Assembly (NCBI GenBank): GCA_002842035.1
Contig: PHBP01000007.1
Location: 62,001-126,000 of the forward strand
DNA length: 64,000 nucleotides
Source: Candidatus Cloacimonetes bacterium HGW-Cloacimonetes-2
GTDB lineage: Bacteria > Cloacimonadota > Cloacimonadia > Cloacimonadales > Cloacimonadaceae
Direction of reading: 5' to 3'
Shown here piece after piece: positions 1 to 64,000 of this stretch; the stretch's first letter is position 1, and the number at the start of each line of letters is the position of its first letter. The notes beneath the pieces were generated by a model that saw only the letters and a list, made by a program, of their open reading frames with translations, did no database searches and was not told the origin of the DNA. The translations under genes and the position numbers were made by a program.

Positions 1-2
1 TC

Positions 3-626
3 TTGCTGATAGTCTGTCCTGTCAGCCTGATCGCTTTACCCAAGATTGCTTATGTCGGGATGTCCGGGATACTCCCCGGTAGCGGTGAAATCAGCCTGGG
101 CAAGGTAAATCGCGGTGCAGTCTTTATGAGCGCTGATCTTGTGAGTATCGCGCTCTTTGCCCAAACAAAGAAGGATATCACCGATCTGGATAACAGCTAT
201 CGCGAGCTTGCCGGTGCCTATGCCGGAGCTGCCACAAACGTAGGCGGAAACTACTTTCAGCATATGCAAAACTGGCGCAGCAGCGACGAATTTAACCGTT
301 ATCAGCAGATGATGGCACGCAATTACTTCCTGATTTCAAACTATGATCCTGCCGCTTATGATGCCTACATCGCTGCGAATACTTATAGCGACGATGAAGC
401 CTGGGCTTGGGAAAATGACTCCCAGTGGAGCCAGTATCGCAAGACTCGCACAAAGTACCAGGAAGCAAAGCTTTACAACAACCTGGTCCTCGGCACTTTG
501 CTCTTGAACCGAATTGTCAGTATGCTGGATGTCGTCTTCATTAAAAAAGAAGCCGGCACACAGAATCTCTATTTCAGCCCCGACAACAATCTGGGGCTCA
601 GAATCAATTACCAAATGGAATTCTAA
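3..626 (+). CDS. DUF5683-like protein, 5' end outside window
   Basis: The reading frame is already open at the left edge of the window and starts there on a TTG that is probably an internal Leu of a signal peptide, so the true start lies upstream. The visible part has a hydrophobic stretch with a MSGILPGSGEISLGK motif, a polar middle rich in Tyr, Asp and Trp, a second hydrophobic segment near residues 160-178 and a short beta-rich tail. This layout matches small membrane-associated proteins called DUF5683 in Bacteroidota/Cloacimonadota; no biochemical role is known to me. It is followed directly (TAA then ATG) by a related protein with the same order of elements, including a TYSDDEAWAWEN motif answered by YTDDMAWSWDE, so the two are tandem paralogues and probably one transcript. 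Confidence 0.7.
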   Translation: MLIVCPVSLIALPKIAYVGMSGILPGSGEISLGKVNRGAVFMSADLVSIALFAQTKKDITDLDNSYRELAGAYAGAATNVGGNYFQHMQNWRSSDEFNRYQQMMARNYFLISNYDPAAYDAYIAANTYSDDEAWAWENDSQWSQYRKTRTKYQEAKLYNNLVLGTLLLNRIVSMLDVVFIKKEAGTQNLYFSPDNNLGLRINYQMEF

Positions 627-1274
627 ATGATTAAACGCATTTGCATTACAATCGCCTGTCTTATCCTATTGATGCCCGTCTTTGCCCAAAGCAGAGGCGT
701 AAGAGTGCTCAAATCTGCCATATTACCCGGATTGGGGCAGGTATCCTCAGGCCACCAATACGGATACGGGATGATGGCTGCAGAACTGGGAATCATTGGC
801 TCACTACTCTACTTTAGAAACGAATCAGAGCTCAAAGCCCAGGAATACAAGGATTACGCAGTGCAATTCGCGCATATCCAACCCGGAGTTTTCAACACAG
901 ATTACTACAGCCATCTGAGCCGATATGACCACAGCGGGTTTGGTGCCGGTGGTTACAACGCTATGGTGCGTCAGCAAGCCATCAAGCTGTATCCCGATGA
1001 TCCGGCTCTGCAACAGCAATACATTGATGCTTATGCCTATACCGATGATATGGCTTGGTCTTGGGACGAACTCAGCAACCGACGCGAATACAGCCAAATG
1101 CGAATCAAAACGCAAGATCTCAAAGACTTTGCCAAGATCGCAACCGGAGTATTGGTGCTCAACCACCTGGTCAGCGTGATCGATATCCTGCGCTATCCGG
1201 TTGGGGACAAAGCAGCATTCTCAATGAAGTTTGATGGAGACCGCCGACTGATCGTCGTGGACGTTCCTTTCTAA
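627..1274 (+). CDS. DUF5683-like secreted/membrane protein, paralogue of preceding gene
   Basis: A complete 215-residue protein starting at the ATG that abuts the stop codon of the preceding gene. Residues 1-20 form a signal peptide (ILLMPVFAQS). It is followed by SAILPGLGQVSSG, a Pro-Gly-rich hydrophobic hairpin typical of the DUF5683 family, a hydrophobic stretch with a short linker, and a second membrane-like segment at about residues 172-188 (VLVLNHLVSVIDIL). It aligns by eye along its length with the upstream partial protein, supporting gene duplication. The family is usually described only as membrane or envelope protein; I infer an envelope location from the signal peptide and hydrophobic segments and cannot assign a function. 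Confidence 0.75.
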   Translation: MIKRICITIACLILLMPVFAQSRGVRVLKSAILPGLGQVSSGHQYGYGMMAAELGIIGSLLYFRNESELKAQEYKDYAVQFAHIQPGVFNTDYYSHLSRYDHSGFGAGGYNAMVRQQAIKLYPDDPALQQQYIDAYAYTDDMAWSWDELSNRREYSQMRIKTQDLKDFAKIATGVLVLNHLVSVIDILRYPVGDKAAFSMKFDGDRRLIVVDVPF

Positions 1275-1384
1275 GAGCTTCCAGATATAATACACTTCAT
1301 TCATATCTCAGGCTTGAGCTAAATCTTTGTGTTACAAAATCACTAGCAAGTCCATAAATCCACCTAATCCAATCCTTTAGCGTC

Positions 1385-1491
1385 CTCTTTGAATGAAACA
1401 TTGCTAAGACATTGAAGGATAGTCGTTTCCTGCGTCCTCATGCAGGATTCAAGCAGGATACAAGCAGGGAGCAAGCATCCTGGAAGCATCC
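1385..1491 (+). repeat. Dispersed intergenic element, copy 1 (11-bp units)
   Basis: The 387-bp gap between the second DUF5683-like gene and the GlmL-like gene holds this element. Positions 1443-1491 are tandem 11-bp units of the type CAGGATTCAAG (CAGGATTCAAG, CAGGATACAAG, CAGGGAGCAAG, CATCCTGGAAG). The 55 bp before them (TGAAACATTGCTAAGACATTG and following) are closely matched by the copy near 31.7 kb on the other strand, so the repeat family is longer than its tandem core. Copies also occur near 7.8, 31.7, 38.5 and 63.4 kb, all intergenic. Confidence 0.75.
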
Positions 1492-1611
1492 AATCAAACA
1501 GAGAGCTTAGCGAAACTACATTTAAGTGACCAGATCATCAAGACGCTTAGAGGGGGTAGTCTATGATCAGATAAGCAATCCGGAGCTTTTTCAAATGACG
1601 AAATATTGGGC

Positions 1612-1640
1612 TTGACTATTTACAGAGGACTCGCAGAATT
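1612..1640 (+). promoter_or_regulatory. Candidate promoter of GlmL-like gene
   Basis: TTGACT at 1612-1617 and AGAATT at 1635-1640 are 17 bp apart and sit just upstream of the GlmL-like start. The -35 form TTGAC(A/T) recurs before many genes in this window, which supports a housekeeping-sigma promoter, but the -10 match is only moderate. Confidence 0.4.
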
Positions 1641-1661
1641 GCGTGAAGGGGAAAGGATGAT

Positions 1662-4493
1662 ATGAAGACTATCGTAATCTCTGATCTTGGCAGCACCAAA
1701 ACCAAGACTGTCGCAATAAGTAACATTGATGGCAGGTATTCTCTAAAAGCCATCAGCAAGCACGATACTACTGTGGAAGCTCCTTCAAACGACGTAATCA
1801 TCGGTCTGGAAAATAGCATCAGCGAAATCACACAAGATAAGGACTTTGAGCTTTATTGCACCAGTAGCGCAGGCGGTGGATTGCAGATATTGGTAATCGG
1901 GCTTACGATGTTTGATTCTGCGAGTAGCGGAAAACGTGCTGCTTATGGAGCAGGCGGTGTGATCCTCGATACTTTCGCACTGGATGACAAGCGTAATGCT
2001 ATTCAGCAAATGCTGGATATCAGCAAGCTGCATCCTGATATGATCCTGATCAGCGGTGGAACCGATGGTGGAGCAATCACCGGTGTTCTGCGCCTGGTAG
2101 AGATCCTCCGGCTTGCCAAGCCTGTCCCAAAATTCGAATCCAAGACCAAGATCCCAGCTATCTTTGCCGGAAACCAGGAAGCAGCAGGATTGGTGCAAAA
2201 CCTAATCGGAGAAGACTTTGAGCTATTTATCCTGCCAAATCTGCGTCCCAGCCTGGATACAGAGAACTTGAAACCCAGCCAGGAGAAGATTCAGGAGCTC
2301 TTTATGGAGAATGTGATGGAGCATGCTCCCGGATATTCCAAGCTGAAAAAACGGGTCAATGCACAGATAATGCCTACGCCTCTGGCTGTCTTGCAGACCT
2401 TGCAACTGCTCTCACAAGAGCATAGCAAGAACATCTTTGCTTTTGATATCGGTGGTGCGACGACGGATGTTTTCTCCTGCATCAACGGCCACTTCCAGCG
2501 GACTGTAAGCGCCAATCTGGGAATGAGCTACAGCGCTTTGAACGTTATGAAGGAAGCCGGGATAGAGAAGTTATTGGAGCTCCTGCCTTCGCGTATTTCT
2601 GAGGATGAGCTGAGAAACTTCATAGCAAATAAAACGCTCCATCCCACAATTACTTATGACGACACTGATGCAATGATGATCGAACAGGCGCTTGCCAAAG
2701 TAGCACTTAAGATGGCACTGAAACAGCATAAGGATATGCACTTCAATTGGAACAAGATCGGCTATCTGGACAAGCTGAAAGCAGGCGATAAAGACAAGTA
2801 TGTAGATAAGTTTGAATACATCGAACAGGAAAATAAATACAGCTTTTATGCATCGGACATAGACATCCTGATCGGTACGGGCGGTGTCTTTACAGCTGTC
2901 AATATCCCCAAACAGGCGATGATGATACTGGTGGATGGGATCAGACCAAGCTGCGTAACAGAAATCTGGATCGACAAGCATTTCCTCTCTCCTCACATCG
3001 GAATCCTCTCCCAAAGCAAACCTGATGCTGCCAAAGACCTGATCAAGTCCGATCTGATTTCTCCCATAGGGCTGCATATTGCGCCAGTCTTTAGCCAAAA
3101 ACTGGATAGTAAAGCGATTGTAATGGAATACTTAGTGGATGGGAAGAGGGATTTTATCACAGCGGGGGCTTTCAAGTATTATGAAGCAACCGGCAAGGAT
3201 AGGATTATCCGGCTCAAAGCTGCCAAGAATGTGTTTGTAGGTACAGGCGACGAGATCGTCCTGAAAGCAGGTTTGTGCCTGCTGGTGGATTGCCGCTATG
3301 AAGACGAGCTGCAGGCAGAGCAGGTCAATAGCAGCCTGGATCTCTATTCTCCAGTAATTGATGCTCAGGGCTTGCTTCCAATGCCCAGTAGGCTGGTTTC
3401 TGGAAACTGGACATTGGATATTGAGCTGCCTTACAAGGGTCTTATCAGCGGGATGCAGGGTGCCAAGTGCGAGCCGATGGATGTGATTGCCAGTAATCCC
3501 TACGATCCTCCCCGGCTTTACATCGTGCAGGCAGTAAGTGGTGAAAAGAAGCCGGAAGCCAGGCTAACAAAAGAATCTATGCTCATCAAACTGGGAGAGA
3601 CCATTGAGGCAGACCAGTTGATCTTTAGTCCGTCTGCATCTCTAACGGCTACTGGACTAAAACTAAACAAGTTCTACTCCCCGGTAAGAGGAAGAGTGGA
3701 ATATATCGAGTACAACTCGGGAATAGTGGTCTTGTCTGAGATTCAGGATTATAGCAGTAAACCGCTGACTATTGAGATTGCGCAGCTCCTGAACATCAAG
3801 CCCAAATCGATGTATCGTTATATGCAGAAAGAGAAAGGTAGCTTTGTCTATCGGGGTGAAGTACTTGCCAGGAGGTTGGAGGCGGGAGTGAATCCGCTGT
3901 CTTCACATATCAAAGCTCCAAATACTGGTACGATTACGGATATTGATACGGTGAAAGGTACTGTCACTATCCAGTATCTTGCAAAGGCAACTGATTATCG
4001 GGCAAATGTGTGGGGTGAGATTAGTTCCGTTGATTCAGACAGGATGCTCAGTATTAGCTATCAGGGAGAAAGGCTTGATGCTGTAATAGGCTTTGGTAAG
4101 GCAAGCGGAGGAGATTTGATCGTGATCGGCAGGGATCAGGATATATCACTCCTGGCTCTGGAAGCCAAGGTGGTTTTCCTGTCATATTCTCCTGATCTCA
4201 ATACACTCAGAGCAATAGCAAAGCAGAAAGCTGCAGCGATTGTCACTGAATGGATCAATGAACGAGACTTGGCTCAGTATATGAATATCGAACCGGGTGT
4301 AATCAACACAGGCTCTGAAGATATCGGGAGCAGTATCTTGATACTTAAGGGTTTTGGAGCTGGCAATACAGATTCAGACCTGATTAAAAACTTACACCAA
4401 AGACAGGGAAAACACTGCTACATTGATCCTCATACCCGAATAAGAGCGGGGGTGATACGTCCTTTTGCTTGTATTCAGGAAAAAAAGACTTGA
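1662..4493 (+). CDS. GlmL/MutL-type mutase reactivase-like ATPase with long C-terminal extension
   Basis: The N-terminal half (about residues 1-560) belongs to the GlmL/MutL family, the actin-fold ATPases encoded with B12-dependent glutamate or ornithine mutases and thought to reactivate them. Visible signatures are the phosphate-binding start ISDLGSTKTKT, the second nucleotide loop AFDIGGATTDVF near residue 260, and GTGGVF near residue 405. Family members are commonly about 460-600 residues, whereas this one has 943. The extra C-terminal part (about 600-940) contains two Gly-rich segments (PVRGRVEYIEYNSGIVV; APNTGTITDIDTVKGTV) that look like barrel-sandwich modules. No mutase subunit lies next to it. 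Start chosen at ATG 1662 behind AAGGAT. Family assignment is confident; role of the extension and the partner enzyme are unknown. Confidence 0.8.
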   Translation: MKTIVISDLGSTKTKTVAISNIDGRYSLKAISKHDTTVEAPSNDVIIGLENSISEITQDKDFELYCTSSAGGGLQILVIGLTMFDSASSGKRAAYGAGGVILDTFALDDKRNAIQQMLDISKLHPDMILISGGTDGGAITGVLRLVEILRLAKPVPKFESKTKIPAIFAGNQEAAGLVQNLIGEDFELFILPNLRPSLDTENLKPSQEKIQELFMENVMEHAPGYSKLKKRVNAQIMPTPLAVLQTLQLLSQEHSKNIFAFDIGGATTDVFSCINGHFQRTVSANLGMSYSALNVMKEAGIEKLLELLPSRISEDELRNFIANKTLHPTITYDDTDAMMIEQALAKVALKMALKQHKDMHFNWNKIGYLDKLKAGDKDKYVDKFEYIEQENKYSFYASDIDILIGTGGVFTAVNIPKQAMMILVDGIRPSCVTEIWIDKHFLSPHIGILSQSKPDAAKDLIKSDLISPIGLHIAPVFSQKLDSKAIVMEYLVDGKRDFITAGAFKYYEATGKDRIIRLKAAKNVFVGTGDEIVLKAGLCLLVDCRYEDELQAEQVNSSLDLYSPVIDAQGLLPMPSRLVSGNWTLDIELPYKGLISGMQGAKCEPMDVIASNPYDPPRLYIVQAVSGEKKPEARLTKESMLIKLGETIEADQLIFSPSASLTATGLKLNKFYSPVRGRVEYIEYNSGIVVLSEIQDYSSKPLTIEIAQLLNIKPKSMYRYMQKEKGSFVYRGEVLARRLEAGVNPLSSHIKAPNTGTITDIDTVKGTVTIQYLAKATDYRANVWGEISSVDSDRMLSISYQGERLDAVIGFGKASGGDLIVIGRDQDISLLALEAKVVFLSYSPDLNTLRAIAKQKAAAIVTEWINERDLAQYMNIEPGVINTGSEDIGSSILILKGFGAGNTDSDLIKNLHQRQGKHCYIDPHTRIRAGVIRPFACIQEKKT

Positions 4494-4560
4494 ATAAAAA
4501 CGATGTATTAAAAAGCTTGTACTTTCATGACAGAATTTTAATCCTTGTGGAGGAATAGAA

Positions 4561-6342
4561 ATGCTCGAAAACTTGAGAAAGAAACAGAAGGTTGTGATCT
4601 ACGTCGTAGCCTTCGTGTTTATTATTGGTATGGCAGCCATGGGTATTGGTGGGTTGTTAAATCCCACTCCGCCTTTGGGTAAGGTCAATGGGACCAAGAT
4701 CACTATGGATATGTACAGAGCAAAGATAGCTGAATTTGAAGAACGCTATTCGCAGATGTATCAAGAACAGACTATGGACGAGAATACTCGCAAGATGATC
4801 CAGGATCAGGCTTGGGATGCTCTGGTAAATGATATCCTGTTTGAACAACAGATCAAGAAACATAGAATCAAAGTGACCGAGGATGATATCCTCACTGAAA
4901 TGCAGACTAATCCACCTCAGGAACTGATGCAGAATCCAGACCTTCAGACCAATGGTGCTTTTGACCGCAACAAGTACCTGGAAGCCCTGAGAAATAACGC
5001 TCAGTTCTTTGTAGCTATGGAAGACTATGTACGTGCATACCTGCCTCGCAAGAGACTACAGGATAAGATTGTCGCCGATGCCGGAATCAATATGGACAGC
5101 CTCAAGACAGAATACGCCAAAGACACAAACCTCGTCAATGGCCAAGCTATCTGGTTTGACTACAACAAAGCCGGTGAAATGACTGTAAGCGATGCAGAAA
5201 TCAGAGCTCAGTACGATAAAGACAAAGAAGAACTTTACAAGAAAGGACCAGCTTCCCGCGTGAAGTATCTGGCTTTTGAGATGAAGCCTTCCGAGGCAGA
5301 CTTCAACGCAGTCAGAGAGAACGTAATGCTGATCCACAGACAGGCTGTGGGTGGTGCAAACTTTGCCCAGCTTGCAGCTCAGTATTCTGAAGATCCGGGC
5401 TCTGCTCAGAATGGCGGTTCCCTTGGAGTATTTGGCAAAGGCCAGATGGTTCCTGAATTCGAGAATGCAGCTTTCGCACTGGGCGTAGGACAGATCTCCG
5501 CTCCCGTAAAAACCAACTTTGGTTGGCACATCATCAAGTGTGACTCTTTGGGCGGTACTGCCGAGAACAGACAGATCAAAGCCAGCCACATTCTGCTGAA
5601 GGTCGAAGCCAGCGATGCTACACGGACAGAGATAATGGAAAGGGCTGAAAATGCTCGCAGAGAGATCCGCAGACAGGGCATCGACGCAGTCGCTACCAGC
5701 CTCAAGATGGAAGCCAGTGATACACGTATGGTTTCTCATGAGGATGAGTATGTCCCCGGTATCGGTAATGTGCCCGCTATGGTCAATTTCATGCGCAGAG
5801 CACGTGTTAATGCCGTGAGCGATGTAATCACCGATCAACAAGAGAGACTGATTGTAGCACAACAGATAGAGAACAAACGTGAATACTATGAAGACTTTGA
5901 AGATGTCAAAGCCAGAATTAAGTTTGATCTTGAGAAGCAGAAGAAAGTCGCTGCAGTTCGCGCAAGAGCAGAAGAGTTTTATAATGCCAATAAGACTGGT
6001 GATTTTTTTGCTGCTGCGACCAGAGACGGCTGGAGTGTAATCGACGTCAACAATCACAAAGACGGTTCTCAGATTCCCGGAGTGGGACTTTCCAAAGAGT
6101 TTACCGATGCTGTGATGGCTCTTGAGACCGGGCAGACCTCCGGGTTGATCCTCACCAAGGAAGGCCAGTTTATCTTCCGCGCCACCGAAAGACGCAAGCC
6201 TGATTACACTGCTTTTGCCAAAGATACAGCCAAGCAGGACGAGATCAAGAAACGTCTCGAAGATGCAGCATTCAACCGTTGGTTTGAAGGCATCAAAAAG
6301 AATGCCAAGATAGTCGATAACAGATCTCTTTACGGAATCTGA
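4561..6342 (+). CDS. Peptidyl-prolyl cis-trans isomerase, PpiD/SurA type
   Basis: This 593-residue protein is probably a periplasm-facing, membrane-anchored folding chaperone. One N-terminal transmembrane helix (about residues 12-33, [19 protein letters not shown]) is followed by a SurA-like chaperone domain (about 35-200) and a parvulin domain (about 235-330) with the typical [30 protein letters not shown] and FGWHIIK signatures. A second segment beginning [10 protein letters not shown] at about residue 340 looks like a degenerate second parvulin repeat, as in PpiD. It helps outer-membrane and secreted proteins fold, which fits the many envelope genes nearby. ATG 4561 is preceded by GGAGG. 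The gene ends 2 bp before the phosphohexomutase start, so the two are likely cotranscribed. Confidence 0.85.
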
Positions 6343-6344
6343 TT

Positions 6345-7694
6345 ATGAGTAGATTGATGGCCGGTGTCAGTGGAGTAAGAGGTGTCTATGGAGACAGCCT
6401 TACACCCGAGGTCATCGTAAAATATGCAGCACACTTTGGAATTCTCTGCCAGCGCGGTACTATCGTCGTTGGCAGAGATTCCCGTACAACCGGTGAAGCT
6501 GTACTCAGCGCTGTATGCAGCGCACTGATGAGTGTCGGATGCCAGGTCATAGATATCGGCATAGTATCCACTCCCACCGTTCTTCTCAATGTAAGAGAAT
6601 TACACGCTGCCGGCGGAATATCTATCACAGCCTCGCACAATCCACCTGAATGGAACGCGATGAAGTTTGTAGATGCAGACGGAATGTTCCTTTCCCCCGC
6701 CAAAGCAATGCTTTTTCTGGACTCTATAAACGAGCCTATCGACTGGGTCGCCTGGGATAAAATCGGTAAACTCAGCACTGATTCTACCGCTATAGAGCGT
6801 CACATCGACAGAATACTCGCCATACCCTACCTTGATCTGGACAAGATACGTGCCCGCAAGTTCAAAGTAGTATTGGATTCAGTCAATGGTGCAGGCGGAC
6901 TGGTCTCCCCCATCCTGCTAAAGAAACTGGGATGTGAGGTTATCGAGATCAATTCAGAGCCCACCGGTATTTTTGCTCATCCTGCTGAACCACTCAACCA
7001 CAACCTTACCCAGCTTGAAGCTGCCGTAAGCACTCACAAAGCTGATCTGGGCTTTGCCACTGATCCTGATGTGGACAGGCTTTCCATTGTCTCAGATCTG
7101 GGAGCTTGCATCGGCGAGGAACTTACAGTTGCTCTCTGCGAGCTTTTCGTATTGGCAAAGCATCCCGGAGATTTAGTCGTAAACCTATCTTCTTCGATGA
7201 TCTCAGATCACATTGCTGGTCAATTTGGCGTCAAAGTACACCGCACCAAAGTCGGCGAGATCAATGTAGGAAAGAAGATGCAGGAGTTGAAGAGCCCCAT
7301 CGGCGGTGAAGGTAATGGTGGAGTGATCTGTCCCCCTGTGCATTATACTCGCGACGCAATGGCGGGAATGGCTCTGGTACTGGGGCTTTTGGCAGAGCGT
7401 GAGACCAGCCTTTCCCATCTGGTGGCAGGTCTTCCAAAGTACTACTTTGCCAAGTCCAAGATTGAGCTTCCCTATCCAAGACTGGAGCAGATTATGCTGG
7501 CAGTTCCCAATGTCCTCTCCGGATATGAGTTTGATACCCAGGATGGAATCAAAGCCATCAAAGGAGATCACTGGATTCATATTCGCAAATCAGGTACTGA
7601 GCCGATTATCCGAGTGTATGTCGAGAGCGAATCTCCCGAAAAGTCACAACAGATCTGCGATGAAGCAATCGAAAGACTGATCAGCAGTATCTGA
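6345..7694 (+). CDS. Phosphohexomutase (phosphoglucosamine/phosphomannomutase family)
   Basis: A cytoplasmic alpha-D-phosphohexomutase of 449 residues interconverting hexose 1- and 6-phosphates. All four family signatures are present in order: the phosphoserine loop TASHNPPEWNAMK near residue 90, the metal site DPDVDRLSIV near 240, the sugar loop GEGNGGVI near 325, and the phosphate-binding RKSGTEPIIRVYVES near 410. The substrate (glucosamine, mannose or glucose phosphate) cannot be fixed from sequence; the short GEGNGG form resembles archaeal-type GlmM/ManB enzymes. It would feed nucleotide-sugar and cell-envelope synthesis. The gene follows the PpiD-like gene with 2 bp between and is closed by a hairpin terminator. 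Confidence 0.85.
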   Translation: MSRLMAGVSGVRGVYGDSLTPEVIVKYAAHFGILCQRGTIVVGRDSRTTGEAVLSAVCSALMSVGCQVIDIGIVSTPTVLLNVRELHAAGGISITASHNPPEWNAMKFVDADGMFLSPAKAMLFLDSINEPIDWVAWDKIGKLSTDSTAIERHIDRILAIPYLDLDKIRARKFKVVLDSVNGAGGLVSPILLKKLGCEVIEINSEPTGIFAHPAEPLNHNLTQLEAAVSTHKADLGFATDPDVDRLSIVSDLGACIGEELTVALCELFVLAKHPGDLVVNLSSSMISDHIAGQFGVKVHRTKVGEINVGKKMQELKSPIGGEGNGGVICPPVHYTRDAMAGMALVLGLLAERETSLSHLVAGLPKYYFAKSKIELPYPRLEQIMLAVPNVLSGYEFDTQDGIKAIKGDHWIHIRKSGTEPIIRVYVESESPEKSQQICDEAIERLISSI

Positions 7695-7717
7695 TCTAAT
7701 CCCTTTTCTATTGTTAT

Positions 7718-7746
7718 AAAGCCGGAAGATATTCCGGCTTTTCTTT
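7718..7746 (+). terminator. Rho-independent terminator after phosphohexomutase gene
   Basis: A 9-bp perfect stem AAAGCCGGA/TCCGGCTTT (7718-7726 and 7733-7741) with a 6-nt loop is followed by a T-rich run. It lies 23 bp beyond the stop codon. Confidence 0.8.
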
Positions 7747-7770
7747 GTCAAGGTCAAGTCGTTGTGGCTT

Positions 7771-7890
7771 TGCTCCTCTTTGAATACACTGCTGATTGTA
7801 AGGAAATTCTTTGGAGATTCACTGGTCGCCACAAGGGGATCACAAGGGGATCACAAGGGGATCACAAGGGGATCACCTGAGGATTCAAGC
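7771..7890 (+). repeat. Dispersed intergenic element, copy 2, with five 11-bp tandem units
   Basis: In the convergent gap between the phosphohexomutase and patatin genes, CACAAGGGGAT is repeated four times exactly (7830-7873) and a fifth time degenerately (CACCTGAGGAT, 7874-7884), giving a strict 11-bp period. The flanks resemble copy 1: CTCTTTGAAT before, and GGATTCAAGCAG after. The period is the same as in the other copies but the unit sequence differs, which suggests local amplification of one unit inside the shared framework. Confidence 0.7.
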
Positions 7891-7958
7891 AGAAAGAATG
7901 GAATGGCAATAAGAGATTATTACTAACTGCTCTTTCAGTTAACACTGTGGGATGGGGC

Positions 7959-10130
7959 CTACCGTCTGGAAAAGCGGAAAATATCAGTAGTATATCCAAA
8001 CATAAAGTAGGCTTGGATATTATCATTCAAGGGTGCTGCTATCACCAGCTTCAGAGGGCCGACAGGAGATTTGTAGCCCCATGATAGATAGGGGCTAATC
8101 TCCAAATCCTGCTGCAAAGACCAATCGTCATAGTCTGAAATGTTCAAGGCTTGGATACCCAGATCCAGATAGGTGCGCTTGAATGGGTTGTAGCTGAGAG
8201 CAAGCTCATAAATCTTGTAGTAAGGGGCACTGATGGCATACTTGGGATATCCCATATAGCCTTCCGATCCACCAATCATGAATGGATCGATCAAGGCTTG
8301 TGAAGGTTGATCAAAGTAAGAGCCATAACGCAGCTTCATAGCAATACTTAGCCGGCTGTTGTAAGGACGGTAAAAATCCAGATTGCCCTCAAACTTGCTG
8401 TAGATGTATTGGCTTAGATTGCGATCTCTGGAGAAATCCAGCTTGAGCAGACTGCGCAATCCGGAGCGTGGAAAATAGAAATCATCCAAGCTCTCATGAT
8501 AAGCTTTGAATCCAAAACCACTCACGGTGAAGTCTTGCTGCAGCGGGAAGTTTTGCGATATATCGCGGTAGAGATTGGTACGATAAGAGAAGATAAAAGA
8601 TTCCAAGCTCAGGTATTCACCGCCAAAGAAGCCCAGCCCGGAACTAACACCGTATTCAAGCTTGTTTACGCTATCGGTTTTGTAGTTGTTTTCATTGTAA
8701 AGGTAAGTGGTATGCTCGTTGACATAGCCGAAGATGCGGTAGTATATACCCCAAAACTCACCGAAATTCTTTACGTAGTCGATATTCAATTCGTTGTTGC
8801 TACCCAGTTTGAGCTCTGCCAACAAGCTGGAGTTTTTGAGGATCAGATTGTTCACCCTCAGGACAGCCGATGCATTCAATTGGTCTTCGGAGGTATAAAC
8901 CAGGTTCAGACCCAGGTTTCGGCGCTCCCTCTCTTCAACAATCACCGTGAGCTTGTAGAATGTACCATCCGGAACAAGGATGGGATAGACGATGCTAAAG
9001 AACTGGGAATTCCAAGCAAAGTGACAGGCATTGATGATCTCGCGGATTGTGTAGGTACTACCGTTGTAGAGCTTGAGATATTCTAGGATTTTGCTATCGC
9101 TGATATAGCGGTTTCCTTCTACTTCGATCGAAGAGAGGCGATACTCAGTAGGTAGAGGCTCGGAAGGTGAGTAGCGAAGGTTACGACGATATCCCTGCAT
9201 CTCTAATGCCAGCAAAAGATAGGTAATATTCTCTCTGGCATAGGCTTCTCCTGCTGCAATGATCTCTGCGGCACGCTCGAAATCCCGGGCATTATACTCG
9301 TCTAATGGTGGCTCTAATACTATGCACAGGCTGTCCACTCGGCCTGCTATGGCACGGGTCATACCAATATTGATGGTTTGATCCAGGACATCAATCAGGT
9401 TTCGGAGCTTATCTTCAGTGCGCAAAGCAGAATTGGTCTTGAAGCCAATACAAATGTCTGCTCCCATCTCCCGCACACGATCCATCGGGAAATTGTTAGC
9501 GACTCCGCCATCGATGTAATATTCATCACCTATCTTAAATGGACGAATCACACTAGGCACAGAGATAGAAGCCCGTACAGCCTGCATCAATGAACCGCTG
9601 TCAATTAGTTCCTCCTCTCCGGTAAGCAGATTCGTAGCAATGGCAGAAAAGGGAATGGGGAGTTCATTGAAGTCCTGATAGGGTGAGGCAGGCGCATAAA
9701 GGCGGGCAAATTCGAGATTCATCCGGTTGGATTCAATCACACCGGTGCGGATGCTGGTTTGCCATCTATCAGTAAAATCCAGAGAGAAGTTACCATAGGG
9801 AGCCCAGCGCTTTTGCCCGATATAGATGTCTTTGCGTTTATAAGTATCGTCTGTGAGCCTTGCCCAATCGATGGAGAGAACAATGGCTTCTACCTCAGTA
9901 GCTGAATATCCCATTGAGTACAATGACCCGATTACCGCGCCAATGCTAGTTCCTGAGATGTAATCAGGCTTGATGCCGTGCTCCTCCAGGACCTTGAGGA
10001 TACCGATGTGTGCCAGACCCCGGGCACCTCCTCCACTGAGAGCATAACCCAGGCTATTGGCCCTGACAGCCGTTACAGACATCAGGACCACAACAGCTAG
10101 TATTAAGCTGATCCCACAGCGGGATTTCAC
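7959..10130 (-). CDS. Patatin-like phospholipase fused to BamA/TamA-type outer-membrane barrel
   Basis: An outer-membrane protein with an N-terminal patatin lipase. After a signal peptide, the oxyanion loop SGGGARGLAH (about residues 32-41), the nucleophile motif GTSIG (Ser about 62) and the DGG motif (Asp about 205-210) give the complete Ser-Asp dyad. One POTRA-like segment (about 325-400, LSSIEVEGNRYISDSKILEYL) and a long C-terminal beta-barrel follow, ending in aromatic-rich strands (AYFMFGYTTDIFRF). This is the architecture of PlpD-type (type Vd) secretion, in which the barrel displays the lipase. I prefer GTG 10130, with GGGAG 10 nt upstream and an immediate signal peptide, over ATG 10181, which would overlap the preceding gene. 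It is last in a run of five minus-strand genes. Confidence 0.85.
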   Translation of the reverse strand: MKSRCGISLILAVVVLMSVTAVRANSLGYALSGGGARGLAHIGILKVLEEHGIKPDYISGTSIGAVIGSLYSMGYSATEVEAIVLSIDWARLTDDTYKRKDIYIGQKRWAPYGNFSLDFTDRWQTSIRTGVIESNRMNLEFARLYAPASPYQDFNELPIPFSAIATNLLTGEEELIDSGSLMQAVRASISVPSVIRPFKIGDEYYIDGGVANNFPMDRVREMGADICIGFKTNSALRTEDKLRNLIDVLDQTINIGMTRAIAGRVDSLCIVLEPPLDEYNARDFERAAEIIAAGEAYARENITYLLLALEMQGYRRNLRYSPSEPLPTEYRLSSIEVEGNRYISDSKILEYLKLYNGSTYTIREIINACHFAWNSQFFSIVYPILVPDGTFYKLTVIVEERERRNLGLNLVYTSEDQLNASAVLRVNNLILKNSSLLAELKLGSNNELNIDYVKNFGEFWGIYYRIFGYVNEHTTYLYNENNYKTDSVNKLEYGVSSGLGFFGGEYLSLESFIFSYRTNLYRDISQNFPLQQDFTVSGFGFKAYHESLDDFYFPRSGLRSLLKLDFSRDRNLSQYIYSKFEGNLDFYRPYNSRLSIAMKLRYGSYFDQPSQALIDPFMIGGSEGYMGYPKYAISAPYYKIYELALSYNPFKRTYLDLGIQALNISDYDDWSLQQDLEISPYLSWGYKSPVGPLKLVIAAPLNDNIQAYFMFGYTTDIFRFSRR

Positions 10131-10149
10131 GATAGATGAAACTCCCTGA

Positions 10150-10698
10150 TCAGAAACCGGATGGTGCGGCTGTGCTATCATTTGGAGCTGCTGGATTCAC
10201 AACATCCTGGATAATGAACTCCAAACGTCCAAAGATTGCATTGGCCTCAAGGCGAACTTTCTGTTTGCCTTCGCCCAGGTTTTGTCTTGATGATCCGATG
10301 ATTGATTCAGTCTTAGAAGGCGTTACAACGGATCCAAAGACGGCATTGCTCTCCACCTCAAAGTCAATATTGGATGGCAGATAAACCGTTGAGGAGCCAA
10401 AGACAGCGGTCACTTCCACATACTTTGTCTGCGGGGTCAAATCATCCAGAACGACCCTGCTGCTGCTGAATACAGAAGTGTACTCACGGTGAGAAGCAGA
10501 AATCTCTTTGGTAGTGATACCCCTGCCTGTGGGTTTCTTGTATGCTCCGATCAGGATCTTGACGCCAAACATAATTATAATGATGGCTATGAAGGTTGTT
10601 ACAAGAGGAATCTTGAAGCCGAAGCTCTTGAGCACGATCGATAAACCGATCAGTACAAAGAGGATTCCCCAGAATAAGTTACCGAAAAAGATATCCAT
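10150..10698 (-). CDS. LiaF-like membrane protein
   Basis: A 182-residue protein with two transmembrane helices near the N terminus (about 7-24 and 30-50) and a soluble beta-rich C-terminal half. The repeated AVFGSS/NAVFGSV/NAIFGRL motifs and VYLPSNIDFEVES are typical of the LiaF/cell-wall-active-antibiotic-response C-terminal domain (DUF2154 type). Relatives regulate or sense envelope stress in Firmicutes, but many bacteria carry the domain without the LiaRS kinase pair and none is seen here. The start is set at ATG 10698 because AGGAG lies 6 nt upstream of it, whereas the longer frame overlaps purL. It lies between purL and the patatin-BamA gene on the same strand. Confidence 0.75.
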   Translation of the reverse strand: MDIFFGNLFWGILFVLIGLSIVLKSFGFKIPLVTTFIAIIIIMFGVKILIGAYKKPTGRGITTKEISASHREYTSVFSSSRVVLDDLTPQTKYVEVTAVFGSSTVYLPSNIDFEVESNAVFGSVVTPSKTESIIGSSRQNLGEGKQKVRLEANAIFGRLEFIIQDVVNPAAPNDSTAAPSGF

Positions 10699-10714
10699 TT
10701 TCATCTCCTGCTCC

Positions 10715-12922
10715 TTATAGTTTGATTGCTTTGCTCCAGAGACCTTGTAGAGTGCTGGTCTCCTCTGTAAGATCATCGTTTACTATTAGCTTTGCCTCAG
10801 GACTTACAAGACCCAATTGTTGTACGGGCACATTGTATCCCTTGGCAATATAATTGATTGTATCCAGTTTGTCAGATGAGATGCTGATTACGATCCTGCC
10901 TGCAGATTCACCGAAGTAAGCTCTTATCTTATCAACCGGTAATTCGAAGGATAGCTTCGCTCCAAATTGTGTATTGAAGCATGATTCTGCGATCGTCACG
11001 AGTAGTCCCCCCTCGGAACAGTCGTGTGCAGAATGAGCCAGCTCCTTATCTGCCAGTTCAAACATTAGCTCCTGCAGGGCTTTCTCTCTCTGCAGGTCTA
11101 TCCTGGGAGGTACGCCGGCTATCAGGTTGTGTATTTGTTTGAGGTACTCAGAACCTCCCAATTCACTAGCGTGATCTCCCAAGAGGAGTATAATGTCCCC
11201 TGCTTGCTTGAAGCTGGAAGAAATTGACTTGCGATAATCAGGGATTAAACCAAGCATACCTATCACCGGTGTGGGATAGATTGCCCCCTGTGGATTCTCG
11301 TTGTAAAGAGACACATTACCACCGGTTACAGGGGTGCCAAAGGCTCTGCAGGCATCTCCCATACCACGGACAGCTTCGCTCATCTGCCAATAGACTTCCG
11401 GTTTATACGGATTACCAAAATTCAGACAATTGGTGATAGCAAGAGGTTTTGCCCCGCTGCAAGCTATATTACGGGCAGCTTCCGCGACTGCTGCTTTTGC
11501 TCCCTCATAGGGATCAAGATAGCAATAGCGTCCGTTGCAATCTGTACTCAATGCCAAAGCCTTGCGAGTACCCTTCACAGAGACAAGCGCAGCATCCGAG
11601 CCGGGCTCGAGATGGCTGTTGATCTGCACCATATGGTCATACTGACGGTATATGCTCTCTTTGGAAGCAATATTGGGACTTGACAAGAGAGTTTTCAAGA
11701 CAGCGGAATAGTCACTGGGATGATCCAAGCCAGCAGGATCGAAAGCCATTGTCTCAATCAGATATTCAGGCTTGCGTGATTCCCGGCTATATACAGGAGC
11801 TTTGCCGCCCAGGATCAGATACTCCGAAGGTATCTCAGCCTTGACCTCACCCTTGTTTCTGACGCGCAGTATCCCGTCAGCGGTTACTTTGCCCACAACG
11901 CAGGCATCCAGATCCCACTTCGTAAAGATCTTGCTGACTTCATCCAAGTGATGAGGCTCAATAATCAGCAGCATTCTCTCCTGAGATTCCGAGAGCATTA
12001 TCTCATAAGGAGTCATACCGCTTTCACGCTGAGGAACCAGGGCTACGTCCAGATCGATCCCTACACCACCCTTACCGGACATCTCAGAGCTGGAACAGGT
12101 AAGCCCTGCAGCTCCCATATCCTGGATACCGACAACCAAACCAGCGTGAATCACTTCCAATGTGGCTTCCAAGAGCAGCTTCTCATAGAAAGGATCACCT
12201 ACCTGCACAGCTGTTCTCTTCTCCTCGGAATCTTCAGAGAGATCGACAGAGGCAAAGGTAGCTCCGTGTATCCCGTCACGTCCGGTCTTAGCTCCTACAT
12301 AAACCACCAGATTACCGATTCCTGAGGCAGCGGATTTTGCTATCTGCCCGTGCTCTACCAAGCCGACTGCCATCGCATTGACCAGCGGATTACCTTCGTA
12401 GCTGTCTTCATAATAGACTTCACCACCGACCGTAGGCACTCCAAAACAATTGCCATAATCCGCAATACCACTCACTACTTCACTGATCAGATGCTTCACA
12501 GCAGGGCTTTCCGCATTGCCAAAGCGTAGTGAATTAAGAGCAGCTACAGGACGCGCTCCCATCGTAAATATATCTCTTAAGATACCGCCAACACCTGTGG
12601 CAGCACCGTGATAAGGCTCTACAGCGGACGGGTGATTGTGGCTCTCTATCTTGAAACATACAGCGATCCCATCGCCAATATCGACCACTCCAGCATTCTC
12701 TTCGCCTGCTTTGGCGAGCATAGCTTCACCCTCTTTGGGCAGAGTCTTGAGGAGTTTCACGGAGTTCTTGTAGCTGGCATGTTCGCTCCACATCACGCTG
12801 AAGATACCCAGTTCCAGCCAAGTAGGCTCTCTGCCAAGTATATCCAGAATGTACTGGTATTCTTCCTGGTTGATTCCATGTTCTGCTATGATCTGTGGAG
12901 TGATTACTGGATCGTTGTTCAT
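10715..12922 (-). CDS. purL: Phosphoribosylformylglycinamidine synthase subunit PurL
   Basis: The ATP-dependent synthetase subunit of purine biosynthesis, converting FGAR to FGAM with ammonia from PurQ. It has 735 residues, the usual length of the small (Bacillus-type) PurL. Recognisable sites are [11 protein letters not shown] near residue 45 (catalytic His), [19 protein letters not shown] near 90-110, [34 protein letters not shown] and, in the second half, [17 protein letters not shown] and [11 protein letters not shown]. PurQ and PurS are not in the window. The gene sits 4 bp after the TsaC-phosphatase fusion, so it is expressed with genes unrelated to purine synthesis. Confidence 0.95.
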
Positions 12923-12926
12923 TTGC

Positions 12927-14045
12927 TTAACCTTTCTTTCTGCTTTCTTGCTTGATTTTATCTATCAATCGCAAGATCCTGTCTTCGATAATCTCATAGG
13001 TCTTGCGGTAATTATCAAGTTCCGAGCCATAGGGATCCTTAACGTCTCCCTCTTCCCCAACGTATTCATTGAGGGTAAATATCTTATGAGCCAGCTCCGG
13101 TTCTGCTTTTCTGAGGTGATCGCGCTGTCTCTCTTCCATTGTGAGAACCAGCCTGCTACCACTCACCAATTGGGGTGTGATTTCCTTTGAGATATGATGC
13201 TGTGCTTCCGAGATACCTTTTTCCATCAGGAGTGTCATCGAGTTTAGTGAGATCTCGTGTCCACCCTGCAAGAGCCCCGCTGAATCTCCCACATAGCCCA
13301 AATTCTCTTTATTGGAGTAATAAGTAAAGAGCTTCTCAGCAATCGGTGAGCGACAGATATTGGCTGTACAGAGGAACATTATCGTCGGTCGGTTGAATGC
13401 TTGTTTGACCTCGTAAAAGGGTATCGAGCCTTCTCTGATACACTTGATATCTTCTGTATGGGCCACATTGCCGGGATCATCCTTATCTAAGAATTCGATG
13501 ATCGTAGAAGGCTCCGGATTGGGATCAAGTCGCTTGGGATTTGGGATAATACCGAGGTCAAACCACGATGCATAACGTTCCTTGATGCGGTTCAAATCGG
13601 ATTCCGGAGGCAGATTGGAGAGATTGATGCTGGTGCTTACGATTGGCTCTCCCACCAGGTTGATCATTCTGCGGATCATTGGATCAGCAGGCAAGCGATA
13701 GGCTACCTTGTTATTATAGCTGATATGCCCGGTGAGAGGACTATCCTGTGCCCAAATAAGCGTCAGATTCCCCGGCCAGTATTGCCTGGAGAGCGGATTC
13801 AATCTCATCGGCACTTGGATTCCATTCTCTTCAAACCACTCATAATCAGAGACTAATGCGATCATTCCCGCTTTGTCCTTGCGCTGTTTCAGCTTGATGA
13901 TCTTCTCGATTCCAGCTTGAGAACTGAGCCGGCATCCTATACCAAACATCTTTCCGGTGTGATGCAGGATCAGATCGTCCTGACCAATATCTCTGCAAAT
14001 CTTCTGCAACTTCCTGTCTGATGGTTCTATCCAAAGTTTCACCAA
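12927..14045 (-). CDS. Fusion of TsaC/Sua5-type threonylcarbamoyl-AMP synthase and low-molecular-weight protein phosphatase
   Basis: Residues about 1-210 are a YrdC/TsaC domain, which makes threonylcarbamoyl-AMP for the t6A37 tRNA modification; [21 protein letters not shown] and [14 protein letters not shown] match the TsaC ATP and threonine sites. Residues about 220-365 are a low-molecular-weight phosphatase with the P-loop [14 protein letters not shown] and the general-acid DPYGS near residue 337. Ile in CTANICR follows tyrosine-phosphatase types, not the Thr found in the arginine phosphatase YwlE. In Bacillus ywlC and ywlE are near neighbours; here they form one polypeptide. The gene is 6 bp downstream of the EnvC-like gene and 4 bp upstream of purL. 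A frameshift artefact is unlikely because both domains are intact and in frame. Confidence 0.85.
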
Positions 14046-14051
14046 TTTCTC

Positions 14052-15146
14052 CTACTGCAGATATGTAAGCGGATTTACCGCCCTGCCGTCTCTTCTGACT
14101 TCAAAATGTAGCGAAGGTTCCGATGCCGAACCTGTCCTTCCTGACTTTGCAATAGCCTGAGCTCTGCGCACCTGAGTCCCAACGGTGACCAAGAGGTCGT
14201 TGCAATAACCATAAAGCGAGAAGAAGCCATTCTTGTGATCGATAATCACCATCTTGCCCTGCCCGCCATAGCGATCGGCAAAGATGACAGTGCCGGCTTC
14301 CGCCGCGTGCACTGTGGTATTCTCTGCGACAGCTATATCGATGCCATTGCTAACGACACTGGTATTGTATTCCCTGGTTTCCTGCCCAAAGCTGCGGATG
14401 ATCCTGCCTCTCACAGGCCAAGCCATCTGCCCTGCACCAAAGCGATCAACAGTCTCTTCGCCACGAGCAGCCATCAGTCGATTGATCAAGCTCTGCAATT
14501 CTCTAGCATCGCGTTGCAATTGCTCAATACGCTGCTGCAATTGACGTTGTTCTCGAGTAAGCTGCCCTCTTTGGGCTTCCAGATTGGTGATCCGACGGCT
14601 GTAATTCCGGCTTTCGTTATTGGTCTGCCTCAGTGATGCGTTGACCTTGCTCTTTTCGTTGGCGTGAGTCTCCTGCTCTTGCATCAGAACAATCTGATAC
14701 CCACGCGCCACATCTATTTCTTGCTTGGTTTGCACCGAAAGCATCGAGATGAATTTCTGATCACGGTGTTGCACACCTTGAGGACGATAGCTGCGATCCA
14801 CCCTAAGAAGCATATTCATCTGGTCGTTGAGTGAGTTCCTTAGAGATTGTAATCTATCCCTGGTAAGCTCCAGCCTTTGCTCCACCGATCTCAGCGAATC
14901 TGCCACCACTGCTTCCTGGGCTCTCAAATCTCTCAGACGGTTGTCGGTAACTCGTTTCAGAGAAGCCGTTCTTTGGATTTCTGTGCCGGTCTGCCTCTGA
15001 CGGGTCTCATTTTGCCGTACCCTCTGCTGAGCGCTTTCCAATTGCTGCTGCAGCAATTCTTGCTCCCTCAGCCGATCCGAAAGCTCATCGCCAAAAATTG
15101 CCACTGAATTTAGTAAGAGTGTGATAGCAATAATGATTCGCAGCAT
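14052..15146 (-). CDS. EnvC-like murein hydrolase activator
   Basis: A secreted 364-residue protein: signal peptide (1-19), a long Gln/Arg-rich coiled coil (about 20-235) and a C-terminal LytM/M23 domain (about 245-364). The M23 zinc ligands look degenerate. The HxxxD position reads NGIDIA, the HxH motif reads LHFEVR with only one His, and the usual LYxHL segment reads LYGYCN. Such degenerate LytM proteins (EnvC, NlpD) do not cut peptidoglycan but switch on N-acetylmuramyl amidases during cell separation, and I infer that role here. It is the first gene of the minus-strand run that ends in the patatin-BamA gene. It has no amidase or FtsEX genes next to it. Confidence 0.8.
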   Translation of the reverse strand: MLRIIIAITLLLNSVAIFGDELSDRLREQELLQQQLESAQQRVRQNETRQRQTGTEIQRTASLKRVTDNRLRDLRAQEAVVADSLRSVEQRLELTRDRLQSLRNSLNDQMNMLLRVDRSYRPQGVQHRDQKFISMLSVQTKQEIDVARGYQIVLMQEQETHANEKSKVNASLRQTNNESRNYSRRITNLEAQRGQLTREQRQLQQRIEQLQRDARELQSLINRLMAARGEETVDRFGAGQMAWPVRGRIIRSFGQETREYNTSVVSNGIDIAVAENTTVHAAEAGTVIFADRYGGQGKMVIIDHKNGFFSLYGYCNDLLVTVGTQVRRAQAIAKSGRTGSASEPSLHFEVRRDGRAVNPLTYLQ

Positions 15147-15265
15147 TCAAAGTTCCTTATATTATTCTGATTCAATCCTCATCAAGCTGCCTTTTGTGTC
15201 AAATCAAATCTTCGGTTTGCAGACTGATGTGTCCTGATGTTTGTGGACTGAACGATAGTCTAAAT

Positions 15266-15301
15266 CCATACTCTCATACCATACTCTCATACCATACTCT
15301 C
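15266..15301. repeat. Short 13-bp tandem repeat
   Basis: CCATACTCTCATA is present twice exactly and a third time partly (10 bp), in the 573-bp gap between the EnvC-like and E1-alpha genes, 26 bp before the long palindrome. Confidence 0.6.
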
Positions 15302-15327
15302 TATTAACATGCCACCAGTCATCTTGA

Positions 15328-15411
15328 GATCTACAGCAGATCAAGAGCAAATCAAGTCGAACGTGGTTCGAGGTGATTTCGGCTTGATTTGCTCTTGATA
15401 TGCTGTAGATC
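15328..15411. repeat. Long palindromic element, copy 1
   Basis: Inverted arms of 29 bp (15328-15356 and 15383-15411) match at 28 positions and enclose a 26-nt loop. The loop carries a nested perfect hairpin TCGAAC-GTG-GTTCGA. The related element at 44682-44760 shares the CAGATCAAGAGCAA arm segment, the same nested TCGAAC...GTTCGA hairpin and the flanking sequence GATATGCTGTAGAT. Neither copy codes for a recognisable protein. The rest of this intergenic gap (15412-15719) shows no feature that I can support. Confidence 0.8.
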
Positions 15412-15719
15412 ATAGCCAAGTGGCAAGGATCCTAGTAGTAATCTCCGGTTAACTCAATTGTCTGCAGTTTGTGTGAATGCTCATTACCGATCAGTAAACA
15501 GGAGAACAAATGGAAGTGTATCTTGAATACTAAAGCACAATACTATATTGCTAATCCTATTGTATTCTATAGTTTTAACTACTTACGACAATCCCACGAA
15601 GTGTCAATTACGGATATGCGAAAGTAATATATCCACCAGATAATCGATTTTCCATTTGCGTGGAGACTTAATATCGCATATTGTTTTAGTAGGTAATAAA
15701 AACTAACAGAGGTGTTAAG

Positions 15720-16823
15720 ATGTTTGACCTGAAGACACTGGATAAATACAAGCCCATAGACAATAAAATGTATCAGGTGATGGATGACGAAGGTAAAGTC
15801 ATCCTGAAGAATTGGCAGCAGCCTATGAGTGATGAGGATCTCGTGGATGCTTTCAAGGATTTGCTGTTTGAGCGTACCACAGATCAGATGGCTGTAAGCT
15901 ATCAGAGACAGGGACGTATGTTTACGTATCCGCCCAATCTGGGACAGGAAGCTATCCACATTGCAGCCGGTAAAGTGATTAAAAATGAAGATTGGTTTGT
16001 CCCGGCCTTTAGAGAGCTGGGTGCCTGGCTGGCAAAGGGCGTAAGCCTGAGAGAAATTTTCCTCTATTTCAAAGGTAACGAAGATGGCTCTCGCTTTGAG
16101 CAAGCAAATCGGATGCTTCCCGTATCCGTGCCGATTGCCTCCCAATTGGTGCACGCTGCAGGGATAGGCTTTGCAATGAACTATCTCAAGGAAGAGGCTG
16201 CCAGTTTTGCCTTTGTGGGCGATGGTGGTACTTCCGAGGGAGATTTTCACGAAGCACTTAATTTTGCGGCGGTTTGGAATGCTCCGGTGGTATTTGTGGT
16301 GCAAAACAACCAGTTTGCCATCTCAGTTCCGCTCAAGATGCAGACCAGATCGATAAATCTGGCGGTCAAGGGTGTCGCCTATGACGTGCCATCCGTAGTG
16401 GTCGATGGTAATGATTTCTTTGCAATGTATGAGGTGATGGCGTTTGCAAGAGAATTTGTCCTGAAAGAAAAGCGTCCTTTCCTGATCGAAGCCAGGACTT
16501 ACCGCAGAGGCGCACATACTACTTCAGACGACCCTACCCGTTATCGCACCAGCGAAGAAGAGGAAATGTGGGCAGCAAAAGATCCTGCCAAGCGCCTCAG
16601 AAACTACCTGGTGGAAAAAAAGCTGTGGAATCCTGAATCCGAAGAAGAACTAGTGAAGAGCTTCAAAAAGAAGATCGATAGCGAATTTGAAGCTGCCGAA
16701 CAGCATCCTGAATACAGGGTGGACGATGTCTTTGACTATATGTATGAGAAATTGCCGGATGAATTGGCCAGGCAAAAGAATATGCTCAAGAACTATCTCA
16801 GCACAGTGGGAGGTGACAAATGA
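15720..16823 (+). CDS. 2-oxoacid dehydrogenase E1 component, alpha subunit
   Basis: Thiamine-diphosphate-dependent decarboxylase subunit of a pyruvate or branched-chain 2-oxoacid dehydrogenase complex, 367 residues. The ThDP/Mg motif GDGGTSEGDFHEALNFA starts near residue 164 and ends in VVQNNQFAIS; the active-site loop YRRGAHTTSDDPTRYR is near 260-275. The family splits into pyruvate (PdhA) and branched-chain (BkdA) types that cannot be separated safely by eye. TSEGDFHEALNFAAVW and the alpha2beta2 arrangement fit both. ATG 15720 has GAGGTG upstream. The E1-beta start overlaps its stop codon by 4 bp, and the four genes together encode the whole complex. Confidence 0.85.
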   Translation: MFDLKTLDKYKPIDNKMYQVMDDEGKVILKNWQQPMSDEDLVDAFKDLLFERTTDQMAVSYQRQGRMFTYPPNLGQEAIHIAAGKVIKNEDWFVPAFRELGAWLAKGVSLREIFLYFKGNEDGSRFEQANRMLPVSVPIASQLVHAAGIGFAMNYLKEEAASFAFVGDGGTSEGDFHEALNFAAVWNAPVVFVVQNNQFAISVPLKMQTRSINLAVKGVAYDVPSVVVDGNDFFAMYEVMAFAREFVLKEKRPFLIEARTYRRGAHTTSDDPTRYRTSEEEEMWAAKDPAKRLRNYLVEKKLWNPESEEELVKSFKKKIDSEFEAAEQHPEYRVDDVFDYMYEKLPDELARQKNMLKNYLSTVGGDK

Positions 16824-17797
16824 AGGTGATGAATCTGGTGCAGGCTATTACCGATGGGCTCGATCTGATGCTCACAGAAGATAAAAACGTAATCGTCTAT
16901 GGAGAAGATGTCGGTGTCGAAGGCGGAGTGTTCAGAGTTACTGAAGGCTTGCAGCTCAAGCACGGTGCCGATAGAGTCTTTGATTCCCCCCTGGCAGAAT
17001 CAGGAATTGCGGGAACAGCTTTGGGTATGGCTATATCCGGCTTGAAACCTGTGATCGAGATGCAGTTTGATGGCTTCGTCTATCCTGCGATGAATCAGAT
17101 ACTATCACATATCTCACGCTTTCGAAACCGTACCCGGGGTAAGTTCACTGTTCCGATGGTTATCAGAATACCTTACGGTGGTGGAATCAACGCTCTGGAG
17201 CATCACTCTGAGAGTCCAGAAGCCTATTTTGGGCATACTCCCGGCTTGAAAGTAGTCATTCCTTCCACTCCTTATGATGCCAAAGGGATGCTAATTGCTG
17301 CGATAGAAGATCCTGATCCTGTGATCTTCCTGGAGCCAAAGCGTATCTACAGAGCTATCAAGCAGGAAGTTCCCGAAGAGAAATACTCCATCCCCATCGG
17401 CAAAGCCAAGGTTCTGAATCCTGGCGAGCAAATCACTGTGATCGCTTATGGTGCAATGATTCGAGAGGTTCAGAAGGCTATGGTAATGGCAAAGGAAAAG
17501 GGATACTCGGTAGAACTGATCGATCTGCGCAGTATTTGGCCGATCGATCGGGATACAATCCGGGAATCAGTAAGAAAGACAGGCAGAGTATTGGTAGTCA
17601 CTGAGGCCGCTCAAAGCTTTGGTCCTGCAGCAGAGATTATATCGATAGTCAATGAGGAGGCTTTCCTCAATCTGGAAGCACCTCCGACCAGGCTGACTGG
17701 TTTTGATACGGTGATACCCTTGCCTCTGGGCGAGAAGTATTATATGATCTCACCTCAGCGTATATATGGCGAGATTGAACGCCTGATCAAGTATTAG
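16820..17797 (+). CDS. 2-oxoacid dehydrogenase E1 component, beta subunit
   Basis: The 325-residue transketolase-like beta subunit that completes the E1 active site. Characteristic segments are VYGEDVGVEGGVFRVTEGL (residues about 26-45), DSPLAESGIAGTALGMA near 57-73, EMQFDGFVYPAMNQI near 80-95, and the C-terminal domain with IDLRSIWPIDRDTI. The ATG overlaps the E1-alpha stop (ATGA-type coupling), which usually gives balanced synthesis of the two chains. Nine bases separate it from the E2 gene. Substrate is pyruvate or a branched-chain 2-oxoacid, as for the alpha subunit. Confidence 0.87.
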   Translation: MKVMNLVQAITDGLDLMLTEDKNVIVYGEDVGVEGGVFRVTEGLQLKHGADRVFDSPLAESGIAGTALGMAISGLKPVIEMQFDGFVYPAMNQILSHISRFRNRTRGKFTVPMVIRIPYGGGINALEHHSESPEAYFGHTPGLKVVIPSTPYDAKGMLIAAIEDPDPVIFLEPKRIYRAIKQEVPEEKYSIPIGKAKVLNPGEQITVIAYGAMIREVQKAMVMAKEKGYSVELIDLRSIWPIDRDTIRESVRKTGRVLVVTEAAQSFGPAAEIISIVNEEAFLNLEAPPTRLTGFDTVIPLPLGEKYYMISPQRIYGEIERLIKY

Positions 17798-17806
17798 GAG
17801 ATAAAG

Positions 17807-19120
17807 ATGCGTTACATATTTAAGTTTCCGGATATAGGCGAAGGTCTCGAAGAAGGCAAGATAGTCGAATGGTATGTAGAAAAAGGACAGACAATCTCCT
17901 CAGGAGATCCTCTGGTCAAAATGGAGACAGACAAGGTCGTTACCGATATTCCCAGCCCCAAAAGCGGTGTGATTGCACAAAGATTTGGAGGACTGGGTGA
18001 TATAGTTAAGGTTGGCAATGCTCTGGTTGAGATAGAGATCGAGGGAGTTTCCGGTGCTGAAGCAGTCGCAGAGGCTGCCACTACTCCTGCGCTAGCCTCC
18101 AATCAACAAGTTGAGGAGAAGGGCTTTGGCGTGGTCGGTACCATCGAAGTAGCCGGAGATGGAGCTTATCTGCCTGCCAGCGGTGAAGGTATGCAGGCTG
18201 CAGCTCAGCCAGTGCAAGAGCAAAAGCGAAGCAAAGTCCTGGCGACACCTGTTGCCAGAGCAATGGCAAAAGAGCTTGGCGTAGATATCAATCAGGTTAC
18301 TGGATCCGGCCCTGCCGGGAGAGTCACACGGAAAGACATCGAAGGATATGGCAGGAAAAAGGATTATGCTGCACCTGTCTCTACCTCACCCCAGCCTCCC
18401 GCTACGGCCAGGATCGAGATCAAGCCTCTCTCGATGATCAGACGTACTATTGCCAAGAATATGATTCGCAGTAAGCAGAATGCCGCTCATATGTCTGTAA
18501 TGGATGAGGTAGAGGTCAGCGCTCTTGTAGAAGCTCGCAAGAGTCTGAACCAAAAGCTGGAAGCGACTCAGGACAAGCTCAGCTTCCTGCCCTTTGTGAT
18601 CAAAGCAGTGGCGCAAGCTCTCAAAAGCCATCCCAGCCTCAATTCAGAGATCGATCTGGAAGGCGACAGGATGATCTACAAGCACTACTACAATATCGGT
18701 ATTGCAGTTGATACTGATGATGGTTTGGTAGCCCCTGTAATCAGGGATGCAGACAGGAAGTCGCTGTTGCAGATCAGCCGCGAGCTAAAGTCCATCTCCG
18801 AGAAAGCCAGAGATCGCAAGCTCACTCCAGATGACTTCAAAGACGGTACCTTCTCGATCACAAGTTATGGCTCGATTGGTGGTTACTTTGCAGTCCCGGT
18901 GATCAATTATCCCCAGGCAGCCATACTGGGTATAGGCAAGATCGTTGAAAAGCCCGTAGTCAAAGACAAGCAGGTCGTTGTAGGAAATGTGATGCCGATA
19001 TCGATGTCTGTGGATCATAGGATAGTGGATGGTGGAGAAGTAGCAAGATTCCTCAATGAGGTGCTTGATTACCTCAATAATCCGCTTTACCTGATGCTGC
19101 AAATGGGAGGTTCCCAATGA
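17807..19120 (+). CDS. Dihydrolipoamide acyltransferase (E2)
   Basis: Core acyltransferase of the complex, 437 residues. It has one lipoyl domain with the lipoylation site ETDKVVTDIPSP (Lys 43), a linker rich in Ala, Gln and Glu, a peripheral-subunit-binding domain (about 140-180, ATPVARAMAKELGVDINQV then GSGPAGRVTRKDI), and a C-terminal catalytic domain ending in SVDHRIVDGGEVARF with catalytic His about 404 and Asp about 408. It passes the acyl group from lipoyl-Lys to CoA. The stop codon overlaps the E3 start (ATGA). A single lipoyl domain and this length agree with Gram-positive PDH and BKD E2 proteins. Confidence 0.9.
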   Translation: MRYIFKFPDIGEGLEEGKIVEWYVEKGQTISSGDPLVKMETDKVVTDIPSPKSGVIAQRFGGLGDIVKVGNALVEIEIEGVSGAEAVAEAATTPALASNQQVEEKGFGVVGTIEVAGDGAYLPASGEGMQAAAQPVQEQKRSKVLATPVARAMAKELGVDINQVTGSGPAGRVTRKDIEGYGRKKDYAAPVSTSPQPPATARIEIKPLSMIRRTIAKNMIRSKQNAAHMSVMDEVEVSALVEARKSLNQKLEATQDKLSFLPFVIKAVAQALKSHPSLNSEIDLEGDRMIYKHYYNIGIAVDTDDGLVAPVIRDADRKSLLQISRELKSISEKARDRKLTPDDFKDGTFSITSYGSIGGYFAVPVINYPQAAILGIGKIVEKPVVKDKQVVVGNVMPISMSVDHRIVDGGEVARFLNEVLDYLNNPLYLMLQMGGSQ

Positions 19121-20436
19121 ATTATGATCTGATCATCATTGGCTCCGGACCTGCCGGTTATGTCGCTGCTATCAGAGCAGGACAGACCGGACTCAAGACC
19201 CTCGTAATAGACAAAAAGTATATTGGTGGGATGTGCCTTAATTGGGGCTGCATCCCAACCAAATCCCTGATCGAAAGCGCAAAGCTCTATTACAAGATCA
19301 AAAATGCCGCAGATTTCGGTATTAATGGCATCAAGAGCGATGAGTTATCCTTTGATTGGAAGAAAGCTGTGCAAAGGACTGAATCTGTGGTCAAACGCCT
19401 TAGCAGAGGCATCGAGTTCCTCTGGAAGAAAAACGGAGTAGAGTTCCTCTCGGCAGAGGCAAAGATTGTCTCTCCCACCCAAGTGGAAGCAGGCAATCAA
19501 ATCTTCGAGACCAAACACATTATGATTGCCACAGGCTCACGTCCTGCTCATATCGATGAGATTCCCGAAGCTTTGGATCTGGAGAGCTTGTTAGCGATGG
19601 AGAGCCTGCCCAATAAACCACTCTTGTGGGGAGGTGGCGCTATCACCCTGGAATTGGCTCAGTTCTTCAAGATGATTGGGCTGGAGCCAGTCATAGTCAG
19701 CAGTTCAGAGCAGCTTGTACCCGGCTTGGATCAGTATCTCGAGAGCTACGTCACCAAACGCCTCAAGAAAGACAAAATCCAGGTAATCAAACGGGATGAG
19801 CTTACTATCAAAGACGGCAAGATCATTATGGGCGACAAAGCACTGGACAACGACTTGGTGATCAACACCAGTCTGCGCAGGGCAGTTCTGCCAGGAATCT
19901 GGGAAATGCCTCGTCTTGATAAAGGCTATATCAAAGTGGATGAATATCTTAGAACGAGCCATCCGACCATCTATGCCGCTGGCGATGTAAACGGTCTGAG
20001 CTATCTGGCTCACTCCGCATCTGCCCAGGGACTGGCTGTGATCGATCATATCCACGGTAAAGCAGAGCCCATTGAGCTGCTCAACAGCCCCGTAAATATC
20101 TACAGCAACCCAGAGATTGCCCAGATCGGGATCACGGAAGCGATCGCGAAAGAGCAAGGGCTGGACTACGCGATTGGCGAATACTCCCTGGCAGCCAATG
20201 GCAAAGCCCTGACCGAAGGTAGCTCCGAAGGTTTCCTGAGGTTGATTTACGAAAAGAAATATCGCCAAGTCCTGGGAGTGCAGATTGTTGCCGAAAACGC
20301 CACGGATATGATTTCCGAAGCCGGAATCCTGATGGAACTGGAAGGAACTGTCTATGACCTAGCCAAGACAATCCACGCTCATCCGACTGTATCTGAGATC
20401 TTTATGGAGCTCGGTGCACAGGAATCAATGAATTAG
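19117..20436 (+). CDS. lpdA: Dihydrolipoamide dehydrogenase (E3)
   Basis: FAD flavoprotein of 439 residues that reoxidises the E2 lipoyl group with NAD. It shows the FAD-binding GSGPAGYVAAIRAGQ at residues about 9-23, the redox disulfide GGMCLNWGCIPTKSLIE (Cys about 40 and 45), a second nucleotide-binding segment, the FAD motif TIYAAGDVNG near 285, and the C-terminal HAHPTVSEIFMEL with the catalytic His-Glu pair. The protein is slightly shorter than typical E3 (about 460-475). As last gene of the operon it overlaps the E2 stop by 4 bp and is followed by a strong terminator. Confidence 0.9.
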   Translation: MNYDLIIIGSGPAGYVAAIRAGQTGLKTLVIDKKYIGGMCLNWGCIPTKSLIESAKLYYKIKNAADFGINGIKSDELSFDWKKAVQRTESVVKRLSRGIEFLWKKNGVEFLSAEAKIVSPTQVEAGNQIFETKHIMIATGSRPAHIDEIPEALDLESLLAMESLPNKPLLWGGGAITLELAQFFKMIGLEPVIVSSSEQLVPGLDQYLESYVTKRLKKDKIQVIKRDELTIKDGKIIMGDKALDNDLVINTSLRRAVLPGIWEMPRLDKGYIKVDEYLRTSHPTIYAAGDVNGLSYLAHSASAQGLAVIDHIHGKAEPIELLNSPVNIYSNPEIAQIGITEAIAKEQGLDYAIGEYSLAANGKALTEGSSEGFLRLIYEKKYRQVLGVQIVAENATDMISEAGILMELEGTVYDLAKTIHAHPTVSEIFMELGAQESMN

Positions 20437-20465
20437 AATTATCCAGATCAAACGTCAATCCTCAC

Positions 20466-20504
20466 AGATCCCGGTGATCAATCAAGATGCCGGGATCTTT
20501 TTTT
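20466..20504 (+). terminator. Rho-independent terminator of the 2-oxoacid dehydrogenase operon
   Basis: A 9-bp perfect stem AGATCCCGG/CCGGGATCT (20466-20474 and 20490-20498) with a T run directly after it, 30 bp beyond the E3 stop codon. Confidence 0.88.
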
Positions 20505-20580
20505 GCAGTTTACTTGGATAGGTAGGAAGATTCTATGTATTAGAATCGCGACTCATTTAAGACATTTTGCAAAATTGTGC

Positions 20581-20609
20581 TTGACTGTAAAGCTGTTTTC
20601 AGACGATGA
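20581..20609 (+). promoter_or_regulatory. Candidate promoter of efflux operon
   Basis: TTGACT at 20581-20586 is followed at 17-18 bp by a weak -10 (CGATGA/GATGAA). It lies between the preceding terminator and the TolC start. The -10 is poor, so only the -35 is reasonably supported. Confidence 0.3.
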
Positions 20610-20679
20610 ATCAGAAATGCACCTGTGGAGAGCTATACCTCTATATTGCAGGTGCATAAGCCACTTGTGTGAGGTTATA

Positions 20680-22056
20680 ATGCGAAGAATCATCGGTATT
20701 TGTATGATGCTTTTAATTGGCTGGTCTTTATTTGCGATTAGCCTCGATGAAAGCATAGCTTTGGCAAAAGCGGGCAATCGCGAGCTCCTGCAAGCTAAAG
20801 AAGATATTTTTAAGGCAGACGCCACCTACAAGGATGTGCGCGGGAACCTGCTTCCCCAACTCAGCCTGCAGGGCGCTTACACCCTTTCTACGACACATTT
20901 GCCAGATTCGGCAATACCTCCGGCTTTTGATTTTACCAGTGGTCTCGACGCTACAGCCTCTGATAACGACGAATATTTGGCAGGAGCGCTGAACGGATTG
21001 ATGTCTTCCTTTATCCCAGCCAAGACCCAGCGCGAAGGCTCATTGGCTATGCAATTGAAGTTTCAGCAGGTGCTCTTTCTGGGTGGGAAACTAATCAACG
21101 GTATCAAGGCAGTCGATCGTTACCGCTCCATCCAAAACCTGATATATCAAGTAAAAGAGCGAGAACTGATCGTGAGCACCACTGAGCTTTTTTACCAATG
21201 CCTATTGGCAGAAAAGCTGGCTCAGGTGCAGCAGGATGCGCTTGATACAGCCAGCCGGCATCTGCAGAGAGTAGAAAATCTTAATACGGAAGGCTTGATC
21301 TCGGAGTTTGATCTGATGCGAGCCAGACTCGAGGTTGCAAAGCTGCGTCCGCAGGTGATCAGCTCCAGAAACAACTACAACCTGGCTCTGGAAGCTTTTC
21401 GCAGACAGATCGGAACGGATGATGATAGCATAGTCCCGACAGGCGAATTCGGAGTTCCTGCAGACAGTGATATCAGCGAAACCGAAGCTCTTGAGAATGC
21501 TCTGAATAGCAGGCTGGAACTGAGGCTTGCCTCGATCAATACAGAAGTAAATCAGATAAAGTACAATGCGGAGCGAGGCAATTATCTGCCTAATGTAGCG
21601 CTTTCGGCTGATTATTCGCTCTATACGGTTGCGGATGAATTCGCTATCGAAAGAGACGATTTTGGTACGCAGTACTCTATCGGAATTGGCTTTCAGATAC
21701 CGCTCTTTACAGGATTATCCAATACATCAAAGCGGGCTGTAGCGTATCACAGCTATCGCCAGGCTCAGCTACAGGAAAGGGATTATCGGGATTTGATCGA
21801 GCTGGAAGTGAAACAGAATCATCAGAGCCTGATCAGCGCCAGAGAGAATCTTGCCGTGCAAAACGAGAATATCCGGATGGCAGAACGCAATCTGGAGCTG
21901 GCTCAATACAGATTTGACAATCAGGTCGGGATTCAGCTGGAAGTCTTTGACGCCCAAGTGACCAGATCGGCTATTCAGCTTGAGTATTTCAATGCGATCT
22001 ACCAATTGGTAATGGCAAATCTCAAGCTCAAGAAATCAATGGGTTTTGAACTCTAA
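20680..22056 (+). CDS. TolC-family outer-membrane efflux protein
   Basis: Outer-membrane channel of a tripartite exporter, 458 residues from ATG 20680. This start follows GAGGT and opens a good signal peptide (MRRIIGICMMLLIGWSLFA); the longer upstream frame lacks one. The mature protein starts ISLDESIALAKAGNRELLQAKEDI, the classical TolC repeat start, repeats a helical pattern in each half, and has the second-half hairpin around LTRSAIQLEYFNAIYQLVMANLKLKK-type helices near the C terminus. It is followed after 12 bp by the membrane-fusion gene and then the RND gene, a standard operon order. Substrate is unknown. Confidence 0.85.
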   Translation: MRRIIGICMMLLIGWSLFAISLDESIALAKAGNRELLQAKEDIFKADATYKDVRGNLLPQLSLQGAYTLSTTHLPDSAIPPAFDFTSGLDATASDNDEYLAGALNGLMSSFIPAKTQREGSLAMQLKFQQVLFLGGKLINGIKAVDRYRSIQNLIYQVKERELIVSTTELFYQCLLAEKLAQVQQDALDTASRHLQRVENLNTEGLISEFDLMRARLEVAKLRPQVISSRNNYNLALEAFRRQIGTDDDSIVPTGEFGVPADSDISETEALENALNSRLELRLASINTEVNQIKYNAERGNYLPNVALSADYSLYTVADEFAIERDDFGTQYSIGIGFQIPLFTGLSNTSKRAVAYHSYRQAQLQERDYRDLIELEVKQNHQSLISARENLAVQNENIRMAERNLELAQYRFDNQVGIQLEVFDAQVTRSAIQLEYFNAIYQLVMANLKLKKSMGFEL

Positions 22057-22068
22057 GGGAGATAGATA

Positions 22069-23094
22069 ATGCGTAGATATTTAGCGATTTTAGCAGTCGT
22101 GTTGATGGTGATTTCCGCTTGCGGCAAAAAGAAAAGCGAGGCCGTAAGCATCGAACAGCTTCACAAGGAGAATGGGGTTCCTGTGAAAGTGATTACAATT
22201 GAGCCGGGTTCACTGAGTCAGGAGCAGCTTTACAATGCCACAATCAGCGGAGCGGAAGAATCCACTTCTAATGCGATGCTGGCTGATGTGGTGACCGGAA
22301 TCCACGCTCAGATCGGGGATAGGGTCTCCAAAGGGCAGTTGATCATCAGCTTCCCATCGAACTCACCTCAGGCACAAAACGATCAGGCAAGAGCAGGATT
22401 CAATAGCGCCCGGCAGGTCTATGAAAGAATGCAGAGATTGCACAGCCAGGGAGCTATCTCGCAGCAGGATTTGGATAATGCCCGTACAGGATTTGAGGTT
22501 GCTCAGGCAAACTTGCAATCTTCCGAGGCTATGATCAAGATAGTCTCCCCTATCAATGGCATCCTTACGAATCTATTGGTAAACAGCGGTGATCGCTGCT
22601 ACCCCGGACAGCCTCTCTTTACAGTGGCAAGCGGTGGATCGTTCAAAGCTGTGGTCAATGTACCCGAATCCGAAATATCAAAGGTGCGTAGAGGCACACC
22701 TGCTACTGCAACCTGGAATGGAATTACTTTGAATGGCAGAGTAACCCAGGTAGCCTTGGCGCTCGATCCCAATACCAAGGCATTCCGGGTGGAATGTGTC
22801 TTCCCCAATACAAACCGTGGCTTTAGCTATGGCATAACTGCTCAGATCAGTCTGATTACTTCCAATGTGCAAAATGTGATCGCGATTGACAGGCAGTATA
22901 TTGTCACAGAAAACAGCCAGCAGTTTGTCTGGCTCGCCAAGGATGGCAAAGCTGTGAAGACTCCGATCGAGACAGGCAGAGACAATCAGCTCCGTTTTGA
23001 AGTAGTCTCCGGACTCACGGAAGGTGACGTCTTGATCACGGAAGGGTTGAATCTATTGACCGATAATGCCAAGATCAACGTTGTAAGCAATTAG
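22069..23094 (+). CDS. RND efflux periplasmic adaptor (membrane-fusion) lipoprotein
   Basis: The 341-residue adaptor linking the RND pump and TolC. A lipobox (VISAC, Cys about 18) predicts an N-terminal lipid anchor. The order is the standard one: first half of a lipoyl-like domain (AMLADVVTGIHAQIGDRVSKGQ, about 65-85), a short alpha-hairpin coiled coil with LHSQGAISQQDLDNARTGFEVAQ (about 122-145), second lipoyl half (IVSPINGILTNLLVNSGD), then beta-barrel and membrane-proximal domains. It lies 12 bp after TolC and 9 bp before the transporter. Compared with AcrA it is shorter, mainly in the hairpin. Confidence 0.88.
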   Translation: MRRYLAILAVVLMVISACGKKKSEAVSIEQLHKENGVPVKVITIEPGSLSQEQLYNATISGAEESTSNAMLADVVTGIHAQIGDRVSKGQLIISFPSNSPQAQNDQARAGFNSARQVYERMQRLHSQGAISQQDLDNARTGFEVAQANLQSSEAMIKIVSPINGILTNLLVNSGDRCYPGQPLFTVASGGSFKAVVNVPESEISKVRRGTPATATWNGITLNGRVTQVALALDPNTKAFRVECVFPNTNRGFSYGITAQISLITSNVQNVIAIDRQYIVTENSQQFVWLAKDGKAVKTPIETGRDNQLRFEVVSGLTEGDVLITEGLNLLTDNAKINVVSN

Positions 23095-23103
23095 GATAGA
23101 AAG

Positions 23104-26100
23104 ATGTTCTTATCGAAAATATCAATTCAGAGGCCGGTGCTGGTCACGATGGCGATACTCGTGTTTGTGGTCTTCGGCTTGATTGGATACTTGGGAATGC
23201 CTCTGACAATGATGCCGGATGTGAAAATCCCGTTCGTATTGGTGCAGGTAGTGTATCCCGGTGCAGGACCGCGTGAGATAGAGACACAGATATCAAAACC
23301 TATCGAGGATGCAGTCTCAAACGTCTCCCAGATCGATATGATCCAGAGCTACTCGATGGAGAATGTCTCGTTGGTGATGATCCAGTTTAAGATCAATAAA
23401 GATATCGATCTTGCGAATCAGGAAGTCAAAGACAAGGTTGATGCGATAGCCTTTGAGCTGCCTACCGGGGCTCAGAAGGCACAGATATCCAAGATGGATA
23501 TCAATGCCTTCCCCTTTATGGATATAGTTTTGGCGGGCAATATGGATGGCAGGGAGCTTTATGACCTTGCCCAGAATAAGCTCAAAGATAGATTTGCCCA
23601 GATAGAAGGCGTTGCCCAAGTCGCTATGACAGGTGGTAATCAGCGCGAGATTTCGATCAAGCTAAAGGATAGCGTGGTCTTTGAGAATAATATCTCTCTG
23701 GCGCAGCTTACGCAGATACTGGCAGCTCAGAATCTTGATATGCCCGGCGGTAACTTTGTAAAAGGCTCGCAGGAGTACTTCGTAAGACTCAGAGGCGAGT
23801 ATCAGAACGTTCAGGAAATTGCCGATACAAATATACCCACAGCATTTGGGGTCAAGAAGCTCTCTTCAATCGCAGAGATAAACGATTCCAGCGCTGATGT
23901 GCGGGAAAGGGCAATTTACTTTAATGTTCCGACCAAGACTTTGGAAGAGAACATCGTGCGTATCTCGCTCACCAATAGCCCGGACGGCAATATTGTCAAT
24001 ATCGCCAAAGAGATCAGGAAGCAGCTTCCGGGGATTCAGAAGGAATTGCCTGAAGGGGCAAAGCTAAGCGTGATCAGGGATGATTCGGACTTTACCAAGT
24101 TTACTGTGTCCGATACCTTGTCCAATATCTGGATGGGTATTCTGCTGACCGGCTTGGTGCTATTCCTCTTTTTGCACGATTTGCGATCTACTTTAATCGT
24201 CGCGCTCTCAATGCCGATCTCGATTATTTCTACCTTTGTGTTTTTAAAGGCATCGGGATTTACCATCAACGTGATGACTCTTACCGGTCTCTCCACATCT
24301 GTGGGTATCCTGGTGGCAAACAGCGTTGTGGTATTGGAGAATATCTTCAGGCACAAGGAGATGGGTAACGACCGGGTAGAAGCTTCCGACAAGGGAACTT
24401 CTGAGATCGCGGTGGCTGTGCTGGCATCCACACTTACCAACATAGTGGTATTCCTGCCAATAGCGACGATGACTTCGATGGTGGGTCAGTTCTTCAAAGA
24501 ATTTGGTCTTACAGTGACCTACGCCACGATCTTTAGTTTGATCACCTCCTTTACCATTACCCCGATGCTGGCTTCGAGAATCCTGCCTCACAAGAAAGTT
24601 GATACTCTCTATGGCAGACACTTTGAAGCCGCCTTTGCCAAGTTCAGCGCTTGGTATGCCAGGATGCTGGGCGTGATTACTAAATCTAAGAAACGCTCTC
24701 TGGCAGTGGTAGTTATCACCATTGTCCTGCTGTTCTTAAGCTTCTTACTAGTGCCGGGAATCGGTATGGAATTGATGCCCAATATTGACCAGGGTAATAT
24801 GACTGTTACGATCGAGCTGCCGCAGGGATACAATCTTGACGAGACAGCTAAGGTAGTAAAACAGATCAACGATAAGATCTCAAAGCATAAAGAGGTGGAG
24901 CATATTGTGACCAATCTGGGTGGAGCCGGTTATATCGACAAGGGTACCAACCTGGCTTCTGCCGATATCAAGCTGGTCTCTGCTAAAGAGAGGAAGTATA
25001 GCACCAGCCAGATGATCTCCGTGCTTTCCAAGGATCTTGCGACTATCCCCAATGCCAGGATCAAGATCAGCACACAGCAGGGCTTTGGCGGAGGAAGCGG
25101 CATAGAATTCTTCCTGCAGGGACAGGATAACGACAAGCTTGAAGAACTAAAGGATGATGTGATCAAGGCATTGCAGGATATCCCGGGACTGACCAATTTG
25201 GATAGCAGTACCAGACCCGGCAGAGCCGAGATTACGATTACTCCAAAGCGTGATAAGATGTCCGAAGCAGGAGCAATGGTCTATGACCTTGCTTTGGCTA
25301 TACGCTCTTCTATAGAGGGAAACGTTGCGACTCAGTATCGCGAGCAAGGTAACGAATACGATATCAAAATCTCAATGGAAGATAGCAGCGTGGATTCTCC
25401 CTCCAAGCTGAATAACTTGCCGGTCACTGTCTATGGGCAGACTTTCCTGCTTTCGCAGCTGGCAGATATCAGCTTTAGCCCTGGGATCAACAAGATTACT
25501 CACCAGAATAGATTCAAGTCAATCCAGTTTACCGGTGGTATCGCTGAAGGCTTTGCCATGGGTGAGATAAATGTTGCCATTAATGAGAGATTGGACAAGC
25601 TACAGCTTCCCTCCGGCTATAAGATAAGCTGGGGCGGTGAAGCTCAGATGATGAATGAGACGATGATCGATATGATGCGTACATTCCTGCTGGCTGTGCT
25701 GCTTACCTATATGCTCCTGGCTGCAGTCCTGGAGAGCTTCCTCCAGCCACTCTTGATTATGGCGACTATCCCGCTGGCTTTGATAGGAGTCTTTTTGGCT
25801 CTATTCCTGACCGGTGTCACGATGAATATCTTCTCAATGATGGCGATCATTATGCTGGTTGGTATCGTGGTGAACAACGCCATCCTGATACTTGATTATG
25901 CCAATATACTCAGGCGACAAGGCACAAACGTCCGTGATGCTTTGATGGAAGCAGGCTTGCAAAAGCTAAAGCCTATCATAATGTCAACTCTGGCTATTGT
26001 GATCGGTATGTTGCCTATGGCACTGGGAGTTGGAGAAGCAGCTAAGGAGTATCGACAGTCGATGGGCGTGGTAAGTATCGGTGGATTATTGGTCTCAACC

Positions 26101-26172
26101 TTTTTAACACTTGTCATCATCCCAGTTCTGTATTATATTACCAGTAGTAGCAAAACCAAGAAACTAAAGTAA
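23104..26172 (+). CDS. RND-family efflux transporter, inner-membrane pump
   Basis: A 1022-residue resistance-nodulation-division transporter with the usual duplicated layout: TM1 (about 10-32), a periplasmic porter domain, TM2-6, a second TM7, another porter domain and TM8-12. Family motifs include PGAGPREIETQISKPIEDAV near 55-75 and MPISIISTFVFLKASGFTIN. The proton-relay residues of AcrB are not conserved. The TM4 position of AcrB Asp407-Asp408 reads VANSVVV (Ala405, Asn406), and the TM10 position of Lys940 reads VVNNAIL (Asn924). Energy coupling may therefore differ from AcrB. It is coexpressed with TolC and adaptor genes; substrates cannot be inferred. Confidence 0.9.
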   Translation: MFLSKISIQRPVLVTMAILVFVVFGLIGYLGMPLTMMPDVKIPFVLVQVVYPGAGPREIETQISKPIEDAVSNVSQIDMIQSYSMENVSLVMIQFKINKDIDLANQEVKDKVDAIAFELPTGAQKAQISKMDINAFPFMDIVLAGNMDGRELYDLAQNKLKDRFAQIEGVAQVAMTGGNQREISIKLKDSVVFENNISLAQLTQILAAQNLDMPGGNFVKGSQEYFVRLRGEYQNVQEIADTNIPTAFGVKKLSSIAEINDSSADVRERAIYFNVPTKTLEENIVRISLTNSPDGNIVNIAKEIRKQLPGIQKELPEGAKLSVIRDDSDFTKFTVSDTLSNIWMGILLTGLVLFLFLHDLRSTLIVALSMPISIISTFVFLKASGFTINVMTLTGLSTSVGILVANSVVVLENIFRHKEMGNDRVEASDKGTSEIAVAVLASTLTNIVVFLPIATMTSMVGQFFKEFGLTVTYATIFSLITSFTITPMLASRILPHKKVDTLYGRHFEAAFAKFSAWYARMLGVITKSKKRSLAVVVITIVLLFLSFLLVPGIGMELMPNIDQGNMTVTIELPQGYNLDETAKVVKQINDKISKHKEVEHIVTNLGGAGYIDKGTNLASADIKLVSAKERKYSTSQMISVLSKDLATIPNARIKISTQQGFGGGSGIEFFLQGQDNDKLEELKDDVIKALQDIPGLTNLDSSTRPGRAEITITPKRDKMSEAGAMVYDLALAIRSSIEGNVATQYREQGNEYDIKISMEDSSVDSPSKLNNLPVTVYGQTFLLSQLADISFSPGINKITHQNRFKSIQFTGGIAEGFAMGEINVAINERLDKLQLPSGYKISWGGEAQMMNETMIDMMRTFLLAVLLTYMLLAAVLESFLQPLLIMATIPLALIGVFLALFLTGVTMNIFSMMAIIMLVGIVVNNAILILDYANILRRQGTNVRDALMEAGLQKLKPIIMSTLAIVIGMLPMALGVGEAAKEYRQSMGVVSIGGLLVSTFLTLVIIPVLYYITSSSKTKKLK

Positions 26173-26184
26173 GAGGAGTATCTT

Positions 26185-26694
26185 ATGAAAAACGTCACTA
26201 AGCTAGTCACAGTATTAGTTCTTGCTATGTTTATGATGGTGAGCATGTTCGGTTGCTACGGCAGCTTTGCTCTTACCAAGAAGGTCTATGAATGGAATGG
26301 CCGTCTGGGCGATCGCTTTATGGTGCAGATTGCTTTCTGGGTTCTGTCATGGCTCCCTGTTTATTCCGCAGCTACCACAATTGACGTCGTAATTCTTAAT
26401 CTCATCGAGTTCTGGACAGGCTCCAATCCCCTAGCTATGAACAATGGCCAAGAAGTGATCAAGTATGCCCAAAACGGTGATGACAGCTACAAAATAACCA
26501 TTAGCAGCGAACAGATACTGGTCGAACCCCTCACCGGGAATGCTGAATCAGTAGCCCTCAGCTTTGATGATGCCAGCCAGTCCTGGTTCCTCAAGAGTGG
26601 AGATTCACAGACCAAGGTCGCCACAGTTGACGGTGCCACCCTCAACCTGCTCTATCCCAATGGCAGATCTCTCGCTGTTAGCATCCCCAACTAA
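26185..26694 (+). CDS. DUF3332-like putative lipoprotein
   Basis: A 169-residue protein with an N-terminal hydrophobic segment and a lipobox-like SMFGC (Cys about 24). SFALTKKVYEWNGRLGDRFM and a second hydrophobic stretch with WVLSWLPVYSAATTIDVVILNLIEFW are hallmarks of the DUF3332 family of small membrane proteins. The C-terminal 70 residues are soluble and beta-rich. It follows the RND gene by 12 bp and may belong to the efflux transcript. No function is established for the family. Confidence 0.7.
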   Translation: MKNVTKLVTVLVLAMFMMVSMFGCYGSFALTKKVYEWNGRLGDRFMVQIAFWVLSWLPVYSAATTIDVVILNLIEFWTGSNPLAMNNGQEVIKYAQNGDDSYKITISSEQILVEPLTGNAESVALSFDDASQSWFLKSGDSQTKVATVDGATLNLLYPNGRSLAVSIPN

Positions 26695-26706
26695 GAAGGT
26701 TTAGTC

Positions 26707-26934
26707 GTGATCGATAGAACACAAGTCGAAGCTATACTGGATAAGATCCGCCCTGCGATCCAATCAGACGGCGGAGATGTCGAACTGATCAATATCCGTG
26801 AGGACAAAGTGATCGAAGTTCGACTCCAAGGTGCCTGCAAAGGCTGCCCAATGTCCACCCTCACCCTCAAGGCAGGAATCGAAAGAGTAATCAAAGAAGA
26901 AATCCCTGAGGTCAAAGAGGTTATCTCGGTATAA
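26707..26934 (+). CDS. NifU C-terminal-domain (Nfu-like) Fe-S scaffold protein
   Basis: A 75-residue stand-alone NifU-like domain. The segment VEAILDKIRPAIQSDGGDVELI at the N terminus and the iron-sulfur ligand motif GACKGCPMST (Cys about 41 and 44) define the family, which carries or transfers Fe-S clusters to apoproteins. The start is GTG 26707, with AGAAGG about 8 nt upstream; no ATG is available before the conserved region. A terminator follows. The Fe-S proteins in this window include the NqrF-like subunit, but a specific client cannot be named. Confidence 0.85.
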   Translation: MIDRTQVEAILDKIRPAIQSDGGDVELINIREDKVIEVRLQGACKGCPMSTLTLKAGIERVIKEEIPEVKEVISV

Positions 26935-26951
26935 CTATTCCCATGGTATAT

Positions 26952-26979
26952 AGCGGTCTCCTGTGAGACCGCTTTTTTT
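26952..26979 (+). terminator. Rho-independent terminator after nfu-like gene
   Basis: A 9-bp stem AGCGGTCTC/GAGACCGCT (26952-26960 and 26965-26973) with a 4-nt loop and a run of seven T. Confidence 0.88.
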
Positions 26980-26983
26980 GTGC

Positions 26984-27012
26984 TTGACTAAATAAGCCCT
27001 ATTCCCTGCCAT
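26984..27012 (+). promoter_or_regulatory. Candidate promoter of nadE gene set
   Basis: TTGACT at 26984-26989 is followed 17 bp later by TGCCAT. It lies directly after the preceding terminator and 20 bp before the NadE start. The -10 match is moderate. Confidence 0.4.
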
Positions 27013-27031
27013 AGCCAATTAGAGGTGATGT

Positions 27032-27799
27032 ATGAGAAAGATTAACATAGAACAAGAGATAGAGAGAACCTGCTCCTTTATCAAAGACTATTGCGACAAT
27101 GCCGGCATCCCAAACGTTGTTATTGGCCTTTCAGGTGGTATAGACAGCTCATTGTCAGCAGTTCTTGCTGTGAAAGCTCTTGGTAAAAACAATGTAACAG
27201 GAATGATCCTGCCTTATAGAACAAGCTCAGGCTCCAGTGCAGGAGATGCAGAACTCCTAGCCAAGAACTTTGGAATCAGAACTGAGACCATTGAGATCAC
27301 TCCGATGGTGGACGCTTACTTCGAAAAGACAGCCCCGGAAGCGAACAGCCTACGCCGCGGTAATTTTATGGCGAGGATGCGGATGAGCGTTCTTTACGAC
27401 CACTCTGCCAAGATACCTGCCCTCGTGCTAGGGACCAGCAACCGAACCGAGCTACTGGTCGGATACTTCACCCAACACGGTGATGGTGCTTGTGCTTTTG
27501 AGCCCATCGGTCACCTCTACAAGACCGAGGTCAGAGAGATGTCCAGAGTCCTCGGTATCCCATCTCAAATCATTGACAAAGCACCCACAGCAGACCTCTG
27601 GGAAGGTCAGACTGATGAATCAGAACTGGGTATCAGCTACCCTATTCTGGACGAGATTCTATACCAGCTTACAGAGCTTAGTATCAATCCTAATGATTCA
27701 GAAAGCCTCGAATACCCCCTCTCCACATATCAGCACGTACAGAAGCTGGTCTCCAGATCCGCATTCAAACGTATGCTTCCTCCCACAATTACAGGATAA
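27032..27799 (+). CDS. nadE: NAD synthetase, ammonia-dependent type
   Basis: Last enzyme of NAD synthesis: amidates deamido-NAD using ATP and ammonia. The 255-residue length indicates the small NadE without the glutaminase domain. The ATP-pyrophosphatase P-loop GLSGGIDSSLSAVLA is near residues 33-48. Substrate-site segments LVLGTSNRTELLVGYFTQHG and GHLYKTEVREMSRVLGIP are intact, as is KAPTADLWEGQTDESELG. ATG 27032 is preceded by GAGGTGATG. It is followed after 3 bp by the Cys-rich TPR gene, and then RibD, forming a cofactor-linked run. Confidence 0.92.
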   Translation: MRKINIEQEIERTCSFIKDYCDNAGIPNVVIGLSGGIDSSLSAVLAVKALGKNNVTGMILPYRTSSGSSAGDAELLAKNFGIRTETIEITPMVDAYFEKTAPEANSLRRGNFMARMRMSVLYDHSAKIPALVLGTSNRTELLVGYFTQHGDGACAFEPIGHLYKTEVREMSRVLGIPSQIIDKAPTADLWEGQTDESELGISYPILDEILYQLTELSINPNDSESLEYPLSTYQHVQKLVSRSAFKRMLPPTITG

Positions 27800-27802
27800 A
27801 CT

Positions 27803-28990
27803 ATGCTAAACCTATTTGACAAAACTCGATGCAAACGCTGCCACAACGAACGCCAGGTACGCAAATGCCCGCGATTGGACAAGAATATCTGCTGGGAATG
27901 CTGCAACAGCCTGCGCTATGACCTTAGCTGCCCCACAAGCTGCCCCTACAGCGGAAAACAAGAAGACAGCGCCAAGGCCCCCTTCCCCGCCTTCAAAGCT
28001 GATTCCCAGACCGAATCCAGAAATGTCAATTCACTTTACATAGACATTTGGCTGGACAAAAAGCAGGACGCCCTGGGAGGGATATCTCCCCGCCTGGCAG
28101 CAACTGAAGACAAGAAGAAACTGCTGGATTGGCTTTCGTCCTATCAATATCCGCCCCAATTCCCAATCGATTATCTGATGACCAAACTCCACCTGGAGCT
28201 CGCTTCTTCCACCCCAATCAGCGATCCTGAGGTCCTCGTGAATCGATTTATGGAGGCTGTTATTGCCCTCGATTGGCAGCAATTACCTGCCCACAGTATC
28301 AATACCAATCCTCCTGCCGGCTGTAGCGAACGCCAGATCGAGCTTTTATCTTCCATCCCTGTTTTGAAACGCATCAGCACATTTAAGATCATCCATAGCG
28401 GTACTACCGAGGATGGACAGACAGCATTGGTCTTCCTCGAGATCAACCATCGCAACGACCTCAGCCTCGTGCTCTCCCTGCGTGATAAAACCTGGCTGAT
28501 TCGCCAAGTCATCCTGGGCAGTCCAAAAGACTTTTTCCTCCAAAACGAACGTTACCGCGCTATCGCCGAAAGCCTTGCCAAGCCGGATGATGCCAAAGCC
28601 TGGGACTTGCTGCAGGAAGCCTTCCGCATTTATCCTGATAGCCCCGATCTCTATTACTACCGCGGCCTCTACTGGCAACTGGTCAAGGAAACTGGTAAGG
28701 CCAAAGTCGATTTCTTCAATAGTATCAGCCTTGATAACGGCTTTGTACCCTCCTTCTATCACCTGGCTCTGCTCAATGCCTCGGATCGTGAATATGATGA
28801 AGCCATCCTGTGGTTTGAGCTCCTGGATAAACTCCAGCCCAAGGATCCACAAAATATGAACAACCTCGCAGCCTGCTATGCTCAAACCGGACAAAAATCC
28901 AAAGCCAAGACTCTCTGGGAAGAGGCTCTGAAGATACAGCCCGGCTTTGAAGCAGCAAGGCTCAATCTGGAGAAACTGAGTGCCATATAA
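27803..28990 (+). CDS. Cys-rich zinc-finger-like and TPR-repeat protein, function unknown
   Basis: I do not recognise a named family. The N-terminal 50 residues hold eight Cys (CKRC at 10-13, Cys 22, CWECC at 30-34, CPTSC at 43-47), a pattern suggesting one or two zinc sites. A helical middle region follows (about 75-250). From about residue 255 to the end there are TPR-like repeats with the consensus Trp/Tyr/Ala spacing (AWDLLQEAFRIYPDSPDLYYYRGLY split at 20 residues for listing; NMNNLAACYAQTGQKSKAK). It is probably cytoplasmic, since no signal peptide is visible. The last bases overlap the RibD start, and the gene sits between nadE and ribD, which suggests expression with cofactor enzymes but not a role in them. 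Confidence 0.7.
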   Translation: MLNLFDKTRCKRCHNERQVRKCPRLDKNICWECCNSLRYDLSCPTSCPYSGKQEDSAKAPFPAFKADSQTESRNVNSLYIDIWLDKKQDALGGISPRLAATEDKKKLLDWLSSYQYPPQFPIDYLMTKLHLELASSTPISDPEVLVNRFMEAVIALDWQQLPAHSINTNPPAGCSERQIELLSSIPVLKRISTFKIIHSGTTEDGQTALVFLEINHRNDLSLVLSLRDKTWLIRQVILGSPKDFFLQNERYRAIAESLAKPDDAKAWDLLQEAFRIYPDSPDLYYYRGLYWQLVKETGKAKVDFFNSISLDNGFVPSFYHLALLNASDREYDEAILWFELLDKLQPKDPQNMNNLAACYAQTGQKSKAKTLWEEALKIQPGFEAARLNLEKLSAI

Positions 28991-30074
28991 TCCCGTCTTT
29001 ATGCGCAAAGCCATCCAATGCGCAGAGAAAGCCAGAGGCACTTGCTCCCCAAATCCCTTTGTGGGTGCGGTAATTGTCAAGGAAGGCAAGATAATCTCCA
29101 CCGGCTGGACACAGCATTACGGAGGCGATCACGCCGAGATTCAAGCCTTAAAGAAGGCCGGAAATGAAGCCAAAGGTGCAGAGATCTATGTAAGTCTTGA
29201 GCCCTGTGCCCACTATGGCAAGACCCCTCCCTGCGCAGAAGCGTTGGTCAAAGCCGGCGTTTCAACCGCTTATATCGGAATCCTGGACCCCAATCCCCTG
29301 GTTGCCGGAAAAGGCATTAAAATCCTAGAGAATTCCGGTATCAAGGTCGAACTTGGCTTTATGCAGCAGGAGATTAGCCGGCAATTGGAATATTTCCTCT
29401 GCCGTATGACCAAGCAGCGACCCTTTGTGATCTGGAAGACCGCAATGAGCCTCGATGGCAGAGTAGCCGCTGATGACGGCAGTTCCCGCTGGATCACAGG
29501 CGATGCATCTCGTAAACTAGTGCATAAACTCCGCTCCGAAGTCGATGTAATCCTTACCGGTATCGGCACTATTTTAAAAGATGATCCACTGCTCAACAGC
29601 CGTCTCCCCCGCAGACTCCGACAACCGGTCCGCGTAGTCTTAGATCCTCTTTTGGATACACCGTTGGACAGCCAAATTGTCCAAACTGCCCGGCAGTACC
29701 AGACCCTATTCTTCTGCACAGATTGCGCCCCCAAGGACAGCCATGCAGCCATAAAGGATAAGGGTATCGAACTGGTCGTCATCACTTGTGGCGATGTGAT
29801 TTTGGACTTAAGAAAAGTGCTGACAGAGCTGCATAATAGGGGTTATTACTCGGTCTTGCTGGAATGTGGCTCGACTCTCTCGACAGCCTTTCTGAAAGCC
29901 GGTCTGGTAGATAAAGCCTATCTCTTTTACGCACCCAAGCTATTGGGAGGCTCACGCACTGCCGTAAACGACCTTGGAATCAGATCTATCGAAGGCGCTA
30001 TGGACTACCACTTCGAAAGCTTCAAGCGCTCGGGAAACGATCTGCTATGCATCGCCTACCCCAAAGAGATATAA
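28980..30074 (+). CDS. ribD: Bifunctional riboflavin deaminase/reductase RibD
   Basis: Two consecutive steps of riboflavin synthesis in one protein of 364 residues. The N-terminal cytidine-deaminase-like domain has the zinc site HAEIQALKKAG near residue 51 and SLEPCAHYGKTPPCAEAL near 74-92. The C-terminal reductase domain (about 145-360) has KTAMSLDGRVAADDGSSRW and LLECGSTLSTAFLKAGLVD. The GTG at 28980, overlapping the end of the TPR gene, aligns with the usual RibD N terminus; ATG 29001 would remove seven residues. No other rib genes are present, so this is a detached riboflavin gene. A flavin supply is relevant to the Nqr-like pump but that link is only contextual. Confidence 0.92.
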   Translation: MPYNPVFMRKAIQCAEKARGTCSPNPFVGAVIVKEGKIISTGWTQHYGGDHAEIQALKKAGNEAKGAEIYVSLEPCAHYGKTPPCAEALVKAGVSTAYIGILDPNPLVAGKGIKILENSGIKVELGFMQQEISRQLEYFLCRMTKQRPFVIWKTAMSLDGRVAADDGSSRWITGDASRKLVHKLRSEVDVILTGIGTILKDDPLLNSRLPRRLRQPVRVVLDPLLDTPLDSQIVQTARQYQTLFFCTDCAPKDSHAAIKDKGIELVVITCGDVILDLRKVLTELHNRGYYSVLLECGSTLSTAFLKAGLVDKAYLFYAPKLLGGSRTAVNDLGIRSIEGAMDYHFESFKRSGNDLLCIAYPKEI

Positions 30075-30081
30075 GACTTGC

Positions 30082-30110
30082 TTGTCATTTTACTACTTTC
30101 TGCCTATACT
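30082..30110 (+). promoter_or_regulatory. Promoter of cupin gene
   Basis: TTGTCA at 30082-30087 and TATACT at 30105-30110 are separated by 17 bp. This is one of the best -35/-10 pairs in the window and lies 36 bp before the cupin start. Confidence 0.65.
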
Positions 30111-30145
30111 TTCAATAAATAACAAAGATTCAAAGGAGCTTACCA

Positions 30146-30541
30146 ATGAAACTTACCAATGCTTACGATGTAGAACTCGAAGCCGTAAATATGGAAGGCG
30201 CAAAAGGTGCCAAGATACGCTGGCTGATCTCCCAAAAAGATGGTGCCCCGACCTTTGCAATGAGGATGTTTGAAGTTGATCCGGACGGACAAACTCCCTA
30301 CCACGAGCATACCTGGGAACACGAAATTTACTGCCTCTCCGGAAGCGGAATGCTGCTTACAGAACGCGGCGATCTGCCCTTCGCAACGGATGATATCATA
30401 TATGTCGATCCCAATATGAAACACGCCTTCAAAAACGTCGGAACCGATACCTTGAAGTTTCTCTGCATAATCCCAAATGAACAGCCGGTCACCAAGAAGA
30501 CCCTCAATCCCTTCGCCGGCGAGACCGCAAATAACTGCTGA
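30146..30541 (+). CDS. Single-domain cupin protein
   Basis: A 131-residue cupin. Motif 1 has the metal ligands in TPYHEHTWEHEIYCLSGSG (His-x-His and Glu/His, about residues 52-70), and motif 2 is VDPNMKHAFKNVG (His about 94). These residues would hold a divalent metal in a small beta-barrel. Cupins range from isomerases to dioxygenases and sugar-binding regulators, so no reaction can be proposed. It has its own promoter and is followed 11 bp later by the M42 peptidase gene, with which it is probably cotranscribed. Confidence 0.8.
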   Translation: MKLTNAYDVELEAVNMEGAKGAKIRWLISQKDGAPTFAMRMFEVDPDGQTPYHEHTWEHEIYCLSGSGMLLTERGDLPFATDDIIYVDPNMKHAFKNVGTDTLKFLCIIPNEQPVTKKTLNPFAGETANNC

Positions 30542-30552
30542 GGTAAGACCAA

Positions 30553-31614
30553 GTGATTAGCGAGAAAAACCTCAATTTCTTCAAGAAACTCGTCTCTGCC
30601 CCCAGTCCTTCCGGTTTTGAAGCTCCCGCTCAAAAGGTTGTCAAAGAATACCTTAGTGGAGTCGCAGATGATATCTCCGGCGATCTCAATGGAAACCTGA
30701 TTGCCTTCAAGAAAGGCAGTGGAAAACTGAAAGTAATGGTCGTTGGCCATGCTGATGAGATCGGTATGATGGTCAATTACATCGATGAAAGCGGCTACCT
30801 CTACGTTAAGACCCTGGGCGGTTTTGATCCCAATCTTCTGCCCGGCTTGCGCTTGGATATCTATCACAATGGCAAAGCCATTCGTGGAGTAATCGGGAGA
30901 AAACCTGTCCATATGATGCGTGGCGGCGATGAAGGTGCCAAGCTCAAGATAGAAGATCTCTGGATCGATATCGGTGCAAAGAACAAAGAAGACGCCCTCA
31001 CCAAGGTCTCAATCGGCGATATTATCACCTATCATTCAGAAATTGAGATGCTATCGGACGATCTCATTATGACCAAAGCAACTGACAACAAGGCAGGTGT
31101 TTACGTAGCCTCCGCCGTAATGCAGGAACTCGCTAAAAAGAAGATCAAGGCAAATTACTACGCTGTCTCCTCCGTGGGTGAGGAAACCACTATGAAAGGC
31201 GCTGCGACCAGTTCCTATCAGATCGATCCCGATATCGCTATCGCTGTGGACGTTACCTTCACCTCCGATATTCCGGGTGCTGATAAACGCGTCTATGGAG
31301 ATGTATCCTTGGGTAAGGGACCCACGATCGCGCTCGGAGCAGCTCTGCATCCCGCAATGAACCAGCGCTTGCTCGATCTTGCCAAGAAGCACAATATCCC
31401 TGTGCAAATCGAGCTAGCTCCCGGCAGAACCGGAACTGATGCCGATGCAATCCACGCCCGTAGGGGTGGAACAGCTACTATGGTCGTCAGTATTCCAAAT
31501 CGTTATATGCACTCTCCCAACGAGATAATCTCGCTTAACGATCTCGATAATACTGTCAAACTGATCACTGAATTTATCAAAAGCCTGGACGACAAAGTCG
31601 ATCTCAGCCGCTGA
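30553..31614 (+). CDS. M42-family aminopeptidase/endoglucanase-like metallopeptidase
   Basis: A 353-residue cytoplasmic dinuclear-metal aminopeptidase of the M42 (PepA/FrvX/TET) family. Ligands and catalytic residues are visible in order: VVGHADEIGMMV (His about 63), TKATDNKAGVYVA (Asp about 179), SSVGEETTMKGA (catalytic Glu and ligand Glu about 210-211), AVDVTFTSDIPG (Asp about 233) and SIPNRYMHSPNEI (His about 322). Related enzymes form large dodecamers that trim peptides, fitting amino-acid or peptide fermentation. The start is GTG 30553 with GAGGTAAG upstream. A strong terminator follows. Confidence 0.9.
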   Translation: MISEKNLNFFKKLVSAPSPSGFEAPAQKVVKEYLSGVADDISGDLNGNLIAFKKGSGKLKVMVVGHADEIGMMVNYIDESGYLYVKTLGGFDPNLLPGLRLDIYHNGKAIRGVIGRKPVHMMRGGDEGAKLKIEDLWIDIGAKNKEDALTKVSIGDIITYHSEIEMLSDDLIMTKATDNKAGVYVASAVMQELAKKKIKANYYAVSSVGEETTMKGAATSSYQIDPDIAIAVDVTFTSDIPGADKRVYGDVSLGKGPTIALGAALHPAMNQRLLDLAKKHNIPVQIELAPGRTGTDADAIHARRGGTATMVVSIPNRYMHSPNEIISLNDLDNTVKLITEFIKSLDDKVDLSR

Positions 31615-31635
31615 TTATATAAGCCATTCCCACAT

Positions 31636-31668
31636 AAAGCCACAGGTCTCCCCTGTGGCTTTCCTTTT
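31636..31668 (+). terminator. Rho-independent terminator after M42 peptidase gene
   Basis: An 11-bp stem AAAGCCACAGG/CCTGTGGCTTT (31636-31646 and 31652-31662) with a 5-nt loop and a T-rich tail CCTTTTG. Confidence 0.85.
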
Positions 31669-31670
31669 GG

Positions 31671-31775
31671 AATCCTGCTTCAATCCTGCTTGTAGCCTGC
31701 TTGAATCCTGCATGGCGATGCATCAAAGAGCTATTCTACAATGTTTTAGCATCGTTTCATCCAATGAGAGCGCTA
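31671..31775 (-). repeat. Dispersed intergenic element, copy 3 (11-bp units)
   Basis: On the minus strand this reads as copy 1 does: TGAAACGATGCTAAAACATTG, then a spacer, ATGCAGGATTCAAGCAGG, and further 11-bp units. On the plus strand the units are AATCCTGCTTC, AATCCTGCTTG, TAGCCTGCTTG and AATCCTGCATG (31671-31714). Similarity to copy 1 extends about 60 bp beyond the tandem core. It lies between the M42 terminator and the ArsR promoter. Confidence 0.75.
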
Positions 31776-31841
31776 AGGCTATGGCATATCCGCTGATAAG
31801 AAGCCCTATAAAACAATTCTGCAAGTAAGTGCATTTTCAAC

Positions 31842-31871
31842 TTGACTGAAAAGCAGCTTTCATCCTTATAT
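31842..31871 (+). promoter_or_regulatory. Promoter of arsR-type/zntA-type operon
   Basis: TTGACT at 31842-31847 with TTATAT at 31866-31871 (18-bp spacing). The -10 lies inside the operator palindrome, so repressor binding would block transcription directly. Confidence 0.6.
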
Positions 31872-31891
31872 GAACATATATTCATATAAGG
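31864..31891. promoter_or_regulatory. Operator palindrome for ArsR/SmtB repressor
   Basis: Perfect 11-bp inverted arms CCTTATATGAA/TTCATATAAGG separated by CATATA. The core ATATGAACATATATTCATAT is the form of operator bound by SmtB/CadC/ZiaR-type sensors (the so-called 12-2-12 site). It overlaps the -10 element and ends 8 bp before the regulator start. Autoregulation is inferred from this position. Confidence 0.85.
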
Positions 31892-31899
31892 ATGACGAG

Positions 31900-32253
31900 A
31901 TGGAAGATAAACAATGCTTGTGCAAGAATATAGCTCAGGATGAGCTGGATCGGATCACGGCTGAAATACCGCCTGAAAATGAGATCGCTGCCTTAAGCGA
32001 ATTTTTCAAAGTCTTTGGCGATCCCAACAGACTGCGCATCCTCTATTTCCTTTCGAAGGCTGAGCTCTGTGTCACCGATCTGGCAAGTATCGCAGGGATG
32101 CAACAATCCGCAGTATCGCATCAGCTTAAAACTCTGCGTCAGAACCGCTTGGTCAAGCTCCGCAAAGATGGAGTCACCTCCTATTACAGTCTCGATGATC
32201 TACACGTTTCCGAGATCTTTCTGATGGCTCTTACACATATCAAAGAACTTTAA
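31900..32253 (+). CDS. ArsR/SmtB-family metal-sensing repressor
   Basis: A 117-residue winged-helix dimeric repressor. The recognition helix is in LASIAGMQQSAVSHQLKTLRQNRLV (residues about 60-84; helix core QSAVSHQLKTL). The alpha5 zinc site of SmtB/CzrA (Asp-x-His-x10-His-x2-Glu) is fully present in the C-terminal DLHVSEIFLMALTHIKE. An alpha3N-like set (Cys 6 and 8 near the N terminus, plus ELCVTD) is partial. The intact alpha5 site points to Zn(II) sensing. The start is ATG 31900 (AAGGA upstream); an earlier in-frame ATG at 31870 lies inside the operator and is unlikely. The efflux ATPase follows after 14 bp, the usual sensor-pump pair. Confidence 0.9.
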   Translation: MEDKQCLCKNIAQDELDRITAEIPPENEIAALSEFFKVFGDPNRLRILYFLSKAELCVTDLASIAGMQQSAVSHQLKTLRQNRLVKLRKDGVTSYYSLDDLHVSEIFLMALTHIKEL

Positions 32254-32267
32254 CTAAGGTGTGATAA

Positions 32268-34334
32268 ATGACTATCAAAGAATACGATATAGAGAACTTG
32301 AATTGCGCCCATTGCAGCGCCAAGATAGAAGATGAGATCGGCAATCTGGCAGAGGTGAGCTCAGTTAACCTCGATTATTTGAACAAGAAGCTGATCATTC
32401 AGTATTCAGGGCAGATTGAAAACGCTCTCGAAAGGCTGAATATTATCGCATCCAAGATCGAGCCAGGCGTGCAAATATATGATACTGATGCCGTTGTAAG
32501 AGCAAAAAGGACAAGTTATTCCCGTTATCTGATCGCTTTAGGGATACTCGTGGCAATCCCGGCAATTCTAGTCCCGGGAAGCATCTCTATCTATTTGATG
32601 ATCGCTGCTTGGTTTTTGGTTGGGCATCGTGTGATCATCAACGCAGGGCGCAAACTAATGCAAGCACAGGTTTTGGACGAAAACTTCCTGATGAGTATAG
32701 CTGGCGCAGGTGCGCTCTTTTTGGGTGAACATATCGAAGCCCTTGCAGTGATGTTGCTTTACGAATTTGGCCAGTACTGGGAAGATCGGGCTGTGGAACG
32801 CTCTCGCTCTTTGATCAAGCGGATGCTCTCGGTCAAGCCTGAGCTTGCGCATCACGTCATCGACGGTAAATTGACTGATAAAAAGCTATCTCAGATAGAG
32901 ATAGGTAATATCCTGCTGGTATATCCCGGAGAGAAAGTGCCTCTGGATGGAGTGATTACCAAGGGAGATAGCTCTGTAGATACGTCTTCGCTCACCGGCG
33001 AGGCTGAGCCCGTGCCGGTAAGTATCGGATCGACTGTCCTGGGTGGATTCATCAATCGAGGCGGCTTGATTGAGATCGAGGTCTCGCATACAGAATCCGA
33101 GAGCACTGTCTCCAGAATAATGAAACTGATTGAGAACGCTGCAGCCAGGAAGTCCAATACGGAGAAGTTTATAACTCGATTTGCCAAGTGGTACACACCG
33201 ATCGTAGTTGGTGCAGCAATGCTATTGTTGGTGATACCGATGCTCATGGGTGCGTCACTCAGCGTGTGGTTACCGCGAGCTTTGATCTTTCTGATAGTAT
33301 CATGCCCCTGTGCCTTGGTGATCTCAGTGCCCTTGACATATTATATCGGGATCGGGCTGGCAGCCAGGCGTGGCGTGATCTTCAAGGGTTCTGCCTATCT
33401 CGATAGCCTTAGATTGGCAAAGACCTTTGTGTTTGATAAAACCGGAACGCTCACGACCGGAATGATGAAGCCGGCCGGGATGCATCCTGTAGAGGGAATA
33501 GATCCGGAAGAGCTCAAGCTGGCTGTATATCGGGCTGAGCATAGCTCCAATCATCCATTGGCGATAGCTGTGAGAGAAGCATTTAGCTATCCCTTTGATA
33601 GCCGGCAAATAGAGGAACTTACGGAGATCCCCGGGAAGGGAATCAGTATGGTTTATGCCGGTGATAGCCTGCTGGCTGGCTCATATCAGTTTATGAAAGA
33701 TCTGGGCTACGTTTTTACTGATCAATCACAGGGGCAGACAGCTATTCACGCAGTAGTCAATGAGCAGTATCTGGGCTATATCTCGTTTGAGGATGAAGTG
33801 AAACCGGGGATGAAAGAGGCTTTGACGGAGCTAAGATCCGAGGGAGTGCAGCGCTCTGTTATGCTCTCCGGAGATCGTGAATCCAAGGCTAGGCAGATAG
33901 CCGAGCAGCTTGGACTGGATGCTTTTCACGCTGATTTGCTACCGCATCAGAAACTGGGCAAACTGGAAGAATTGATGGTTCGGAATAGCGGAAAGACAGT
34001 CTATGTGGGCGATGGTTTGAACGATGCACCGGTCTTGGCAAGGGCTGATATCGGTATCGCTATGGGCGAAATAGGCAATGCAGCTTCGATTGAATCGGCT
34101 GATATTGTCCTGCTCAATGACAAGCCGGAGCAATTGATCAAAGCAGTCAAGATCTCCAAGCTGAGTTATAACGTTGTGGTGCAGAATATTGCACTGGCTC
34201 TGAGTATCAAGGTCCTGGTAATGATATTGGGTGCAGTGGGTCTTGGAAAGCTCTGGGAAGCGGTGATAGCAGATGTGGGTGTCACCTTGCTTGCGATCTT
34301 TAATGCGCTTAGATTATCCAGGATCAAAGCCTGA
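32268..34334 (+). CDS. Heavy-metal P-type ATPase, PIB-2 (Zn/Cd/Pb) exporter
   Basis: A 688-residue inner-membrane ATPase that exports zinc-group metals. An N-terminal HMA domain carries the metal motif NLNCAHCSAK (Cys 13 and 16). It is followed by transmembrane helices, the actuator loop SSLTGEAEPVPVS, the transport motif SCPCALVIS, the phosphorylation site FDKTGTLTTG, the HP motif SSNHPLAIAV and the hinge GDGLNDAPVLARADIGIAMG. The last helices contain Asn-x7-Lys-x20-Asp-x-Gly (QNIALALSIK ... ADVGV), the signature of subgroup PIB-2 (ZntA/CadA). Together with the adjacent zinc-type sensor this supports zinc or cadmium detoxification. Confidence 0.92.
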   Translation: MTIKEYDIENLNCAHCSAKIEDEIGNLAEVSSVNLDYLNKKLIIQYSGQIENALERLNIIASKIEPGVQIYDTDAVVRAKRTSYSRYLIALGILVAIPAILVPGSISIYLMIAAWFLVGHRVIINAGRKLMQAQVLDENFLMSIAGAGALFLGEHIEALAVMLLYEFGQYWEDRAVERSRSLIKRMLSVKPELAHHVIDGKLTDKKLSQIEIGNILLVYPGEKVPLDGVITKGDSSVDTSSLTGEAEPVPVSIGSTVLGGFINRGGLIEIEVSHTESESTVSRIMKLIENAAARKSNTEKFITRFAKWYTPIVVGAAMLLLVIPMLMGASLSVWLPRALIFLIVSCPCALVISVPLTYYIGIGLAARRGVIFKGSAYLDSLRLAKTFVFDKTGTLTTGMMKPAGMHPVEGIDPEELKLAVYRAEHSSNHPLAIAVREAFSYPFDSRQIEELTEIPGKGISMVYAGDSLLAGSYQFMKDLGYVFTDQSQGQTAIHAVVNEQYLGYISFEDEVKPGMKEALTELRSEGVQRSVMLSGDRESKARQIAEQLGLDAFHADLLPHQKLGKLEELMVRNSGKTVYVGDGLNDAPVLARADIGIAMGEIGNAASIESADIVLLNDKPEQLIKAVKISKLSYNVVVQNIALALSIKVLVMILGAVGLGKLWEAVIADVGVTLLAIFNALRLSRIKA

Positions 34335-34336
34335 GC

Positions 34337-34365
34337 TTGACAAAAAAGGCTCTGTAAAGATTTAA
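34337..34365 (+). promoter_or_regulatory. Candidate promoter of thrS gene set
   Basis: A consensus TTGACA at 34337-34342, 17 bp before ATTTAA (34360-34365), directly after the ATPase stop codon and 56 bp before the ThrS start. No T-box leader is visible in this short gap. Confidence 0.55.
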
Positions 34366-34420
34366 GTAAACTTGGGTACGTCCTTTGTATCGACGTATCA
34401 CTTTTGTAAAAGGAGACACA

Positions 34421-36325
34421 ATGGCTATCAAGGTAAGCTTGCCGGACGGTTCTGTAAAGAATTACGATGCTCCGGTCAAAATCATTGATATCGCTAACGA
34501 AATCTCTCCCAGACTGGCTGATGCCTCGATCTGCGGAGAGCTTGATGGGAAACTGGTGGATATGGATCACGTGATCGATCACGACTCTGCCCTCGTATTA
34601 CATACCTTTAAAACAGACACAGGAAAGGATGTCTATTGGCATAGCACTGCTCACTTGATGGCGCAGGCTGTCAAACAGCTCTATCCTGAGGTCAAAGTAA
34701 CCATCGGTCCGGCTATTGAGCAGGGCTTTTACTACGATTTTGACAGAGACCAGCCCTTTACTGATGAAGAGCTGGTGCTGATCGAGAATAGAATGAAGGA
34801 ACTCAGCGCGGCAGGGCACAAGTATTCCCGCCGTGAATTGACTAAGCCGGAAGCGATGGAAATCTTCCGTCAGATGGGCGAAGATTACAAGCTGGAGATA
34901 CTCGCTGAGATCCCAGATACAGATACTATCTCTACCTATACCCAGGGTGATTTCATTGATCTGTGCAGAGGTCCGCACATTGGTGATACCTCCAAGATCA
35001 AGGCAATCAAGCTGCTCAAGACCAGCGGTGCTTATTGGCGCGGTGATGAAAAGAACAAGATGCTGCGCCGCATCTATGGTATCAGCTTCCCCAGTAATAA
35101 GGAACTCAATGAGTATTTGCTGTTCCTGGAAGAAGCCAAGAAGCGTGATCACCGCAAGCTGGGCAAAGACCTGGATCTCTTTTCTATCAACGATGACATA
35201 GGTCCCGGCCTGGTGCTCTGGCATCCCAATGGGGCTATGATACGTCATTTGATCGAATCTTACTGGAAAGAGGAACATCTGCGCAAGGGCTACAAACTGG
35301 TCTATACTCCCCATGTGGGACGCAGTAAGCTCTGGGAAACCAGCGGACACCTGGGCTTTTACTCCGAGAATATGTATGCTCCGATGCAGATAGACGAGCA
35401 GGAGTACTACATCAAGCCGATGAATTGCCCCTTCCATATCGCTATATATAATGCCAATCACCACAGCTATCGCGAGCTTCCCATGCGTTTAGGCGAACTC
35501 GGTACTGTCTATAGGTATGAAAGAAGCGGAGTCTTGCACGGTTTGATGCGTGTAAGAGGCTTTACTCAGGACGATGCCCACATCATCTGCACACCGGAAC
35601 AAATGGATGAAGAAGTAGAGAAACTCATTGTATTCTCTCTTGATATGCTAAAGCAATTTGGCTTCAAAGACTTCCTGATCTATCTCTCAACCCGTCCCGA
35701 AGGCTCGGTTGGAGAGGTCGAAGACTGGGATAAAGCCACCAATTCTCTGCGTATGTCGATGGAGAAGCTTGGTCTGGATTACCAGGTTGATGAAGGCGGT
35801 GGTGCTTTCTACGGGCCCAAGATCGATATAAAGATCAAGGACGCCCTTGGCAGAGCCTGGCAATGCACTACCATCCAGTTTGACTTCAACGAGCCTACCC
35901 GCTTTGATATGAACTATATCGGGCCTGACAACAGCCCTCACCGTCCTTATATGATTCACAGAGCAGTGCTGGGATCAGTTGAGCGCTTCTTTGCCACTCT
36001 TCTTGAATACCACGCCGGCAACCTCCCACTCTGGCTTGCCCCTGTCCAGATTATGGTGATTCCGATCACTGATAACCAAATGGAGTACGGCAAGCTGTTG
36101 GTGGAAAAGCTACAACTGCTTGGTTACCGCACAGAGATCGACACACGTGGAGAGAAGATCGGCTACAAGATCAGGGATGCAGAGCTCAAGAAGATACCCT
36201 TTATGTTTGTGATCGGAAAGAATGAAGAAACAGAAGCAAAGGTTACCTTGCGCCAACACACCAAAGGCGACCTCGGTGCAATGAGCTTTGACGAAGCTAT
36301 AAAAGCCATCCGTGAACAGCAATGA
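34421..36325 (+). CDS. thrS: Threonyl-tRNA synthetase
   Basis: Class II synthetase of 634 residues attaching Thr to tRNA-Thr. Domains in order: TGS (about 1-60), editing domain with HSTAHLMAQAVKQLYP near residue 73 and the second zinc-site-like DLCRGPHIGDTS, catalytic core with motif 2 (YRYERSGVLHGLMRVRGFTQ) and MNCPFHIAIY zinc Cys, motif 3 (HRAVLGSVERFFATLLE), and anticodon-binding domain at the C terminus. The start is ATG 34421, with AAAAGGAG at 34408-34415; the longer frame begins before it. KdsD overlaps the stop by 4 bp. The window also contains a tRNA-Thr gene at 63.3 kb. Confidence 0.95.
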   Translation: MAIKVSLPDGSVKNYDAPVKIIDIANEISPRLADASICGELDGKLVDMDHVIDHDSALVLHTFKTDTGKDVYWHSTAHLMAQAVKQLYPEVKVTIGPAIEQGFYYDFDRDQPFTDEELVLIENRMKELSAAGHKYSRRELTKPEAMEIFRQMGEDYKLEILAEIPDTDTISTYTQGDFIDLCRGPHIGDTSKIKAIKLLKTSGAYWRGDEKNKMLRRIYGISFPSNKELNEYLLFLEEAKKRDHRKLGKDLDLFSINDDIGPGLVLWHPNGAMIRHLIESYWKEEHLRKGYKLVYTPHVGRSKLWETSGHLGFYSENMYAPMQIDEQEYYIKPMNCPFHIAIYNANHHSYRELPMRLGELGTVYRYERSGVLHGLMRVRGFTQDDAHIICTPEQMDEEVEKLIVFSLDMLKQFGFKDFLIYLSTRPEGSVGEVEDWDKATNSLRMSMEKLGLDYQVDEGGGAFYGPKIDIKIKDALGRAWQCTTIQFDFNEPTRFDMNYIGPDNSPHRPYMIHRAVLGSVERFFATLLEYHAGNLPLWLAPVQIMVIPITDNQMEYGKLLVEKLQLLGYRTEIDTRGEKIGYKIRDAELKKIPFMFVIGKNEETEAKVTLRQHTKGDLGAMSFDEAIKAIREQQ

Positions 36326-37290
36326 CAACCTCAGAAACCATTAAAAACGAACTCAAGCTTGAAGCCTCAGCCATCCTCAGGGTGGCTGAGCAGCTTGATG
36401 ATGCCAGCATAGAAAAAGCCTTTGACCTGATCTGCAACTGCCACGGTAAGGTAGTACTTACCGGTATAGGCAAAGCAGGTATCATTGCACGCAAGATCAG
36501 TGCTACTCTCGCTTCAACTGGCACCAGCTCCATATTTCTCCACGCTGCCGAAGGCATCCACGGAGATCTCGGAATGCTCTGCCCGGAGGACATCGTAATC
36601 GCCGTATCAAACAGCGGTAATACCCAGGAGCTGATCTCGATCATCCCCTTCCTAAAGTTCATCAAAGTTCCGATCATCGCGCTTACAGGCTCCACCACTT
36701 CCCAGCTAGCCCATGCTGCCGATGTCGTTTTGGATTGCAGCGTCCCCAGTGAATACGAGCCTTTCGGCTTGGTTCCCAGCTCTTCCACGACGGTAGCTCT
36801 GGCGGTTGGCGATGCCCTGGCTATCGCAGTGTTGCGCCATAAAGACTTCCAGCTAAAGGATTTTGCCCGCTTCCATCCCGGTGGCACGATTGGCAAAAAG
36901 CTCTTGCTCAGAGTGATGGATCTGATGCATAGCGGAGACGAACTGCCAAAGCTTTGCCTGGACGCCTCAATGTCCGACGTAGTGATGGAGATGACCGGCA
37001 AAAAGCTGGGCTGTACAGCTATTACAGACGATGCAGGCATCCTAAGAGGGATGATCACTGATGGAGACTTACGTCGCCAACTTCAGGAGAAAGGTAACGC
37101 TCTACTGGGCTATAAGGCTCAGGATTGTATGACTGCCAATCCCAAAAGCCTCAAGAGCGAAGAGCTTGCCATCAACGCTCTGAACCTGATGGAATCTCAC
37201 AAGATCACTATGCTCCCGGTCGTCGATGAAACTCAGTGTATTGTTGGTATGCTCCATATGCACGATCTAATCCGTGCCGGTGTGATCTAG
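36322..37290 (+). CDS. kdsD: Arabinose-5-phosphate isomerase (KdsD/GutQ family)
   Basis: A 322-residue SIS-CBS-CBS protein converting ribulose 5-phosphate to arabinose 5-phosphate, the first step to Kdo for lipopolysaccharide. The SIS domain (about 20-190) has VLTGIGKAGIIARKISATL, HAAEGIHGDLGM (catalytic-region His/Glu) and SNSGNTQELI. Two CBS domains fill about 205-320 (DGDLRRQLQEKG; VVDETQCIVGMLHMHDLIR). It supports an outer membrane with LPS. The ATG overlaps the ThrS stop. Assignment as KdsD is by architecture and motifs; other members act on related sugar phosphates. Confidence 0.88.
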   Translation: MTTSETIKNELKLEASAILRVAEQLDDASIEKAFDLICNCHGKVVLTGIGKAGIIARKISATLASTGTSSIFLHAAEGIHGDLGMLCPEDIVIAVSNSGNTQELISIIPFLKFIKVPIIALTGSTTSQLAHAADVVLDCSVPSEYEPFGLVPSSSTTVALAVGDALAIAVLRHKDFQLKDFARFHPGGTIGKKLLLRVMDLMHSGDELPKLCLDASMSDVVMEMTGKKLGCTAITDDAGILRGMITDGDLRRQLQEKGNALLGYKAQDCMTANPKSLKSEELAINALNLMESHKITMLPVVDETQCIVGMLHMHDLIRAGVI

Positions 37291-37307
37291 GAATCCCTTG
37301 TCCATCA

Positions 37308-38333
37308 ATGGCAACAGCAGCAAGCAACGCTCTTCCCCCAGCATTATTGGACTTTATCAGGCAATCTTATCAGCCCGATAGCGATCCCGTCTATTTCGCC
37401 GGAGGACACGAGTGGTCTGATGGCACCGTCTATTCCTACTGCAAAGACAAAGCTCCAAAACTCCTCAAAATCCTCAAATCAGCAGGAATAGACCAGTTAT
37501 CCGCTGCCCGAGAACGCCTTGATTTCATCGATTTTTTAGCTTTAAACGGTGTCGATACCATCTACCCATTTTACTCCGCAAATAACAATCTGGTAGAGTT
37601 TTGCGATTGCGACAACGGCTACATAATGTTCTCTTGGGACAAAGCCCTGGGCGAGCATATCCAGGGGCTCGATCCCATCGATCTGAAACTCTTTTACAGC
37701 AAGTGGGGCATGCTGGTCGGCAGCATCCACCGGCTCACTCAGAAATACCCTCGCTACCTGCAATCTGCCTGTCAAAATAGCAAGGGGCAAGCCCTGATCA
37801 GTTTTGACAGCGAATGGAGCTACTTTGACGGCATGATGCGGGATGACGCTATGCGCGAGGCGTGGCGATTGCAGAGACAGCGGATGGAAGAGCTGAGCCC
37901 CAGCAGGGCAAGCTTTGGTTTCATTCACAACGACCCGCATCCCGGCAATATCCTGCGAGACAAGGAACGCTTTGTCCTGATTGACTTTGACGTTGCGAAC
38001 TACCACTGGTTCCTGACCGATATAGCGATCTGCATCTACAGTGAATACTCCAGATGCAATTTCCACAGTAGCTTCCGTCACCGCAGCCCGGATCTCCCGG
38101 AGCTCTTTCTCAAGCCCTTTCTGAAGGGATATCAAAGGGAGAACGATATCAATCCGATCCACTTGGATCAGATCGAGCTCTTTCTGAACTATCGCCGCTT
38201 TCTGATGTACTGCGTATTCTACGACCAAATTCATAGCTCCAATCCACAGTATCTGATCAAGTTTGCTGATGAGATCTGCAGCTTCAAGCCCTACCTTCCA
38301 TCCGGTCTGCGCTTGGCATCCTTGATCTCCTAA
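37308..38333 (+). CDS. Aminoglycoside-phosphotransferase-fold small-molecule kinase
   Basis: A 341-residue protein of the APH/choline-kinase fold. The catalytic loop FGFIHNDPHPGNILRD-type motif (Asp about 216, Asn about 221) is followed by the Mg-binding LIDFDVANYHWFLTDIA (Asp about 232), the classical Brenner motif and DFD of this fold. The N-lobe is poorly conserved. Substrates in this superfamily include homoserine, choline, sugars and antibiotics, so no substrate is proposed. I chose ATG 37308, downstream of the KdsD stop, because the longer frame runs through the end of kdsD. It is probably the last gene of the thrS transcript. Confidence 0.7.
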   Translation: MATAASNALPPALLDFIRQSYQPDSDPVYFAGGHEWSDGTVYSYCKDKAPKLLKILKSAGIDQLSAARERLDFIDFLALNGVDTIYPFYSANNNLVEFCDCDNGYIMFSWDKALGEHIQGLDPIDLKLFYSKWGMLVGSIHRLTQKYPRYLQSACQNSKGQALISFDSEWSYFDGMMRDDAMREAWRLQRQRMEELSPSRASFGFIHNDPHPGNILRDKERFVLIDFDVANYHWFLTDIAICIYSEYSRCNFHSSFRHRSPDLPELFLKPFLKGYQRENDINPIHLDQIELFLNYRRFLMYCVFYDQIHSSNPQYLIKFADEICSFKPYLPSGLRLASLIS

Positions 38334-38404
38334 GCGATCAAGATTATCCCCCGTCATATTTCTGCCCTCCCCCGCTACTAGTCCCAGCTTCGATCATAGG
38401 ATTC

Positions 38405-38635
38405 TCCCTCGTTTCTCTCTCAATTCCCCCACTTAGTGGGAGAATCGTGGGAGATACTATAGAGAGTTCTTATGTCGAGCCAAGGAAGAGACTTTGCGTT
38501 CCTCCCCCTTTGACAGGATGCTTGCAGCCTGCTTCTATCCTGCTTGAATCCTGGATGAAGATGCAGGAAACAACTCTCCTGAAAGGTTTTATGGAATATC
38601 AATCGAAAGAGGGATCAATAGCGCCGCCATAATCA
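38405..38635 (-). repeat. Dispersed intergenic element, copy 4, composite form with palindrome
   Basis: Within a 441-bp gap, the minus strand reads a lead segment, then 11-bp units (CAGGATTCAAG, CAGGATAGAAG, CAGGCTGCAAG; plus-strand 38515-38553), about 45 bp of less conserved sequence, and then a conserved block (38410-38475). The block core is a hairpin ATTCTCCCACT/AGTGGGGGAAT. Copy 5 at 63.4 kb has the same order and spacing. Nothing coding was found in this gap; a promoter-like TTGACA is at its right end. Confidence 0.78.
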
Positions 38636-38702
38636 TACTATACTCCTCCGGAGCGCTACTTAACCCGTGGGAATAATGGTCTTAAATCAATCGGGAAAAG
38701 CA

Positions 38703-38731
38703 TTGACAATTTAGCTGATGCGGATGAATTG
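38703..38731 (+). promoter_or_regulatory. Candidate promoter of threonine dehydrogenase gene
   Basis: A consensus TTGACA at 38703-38708 is followed 17 bp later by GAATTG (38726-38731), 43 bp before the start codon. Confidence 0.45.
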
Positions 38732-38774
38732 GACACACCTTGGTAATGAATTATTAGCTATGGAGTAATAGAGA

Positions 38775-39737
38775 ATGAAGAAGATCCTGATTATCGGAGC
38801 AGCCGGCCAGATCGGTTCTGAACTAATCCCTTATCTGAGAAAGATTTATGGAGATAGCAATGTAGTCGCTTCGGACTTGCATAACAATCTCCCCTGCAAT
38901 GTTTTGGAGAGTGGTCCTTACGAGATTCTGGACGCTTTGAACGGGAAGAAGATGCAAGAGATCGTTGATCGCTATGATATTGATACGATCTTCAACCTTG
39001 TTGCAGTGCTTTCCGCCAAGGGTGAAGCCAATCCTGTTCTTGCCTGGCAGATTAATATGGGTGCTCTTTTCAACGCTCTGGAGATTTCCAGAGAGACCAA
39101 AGGAGCGGTCTTTACCCCCAGTTCGATCGGTGCTTTCGGGCCTACGACGCCTGCTGACCACACTCCTCAGGATACAGTGATGCGGCCTACGACCATTTAT
39201 GGAGTTTCCAAGGTCGCAGCGGAGCTTTTGGGTGATTATTACCACCTCAAGTTTGGCGTCGATGCCAGAGGCCTGCGCTATCCGGGAATAATCTCAAACG
39301 TTACACTCCCCGGCGGCGGAACCACAGATTACGCAGTCGAGATCTATTATGAAGCCATTCAAAACAAGCTTTACAAGTGCAATCTCTCAGCCGGGACATA
39401 TCTCGATATGATGTATATGCCGGACGCTCTGAGAGCCGCAGTAGAGCTGATGGAAGCCGATCCCAAGCGTCTGGTGCATCGCAATTGTTTCAACGTGACC
39501 GCGATGAGCTTTGATCCTGAAATGATCGCAGCATCGATCCGCAAGTATATACCGGAATTCCGTATGGAATATCACATAGATCATATCAAGCAAGCTATAG
39601 CCAATAGCTGGCCAAATTCGATGGATGACAGCTCTGCCCGTGAAGAATGGGATTGGAAGCCTGAATACAATCTCGAGGCAATGACAATCGATATGCTCGA
39701 AAAGCTCAAAATCAAGCTGGGCAAACAAGGTTGCTAA
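38775..39737 (+). CDS. Short-chain-type L-threonine 3-dehydrogenase
   Basis: An extended short-chain dehydrogenase of 320 residues. GAAGQIGSELIPYL at the N terminus binds NAD; the catalytic Ser is in FTPSSIGAFGP and the Tyr-Lys pair in YGVSKVAAELLG. RYPGIISNVTLPGGGTTDYAVEIYY is diagnostic for the epimerase-like threonine dehydrogenases (mammalian and Flavobacterium TDH type) that oxidise Thr to 2-amino-3-ketobutyrate. The second enzyme of the route, glycine C-acetyltransferase, is not in the window. It fits amino-acid catabolism. The next gene starts 2 bp after its stop. Confidence 0.85.
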   Translation: MKKILIIGAAGQIGSELIPYLRKIYGDSNVVASDLHNNLPCNVLESGPYEILDALNGKKMQEIVDRYDIDTIFNLVAVLSAKGEANPVLAWQINMGALFNALEISRETKGAVFTPSSIGAFGPTTPADHTPQDTVMRPTTIYGVSKVAAELLGDYYHLKFGVDARGLRYPGIISNVTLPGGGTTDYAVEIYYEAIQNKLYKCNLSAGTYLDMMYMPDALRAAVELMEADPKRLVHRNCFNVTAMSFDPEMIAASIRKYIPEFRMEYHIDHIKQAIANSWPNSMDDSSAREEWDWKPEYNLEAMTIDMLEKLKIKLGKQGC

Positions 39738-39738
39738 G

Positions 39739-40722
39739 ATGGTGAAAGTTGGAGTCGTCGGCGTTGGACATCTGGGACAGCATCACGTAAGAAAGTTCCA
39801 AAGCATCCCGGGCTGTGAACTGATTGGTATTTATGACAAAAACGAAGCCCGTGCCAAAGAGATATCCGAGAAGCTGGGTGTAAAGAGCTTTGCAGATTAT
39901 GATACGCTCCTGGATGCGATCGATGCAATCGATATTGCCGCCACTACGACTTATCACTATGAGCTTGCCAAACCGGCATTGCTAAAGGGAAAGCATATCT
40001 TCCTCGAAAAGCCTATCACCAGCGAGCTGGAGCAGGCAGAAGAGCTCTTGGAGCTGGCAAAGAGGCAAAACCTGAAGATACAGGTAGGGCATATCGAACG
40101 CTTTAATCCAGTAATCCTGGAAGTGGAGCAAGAGATCAAAGACCCTATGTTTATTGAATCTCACAGGCTTTCGACCTTTCATCACAGAGGTACAGATGTG
40201 CCAGTGGTCTTGGATCTGATGATTCACGATATAGATCTGATCCTTGATTTTATCAAGGCTCCGGTCAGCGATATCAGAGCCAGCGGAATCGGTATCCTTA
40301 CACCCAATATAGATATTGCCAATGCCAGGCTGGAATTTGCCAATGGTGCCATCGCCAATGTGACCTCCAGCCGTGTCTCACTGAAGCAAGAGCGTAAGCT
40401 GAGATTCTTTCAGAGAGATGCCTATTTTTCAATGGATTTTGTGGCAAAACAGGTCTCTGTAGTGCGCAAGTCTCCTGATATCCTGAAGCTTTTGCCGCAG
40501 ATAATGATGGGCAGTACAGAAATCAAAGCTGAGCAACTCGTTGATATGAAGCTTCACGACGTCTCGGTCACAGCCAAAGACGCACTGCAGATGGAGCTGG
40601 AATCTTTCATTGACAGTATCGCCAATAATAAAAAACCTGTAGTTGATGGTGAAGCAGGGACGCGTGCCCTCAAGATTGCTCTGGAGATCATCTCCATAAT
40701 AAACCGTCAGCTCAAGAAATAA
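39739..40722 (+). CDS. Gfo/Idh/MocA-family NAD(P)-dependent oxidoreductase
   Basis: A 327-residue two-domain oxidoreductase. The N-terminal Rossmann fold has VGVVGVGHLGQHHVRKF, and the family EKP motif is in HIFLEKPITSELEQAEELL near residue 95. The C-terminal alpha/beta domain has DLMIHDIDLILDFI, where the conserved His-Asp of the family is seen near residue 155. Members oxidise or reduce sugars, sugar nucleotides or bilins; similar proteins often lie in lipid A or surface-sugar gene sets, but the neighbours here do not define a substrate. It begins 2 bp after the threonine dehydrogenase and ends 13 bp before asnS. Confidence 0.85.
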   Translation: MVKVGVVGVGHLGQHHVRKFQSIPGCELIGIYDKNEARAKEISEKLGVKSFADYDTLLDAIDAIDIAATTTYHYELAKPALLKGKHIFLEKPITSELEQAEELLELAKRQNLKIQVGHIERFNPVILEVEQEIKDPMFIESHRLSTFHHRGTDVPVVLDLMIHDIDLILDFIKAPVSDIRASGIGILTPNIDIANARLEFANGAIANVTSSRVSLKQERKLRFFQRDAYFSMDFVAKQVSVVRKSPDILKLLPQIMMGSTEIKAEQLVDMKLHDVSVTAKDALQMELESFIDSIANNKKPVVDGEAGTRALKIALEIISIINRQLKK

Positions 40723-40735
40723 CCGGAGTTTACAA

Positions 40736-42031
40736 ATGCAGTATATATTCGTAAAAGACCTCGCCAAACACCTCGGAGAAGAGATCAGTCTGAGGGGTTG
40801 GGTAAGGAATATCCGCAGTAGCGGCAAGCTGCTCTTTATCATCTTTAGAGATGGCACGGGCGAAGTGCAATCTGTGGCTTTTAAACCTGATTTGGGCGAA
40901 GAAGCCTTTGAGCAAGCCAAGCGCCTGACGATTGAATCATCCCTGATTATTACCGGTGTGCCAAAGAAGCACGAGAAGATCGAAGGTCAGTACGAGCTCT
41001 CTGTCAAAGAGATCAAGGTCGTGCAATATGCCGAGGAGTATCCCATCTCAAAGAAAGAACACGGTCCAGATTTCCTGCTTTCAAACAGGCATCTTTGGAT
41101 CAGAGCTCCCAAGCAATGGGCTATCCTGAGAATCAGGCATACAGTCTATTATGCAATCTGCGAATATCTGAATGATAATGCTTTCTACCGCTTTGATTCA
41201 CCTATCCTTACGCCTAATGCCTGCGAAGGGACCACTACCCTCTTTGAACTGGATTACTTTGACGAAGGCAAGGCTTATCTATCGCAATCCGGACAGCTCT
41301 ACCTGGAGACAGGTATAATGAGCCTGGGCAGAGTCTATGACTTTGGTCCGGTCTTTAGGGCAGAGCGTTCCAAGACACGCAAGCATCTTACAGAATTCTG
41401 GATGATGGATGCTGAAGCAGCTTTTGTTCAGCACGACGAAAATATGCAGATTCAGGAAGGGCTTATCCGCCACGTGATCAGATCTGTGCTCCGGAAGTGT
41501 GACAATGAACTGGATATCCTGGAACGTGATAAGGAAGCTCTGCGCAAAGCTGATGCTCCCTTTAGACGGATGACTCACTACGAAGCAATCGAGTATCTGC
41601 GCTCCAAGGGCAGTGAGATTTCCCACGAGAGCGATCTTGGTGCAGCTGATGAAGTAGCCCTCACAGAAGGCTCAGAAACACCTATCTTTATCGAGAAATG
41701 GCCAAAATCCATCAAAGCTTTCTATATGAAACGCGATCCAGAGAATCCTGATCTTGTCTTGGGTAGCGATCTGATTGCTCCGGAAGGATTTGGTGAGATC
41801 ATAGGTGGTAGCGAGCGTGAAGATGATTACGAGCTCTTGCTCTCCAGAATGCAGGCGGAAAAGATGCCTATAGAGGATTACCAGTGGTTCCTTGATCTGC
41901 GTAAATACGGCACAGTGCCCCATAGTGGGTTTGGTATTGGGCTGGAGCGCCTGGTGACCTGGATGAGCGGTATCCATCATATCCGCGAGACTATTCCTTT
42001 CCCCAGGATGATCTATCGTATCTACCCCTGA
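40736..42031 (+). CDS. asnS: Asparaginyl-tRNA synthetase
   Basis: A 431-residue class IIb synthetase with an N-terminal OB-fold anticodon-binding domain (about 1-110, ISLRGWVRNIRSSGKLLFI) and a C-terminal catalytic core. Motif 2 is FRAERSKTRKHLTEFWMMD-like near 205-225 and motif 3 GFGIGLERLVTWMSG near 400. LTPNACEGTTTLFELDYF and SQSGQLYLE are AsnRS features rather than AspRS, since AspRS has bacterial insertions and a longer chain. It charges tRNA-Asn directly. A hairpin follows the gene. Confidence 0.92.
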   Translation: MQYIFVKDLAKHLGEEISLRGWVRNIRSSGKLLFIIFRDGTGEVQSVAFKPDLGEEAFEQAKRLTIESSLIITGVPKKHEKIEGQYELSVKEIKVVQYAEEYPISKKEHGPDFLLSNRHLWIRAPKQWAILRIRHTVYYAICEYLNDNAFYRFDSPILTPNACEGTTTLFELDYFDEGKAYLSQSGQLYLETGIMSLGRVYDFGPVFRAERSKTRKHLTEFWMMDAEAAFVQHDENMQIQEGLIRHVIRSVLRKCDNELDILERDKEALRKADAPFRRMTHYEAIEYLRSKGSEISHESDLGAADEVALTEGSETPIFIEKWPKSIKAFYMKRDPENPDLVLGSDLIAPEGFGEIIGGSEREDDYELLLSRMQAEKMPIEDYQWFLDLRKYGTVPHSGFGIGLERLVTWMSGIHHIRETIPFPRMIYRIYP

Positions 42032-42053
42032 TCAGCAAAGAGCTTTATCTTTA

Positions 42054-42088
42054 CAAAGAGACCCGTGCAGACCGTCTCTTTGCTTTGA
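42054..42088 (+). terminator. Probable terminator after asnS
   Basis: A 9-bp stem CAAAGAGAC/GTCTCTTTG (42054-42062 and 42074-42082) with an 11-nt loop, but only a short T-containing tail follows. Confidence 0.55.
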
Positions 42089-42119
42089 CTATGACAAATA
42101 ATATGATAAGAGGATAGAA

Positions 42120-43331
42120 ATGAACTACTCAGAACGCTTTTCCGAAGTAAGCCGCGCGATGGGCTCGTCCATGATCAGAGAATTGGTGGCTTCCACAAAG
42201 AACATCCCTGATCTGATCTCCTTTGCAGGGGGATTTCCCTCTCCCAGGACTTTCCCCAAGGACATCCTGAGTGAGATTTACAGCGAAGTTGTGAAGACTG
42301 AGGGCACAGACGTCCTCCAATATGGCCAGAGTGAGGGTGACAGCCTGCTTAAAACTGAGCTGGCTAAGTGGGATGGCTACCCGGAACTTAGCCTCGATCA
42401 ATCCCTGATTACAGTGGGCTCAACCAATGGTATCTATTATTACACTCGCGCTTTGATCGATCCGGGTGATGTCGTAATCTGCGAAGCTCCCAGTTTCCTT
42501 GGCTGCCTGGTAGCATTTGAGGCTGCTGGAGCAGATCTGAGAGGAGTTCCTCTGGACGATGAGGGTATCGATCTTGATGCTCTCAAGGCTGCTGTATCCA
42601 ATGCCAGAGCCGAAGGCAAGGCAGTGAAGTTCGTCTATACTATTCCGGATTTTCAAAATCCTGCCGGGATCACGATGTCCTATCAGCGCCGTAAAAACCT
42701 CATCGAATACTGTCTGGCAGAAGACCTGCTGATCCTCGAAGATAATCCCTATTCCCGCTTGAGATACAGCGGAGAAGCCGTTCCCACGATCTACAGGATC
42801 GCCCAGAATGAATACAGGAATACAGACTTGGTGATGGAGATCGTCTCGTTCTCAAAGATACTCGGTCCCGGTATGCGGCTTGCATACGCCAAGGGCAACG
42901 AAGCCCTGATCGGTAAGATGGGTTCATGGCAACAGAAGGTAACCGTAAGCCCGGATTGCGTTACAGAACGCGTAGCTGCCAGATTCCTCCAGAAGAATCT
43001 GATGGACGATCATATCGCAGGTATATGCGATTTCTACAGACCGTATCTGCACAAGATGCTGGATTGCCTTAAGAGTGAGATGCCTGATTATGTAAGCTGG
43101 ACAAAGCCCGAAGGCGGAATCTTCATCTGGATGTGGCTGCCCGAAGAGCTCAATGCTGACGAACTCTTTATCCAGGCCAGCCAGCACAAAGTGACTTATA
43201 TCCCGGGATCAAAGTTCTATCCACGCGGGCAGGAGAAATTCAACTGCCTTAGGCTAAACTTTACCTATTCCAGTATGGAGCAAATCGAGACCGGTATCGC
43301 TCGTCTCGGTAAGCTGATCAAATCCATATAA
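42120..43331 (+). CDS. PLP-dependent aminotransferase, class I/II (2-aminoadipate/LysN-like)
   Basis: A 403-residue fold-type I aminotransferase. DLISFAGGFPSPRTFPKDIL at the N terminus, YGQSEGDSLLKTELAKW, and the PLP-binding TIPDFQNPAGITMSYQRR and EDNPYSRLRYSGE match the group that includes LysN and the C-terminal domain of MocR regulators. The Schiff-base Lys is in EIVSFSKILGPGMRLAY near residue 245. These enzymes have wide specificity for 2-oxoadipate, branched-chain and aromatic substrates. No HTH domain is present. Position between asnS and envelope genes does not indicate a pathway. Confidence 0.85.
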   Translation: MNYSERFSEVSRAMGSSMIRELVASTKNIPDLISFAGGFPSPRTFPKDILSEIYSEVVKTEGTDVLQYGQSEGDSLLKTELAKWDGYPELSLDQSLITVGSTNGIYYYTRALIDPGDVVICEAPSFLGCLVAFEAAGADLRGVPLDDEGIDLDALKAAVSNARAEGKAVKFVYTIPDFQNPAGITMSYQRRKNLIEYCLAEDLLILEDNPYSRLRYSGEAVPTIYRIAQNEYRNTDLVMEIVSFSKILGPGMRLAYAKGNEALIGKMGSWQQKVTVSPDCVTERVAARFLQKNLMDDHIAGICDFYRPYLHKMLDCLKSEMPDYVSWTKPEGGIFIWMWLPEELNADELFIQASQHKVTYIPGSKFYPRGQEKFNCLRLNFTYSSMEQIETGIARLGKLIKSI

Positions 43332-43332
43332 C

Positions 43333-43361
43333 TTGACAAGCAGGGTGCTTGCACTTATCTT
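43333..43361 (+). promoter_or_regulatory. Promoter upstream of small secreted protein and prepilin peptidase
   Basis: TTGACA at 43333-43338 and TATCTT at 43356-43361 with 17-bp spacing, 28 bp before the start codon. Confidence 0.6.
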
Positions 43362-43389
43362 GTCTTTAAGAACACTATAGGAGTAGATT

Positions 43390-43836
43390 ATGCATACACG
43401 ATACTACATCCTGATCATCAGCCTGCTGATTCTTGCGCCGCTGAGTGCGCAGATAGATATGTCCAGATTGGAGCTGAATCCCTTTATGAGAAAGGCATTG
43501 GCACCCAATAAGCTGCAGATTTCCCACAGTATGGGCTTTGAAGCCGGTGCTTCCTCCTCGGGAGACGGCTACTATCTATCCCGTTACACAAACCACATAA
43601 ACTACAAATTCAACCCCAAGCTCGAGCTTGATCTCGATCTGAATTTCGTTAATTTTGGCAGCGCAACAACAAATAGCGGTCTAAATTTCAACGATGACAA
43701 CAGAAGCAAGATCCTGCCGGAGTTTTCCCTGCGTTACAGGCCAAGCGATAGCGTTTCGCTTGAGATTAGAATGGAACAAGCTCCCAGCTACCGTCGTGGT
43801 TTATTCAACCCCTGGTATTACAATCCCGCGAGGTAA
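43390..43836 (+). CDS. Small secreted protein of unknown function
   Basis: A 148-residue protein with a signal peptide (YYILIISLLILAPLSAQ, cleavage near residue 21). The mature part has alternating hydrophobic residues typical of beta-strands (INYKFNPKLELDLDLNFVNFG) and ends in an aromatic PWYYNPAR. It could be a small outer-membrane barrel or periplasmic protein; I do not recognise a family. Its TAA stop is immediately followed, in the same frame, by the prepilin peptidase coding region, so translation of the two is likely coupled. Confidence 0.65.
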   Translation: MHTRYYILIISLLILAPLSAQIDMSRLELNPFMRKALAPNKLQISHSMGFEAGASSSGDGYYLSRYTNHINYKFNPKLELDLDLNFVNFGSATTNSGLNFNDDNRSKILPEFSLRYRPSDSVSLEIRMEQAPSYRRGLFNPWYYNPAR

Positions 43837-43839
43837 GTT

Positions 43840-44610
43840 CTGGAAGCTGTAGCATATATCATCTTAGCTGTCCTGGGTGCAAGCCTGGGCAGCTTTTTTA
43901 ACGTCCTGATCGATCGCCTTCCCCGCAAAGAATCAATCGTCTCTCCCCCATCCCATTGTTCATCATGCGGTTACTCTATACCACCCTATCTAAATGTCCC
44001 TATCTTTAGCTACATAATTCTCAAGGGTAAGTGCAGTAAATGCGGAGCTAAGATTCATTGGCATCATCTATTGGTTGAGATCGTAACGCCTATCATATTT
44101 ATTAGCTTGATGATGCGCTATGGACTGGATTCAGTTCTCTTCTACAAATACCTGATTTTGGCATCCTTTTTGATTCCAATCTTCTTTATAGATGCTTTCC
44201 ACAGGTTGATCCTGCACGTTACGACCTTCCCCATCATAGTGATTGGCTTGATCTTTAGCCTGGTGTCGGGAAACGATATCGGAATCTTCAATTCGCTCTT
44301 CACTGCCATCTTTGTCTTTGCTTCACTGGCAGGAGTGTCCTGGATCTACGCCAAGATGAAGGATAGAGAAGGCTTGGGCGGAGGTGATTTGTGGTTGTTA
44401 ACAGGATTGGCAGCTTATTTTGGAGCACTGGCAATACCCTGGATCATCATCCTGGCTTGCATAATGGCAATTATGTACTTCTTTGTAAGAGTAAGAAATA
44501 GAGATCAGATCTTTGTTTTCGGACCGTTCATAGTAGTAGCGACTCTAGCCTGGATATTGGGATTTGAATCCCTCATCGCAGCTTTCAATAGCTGGATTCT
44601 CAGTATTTGA
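43840..44610 (+). CDS. Type IV prepilin peptidase/leader-peptide methylase, apparent CTG start
   Basis: The conserved N terminus (VLGASLGSFFNVLIDRLPR), the two Cys pairs (HCSSCGY and GKCSKCGAK), the first catalytic Asp (PIFFIDAFHRLI) and the second site (REGLGGGDLWLL) identify a 256-residue integral-membrane aspartic peptidase that cleaves type IV prepilin or pseudopilin leaders. No ATG, GTG or TTG lies between the in-frame stop at 43834-43836 and the conserved region. The only codon placed correctly after GAGG (43830-43833) is CTG 43840. A shorter frame from ATG 44071 would lack the Cys pairs. Pilin genes are not in the window. Confidence 0.8.
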   Translation: MEAVAYIILAVLGASLGSFFNVLIDRLPRKESIVSPPSHCSSCGYSIPPYLNVPIFSYIILKGKCSKCGAKIHWHHLLVEIVTPIIFISLMMRYGLDSVLFYKYLILASFLIPIFFIDAFHRLILHVTTFPIIVIGLIFSLVSGNDIGIFNSLFTAIFVFASLAGVSWIYAKMKDREGLGGGDLWLLTGLAAYFGALAIPWIIILACIMAIMYFFVRVRNRDQIFVFGPFIVVATLAWILGFESLIAAFNSWILSI

Positions 44611-44681
44611 TATCAGCCACGACTATACTATACTCATAATAGTTTACCCTTATTCTACTCCATTCGCTTCTTTAATCAAAA

Positions 44682-44760
44682 GCATATCACCAGCAGATCA
44701 AGAGCAATTCACCTCGAACTCGGTTCGACTGGATTTGCTCTTGATCTGCTGGTGATATGC
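44682..44760. repeat. Long palindromic element, copy 2
   Basis: Perfect 26-bp inverted arms (44682-44707 and 44735-44760) enclose a 27-nt loop with nested hairpin TCGAAC-TCG-GTTCGA. Arm segment CAGATCAAGAGCAA and the downstream GATATGCTGTAGAT are shared with the element at 15328-15411. It lies in the convergent gap between the prepilin peptidase gene and the Nqr-like operon. Confidence 0.82.
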
Positions 44761-44824
44761 TGTAGATACCCTGTAATGATGAAGAAGCAGCCTTGGATAA
44801 ATAGCTGCGTGGTATAGGCGCAAC

Positions 44825-44860
44825 AAACCGCAAAGACCTAGAAAAGCTCTTTGCGGTTTG
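44825..44860. terminator. Bidirectional hairpin terminator
   Basis: A 12-bp perfect stem AAACCGCAAAGA/TCTTTGCGGTTT (44825-44836 and 44848-44859). It sits between convergent genes, 19 bp beyond the end of the minus-strand unknown gene, and probably serves both directions. Confidence 0.7.
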
Positions 44861-44877
44861 ATTACGTAATGATCAAC

Positions 44878-45330
44878 TTAGAATAGCGTCTTAACCAATA
44901 ACTCGGGGTCAAGACGATAAGTCGATCCCTTTCCTTCGAAGAAGTGATGGGCCTTGATCAAGTGCAGATTGAGGGACGACCAGCGGATAGTAACGCCGGT
45001 TTCAGTATTGGTCAGAATAGTGAAGGCTTTCCGATATACTCCGGGGTGACTGAAGGGACAGGGCAGTTTGCCCCGTACAATCTCAGTCTCAACGGCATAC
45101 TTGCCTTCTACTTCAACAGGCTGCTCATAGAACTCCCAGCTTAGATCCGTGAAATACTGCATCCTCTCAGCTACCTGTTCCGCTGTATAACCCAGTTTTT
45201 CCAGTGTCTTCTCGTCATCGGCGATAATCTCATGGAAATGCCTGTCATCGTTGCCTAAAAACCCATTCAACGTAATGACTCCAGGTTGCATCTTCTTCGT
45301 AATACGAAGTTCAAGAGGTGTTTGTTTCAT
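44878..45330 (-). CDS. Unknown protein following nqrF
   Basis: A 150-residue soluble protein without signal peptide or membrane segment; I do not recognise the family. It starts ATG 45330, five bases after the NqrF-like stop, and is the last gene of that operon. Visible features are a Gly-Phe-Leu-Gly segment (TLNGFLGNDDRHFHEII), a helical middle (KLGYTAEQVAERMQYFTD), a conserved-looking CPFSHPGVYRKAFT and a C-terminal HLIKAHHFFEGKGSTYR with several His. The His and Cys content could bind a metal. Its constant place in an ion-pump operon suggests an assembly or regulatory role, which is only inference. Confidence 0.65.
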   Translation of the reverse strand: MKQTPLELRITKKMQPGVITLNGFLGNDDRHFHEIIADDEKTLEKLGYTAEQVAERMQYFTDLSWEFYEQPVEVEGKYAVETEIVRGKLPCPFSHPGVYRKAFTILTNTETGVTIRWSSLNLHLIKAHHFFEGKGSTYRLDPELLVKTLF

Positions 45331-45334
45331 AGCA

Positions 45335-46438
45335 TCATCCAAAGCTGTCGTAGTAGATTTTCTCTGTCGGTACGCCCATTTCCACAAGCGCTTTCGTTAC
45401 TGCGTTGATCATACCGGGGCTCCCGCAGAGATAAGCCTCGGTGTTTTTGGGATCACGCATTACTTCTTTAAAAAAGGGCATCACAAAACCTGTGCGTCCA
45501 TTCCAGTTCTCATCTGCCGATGGATGAGACAGTACCGGTATGTACTGGAAGGTAGGCAGCACTTGTTCAAAATGTTGCATATATTCGGTTAAATAGAGAT
45601 CCTTGGTGGTGCGAGCGCCGAAGAAATATGTCATCTTGCGGTCTGTACCCTTCACTTCGAGATCTTCAAGCATAGATTTTATCGGTGCTTTACCAGAGCC
45701 ACCGGCGACAAAGATGATGTCTGCATCGGTATCACGGATAAAGAAATCACCATAAGGACCGGTCAGATAGACTTCATCACCTTCCTTGAGATAGTTATGA
45801 ACCCATGTGGTGCACATACCCTCGGGAACGAGACGAATGATAAGCTGGAATTGCTTGTCGTTTTGAGGGCCGGAGGAGATGGAATAGGCTCTTACAACCT
45901 TCTGCTTTACCTTGCCATAGGGTTGGGTTTCGAGCTGCATATACTGACCTGCTTTGAAACTGATAGTGCCGGGCTCGAGCAATTCAAAGGTGATCCCCTT
46001 GGTATCGTAAGTGTAGTCCTCAATCTTGGCTATCCGGGTCTTAAACCTGCGGATATTAAAGATGGACTCAGGGATATCGATCTTGATCTCGGTCTTGACC
46101 TTCACCTGGCAGGCTAGCCTTATGCCAGAGTCCATTTCTGCTTTGGTAAGTAATGGCTTTTCGGTAGGCAGCAGAGGTCCGCCGCCTTCTATTACTTTGC
46201 ACTTGCAAGCACCGCAGCTACCTCTTCCACCACAAGCGGAGGGGATGAATATCTGCTCCTCGGAAAGACTGCTGAGCAGGCTGTTACCACCCTTGACAGA
46301 AACATCACGTTTACCGTTGATATTGATCTTGAGGATTCCATAATTGGAGAGGAAGCGTTGTGCGATGACCAACAGGATCGCAAAGAAGACGCTTACAACA
46401 GTGAGAATTGCAATATCAGTGAGGATAAGCTTGATCAT
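45335..46438 (-). CDS. nqrF: NqrF-like NADH-oxidising subunit
   Basis: A 367-residue electron-entry subunit. One N-terminal transmembrane helix (about 5-27) is followed by a plant-type 2Fe-2S domain with Cys ligands in ACGGRGSCGACKCKV (about 70-83) and RLACQV (Cys about 115), an FAD domain with VRAYSISSGP, and an NADH domain with IIFVAGGSGKAPIKSML and AYLCGSPGMINAV. This is the NqrF layout; Rnf complexes use RnfB and RnfC instead. It passes electrons from NADH via FAD and the cluster toward the membrane flavins. It is the last recognised subunit gene in the order B-C-D-E-F. Confidence 0.9.
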   Translation of the reverse strand: MIKLILTDIAILTVVSVFFAILLVIAQRFLSNYGILKININGKRDVSVKGGNSLLSSLSEEQIFIPSACGGRGSCGACKCKVIEGGGPLLPTEKPLLTKAEMDSGIRLACQVKVKTEIKIDIPESIFNIRRFKTRIAKIEDYTYDTKGITFELLEPGTISFKAGQYMQLETQPYGKVKQKVVRAYSISSGPQNDKQFQLIIRLVPEGMCTTWVHNYLKEGDEVYLTGPYGDFFIRDTDADIIFVAGGSGKAPIKSMLEDLEVKGTDRKMTYFFGARTTKDLYLTEYMQHFEQVLPTFQYIPVLSHPSADENWNGRTGFVMPFFKEVMRDPKNTEAYLCGSPGMINAVTKALVEMGVPTEKIYYDSFG

Positions 46439-46448
46439 TTACATATCC

Positions 46449-47036
46449 TCATTGAACCGCTACTATGCCTGAGAAACCTATGAAGCCCAGAGCCATAATA
46501 CCTGTGATGATCAGGCTGATCCCTGCTCCTCTCAGTCCCACGGGGATGAGCTTGTCTTTGAGCTTGGTGCGAATACCGGCGAGCATCAGGATAGCTAAGA
46601 GCCAACCAATTCCGCTGCCCGCTCCAAAAGCGATGGATTGCAAGAAGTTGTACTCTCTGATCACGAGGAACAAGCTTACACCAAAGATAGCGCAGTTCAC
46701 AGTAATCAAGGGTAGGAAGATACCGAGAGAGTAGTAGAGAGCAGGAGCATAACGCTCAATGATGAGCTCCAATAGCTGTACAAATGCTGCTATAACGATG
46801 ATGAATACAATGTATTGGAGATACTCAATGTGGAAGGGAACCAGTAAATAATGATAGGCAAGCCAGTTTAGACCGGCGGTAATCGTAAGCACAAAGATCA
46901 CTGCCACACCCAATCCAAAGGATGATTCTACTTCTCTGGAAACAGATAGGTATGAACACATACCCAGGAAATTGGTCAGCAGTATGTTCGAAGTGAAGAT
47001 AGCTGCCCAAAACAGAACAAATGCAGATATATCCAT
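46449..47036 (-). CDS. nqrE: NqrE/RnfA-type membrane subunit
   Basis: A 195-residue integral membrane protein with six predicted helices. VTNFLG-like segments (ILLTNFLGMCSY) near residue 20 and ITVNCAIFGVSLFLV near 107 carry the two conserved Cys that bind the intramembrane iron centre with NqrD. The start is ATG 47036, immediately after the NqrD stop; the longer frame would run into nqrD. It forms the ion channel core with the D subunit. Confidence 0.88.
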   Translation of the reverse strand: MDISAFVLFWAAIFTSNILLTNFLGMCSYLSVSREVESSFGLGVAVIFVLTITAGLNWLAYHYLLVPFHIEYLQYIVFIIVIAAFVQLLELIIERYAPALYYSLGIFLPLITVNCAIFGVSLFLVIREYNFLQSIAFGAGSGIGWLLAILMLAGIRTKLKDKLIPVGLRGAGISLIITGIMALGFIGFSGIVAVQ

Positions 47037-47038
47037 AA

Positions 47039-47635
47039 CTATGCCTTCAACTTGTAGTAACGGGAGTTTATTATCCAGATCAGGATTGCCAATAGGAAGA
47101 AAGCACTGGGAGCCATCACCATAATCGACCAGCGTACCCACCAGTCTCCCATAATCGGGAAACCAAAGAGCGAACCAAAGCCAAAGAACTCTCTGATTGC
47201 GGCAATAGCGAGCAATACCAGGGTGTATCCCAAGCCGCTGCCGATACCATCAATCAGTGAATCCACAGGCTTGTTTTGAGCAGCAAAAGCCTCTGCTCTA
47301 CCCATCAGGATGCAGTTTGTAATGATCAAACCTACGTATGGACCGAGTTGCTTTGAAATCACTGGCATATTGGCTTTGAGATATACATCGACAACGATCA
47401 CATAGGCTGCAATGATCAGGGTCTGCATCATCATCCGGACACTGCGTGGAGTATGCGCCCTGAGTGCTGAGATAGTGAAGTTTGAGAGAGCAAGCGAGAA
47501 TGTGACGCCCAAACCCATAATCAGGCTGTTCATTAGTAAGTTTGTCACTGCCAGCGAAGAGCAAATCCCCAGTATCTGCTTCCAGACTGAGTTTTCTCTG
47601 AAGGCGGCATTGATGAAGATCTCTTTTTTATTCAT
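47039..47635 (-). CDS. nqrD: NqrD/RnfE-type membrane subunit
   Basis: A 198-residue, six-helix protein homologous to NqrE. The conserved Cys pair is seen in QILGICSSLAVTN near residue 25 and ITNCILMGRAEAFA near 110. These motifs separate NqrD/RnfE from NqrE/RnfA. Its ATG overlaps the end of nqrC by 8 bp, and nqrE begins 2 bp after its stop, so the operon is tightly coupled. Confidence 0.88.
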   Translation of the reverse strand: MNKKEIFINAAFRENSVWKQILGICSSLAVTNLLMNSLIMGLGVTFSLALSNFTISALRAHTPRSVRMMMQTLIIAAYVIVVDVYLKANMPVISKQLGPYVGLIITNCILMGRAEAFAAQNKPVDSLIDGIGSGLGYTLVLLAIAAIREFFGFGSLFGFPIMGDWWVRWSIMVMAPSAFFLLAILIWIINSRYYKLKA

Positions 47636-48281
47636 TGGTCTTTACCTTGTCATTATAGAGCAAAGCCAGTTCGTCTGAAAGCATCTTCAGAACGCTGTTG
47701 CTGGTGATTGTGGCACCTGTAATCTGGCGAATCTGATCAGGTGAAATCTCTGCTTGTCCTTCAGGTACCAGAGTAAACTGCTTAGGCTGGGAATCCTCTA
47801 TGGCTGTTTTACCGCTAAACTGCTTGCGGAAGCCTTCCTCGGTGATTCTGGAGCCCAGGCCAGGGGTCTCCATCTGGTTGTATATAGCAAAGTCCAGGAT
47901 AGTCTTGAGCTCAGTATCGACTGCAACCAAAGCAGCCATCGAACCCCATAGACCCTTGCCTTTGATATCAAATAAGTAGGCTATCGGTTTTGCCTCGACC
48001 ATGGCTTGATAAGCAGGGCGACTGTAGCCACTAAGGCTATCCACGTAGGTCTCCATCGTTGTTGAGACATCCTTGGTCAAGTCTTTGGGATCAAGCCCTG
48101 TAGCCTCGGCTATAGAGCCACTGAGAAGATTGACCACCATTGTTTCATATTCTCTGGTCTGGTGATCCTTGATCTTCTGTTCTGAGCTTCTAAAAAAGAC
48201 AGCCAGTACTCCAACGAATACTACGCTGATCAGCATCATAAAAATGACAGGATATACACTGCTTTCTTTAAAGTCGCTCAT
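47628..48281 (-). CDS. nqrC: NqrC/RnfG-type flavoprotein subunit
   Basis: A 217-residue subunit with one N-terminal transmembrane helix (about 10-30) and a periplasmic FMN-binding domain. The covalent FMN attachment motif is ITGATITSNSV (Thr about 194), and NQMETPGLGSRI near 138 is the second conserved patch. The size lies between NqrC (about 255) and RnfG (about 205). Attachment requires the flavin transferase ApbE, which is not in this window. It overlaps the nqrB stop (ATGA). Confidence 0.88.
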   Translation of the reverse strand: MSDFKESSVYPVIFMMLISVVFVGVLAVFFRSSEQKIKDHQTREYETMVVNLLSGSIAEATGLDPKDLTKDVSTTMETYVDSLSGYSRPAYQAMVEAKPIAYLFDIKGKGLWGSMAALVAVDTELKTILDFAIYNQMETPGLGSRITEEGFRKQFSGKTAIEDSQPKQFTLVPEGQAEISPDQIRQITGATITSNSVLKMLSDELALLYNDKVKTNE

Positions 48282-49213
48282 GCTTTTTGCTCCTTTGGCA
48301 GGTACTTATCCAAAGCATATTCTATGATTGGCATGAAAGCGTTAGTCAATAGCAATGCAAACATAAATCCTTCTGCAAAGAGCGAAAACCTACGGATGTA
48401 TATTGTCAGGAATCCAATCAAGAATCCGTAGATCCAGATGGCAATCTTCCCCTTGGCTTGCGAGACTGGATCTGTCGTCATATAGACTATACCAAATAGG
48501 GCTCCACCGGTTACTAATAGAAAGAGAGGATTCTCTTTGGGATAGAATATGAAGTTAAATATCAGGATTGATATTGTTGTAGCCACCATAGGCTGCCATT
48601 TAGCCGTCTTGGTCAGGATCAGATAGATGCCAGCCAGTATGATCAGGATAGCGGAACTCTCGCCGATTGATCCTGGAATAAAGCCAAAGAAGCTGTCAAG
48701 AAAACCATAAGTAACAGGTTGACCGAGCCTAAATTGCCCAAGGATTGTAGCAGATGTCATTAGTTCGGATGCACCTGTCCAGCGCAATAATCCACCAGGA
48801 AAATCAGAGAGCATATATGGCTTGAGCCAGGAGACAGTCATCTGCTGCGGGAATGCTACATATACGAAAGTACGTCCCAAGATGGCAGGGTTGAAGGGAT
48901 TAGTGCCAAAGCCTCCAAAGACCATCTTGCCAAAGGCAATCGAGACTATTGCAGCTACTGCAGCCATCCAAAGAGGAATTGTAGGCGGTAGTGTCATCGC
49001 AACAAGAGTGGAAGTAACGAAGCAAGCCATAGTGACCTTGCCGCCCTTCTTGTTGCGAATAAATAAATACTCCGTAATGCCACCGAACAGGTTACTGGCG
49101 AGGATCACTGCCAGCACTTTCCAGCCAAACATATAGACAGCCAGCATCAAACTGGGCACCAATGCATAGAGTACCCGATTCATAATCGGCTGTTTCATCA
49201 AGCGCTCAAACAT
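48278..49213 (-). CDS. nqrB: NqrB/RnfD-type membrane subunit
   Basis: A 311-residue polytopic membrane protein of the NqrB/RnfD family. GGFGTNPFNPAILGR near residue 100 and VYMTTDPVSQAKGKI near 243 are family signatures; the covalent FMN site reads MTSATILGQ (Thr about 156). The chain is about 100 residues shorter than NqrB of Vibrio and closer to RnfD length. It lacks the N-terminal region by which NqrB contacts NqrA. It is the first gene of the operon; no nqrA is found upstream. Confidence 0.85.
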   Translation of the reverse strand: MFERLMKQPIMNRVLYALVPSLMLAVYMFGWKVLAVILASNLFGGITEYLFIRNKKGGKVTMACFVTSTLVAMTLPPTIPLWMAAVAAIVSIAFGKMVFGGFGTNPFNPAILGRTFVYVAFPQQMTVSWLKPYMLSDFPGGLLRWTGASELMTSATILGQFRLGQPVTYGFLDSFFGFIPGSIGESSAILIILAGIYLILTKTAKWQPMVATTISILIFNFIFYPKENPLFLLVTGGALFGIVYMTTDPVSQAKGKIAIWIYGFLIGFLTIYIRRFSLFAEGFMFALLLTNAFMPIIEYALDKYLPKEQKA

Positions 49214-49282
49214 AATACAAACGTAACTCCATCAAATCATCTAAAGAAAAACTAAAACGTAATCACAATAAAACAAGTATAA

Positions 49283-49516
49283 TCAAAGCTCATACGAAGA
49301 AAAGAACAAACTTGTATAGGTCTCAAATTCTATCTTCAAATCTTCCGGCACTGTAACCATGATCTCGTTTGGTTTACCGGTAGAACTGTGCACTGCCAGA
49401 TTGTCCATCGCATCCAACAGATACGCATATTCCCGGATCAAGCACGGTTCAATGCCAATCGTATATCGCAAGCAGGTAGAACCTACCTTAGTAAGGTCTT
49501 TGATTACTGCATCCAT
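49283..49516 (-). CDS. Small unknown protein, possibly DUF4911-like
   Basis: A 77-residue soluble protein. Its ATG shares one base with the stop of the PASTA gene, a sign of coupled translation. The pattern of two beta-alpha-beta halves (VGSTCLRYTIGIEPCLIREY; EIMVTVPEDLKIEFE) recalls the small DUF4911 proteins, but I am not certain. It is the last gene of the yebC-ruvC-ruvA-rsmB-PASTA run. No function can be given. Confidence 0.6.
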   Translation of the reverse strand: MDAVIKDLTKVGSTCLRYTIGIEPCLIREYAYLLDAMDNLAVHSSTGKPNEIMVTVPEDLKIEFETYTSLFFSSYEL

Positions 49517-50085
49517 CAGAATGGAAAGACCTCTTCCTCGGCAACCGGAGCAACGGGCTCAGCACCTCTGCTCAGGAATAGCCTCACTGAGCTTTGCTTG
49601 TTGACCTTTGTTCCTACAGCCGGAGAGCATCTCACCACTGCATTGGCAGGATATTGATCCGAATAGAGGGAATCGGCGATAACTGCTTTCAGACCGCTCG
49701 ATCTTAGCTGTATATAAGCTCTGTGATACTGCGAGCCTATTACATCCGGAACTCTTACTTCCCGGGAGCCTCTGCTGATCACCAGATAGACAGCGTGATC
49801 GTGCTTCAGATCAGAACCGGGCTCAGGCTGTTGTTCCAATACATATTCGACCTTGGTTTCTTCAGACCAGACAGAGTCGCTTACTACAACGTGCAGTCTT
49901 TTTTCATGCAAGACTCGTTTAGCCTGGGTAAGACTGATTCCAGTAACGTCCGGGACTTCCACGACCCCCGGCCTGCCGAGTAGTATCGGATAAACGATCT
50001 GGCTTGTCAAGAAAGCCACCACGAGTATGATTCCAATTCCAATCCCCACGATATACAGGGACTTTTGGAGCTTGGCGTTTTTCAT
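49516..50085 (-). CDS. Membrane-anchored PASTA-domain protein
   Basis: A 189-residue protein with one N-terminal transmembrane helix (about 10-30) and two to three PASTA modules facing outward. The module starts are VEVPDVTGISLTQAKRVL near 42 and VRVPDVIGSQYHRAYIQLR near 110; a third begins near 150. PASTA modules in kinases and PBPs bind muropeptides, but this protein has neither a kinase nor a transpeptidase domain. It lies 7 bp after rsmB; this rsmB-PASTA pairing is also seen elsewhere next to cell-wall genes, according to my general knowledge. Confidence 0.8.
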   Translation of the reverse strand: MKNAKLQKSLYIVGIGIGIILVVAFLTSQIVYPILLGRPGVVEVPDVTGISLTQAKRVLHEKRLHVVVSDSVWSEETKVEYVLEQQPEPGSDLKHDHAVYLVISRGSREVRVPDVIGSQYHRAYIQLRSSGLKAVIADSLYSDQYPANAVVRCSPAVGTKVNKQSSVRLFLSRGAEPVAPVAEEEVFPF

Positions 50086-50092
50086 CCTAACC

Positions 50093-51409
50093 TCATTTAA
50101 TACGTTTCAGACGTGCCGCAAAAGCCCCGTCCATATTATGCCTGAAGGGCACTGTCTTCATACAGCCATTCTCGGTATATTCCGCAGGTATATACTTTGC
50201 TGCATCAACCAGTTCAAAGGATTTGTTACGCTTCAGGAAGTTCTCAATCTGCTTCTCATTTTCATTGGGATTCATTGTGCAGGTGCTATAGACCAATACT
50301 CCCTCGGGTGCTACGAAATTTGCCGCATAGTCCAGGGCTTTCTCTTGCAGTTTTACCAGTTCGGGGAGATTTTGATGCACTTGCCAACGGAGATCTGCCT
50401 TGCGGGATAGCACACCCCAGCCGGAGCAAGGAGCATCCACCAAAACTCTGTGAAAAGCCGGAGCTACAGGTCCATACTTGAAGGCATCAGTCGTAACAAG
50501 CTGTATATTGGTAAGCTGCAACCTATCCGCTGCTTGCTTGAGGAGCTTCATCTTGTTTGGGATCTTGTCAACCGCGACCACCTCGCCTGTATTGGCCAGC
50601 CTCTCCGCGATATATGTGCACTTCCCGCCTGGAGCAGCAAAGAGATCAAGAATGGATTCCTCCTGCTTGGGGTCCATCAGTTCCACCACCAGGGCAGCAG
50701 AGCTATCCTGAATCGAGAAGTAACCTTCGGAGAAAGCCACGTCATTGAGCAGCTTGTCGGCATCAGGAGAGGTAAACATCATCTTGCTGGCAGGCGATGG
50801 ATGCAACTCAATCGATCTCTTCTCGAAATATGATAGCAGCTTGGGAGCAGTCGTAGCTGTGGCATTGACCCTGATATGCAGTTGAGGATTCTCATTGAAA
50901 AAGATTGCCAGATACTCCGTATCCTCTTCACCCCAAAGTGTGATCCAATCCCTTACCAACTCTTCCGGATAAGAGTGCTCTGTGGCAATCCGCTTCACCG
51001 GATCTGTGGGATATTCGATCTCGGGATTACGCTGATACGATCTCAAGACCGCATTGACAAAATCCCCTACTGAGTTACCCAGGATGGATTTCGCCAGATC
51101 GACCGTCTCGTTGATCGACGCATGATCCGGTATTGAATCCAGATAGATCAATTGATATAGCCCGATATAGAGCATTGTCTTGATCTTGAGATCGGTGACG
51201 GCAAACTTCTTCTCATCCGTAAACTTGCTCAGGATATAATCCATCTTGCCCTTCATCTTGATCACGCCCTTCACAAGCGTGTAAAAAAGCGCGACAGATT
51301 CGTCGGATTGCTTCAGTTTCTTTGCTCGCTGCTGCAGCAGAGTATCCGAAAAGTCGTGGTCTTTCAAGACTTTTAGTATAGTCGAATAGGCTTCTTGTCT
51401 AAAGTTCAT
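50093..51409 (-). CDS. rsmB: 16S rRNA m5C967 methyltransferase RsmB
   Basis: A 438-residue SAM-dependent rRNA methyltransferase. The N-terminal NusB-like RNA-binding domain covers about 1-140 (TLVKGVIKMKGKMDYIL). The catalytic domain has the SAM motif LDLFAAPGGKCTYIAE near 250, motif IV with the catalytic Cys in VDAPCSGWGVLSRKADLRW near 325, and motif VI Cys in YSTCTMNPNENE. All RNA m5C methyltransferase motifs are present. The start overlaps the RuvA stop by 4 bp. Confidence 0.92.
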   Translation of the reverse strand: MNFRQEAYSTILKVLKDHDFSDTLLQQRAKKLKQSDESVALFYTLVKGVIKMKGKMDYILSKFTDEKKFAVTDLKIKTMLYIGLYQLIYLDSIPDHASINETVDLAKSILGNSVGDFVNAVLRSYQRNPEIEYPTDPVKRIATEHSYPEELVRDWITLWGEEDTEYLAIFFNENPQLHIRVNATATTAPKLLSYFEKRSIELHPSPASKMMFTSPDADKLLNDVAFSEGYFSIQDSSAALVVELMDPKQEESILDLFAAPGGKCTYIAERLANTGEVVAVDKIPNKMKLLKQAADRLQLTNIQLVTTDAFKYGPVAPAFHRVLVDAPCSGWGVLSRKADLRWQVHQNLPELVKLQEKALDYAANFVAPEGVLVYSTCTMNPNENEKQIENFLKRNKSFELVDAAKYIPAEYTENGCMKTVPFRHNMDGAFAARLKRIK

Positions 51410-52008
51410 TTCATCCTTTGATACAGACGCTTGATAGTTTCTTTGATCATCTGCTCAAGCGGTAATTCCACTCCATCCGCCTTCATAATGCTGAGTTCAC
51501 GCCGGATGTCCTTGAGATTAAATCCCAGGGATTGCAAGGCAGATTCCAGCTCCAGAGATTGGCTATCCGCAGGACCTGCTTCTCCGGGTTCCATAAAGGA
51601 TTGGACGCTATGAATCTTGTCCCTGAGCTCTACGATCAGTCTCTGTGCGCTTTTCTTGCCCAGTCCCGGCACTTTTACCAAGAGATGCTCTTCCCCACGT
51701 TCGATTGAGCGCACAAAACTGGCAATACTCAAGGTCGAGATCACGGAGATAGCTATCTTGGGACCGACTCCTGAGACAGAGATCAATAGCTGAAACATAG
51801 CTTTCTCTGCCAGAGAAGAAAAACCAAAGAGCTTTGCCCCATCCTGTGTAAAGTGCAAATAGGCATAGAGAAATGCCTTTTCTTGAGGCAAAGGCAGCTT
51901 CTCGTAAGTGCTGAGCGGTATCTGCAATTCCCAGCCAATACCTGCTGATTCCAGTACTGCAATCATCGGAGTCTTGGATACCAATACCCCGTTTATATGG
52001 CTAATCAT
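51406..52008 (-). CDS. ruvA: Holliday junction helicase subunit RuvA
   Basis: A 200-residue junction-binding protein. It has an N-terminal OB fold (MISHINGVLVSKTP), helix-hairpin-helix motifs (LLISVSGVGPKIAISVIS and LLVKVPGLGKKSAQRLIVEL, about residues 70-125), and a C-terminal domain for RuvB binding (ALQSLGFNLKDIRRELS). It targets RuvB to four-way junctions. RuvB is not in the window. It overlaps ruvC and rsmB by 4 bp each. Confidence 0.93.
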   Translation of the reverse strand: MISHINGVLVSKTPMIAVLESAGIGWELQIPLSTYEKLPLPQEKAFLYAYLHFTQDGAKLFGFSSLAEKAMFQLLISVSGVGPKIAISVISTLSIASFVRSIERGEEHLLVKVPGLGKKSAQRLIVELRDKIHSVQSFMEPGEAGPADSQSLELESALQSLGFNLKDIRRELSIMKADGVELPLEQMIKETIKRLYQRMK

Positions 52009-52484
52009 TGGTAATACCTCAGTTTATTATAGTGGCAATAAGCCACTGCCAAAGCATCGTATGCATCATCTTTGAGATCTGTGCGGGAGAGGCGAAAGAG
52101 GCTATTGACCATAAAGCGTACCTGCTGCTTTCCGGCATTACCATTACCCACAATGGCTTTCTTGATCTCTCTGGGGCTATACTCCACCAATCCGACTCCA
52201 TTTTGAGCCAGCGCTAGCAGCAATACTCCCCTGGCATGCCCGAGCGTAAAGATGCTCTGCACATGCTTGTTGAAGAACATTGTTTCCACCGCAGCGACTT
52301 CCGGTTTGTATTCCGTGATCACTTCACTGATGCTGGTATGGAGCAGCGCCAAGCGCTCGGATAGATCTTTCGTTCGGCTGATATCGATCACTTCGCATCC
52401 TGCCGCGACTACTTTCCTGCCTTCTATTTGCAGCAAACCGTAGCCGCAGTAACGGCTACCAGGATCTATCCCCAATATCAACAC
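52005..52484 (-). CDS. ruvC: Holliday junction resolvase RuvC
   Basis: A 159-residue endonuclease that cuts Holliday junctions symmetrically. The acidic catalytic residues are in LGIDPGSRYCGYG (Asp 6), AVETMFFNKHVQS (Glu about 66) and LKDDAYDALAVAYCH (Asp about 139 and 142). Together with ruvA and yebC it forms the classical yebC-ruvC-ruvA order. It starts 1 bp within the yebC stop. Confidence 0.94.
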   Translation of the reverse strand: MLILGIDPGSRYCGYGLLQIEGRKVVAAGCEVIDISRTKDLSERLALLHTSISEVITEYKPEVAAVETMFFNKHVQSIFTLGHARGVLLLALAQNGVGLVEYSPREIKKAIVGNGNAGKQQVRFMVNSLFRLSRTDLKDDAYDALAVAYCHYNKLRYYQ

Positions 52485-53233
52485 TATTCTTTGTTGAGTT
52501 GCTCCAGAATCTCATCTGAAATTTCGAAATTGGCATATACCTTCTGGGTATCATCCAGATCTTCCAGCATATCGATCAGCTTAAAGAGCTTCGATGCCAC
52601 ATCGTCTGCATTGATCGTGTTTTTAGGAACTCTGGTTAGCTCCGGATTCTCGACCGGAAAGCCCAGCTTTTCCACAGCGGCGATCACAGTATGAAAATCA
52701 CCGGGAGCAGTGTAGATATCAAAGTAATCTTCATTGAGCTCAACGTCTTGGGCTCCGGCTTCCAAAGCCTGCATCATAAACTCATCTTCTTCGAGTCCGG
52801 CAGAGGGTACCTGGAAAAAGCCCTTTTGCTCAAAGTTCCAGGATACAGCTCCGGTCTCGGCGAGATTGCCGCCATACTTGGAGAAACAGTGCCTTAGTTC
52901 TGCCACTGTGCGATTTTTGTTATCGGTCATTACATCGACTACTATGCCCACTCCGTTGTGCCCGTATCCCTCGTATGTAAGCTCTTCATAGGTTGCGCCT
53001 TCGATTTCTCCCGTTCCACGCTTGATCGCTCTTTCAATATTGTCCTTTGGCATATTCTCTGCCTTGGCGCTATTGATAGCGGTTCTCAGCCGGGGATTGG
53101 TTTCGGGATCTCCGCCTCCGCCTTTGGCTGCCAGAATGATCTCTTTTACCAGGCGGGTATAGATCCTGCCGCGCTTAGCGTCAGTCGCAGCCTTCTTGTG
53201 CTTGATGGTACTCCACTTATTATGTCCGGACAT
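52484..53233 (-). CDS. yebC: YebC/PmpR/TACO1-family protein
   Basis: A 249-residue protein of the YebC family with the N-terminal signature MSGHNKWSTIKHKKAATDAKRG (shown in the first 22 residues) and AKAENMPKDNIERAIKRGTG. The family was first described as DNA-binding regulators; more recent work links YebC to ribosome function at polyproline stretches. Either role is possible here. It is the first gene of the ruv run, with a promoter 60-90 bp upstream. Confidence 0.92.
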   Translation of the reverse strand: MSGHNKWSTIKHKKAATDAKRGRIYTRLVKEIILAAKGGGGDPETNPRLRTAINSAKAENMPKDNIERAIKRGTGEIEGATYEELTYEGYGHNGVGIVVDVMTDNKNRTVAELRHCFSKYGGNLAETGAVSWNFEQKGFFQVPSAGLEEDEFMMQALEAGAQDVELNEDYFDIYTAPGDFHTVIAAVEKLGFPVENPELTRVPKNTINADDVASKLFKLIDMLEDLDDTQKVYANFEISDEILEQLNKE

Positions 53234-53293
53234 ACACTACCTCTTTTCTTTCTATTAAGTCTTAATCACAATATCATTTAAGTATTGGCATAT

Positions 53294-53321
53294 ACAATAT
53301 AAGTCGATTGTATAATGTCAA
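53294..53321 (-). promoter_or_regulatory. Candidate promoter of yebC-ruv gene set
   Basis: On the minus strand TTGACA (53321-53316) precedes TATTGT (53299-53294) by 16 bp, about 60 bp before the YebC start. Confidence 0.5.
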
Positions 53322-53324
53322 GAA

Positions 53325-53361
53325 CTAAAAAAAGAGGGAGGCGATGATTGTATCGCCTCCC
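53325..53361 (-). terminator. Rho-independent terminator of EF-G-like gene
   Basis: Read on the minus strand: a 10-bp perfect stem GGGAGGCGAT/ATCGCCTCCC (53361-53352 and 53345-53336) followed by CTC and a T-rich run. It lies 25 bp past the stop codon. Confidence 0.85.
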
Positions 53362-53386
53362 GGATAATTCAGAGTTTATGCTATGA

Positions 53387-55441
53387 TTAGGCTTCTGAAT
53401 CCTGCCAGGCGGCAACAACCTTCTGGGTGATGTCTTCAGGAACCTTTTCGTAGTGTGAGAAGCTTTGGGTAAATCTGCCGCGTCCCTGAGTAAAGGACTT
53501 GAGGGCAGGATAATAGAAATACATTTCGGCTACAGGCATCTGAGCATTCAGATACTGCTTCTTACCGCGCTGTTCCATTCCCATAATACGGCCACGACGG
53601 GTGGAGATATCGCCCATCACGTCGCCCATATATTCGCTGGGAACGATGATGGTAAGCTCGTGGATCGGTTCAAGCAGGATGGGCTTGCATTTCTTGAAGC
53701 CTTCTTTGAGAGCCATTGAAGAGGCAATCTTGAAAGCCATTTCAGAGGAATCGACATCGTGGTAGCTGCCATAATAGACCTCTACTGCCACGTCCACTAC
53801 CTGATAACCGGCGATGATACCCTTTTCCATTGTCTCAACCAGACCCTTCTCGATAGCAGGTATAAAGTTTGATGGAATCACGCCACCAACGATGGCATTG
53901 ATAAATTGGAATCCCTCGCCACGCTCGGTCGGTTTGATCCTGAAATAGACTTCGCCATACTGACCGCGTCCACCGGATTGCTTCTTGTGTCTGTATTGGG
54001 ATTCAGCAGCGCCCATAATGGTCTCTTTGTAAGGGATACGGGGCTCTTTCATCATTGCTTCGACTTTATAGCGGTTCTTCATCTTCTTGAGCACAAGGTT
54101 GAGCTGCTGCTCACCCATACCGGAGATTACGTTTTCGTGCGTCTCGGTATTGAGCTCAAAGCGGATGGTAGGATCTTCAGCAATCACACGTTGCAGGGCG
54201 GCGCCAATCTTGTCTTCATCAGATTGATTGGAAGCTTTGATCATCTGCCAGTAAGTCGGAGATGGTAGCTCCGGCTGAATAAGGGCAAGCTTGCCATTTA
54301 CGGGGCTGATGGTATTCATCACCTTGGCATTCTTGAGCTTGACCAGAGCACCGATCTCACCGGCTCTGATTTCACCTGTATCGATACGGGTCTTACCCAG
54401 CATAAAGTACATATTACCGGCTTTGTCTTTGGCATCCTTTTCGGGGATGTAGAATTCTGTACCGGTCTTGAGTGAGCCGGAGAACATACGGACATAGGCA
54501 AAATCGCCCATGCTGGGATCAGCATAAAGCTTGAAGATGTAGCCCAGGATATCACCATCGGCGCTTGCTTTGATCATCTTCTTGTCGTCGCCTTCCAATA
54601 CTTCCATCTGATCGATATCAGCAGGTGAAGGCAGATAATTGATCACGCCATCGATAAATGCCATCACACCCACCCCGGTTCCGGCTGAGCAGGCAAATGC
54701 AGGGGCTAGTTCGCCCTTGGCAATGGCTTTCTTGAGCCCGGGGATGAGCTTTTCCATCGGAAGCTCCATATTCTCCAGGAACTCATTGAGCAGTTCTTCA
54801 TCGGTTTCTGCAACTGCTTCCATAAGGTGCAACCTGGCATCTTCCACTGCGTCTGTCATATTGGCGGGAACATCAGAGATACCGGAGGGACGGATAGCTT
54901 TTTGACTGATGATATCTACGACACCTTCAAAACCGCCTTCCTTTCCGATCGGAATGTGCAGTTTTACGGGATTGAGACCAAGATTTTCATGGATCGCTTC
55001 CAGAGTCTTGTCATAATCGGCATGTTCATTGTCCATACGGTTTACAACGATCACTTTGCCCACTTTCTTACCTTCGATCTGTTCCAAAGCAAGCTCAAGA
55101 CCTACTTCAAAACCACCCGCGGCATTGGCTACCACTACAGCATTTTCGACCGCGGATACTGCCACAATGGCATCACCGATAAAATCCGGATTACCAGGGG
55201 CATCAAGCAGGTTGATCTTGTGGTCATTGTGATTGATGAAACCGATGGAAAGACCCAGAGACATCTTCTTGGCGGTCTCTTCAGGATCAAAATCCATCAC
55301 TGTATTGCCATCGTCTATCTTACCAAGCCGGTTTACAGCTTTGTTCAAGAAAAATATCTGTTCTGCCAGACTGGTCTTACCAGCGCCGCTTGCACCCAGT
55401 AAGAGAAGATTGCGTATCTTCTTCATATCATAGTCTTTCAT
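53387..55441 (-). CDS. Elongation factor G-like GTPase (FusA2 type)
   Basis: A 684-residue translational GTPase with the EF-G domain order. The P-loop is GASGAGKTSLAEQ (residues 16-28), the G3 motif DAPGNPDFIG (Asp about 83), the G4 motif VNRMD and the G5 motif CSAGTGVGV. Domains II-V continue to the C terminus, including HKKQSGGRGQYGEVYFRI and TRRGRIMGMEQRGKKQYL. The catalytic His of EF-G (DTPGH) is replaced: the segment reads DAPGN. This and the FDPEE region mark the EF-G-like paralogue family rather than the housekeeping factor. The start is ATG 55441 (GAGG 6 nt upstream), not 55453. Function of this paralogue is not established. Confidence 0.85.
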   Translation of the reverse strand: MKDYDMKKIRNLLLLGASGAGKTSLAEQIFFLNKAVNRLGKIDDGNTVMDFDPEETAKKMSLGLSIGFINHNDHKINLLDAPGNPDFIGDAIVAVSAVENAVVVANAAGGFEVGLELALEQIEGKKVGKVIVVNRMDNEHADYDKTLEAIHENLGLNPVKLHIPIGKEGGFEGVVDIISQKAIRPSGISDVPANMTDAVEDARLHLMEAVAETDEELLNEFLENMELPMEKLIPGLKKAIAKGELAPAFACSAGTGVGVMAFIDGVINYLPSPADIDQMEVLEGDDKKMIKASADGDILGYIFKLYADPSMGDFAYVRMFSGSLKTGTEFYIPEKDAKDKAGNMYFMLGKTRIDTGEIRAGEIGALVKLKNAKVMNTISPVNGKLALIQPELPSPTYWQMIKASNQSDEDKIGAALQRVIAEDPTIRFELNTETHENVISGMGEQQLNLVLKKMKNRYKVEAMMKEPRIPYKETIMGAAESQYRHKKQSGGRGQYGEVYFRIKPTERGEGFQFINAIVGGVIPSNFIPAIEKGLVETMEKGIIAGYQVVDVAVEVYYGSYHDVDSSEMAFKIASSMALKEGFKKCKPILLEPIHELTIIVPSEYMGDVMGDISTRRGRIMGMEQRGKKQYLNAQMPVAEMYFYYPALKSFTQGRGRFTQSFSHYEKVPEDITQKVVAAWQDSEA

Positions 55442-55483
55442 ATCTATCCTCATTATTTTTGTTACAAAACTTAGGGTCTGATC

Positions 55484-55512
55484 AAGGATTTTCAGAGCCT
55501 GTCTATTGTCAA
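55484..55512 (-). promoter_or_regulatory. Candidate promoter of EF-G-like gene
   Basis: On the minus strand a consensus TTGACA (55512-55507) is followed 17 bp later by ATCCTT (55489-55484), 43 bp before the start codon. The remainder of this gap shows only a run of nine C at 55627-55635, next to the following stop codon. Confidence 0.5.
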
Positions 55513-55634
55513 TTTCTTTTTGAACTTAGAGCCTCACAAAGCTCCGATACTCGGCTTGATCAGTTCACCCCCACCTGATATCATCCTCCAAGGCGTTATT
55601 GCCATTTCCGATATCTGTAATCAAAGCCCCCCCC

Positions 55635-56051
55635 CTATCTTATGAATGTTACCTTCCTAGTGCTAACGTTTCTACCGTTTACAATCAGATTAACTAAGTA
55701 AATTCCAGATGAGCATCTGGCATTATCCTCATCTCTGCCATCCCAGAATGTGAATTGCTCTCCCGTCTTTTCCGGGTCTATCATTATGCTTTTCACTCTC
55801 TGTCCCTTGATGTTATATATCGTGATACCAGCGCTCCTAACTCTATCTGTGCCAGCACCTCGACTGCTTAGAGAGCTCACTCGAATATTGGTAAAAACGC
55901 TAAAGGGATTAGGATAAGCTGTAAGACTGAGTGCGGGAATCTCCGGAGCTGTGGGATCGTCATTAGCCACAGGTGGAGCTCCAAACTCAAAACAGCCCAT
56001 ATCTATCCTACCTTCCCAGACTCTCTGGTTACCCGCCAGATCATAAGGCAA
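55635..56051 (-). CDS. C-terminal part of frameshifted beta-helix protein, with secretion sorting domain
   Basis: This 138-residue frame continues the beta-helix protein after a frameshift. PYDLAGNQRVWEGRIDMGCFEFG directly continues the sentence broken at the end of the longer frame. It is followed by a linker rich in Pro and Ala and by a sorting domain of about 85 residues: LTAYPNPFSVFTNIRVSS, ITIYNIKGQRVKSIM, FWDGRDEDNARCSSGIYLV and a Lys/Arg-rich end. The domain resembles T9SS type A/FlgD-like tails, which direct proteins to the surface in FCB bacteria. I regard it as part of the gene at 56003-58045, not as a separate protein. It has no start signal of its own. Confidence 0.75.
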   Translation of the reverse strand: MPYDLAGNQRVWEGRIDMGCFEFGAPPVANDDPTAPEIPALSLTAYPNPFSVFTNIRVSSLSSRGAGTDRVRSAGITIYNIKGQRVKSIMIDPEKTGEQFTFWDGRDEDNARCSSGIYLVNLIVNGRNVSTRKVTFIR

Positions 56052-58045
56052 AAGGTTCCCAGATCATAAGGCAAAAGGTTCAAACCCAGCGTATCAGGCG
56101 TACCGCTATTGATGCAGGGAGATAAGGCAGAGAGACTGTAATACAGTGGATCGTGGATACTATCGCCTCCCAGGAAGAGGGGATTGCCGGAGATATTGCT
56201 ATCGGAGTAGTTGATCGTGTTTCCCGCAGCTTGCTGAATACCGGCATAGCCATTTTTGATGAAGGAATGATCAATACTAAGGGTAGTTTCCCATCCTTCT
56301 GCGCTGTAGGGATTTACCCTGATCTGCGAGGAAGTATCGTTGTAGAAGATACTATTGGTGATATCCACGTTGCCATTTACCATCAGATTGTAGCCATCAC
56401 TCTGATTACCGGAAAAAGTGCAGTTTGTGATACTTACGATGGGGTTGTTTCCTGAACTGATCCCGACTATCCCACCCTGAGAGGTGTTATTGCTGAAGAG
56501 GCAGTTATTGAAATTGAAATTATTGCTTTGCTGGGGGAACTGCACTCCACTAATGGCTACCGTAACGGAATTATCATCGGACATGGTAAGATTGGAGAAC
56601 TCGCAGTTGTCAAAGCTCAATTCTCTGTCGGCTTGAATTGAAACGAGGGCATTGGAAGATACAGAACCAGAGACAAAAGTTGAAGTTGCATTGCGGAATA
56701 TTGAGTTAGATATCCTGCCAGACATTGCATCATTAGCGGATAGTAATCCTCCATTTGCGGTAACAATATTCTCAATTATCACATTATCCCACACTATATC
56801 ATAGTCTTTGTCCATCCACAAATTTACCACAGCAACATAATCTGGTCTTACTCCCGATATTCTTAAATTGGATAAATCAATGTTTGTTTCACGGAACCCA
56901 CTTATTGCGCAGCCATTATCTGTATCGGTTGTACTAATAGATAGATCGGAGAGTAATTGATTGTGCTGAGTATGAGACCTGAATACAGTATCGTATGAAC
57001 CATAACCAGCCGGGATCAGCGGATGCGGGCTTCCAATCACTTCGGTATTATCCATCCCGCTGCCCTGCACTATAGTCCAGCTTTTGAGGGCTATAGGAAA
57101 GACCTGATTATTGTCTGTGCGGGAATAAGTCCCCGGCAGCAAATGCACCGTGTTCTGGCTTAGACTATCGGCAGCTATCCTATAGATAGCCTCGTGGATG
57201 GTCTTTAGTGGTGCAGCGGGGCTCAAGCCATCGTTGGCATCGTCACCCTCGGGAGATACAAAGAGGTCGCTATCAATCTCCTGATGATGAGCGTTTTGGA
57301 TATCGAACTGCATTTCGTAATTGTTCAAGCCTTGAGAAAGATAGATAGCATAATAGGTGGTCGGTTCTATCACCGAAAAGGTGTCCAGATAGATAGTAAG
57401 GTCACTGTAAGCATTTTGGATATAGATATCCTGCCCGGAACCGGAACGGTTATTGTAGATTGAACAGCGATTTATGGGGTCGAAAATGATATTATTGACA
57501 TAACCCGTAGCTGCAGATGCCCCGAATCCTCCTCCAAAAATCAAAGCATAGTTTTCAAAGATTGACACTCCACTCAAGGATAGGGTGGAGCCGTTACACT
57601 TTATCCCACCTCCAAAACTGGCAGTATTCCCAAAAACCTTGCAGTTCATCATAGTTGAAGAAGATCCTGAACTAACAAGAATCCCACCTCCTGAGCCTAT
57701 ATTTAGTCCATTAGTTAAAGATAATCCTCTGATATATATATCTGTAGTTGCTTGGTATACCCTCAAGCACGGATTAGTCATCGTCCCATCCACAATAGTT
57801 GAATCTATATAAGCCTCGATACCGGTGATAGCTTCCAGGCTGATTAAGCTGATTTCATTGGTTTGGATAATCAGGTTTTCGTAATATCTCCCAGGATAGA
57901 CCAATACTGTATCTCCCGGGCTACAAGCATCGAGAGCAGCTTGGATGAGGGTATAGTCTCCGCTACCGTCTTGGATTACTCTATGCATAATACTATACGC
58001 CAGACAGGGTAAAGTCAATAGAATTATATAGATCAGCTTTTTCAT
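56003..58045 (-). CDS. Secreted parallel beta-helix protein, N-terminal part of frameshifted gene
   Basis: A signal peptide (MKKLIYIILLTLPCLAYS) precedes about 640 residues of pectin-lyase-like right-handed beta-helix. The first helix starts HRVIQDGSGDYTLIQAALD and contains the usual GGGI/GGGF ladder motifs (GSGGGILVSSGS; SFGGGIKCNGS). A second helix starts with FVSPEGDDANDGLSPAAPLK, a DUF1565-type motif. The last residues, after LNLLPYDLG, are out of frame because of the tandem duplication at 56036-56080. With one copy removed the protein would run on to the sorting domain, about 800 residues in all. It is probably a surface or secreted adhesin or glycan-binding protein. It follows the 1551-residue gene by 54 bp. 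Confidence 0.8.
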   Translation of the reverse strand: MKKLIYIILLTLPCLAYSIMHRVIQDGSGDYTLIQAALDACSPGDTVLVYPGRYYENLIIQTNEISLISLEAITGIEAYIDSTIVDGTMTNPCLRVYQATTDIYIRGLSLTNGLNIGSGGGILVSSGSSSTMMNCKVFGNTASFGGGIKCNGSTLSLSGVSIFENYALIFGGGFGASAATGYVNNIIFDPINRCSIYNNRSGSGQDIYIQNAYSDLTIYLDTFSVIEPTTYYAIYLSQGLNNYEMQFDIQNAHHQEIDSDLFVSPEGDDANDGLSPAAPLKTIHEAIYRIAADSLSQNTVHLLPGTYSRTDNNQVFPIALKSWTIVQGSGMDNTEVIGSPHPLIPAGYGSYDTVFRSHTQHNQLLSDLSISTTDTDNGCAISGFRETNIDLSNLRISGVRPDYVAVVNLWMDKDYDIVWDNVIIENIVTANGGLLSANDAMSGRISNSIFRNATSTFVSGSVSSNALVSIQADRELSFDNCEFSNLTMSDDNSVTVAISGVQFPQQSNNFNFNNCLFSNNTSQGGIVGISSGNNPIVSITNCTFSGNQSDGYNLMVNGNVDITNSIFYNDTSSQIRVNPYSAEGWETTLSIDHSFIKNGYAGIQQAAGNTINYSDSNISGNPLFLGGDSIHDPLYYSLSALSPCINSGTPDTLGLNLLPYDLGTFCLMIWRVTRESGKVG
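56036..56080. repeat. 23-bp tandem duplication causing frameshift
   Basis: A 22-bp sequence (56036-56057) is repeated exactly at 56059-56080, giving a period of 23. Because 23 is not a multiple of three, the reading frame changes. Removing one copy joins the two frames perfectly. Confidence 0.9.
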
Positions 58046-58049
58046 CGTT

Positions 58050-58089
58050 CCTCATTTAATGAGGTGGGAGGGAGTTTCCCTCCCACCTC
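58050..58089 (-). promoter_or_regulatory. Hairpin pair around ribosome binding site between the two beta-helix genes
   Basis: A 13-bp perfect stem GAGGTGGGAGGGA/TCCCTCCCACCTC (58061-58073 and 58077-58089) overlaps by four bases with a second inverted repeat CCTCATTTAATGAGG (58050-58064), one arm of which is the GAGG ribosome binding site of the following gene. The two structures exclude each other. No T run follows, so it is not a good terminator. Confidence 0.55.
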
Positions 58090-58099
58090 AATATTATGT

Positions 58100-61000
58100 T
58101 TATTTCATTAGGAGCATTCTTTTCGAGATTGTCCTACCGGGGGAGGTCAACCGGTAGAAATAGACACCGCTGGATACTGCATTACCATTTGCATCGGTGC
58201 CATTCCATACTTTTCTGTGGTCTCCCGCAGCTTCTTCGCCATTGGCAAGAACTTTTACCAATTGGCCCCTCAGGTTGTATATCTCCAGCCTCACTTGTCC
58301 GGCTTCGGGAAGGCTGTAAGATATCGTGGTACTGGGATTGAAGGGATTGGGGTAGTTCTGATTCAGATGGACTTCAGGAGTAACAGCATTTTCCATATCC
58401 TCTGGAGTGAAGGCAAGATCGTAATAGAGATAACGGCGATTGCCACTAACGTAGTTTGCACTGAACCGCTCAGCATCCATACGGATCATCTTACGTTCCT
58501 GATGCTGAGCTTTGCTGTCGTGGTAGTAAAATACAAAGTCAACCACGCCATCGGTCAGTTTTTCATCAATGCCCAGATAGGCAGATATCTGTTCGATATT
58601 GTTTTCTACTACAACCGCTCCTTTGCACACTCCGTCCAGATACAAGCCTATCTCTTTCAGGTTTGCCATGGCTTCATCCGGGATGGTGATAAATAATGGC
58701 ACATAATCTGGCTTTTCATCATAGACAAAGTGCTCCGGGGTGCCAGCATAGTAAGGTGGAGTATCATCGTCGCCGTCGTTCCATTGGAAGTTTTGATGAT
58801 CATTATTGGTGGTAACGATTACCATATCTCCATAATTCAGCTTGCCAATCTTGCCGTGTAAGCCCCAATAATCTCCCTGGTATTCGGAACGCACCAGGCA
58901 CCAATTCTTGGTCTTGATCATATTGACATCATCCCAGATATCGGCAAAGACATCGTGTGGCCAGGCTGATCCTTCAATAAAATAACCCAGCCAGTTCTCT
59001 GCATGAGCATTATCGTTCATCCCATAAAGGGGGAATTCTGTATTCGAATGTGTCCGGAATCCGCTTTCCCGTAAAGTAATCTGCATAGGAGAGGCAGAGC
59101 GTGGCAATAGCTTGATCTTGTAACCCTGAGGGCTGGAAACGTAGTGGCTTGTTTGAGTTGCAGTCCAGTCGTTTTCGTCCCACAAAAGGTGAGTCTCCTC
59201 TGTGTTATTTCCCTCCCTCCAGTCAATCTGTTGCAGGTAGGTTGGTTCATCATCACCGTACAAGTTTTCGTGAACTGGCAGCAACTCATTAAAGAACTCG
59301 CTAGCTACCAGAGCCCCACCGGTTCTGCTGTTCAATACCGGATAACTTACCCAGTACCATTTTTCCTGATCTGCCTGATTCAAGAAGGTGTATTCCCAGT
59401 ATTGATGGTGAACAGCTCTCTTGGCTCCAATATCAGCAGGAGTACCGTCATAATCATTGACACCGGTACCGGTGTCAATACAATGAGACATTGTGGTTGC
59501 GTTCCATATCGGGACGTAATTGGCATCCAGTTGAGGGTCACATTGGTAGTTGAACCTGGGTGCAGAGGGATTGTAAACGCTATTCGGATCATCGGGGTTG
59601 TAGAGATTAGCTATAAAGCCGGATAGGCTGGTGTTGTGCAGCATATTGTTGTTGATGCTTACGGGACTGTAACCTGCACCTGAATCAATTCTACACCCAG
59701 TGCTGTTGATAGCACTGATTATGTTGTTCCTTATCTGTATGTCCTGTACAGCAATTCCTGCATTGATCCTGAACTTAATAGCAGTCAAAATATTTGGATT
59801 TGGGAGAGTATTAACAATCGTGTTGTTTAGGAACTTTATTGGTGATGCCGCTTGGGTCACATATGTTCTTAACCCAATTACAGATCCATATGGCGTATTA
59901 GAAGGAATATTATCTATAAACAGGTTATCTTTGATTAGAATGTTTGAGGCATCATACACCGACAAGGCATTAGCTTCATAAGCATTATATATATCACAAT
60001 ACCAGCTAGATATGTTGTTAGAGAATTCATTATTTCTGATTAGAATATTCCCTTTACCCTTCGCAACCAGACCGCCACTAAGAGCTCCGGTATTATTCGT
60101 GAATATGTTGTCGGCGATAACGGTCTCTGACGATGTGTTGTTGTTTACAAATAGTCCCCCTGCCTGACAGTATTGAGAATAGGTGTCTAAATCAGTCGTC
60201 ATCACATTATCATGTATCTGGCAACTAGTAATTGAACCTGCACCTTCAAAGTGAATGGCAGCAGCACTGAATATGGGATTACTAGTTCCGGAATACGAGC
60301 TTGATCCGCAGTCGGATACTGTGCAATTGTTGATATTGAGAGTAAGCTGAGGTGATTGCACGCCTCCTGATAGTTCATCCCAATAATCTTTGAATAGAAT
60401 ACCTCTGCCACTATCCGCAATCTTTAAACTATTAATGGTATAAACTGCACCATTGCAGGGGGAATTATCGTCAACTACTAGCTTGATACCATAGCCGTCA
60501 CCATTGATTATTACATCTCCCACCCCTTCAAGAGTGAAGTTAGTGATGCCGAGAGCTGCAAGGGGAGAAAGATCGACCGACTCAGCATATGTTCCGGGCA
60601 GGACTCTAATCCTGATGGCTTCACCAGTGTACAAACCTGAATCAACAAAACTTTGAACAAAATCAACCGCTTGATTGATAGTATGAAACGAGCCATTCCC
60701 AGCACTCGATACACGAATATCATTAAGGTTTAGTGCATAAATCGTGACATTCTGTGCAATCTGATCGTGAAGCATTGCATAAGAATAATTAATGTTTATA
60801 TCACAATACGATGGTATGCAGCCAGGCTTTTCGAAAACGAGTCGAACTGTAACATCCTTAGTATACAAGTATGGGATACTATAAAAACCATTTTGATCTA
60901 TGCTAAATGACCCAAGTCCCTGACCATTGATTAATATACTGCCCGTTATGTTAGAAAAGTCGCTGCCATTGATTTGTCCTTTTATCATGCAAACTGACCT

Positions 61001-62755
61001 ATTTTCAATCTGATTTAACCAGTTAGTAGATGTCACTATATTGCTTACAACCCAGTCATCAAACGAATCTGAATGCCAGCCTAGTTCGCCATGCCTCCAG
61101 TTCCACTGGTTAAAATCTCCACTATGCGGCACTGGTGTTCCTGATACATTGACCAAACTTGGAAGAGTGTCAGGATAACAAACTTGATCAAAATATGTGT
61201 GGGATAGTAATGCATCCTCATAAGGCAATAATGAAGTGAAATTGCTGATAGCTAGTTCTGGTATTGGATCACCTCCCGTAGTACTTTCAGTCTTAAGAAA
61301 CAAAGTTGATCTGGTTGGAGCTATTACCGGAGCATAGTTTGCGGTTAAATCAAAGTCAAAACCAAAACCCGCTTTATAATACGAGATATCTTCAATTACA
61401 GATCCTGGCTGTGTATCATAGTTACAATTGTTAGCTTGAAAGTCATAATCAAATACTCCAATAATGTCTAAATCATAGCTTGCAACATATTCCTCGTTGG
61501 CATTATTCCCGCTTATGCATAAACTTCCATTTGAATATGCCAAACTCTTGATATTGTTCTGCTTATAAGGGAATCCAGGCTTGTAGAGAGGATTATTCAC
61601 TGATTGATCTGAGTTGATTATACAGTTATTATGCCCGTAGTTTGAGCGTTCTTCTTCATTGATCTCGGAAAAGAATTCCAGAAACTCAGGCGAACCAATC
61701 GAATAGCTATTGCTTGACCCATTGGTTGCTTTTATGTTTGTTCTGATAAGTTGTTTTGCTGCTGGGCTGTTAAGGGCGGTTATACAGTCATCTACTAATT
61801 GCAAATCACGATCCCAATCAGATAAAAGGGTGTGGAGATTTTCTATCATACGTTGCAGATTAACGTTCAATGATGCCCCTCTATGCGGCGAGTCAAGAGA
61901 GATGTACTGAGTGCAATAATGCGGGATATCCCAGTGTTCAGCGAAGGCAAGCGCATATCGAGCAAGGATCCCCCCTATAGAGTAACCAAAAACGCTTGAT
62001 CCTTCAACCAATCTATTTGAGGGTTGCACATTATGTATGAATCTAAGAGCACCCAATACAATCATAGAATTATCCCTTGCATCTTGAGTAGGGTTGGTTA
62101 ATTGCATCATATATACTTTTGAGTCTGATAGACCATTACTCCATCTGTTAATAAGTGAATAAGTGTATCTAGATCCCCCACGTGTTATTCCTGGAGCTTT
62201 GAATCCTTCTATGAACAAAGTTGGTCGAATAGCATTATATTCTGATACTCCATCGACTAATAAGAATAGCTTCGCATAATTATTACCATAATAGTAGTTT
62301 TGGCTACACACAGTAAAATTAAAATCAAACGTATCTGACTGCCCAATTACATTTCCCCAAATACCTTGTATGTTATACTCCCCCATAGATAAACTCAAAT
62401 CAAAAGATATATTGCTTCCCGTTACACCATAGTTAGTGATGAGATTGTTTTCTGGATCGAATATTGATTCACCATCCACAGTTACATCATAATAGTAGTA
62501 TCCGGCAATATCCTCAATTGTTACTGATACTGTGCCAGTCTGGCTATATATAACTGTGTTATCTATAGTAGGGTTGTAGTCAAGGTTGTTTATTGAAATA
62601 CTAGTAGCCGTAACGGGGACAATAGTGTATGACTCACATTGATCATATGTTGGATTATAGAAATGTCCGTTAGGACTTTCGGTAACACTAAATACTCCAC
62701 TAAGTCCCGTAATTAATAATAGACTAATGAGTACAAGAATAAGACTCTTTTTCAT
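58100..62755 (-). CDS. Giant secreted lipase-like/beta-helix protein with sorting domain
   Basis: A 1551-residue secreted protein from ATG 62755 (GGAG upstream; signal peptide MKKSLILVLISLLLITGLSG). Residues about 175-330 resemble an alpha/beta-hydrolase lipase: LFIEGFKAPG, the nucleophile elbow FGYSIGGILARYA (Ser 259) and SLDSPHRGASL. A carboxypeptidase-regulatory-like module is near 605-690 (IKGQINGSDFSNITGSI). A right-handed beta-helix spans about 700-1080 (GNGSFHTINQAVDF; GNILIRNNEFSNN). A 300-residue region of unknown type follows. The C-terminal 90 residues are a sorting domain (NQNYPNPFNPSTTISYSLP; SSGVYFYRLTSPGR). The upstream half is clearly richer in A and T than neighbouring genes. 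Surface lipid or glycan degradation is a guess. Confidence 0.85.
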   Translation of the reverse strand: MKKSLILVLISLLLITGLSGVFSVTESPNGHFYNPTYDQCESYTIVPVTATSISINNLDYNPTIDNTVIYSQTGTVSVTIEDIAGYYYYDVTVDGESIFDPENNLITNYGVTGSNISFDLSLSMGEYNIQGIWGNVIGQSDTFDFNFTVCSQNYYYGNNYAKLFLLVDGVSEYNAIRPTLFIEGFKAPGITRGGSRYTYSLINRWSNGLSDSKVYMMQLTNPTQDARDNSMIVLGALRFIHNVQPSNRLVEGSSVFGYSIGGILARYALAFAEHWDIPHYCTQYISLDSPHRGASLNVNLQRMIENLHTLLSDWDRDLQLVDDCITALNSPAAKQLIRTNIKATNGSSNSYSIGSPEFLEFFSEINEEERSNYGHNNCIINSDQSVNNPLYKPGFPYKQNNIKSLAYSNGSLCISGNNANEEYVASYDLDIIGVFDYDFQANNCNYDTQPGSVIEDISYYKAGFGFDFDLTANYAPVIAPTRSTLFLKTESTTGGDPIPELAISNFTSLLPYEDALLSHTYFDQVCYPDTLPSLVNVSGTPVPHSGDFNQWNWRHGELGWHSDSFDDWVVSNIVTSTNWLNQIENRSVCMIKGQINGSDFSNITGSILINGQGLGSFSIDQNGFYSIPYLYTKDVTVRLVFEKPGCIPSYCDININYSYAMLHDQIAQNVTIYALNLNDIRVSSAGNGSFHTINQAVDFVQSFVDSGLYTGEAIRIRVLPGTYAESVDLSPLAALGITNFTLEGVGDVIINGDGYGIKLVVDDNSPCNGAVYTINSLKIADSGRGILFKDYWDELSGGVQSPQLTLNINNCTVSDCGSSSYSGTSNPIFSAAAIHFEGAGSITSCQIHDNVMTTDLDTYSQYCQAGGLFVNNNTSSETVIADNIFTNNTGALSGGLVAKGKGNILIRNNEFSNNISSWYCDIYNAYEANALSVYDASNILIKDNLFIDNIPSNTPYGSVIGLRTYVTQAASPIKFLNNTIVNTLPNPNILTAIKFRINAGIAVQDIQIRNNIISAINSTGCRIDSGAGYSPVSINNNMLHNTSLSGFIANLYNPDDPNSVYNPSAPRFNYQCDPQLDANYVPIWNATTMSHCIDTGTGVNDYDGTPADIGAKRAVHHQYWEYTFLNQADQEKWYWVSYPVLNSRTGGALVASEFFNELLPVHENLYGDDEPTYLQQIDWREGNNTEETHLLWDENDWTATQTSHYVSSPQGYKIKLLPRSASPMQITLRESGFRTHSNTEFPLYGMNDNAHAENWLGYFIEGSAWPHDVFADIWDDVNMIKTKNWCLVRSEYQGDYWGLHGKIGKLNYGDMVIVTTNNDHQNFQWNDGDDDTPPYYAGTPEHFVYDEKPDYVPLFITIPDEAMANLKEIGLYLDGVCKGAVVVENNIEQISAYLGIDEKLTDGVVDFVFYYHDSKAQHQERKMIRMDAERFSANYVSGNRRYLYYDLAFTPEDMENAVTPEVHLNQNYPNPFNPSTTISYSLPEAGQVRLEIYNLRGQLVKVLANGEEAAGDHRKVWNGTDANGNAVSSGVYFYRLTSPGRTISKRMLLMK

Positions 62756-63281
62756 AAATACTCCGTTTTTTATTGGTTCAACAGAGAAACTGAAGAACTC
62801 GACATAATCTCGAGTTACGAATGTTGGGTTTAATTCCAACTCAAGTTCTCTTTTACCTTGAAACCCAGTAAAAAGGGTTCCGCCTCTCACTTTCTATCTA
62901 CTGCTTCATCCTAAGAAAAAGGATTCTGCCATAAAATTCCAGAGTAGAAAACGACTAATCTGCAAAAACACAATATATCAGGAACAATTCCCATTTTTAC
63001 AAAGATAGTACTTTGTTTTCTTTGTCAAGAGCTATTATCGTCTTCATATCTCATCCCTGCTTATCCTGATTTGTCAGCCTACAGTGCTTTCCTGGCTCTG
63101 TTTCAATGCACGCAAATGTGCAGATTGAGATGTAAGGACTTTTGCTTGACTCAAGCAAGACCCAGGGCTTTGATATAGACATCAATATCCTACACGATAT
63201 AGCATTGCTGTGTATGCTTGATCTGACAAAGTCCTTGACGGAAAAGCCGGGGTTTATGACTTGGAACAAAAGTAATGGAAA
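62756..63281. other. AT-rich intergenic region with weak promoter
   Basis: No coding frame in this 526-bp region looks real: the longest has no recognisable family and no ribosome binding site. On the minus strand TTGACA (63028-63023) with TATCTT 15 bp further is a possible promoter for the giant secreted protein. Near the right end, TTGACG at about 63234 precedes the tRNA gene and may be part of its promoter. Confidence 0.4.
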
Positions 63282-63358
<77 letters not shown>

Positions 63359-63379
63359 TCTTTTTATCCCCCTCTCCCC

Positions 63380-63590
63380 CCTCCTTCAATGAAACAATCA
63401 TAAACGCATACAGAACAGCTCCTTGCTGCTTGTTCATACAGGATACAAGCAGGATAGAAGCAGGATACAAGCATCCTATCAATAGGAGCGGATCACAAAG
63501 CCGATTCCCTGTCTCCATATCAGATTTCTCTATAGTCTCTCCCTCGATTCTCCCACTTGGTGGGGGAATAGTGAGAGATACGTGTTAGAA
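63380..63590 (+). repeat. Dispersed intergenic element, copy 5, composite form with palindrome
   Basis: Begins 20 bp after the tRNA. Lead segment TTCAATGAAACAATC, then 11-bp units CAGGATACAAG, CAGGATAGAAG, CAGGATACAAG (63439-63471), about 50 bp of variable sequence, and the conserved block TTTCTCTATAGTCTCTCCC...AGTGAGAGATACG. The block includes the hairpin ATTCTCCCAC-TTG-GTGGGGGAAT (63547-63569). Order and spacing equal copy 4, read from the other strand. Confidence 0.8.
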
Positions 63591-63644
63591 TTGTGCGTTC
63601 GAGACTTGGATTAGAAGAGATGCTTTCACAGAAGCTAAAGAGAC

Positions 63645-63674
63645 TTGACAAAAGATACTGCCTGATGAAAAGAT
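63645..63674 (+). promoter_or_regulatory. Candidate promoter of leader and lipoprotein gene
   Basis: TTGACA at 63645-63650 is followed 17-18 bp later by a weak -10 (AAAAGA/AAAGAT). A transcript would start near 63680, just before the structured leader. Confidence 0.45.
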
Positions 63675-63681
63675 GTTTCAA

Positions 63682-63770
63682 CGCCGAGGCTGAAGACCTA
63701 AACTATTTGCATGGTCCCAGCCCGATAGGGTTTAACCGGAAACGGTTAGGCCTCCCTTTGGAAAGGCGGG
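63682..63770 (+). ncRNA. Structured 5' leader, riboswitch-like, class not recognised
   Basis: Helices that can be read directly: closing stem CGCC/GGCG (63682-63685 with 63765-63768), GAGGC/GCCTC (63686-63690 with 63750-63754), GACC/GGTC (63695-63698 with 63713-63716), CCC/GGG (63721-63723 with 63728-63730) and TAACCG-GAAA-CGGTTA (63733-63748) with a GNRA tetraloop. The closing stem thus encloses three hairpins, a multi-helix junction. It lies between a promoter-like site and a lipoprotein start 50 bp further. It does not match the conserved cores of c-di-GMP-I, TPP, SAM-I, cobalamin, FMN or glycine riboswitches as I know them. Confidence 0.5.
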
Positions 63771-63820
63771 TAGTAAATCTTTATGCTGCTCTGCCTTCAT
63801 ACTAAAAAATGGAGGTATCA

Positions 63821-64000
63821 ATGAAGAGGATCACCAGTATCCTTCTCATCCTTGTCCTTGCCCTGCTGGTTTTTGCCTGCAGCGAAAAGGACGACGACCC
63901 CACAGACGTAAAAGTTTGGGGATATCAACTCGATCAATTCATCACCAAAGCTGCCGTGGCAGCAATCACCGATGGCGCTGCTGATACGCTTGATCTGCGC
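63821..64000 (+). CDS. Lipoprotein, 3' end outside window
   Basis: The frame is open to the edge of the window (60 codons). ATG 63821 follows a strong GGAGGT. The signal peptide (ILLILVLALLVFAC, Cys about 20) has a lipobox and is followed by an acidic linker SEKDDDP, typical of exported lipoproteins. The visible mature part (VWGYQLDQFITKAAVAAITDG) does not allow a family assignment. It is preceded by the structured leader. Confidence 0.75.
   Translation, partial: MKRITSILLILVLALLVFACSEKDDDPTDVKVWGYQLDQFITKAAVAAITDGAADTLDLR

Follow-up and report, generated by a model that had tools for sequence, protein, structure and literature searches.

BtuG is a surface lipoprotein of cobalamin uptake, and both BtuG and the receptor BtuB are under control of a cobalamin riboswitch. 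For the pterin cofactors of molybdenum (Mo) and tungsten (W), cells are generally thought to make the cofactor themselves, and the question of how it crosses membranes has been raised (PMC9793310). The targets described for the Moco/tungsten-cofactor riboswitch family (Rfam RF01055) are genes for Mo/W transport, for pterin synthesis and for enzymes, without mention of TonB (Regulski et al. 2008, PMC2408646). In the same study, RNAs of this family that lack the P3 stem were found to accompany tungsten-using organisms, and sensing of a tungsten cofactor by these forms was proposed based on this correlation (PMC2408646).

Here, we describe a leader RNA found near the 3' end of a 64,000-nucleotide stretch of DNA (referred to as the window) from a Cloacimonadota bacterium. 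The RNA itself is known; what is new is what the riboswitch controls, i.e., a lipoprotein and a TonB-dependent receptor in genomes without genes for cofactor synthesis. A search of Rfam using cmscan, as suggested in an earlier sequence-only reading that had considered the motif to be unrecognised, returned the known family RF01055 at window positions 63670−63784 with a score of 59.3 bits (gathering cut-off 36), spanning the full model (1−135). Membership of the leader in this family is near certain. The sole other match of any size was to the LOOT RNA (RF03000; window 63695−63770), at 23.1 bits compared to a cut-off of 46.4. Like the leader, the LOOT RNA harbors the CCUAAAC/GCAUGG loop and a GAAA hairpin, which suggests that it uses the same tertiary contact, and the resemblance is likely that of a shared tertiary motif only. 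A tRNA gene (RF00005, 74.3 bits) is located at 63282−63355 and ends about 300 nt 5' of the riboswitch. The promoter-like site noted upstream in the sequence-only reading was not recovered, as a scan of the + strand returned no sigma-70-like site; a TTGACA is nevertheless found at 63645−63650.

The leader is more stably folded than its shuffled counterparts, with a minimum free energy (MFE) of −52 kcal/mol compared to −37.1 ± 3.3 kcal/mol (z −4.5), in agreement with the structured leader predicted earlier. In the Rfam alignment (all features are on the + strand) the three enclosed hairpins of that prediction correspond to P2, P4 and P5. The closing stem had been drawn in two parts, one of which, CGCC (63682−63685) paired to GGCG (63765−63768), is P1; the other, GAGGC/GCCTC, does not hold, as GGC opens P2 and GCCT closes P4. 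Helix P2 (63688−63722) is formed by 63688−63698 paired to 63713−63722 and includes a tetraloop-receptor-like loop composed of CCUAAAC (63697−63703) and GCAUGG (63709−63714), a receptor described in PMC2408646. The site of P3 is occupied by the short junction CGAUA (63723−63727), followed by the P4 hairpin (63728−63753), which carries the GAAA tetraloop (63739−63742) already seen in the sequence-only reading, and by the P5 hairpin (CC/GG, 63754−63761). The GNRA (GAAA) tetraloop on P4 and the receptor in P2 that are required of RF01055 members are thus both present, while the absence of the P3 stem is the hallmark of the P3-less "Tuco" subtype. Because the leader is P3-less, it is assigned to the subtype for which sensing of the tungsten cofactor was proposed, and, as judged from the sequence, its ligand is most likely the tungsten (or molybdenum) pterin cofactor.

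Conservation of this architecture was assessed in 40 homologous leaders that precede the same gene family, which were aligned using MAFFT and onto which the Rfam pairs were projected. The covariation check, also suggested earlier, was strongly positive with double-sided changes in 20 of the 29 pairs; such changes are found in 8 of 10 pairs in P2 and in 7 of 11 in P4, P1 also covaries, and P5 displays a CG to UA double change. The number of double-change cells was 180, compared to 63 in shuffled and no more than 75 in slid versions of the alignment. This is strong evidence that the helices P1, P2, P4 and P5 are maintained via covariation in the homologues. The junction at the P3 site is at most 6 nt long in 92 of 95 scored related leaders.

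The strand that follows P5, AAGGCGGGUAG (63763−63773), carries the 3' strand of P1 as well as an anti-sequestor strand, as identified in forced folds. Further downstream, folds and a comparison of 50 leaders revealed an anti-Shine-Dalgarno element, CUGCUCUGCCUU (63786−63797), which can pair either with this switching strand or with the Shine-Dalgarno region. In the MFE fold and in the P1-forced fold, a sequestor hairpin formed by UGCCUUCAU and AUGGAGGUA (63792−63817) encloses GGAGG (63811−63815), i.e., the strong ribosome binding site that had been noted in front of the lipoprotein start. A competing switch segment had been proposed for this region, which was correct as to the location but not as to the rival partner, which is the anti-Shine-Dalgarno element rather than CCTTT. 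The P1-forced and anti-sequestor-forced folds are equal in energy (−53.9 kcal/mol each); the probability that the ribosome site is unpaired is about 0.00−0.04 in the MFE and P1-forced folds, and the site is partly open in the anti-sequestor fold. In 48 of 50 leaders of the lipoprotein family both partners overlap on one anti-Shine-Dalgarno element. Duplexes that beat dinucleotide shuffles at p 0.05 are found for the anti-sequestor in 39 of the 50 leaders and for the sequestor alone in 24. A transcription-terminator platform was dropped because a terminator scan of 63250−64000 revealed no terminator-like site. The equal energies of the rival folds, together with the overlapping partners, support a translational OFF switch, where the direction is deduced from the thermodynamic and comparative analyses. 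Binding of the cofactor would favor formation of P1, which would leave the anti-Shine-Dalgarno element free to pair with GGAGG and turn translation off. In the absence of the cofactor this element would instead be occupied by the 3' strand of P1, which would expose the ribosome site.

The lipoprotein gene (family c0) starts at 63821, reaches the end of the window at 64000 and continues to L004:6628, where its stop codon is overlapped by one base by the gene of a TonB-dependent receptor (L004:6628−8514). The proposal that a cis-regulatory, ligand-binding RNA controls a surface lipoprotein is supported, but it was incomplete as regards the target, given that the receptor follows. The receptor harbors the plug domain PF07715 (82.4 bits) and the barrel domain PF00593 (67.8 bits), both above cut-off, and comes after the lipoprotein in most of family f1. 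The lipobox Cys of the lipoprotein is invariant in 24 relatives. Its fold is well modeled (pLDDT 88), yet no relative was found in the PDB, and no family or sequence relative was recognised among known families. In a scan of species genomes the lipoprotein family was restricted to Cloacimonadota, where one match is to an assembly labelled "bacterium". A total of 54 of 60 copies are located directly 3' of an RF01055 match; of the remaining six, one is a tandem copy and most are cut off where a contig ends. A match below the cut-off (33.7 bits; G101:C25:20179−20305) is also found directly 5' of a lipoprotein copy (20534), i.e., the Rfam cut-off misses some true RF01055 members in this phylum.

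In Cloacimonadota RF01055 was found in 75 of 125 genomes. The genes 3' of 105 of these riboswitch loci were grouped into clusters, which encode the lipoprotein (53 loci), the S component of an ECF transporter (18), P5C dehydrogenase (15), aldehyde:ferredoxin oxidoreductase (AOR, a Mo/W-pterin-dependent enzyme; 8) and assorted other targets, including TupA and a WtpA-like protein. A second RF01055 riboswitch of the source genome (L005:6363−6484; G000:C2:154362−154483) resides 66 nt before a gene for L-glutamate gamma-semialdehyde dehydrogenase (L005:6551−8173; TIGR01236, 808 bits). There are 15 such pairs across the phylum, possibly reflecting a swap to an NAD enzyme while the cofactor-dependent aldehyde oxidoreductase is idle. 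An unusual target is found at L112 and L123 (G103:C31:3929−4052 and G104:C93:7979−8101), where RF01055 precedes a gene of about 597 amino acids (cluster c34) with ferredoxin and iron-hydrogenase-like segments.

The riboswitch-led ECF operons of the relatives are composed of the S component (PF09819/TIGR02185-like), a protein referred to as c4, sometimes c5 and c6, two ABC ATPases (A and A') and the T component (PF02361), and the lipoprotein is often the first gene. In one of these operons (G049) the TonB receptor is found inside the operon, in the order riboswitch, ECF S, c4, A, A', TonB receptor and T. A further operon (L158), on a contig that ends before the riboswitch position, starts with the lipoprotein and the ECF S component, followed in order by c4, a gene for a phosphodiesterase/nucleotide pyrophosphatase, c6, A, A', the TonB receptor and T. 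In three cases MobB accompanies the ECF operon. The source genome harbors a complete S-c4-A-A'-T cassette away from the lipoprotein locus; no riboswitch was found at this cassette, and Pfam does not detect its copy of c4.

Of 20 c4 proteins, 15 match the Oxidored_molyb family, and c4 has no Cys at what we take to be the metal-ligand position. A structural model of c4 is poor overall (mean pLDDT 45) and usable in the N-terminal domain alone, the best PDB matches of which are the pterin-binding PruR proteins (probability 0.99−1.0). The sequence profile likewise matches PruR, together with a sulfite:cytochrome c oxidoreductase. A kinship between c4 and the lipoprotein was judged too weak (hhalign probability 12%).

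AOR is encoded in 83 of the 125 genomes, most of which are incomplete assemblies, while profile searches identified MoaC in three, MoeA in two, the MoaA C-domain in two and MoaE in none, not even in the two genomes that harbor MoaA, MoaC and MoeA. In control genomes each of the biosynthesis searches was positive in 11 of 14, and all five AOR-positive controls have MoaC. The source genome (99.55% complete) encodes two AOR-family proteins, each with a D..G(V/F)D motif, which point to use of tungsten-type enzymes, and searches for MoaA, MoaC, MoaE and MoeA in this genome found none, i.e., the host needs the cofactor but is without recognisable genes for its synthesis. A divergent pterin pathway could nevertheless exist in these genomes. 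A subset of the genomes also harbors full-length molybdopterin oxidoreductases, some of which (e.g., frames of about 900 residues at G089:C60, G093:C11 and G087:C52) contain one in-frame TGA and are probably selenocysteine formate dehydrogenases; molybdopterin biosynthesis genes were not found in the genomes that harbor them.

Presence of the lipoprotein is linked to that of AOR. In family f1 their presence or absence agrees in 42 of 46 genomes; permuting the labels within genera gave agreement this high in 1 of 100,000 trials. In three genera the two vary in step. Of the AOR-positive genomes that lack MoaC, 69 of 80 encode at least one of the lipoprotein and the ECF S component, as compared to none of the three that have MoaC, all of which lack both (p 0.004, in a test that ignores relatedness). 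There are also 11 AOR-positive genomes with neither MoaC nor lipoprotein/ECF S component, and five riboswitch-bearing genomes of family f1 without AOR.

Cells that use the cofactor without a pathway to make it, a cofactor riboswitch, a receptor and lipoprotein, c4, a phosphodiesterase and an ECF transporter are best explained together by uptake of the finished cofactor. We thus propose, with a probability of roughly 0.6, that the leader is a P3-less Moco-family OFF switch governing a lipoprotein and a TonB receptor that help to import the finished Mo/W-pterin cofactor. In this scenario the surface lipoprotein and the TonB receptor would take up the cofactor of other cells across the outer membrane, the PruR-like c4 may bind the pterin in the periplasm, the phosphodiesterase could trim nucleotide forms of the cofactor, and the ECF transporter, which in the source genome is encoded elsewhere than the riboswitch locus, would import the finished cofactor for use by AOR in cells unable to synthesise it. 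The identity of the transported substrate as the finished cofactor appears somewhat favored by these data. By the same token, Cloacimonadota would largely be molybdopterin auxotrophs that scavenge the finished Mo/W-pterin cofactor via a riboswitch-controlled route, a view to which we lean with some reservation.

A different function would follow if the lipoprotein and receptor, under the same riboswitch, import W or Mo as an oxyanion or a metallophore complex and the cell synthesises the pterin via an unrecognised pathway. The riboswitch indeed controls metal transporters elsewhere, also in this phylum, where in the MoaC-positive genomes G092 and G058, the two that also harbor MoaA and MoeA, it leads a tungstate-type transporter, in G092 within TupABC-MoeA-MoaA-MoaC-MOSC-Mog and in G058 a WtpA-like one. 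Furthermore, the source genome has no recognisable ABC transporter for tungstate or molybdate, and its two examined solute-binding-protein matches belong to a phosphate-type locus and an unrelated locus; PF13531 was rejected as a marker of molybdate/tungstate binding because it is non-specific (98 of 125 genomes, only four above 90 bits). However, MoaC and MoeA, for which we know of no substitutes, are missing from nearly the whole phylum while readily detected in G058 and G092, the linked c4 resembles pterin-binding proteins, and a metal importer would have no need of the operon phosphodiesterase/nucleotide pyrophosphatase. Import of the metal is for these reasons unlikely, even if it deserves serious consideration. 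Still less probable is import of a precursor that lacks the metal (cyclic pyranopterin monophosphate or molybdopterin), with the metal being inserted inside the cell. The MoaD/MoeB-like genes that adjoin AOR in two genomes without MoaC, as well as MobB at three of the ECF operons, would fit such a route, but 123 of 125 genomes lack the metal insertase MoeA and all of them lack MoaE.

Among solved structures the receptor is closest to BtuB, which takes up cobalamin (E 3e-23), such that the receptor might import an unrelated substrate (a corrinoid, siderophore or peptide) and merely be regulated by the cofactor. This explanation is very improbable in view of the TIGR01779 score, 144.9 bits as compared to an equivalog cut-off of 599.7, which speaks against a BtuB vitamin B12 receptor, and in view of the tight co-occurrence with AOR and the linkage to the c4/ECF operons. 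The idea that the leader belongs to a new class of RNA, unrelated to the riboswitches already described, is refuted by a match to the full RF01055 model at 23 bits over the cut-off.

If import of the finished cofactor is correct, the system would be the first in bacteria to import a Mo/W-pterin cofactor; a search of the open-access literature found no report of its uptake via TonB receptors or ECF transporters in bacteria, nor of any Mo/W-pterin ECF transporter. A conserved gene set marked by a riboswitch, found with enzymes but without the pathway, offers concrete candidate transporters, and the riboswitch doubles as a genomic marker for the remaining pathway genes. Cloacimonadota are common in digesters, and the cofactor would be another one traded, beside cobalamin, in anaerobic communities.

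In comparison to the described Moco/Tuco riboswitches (PMC2408646), the leader has the same P1, P2, P4 and P5, GAAA tetraloop and receptor, the same missing P3 and a platform that acts on translation by enclosing the ribosome site, but it differs in its targets, a lipoprotein of the outer membrane and a TonB receptor, and in residing in genomes without pterin synthesis genes. The c4 protein is similar to the PruR pterin-binding proteins, which have a sulfite-oxidase-like fold without the metal-ligand Cys, in its N-terminal model and its profile, and differs in its length of about 300 residues and its location in an importer operon. As in known ECF transporters, a full S-A-A'-T set is found both in the source genome and in the relatives, while the riboswitch leading it in the relatives and the link to presence of AOR are specific to the present case. 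The closest functional parallel is presumably BtuB/BtuG, which also combines a cofactor riboswitch, a BtuB-like TonB receptor, a surface lipoprotein and a separate inner-membrane importer; here, in contrast, the riboswitch is of another class, the receptor scores far below the BtuB cut-off and the lipoprotein shows no detectable relationship to known families.
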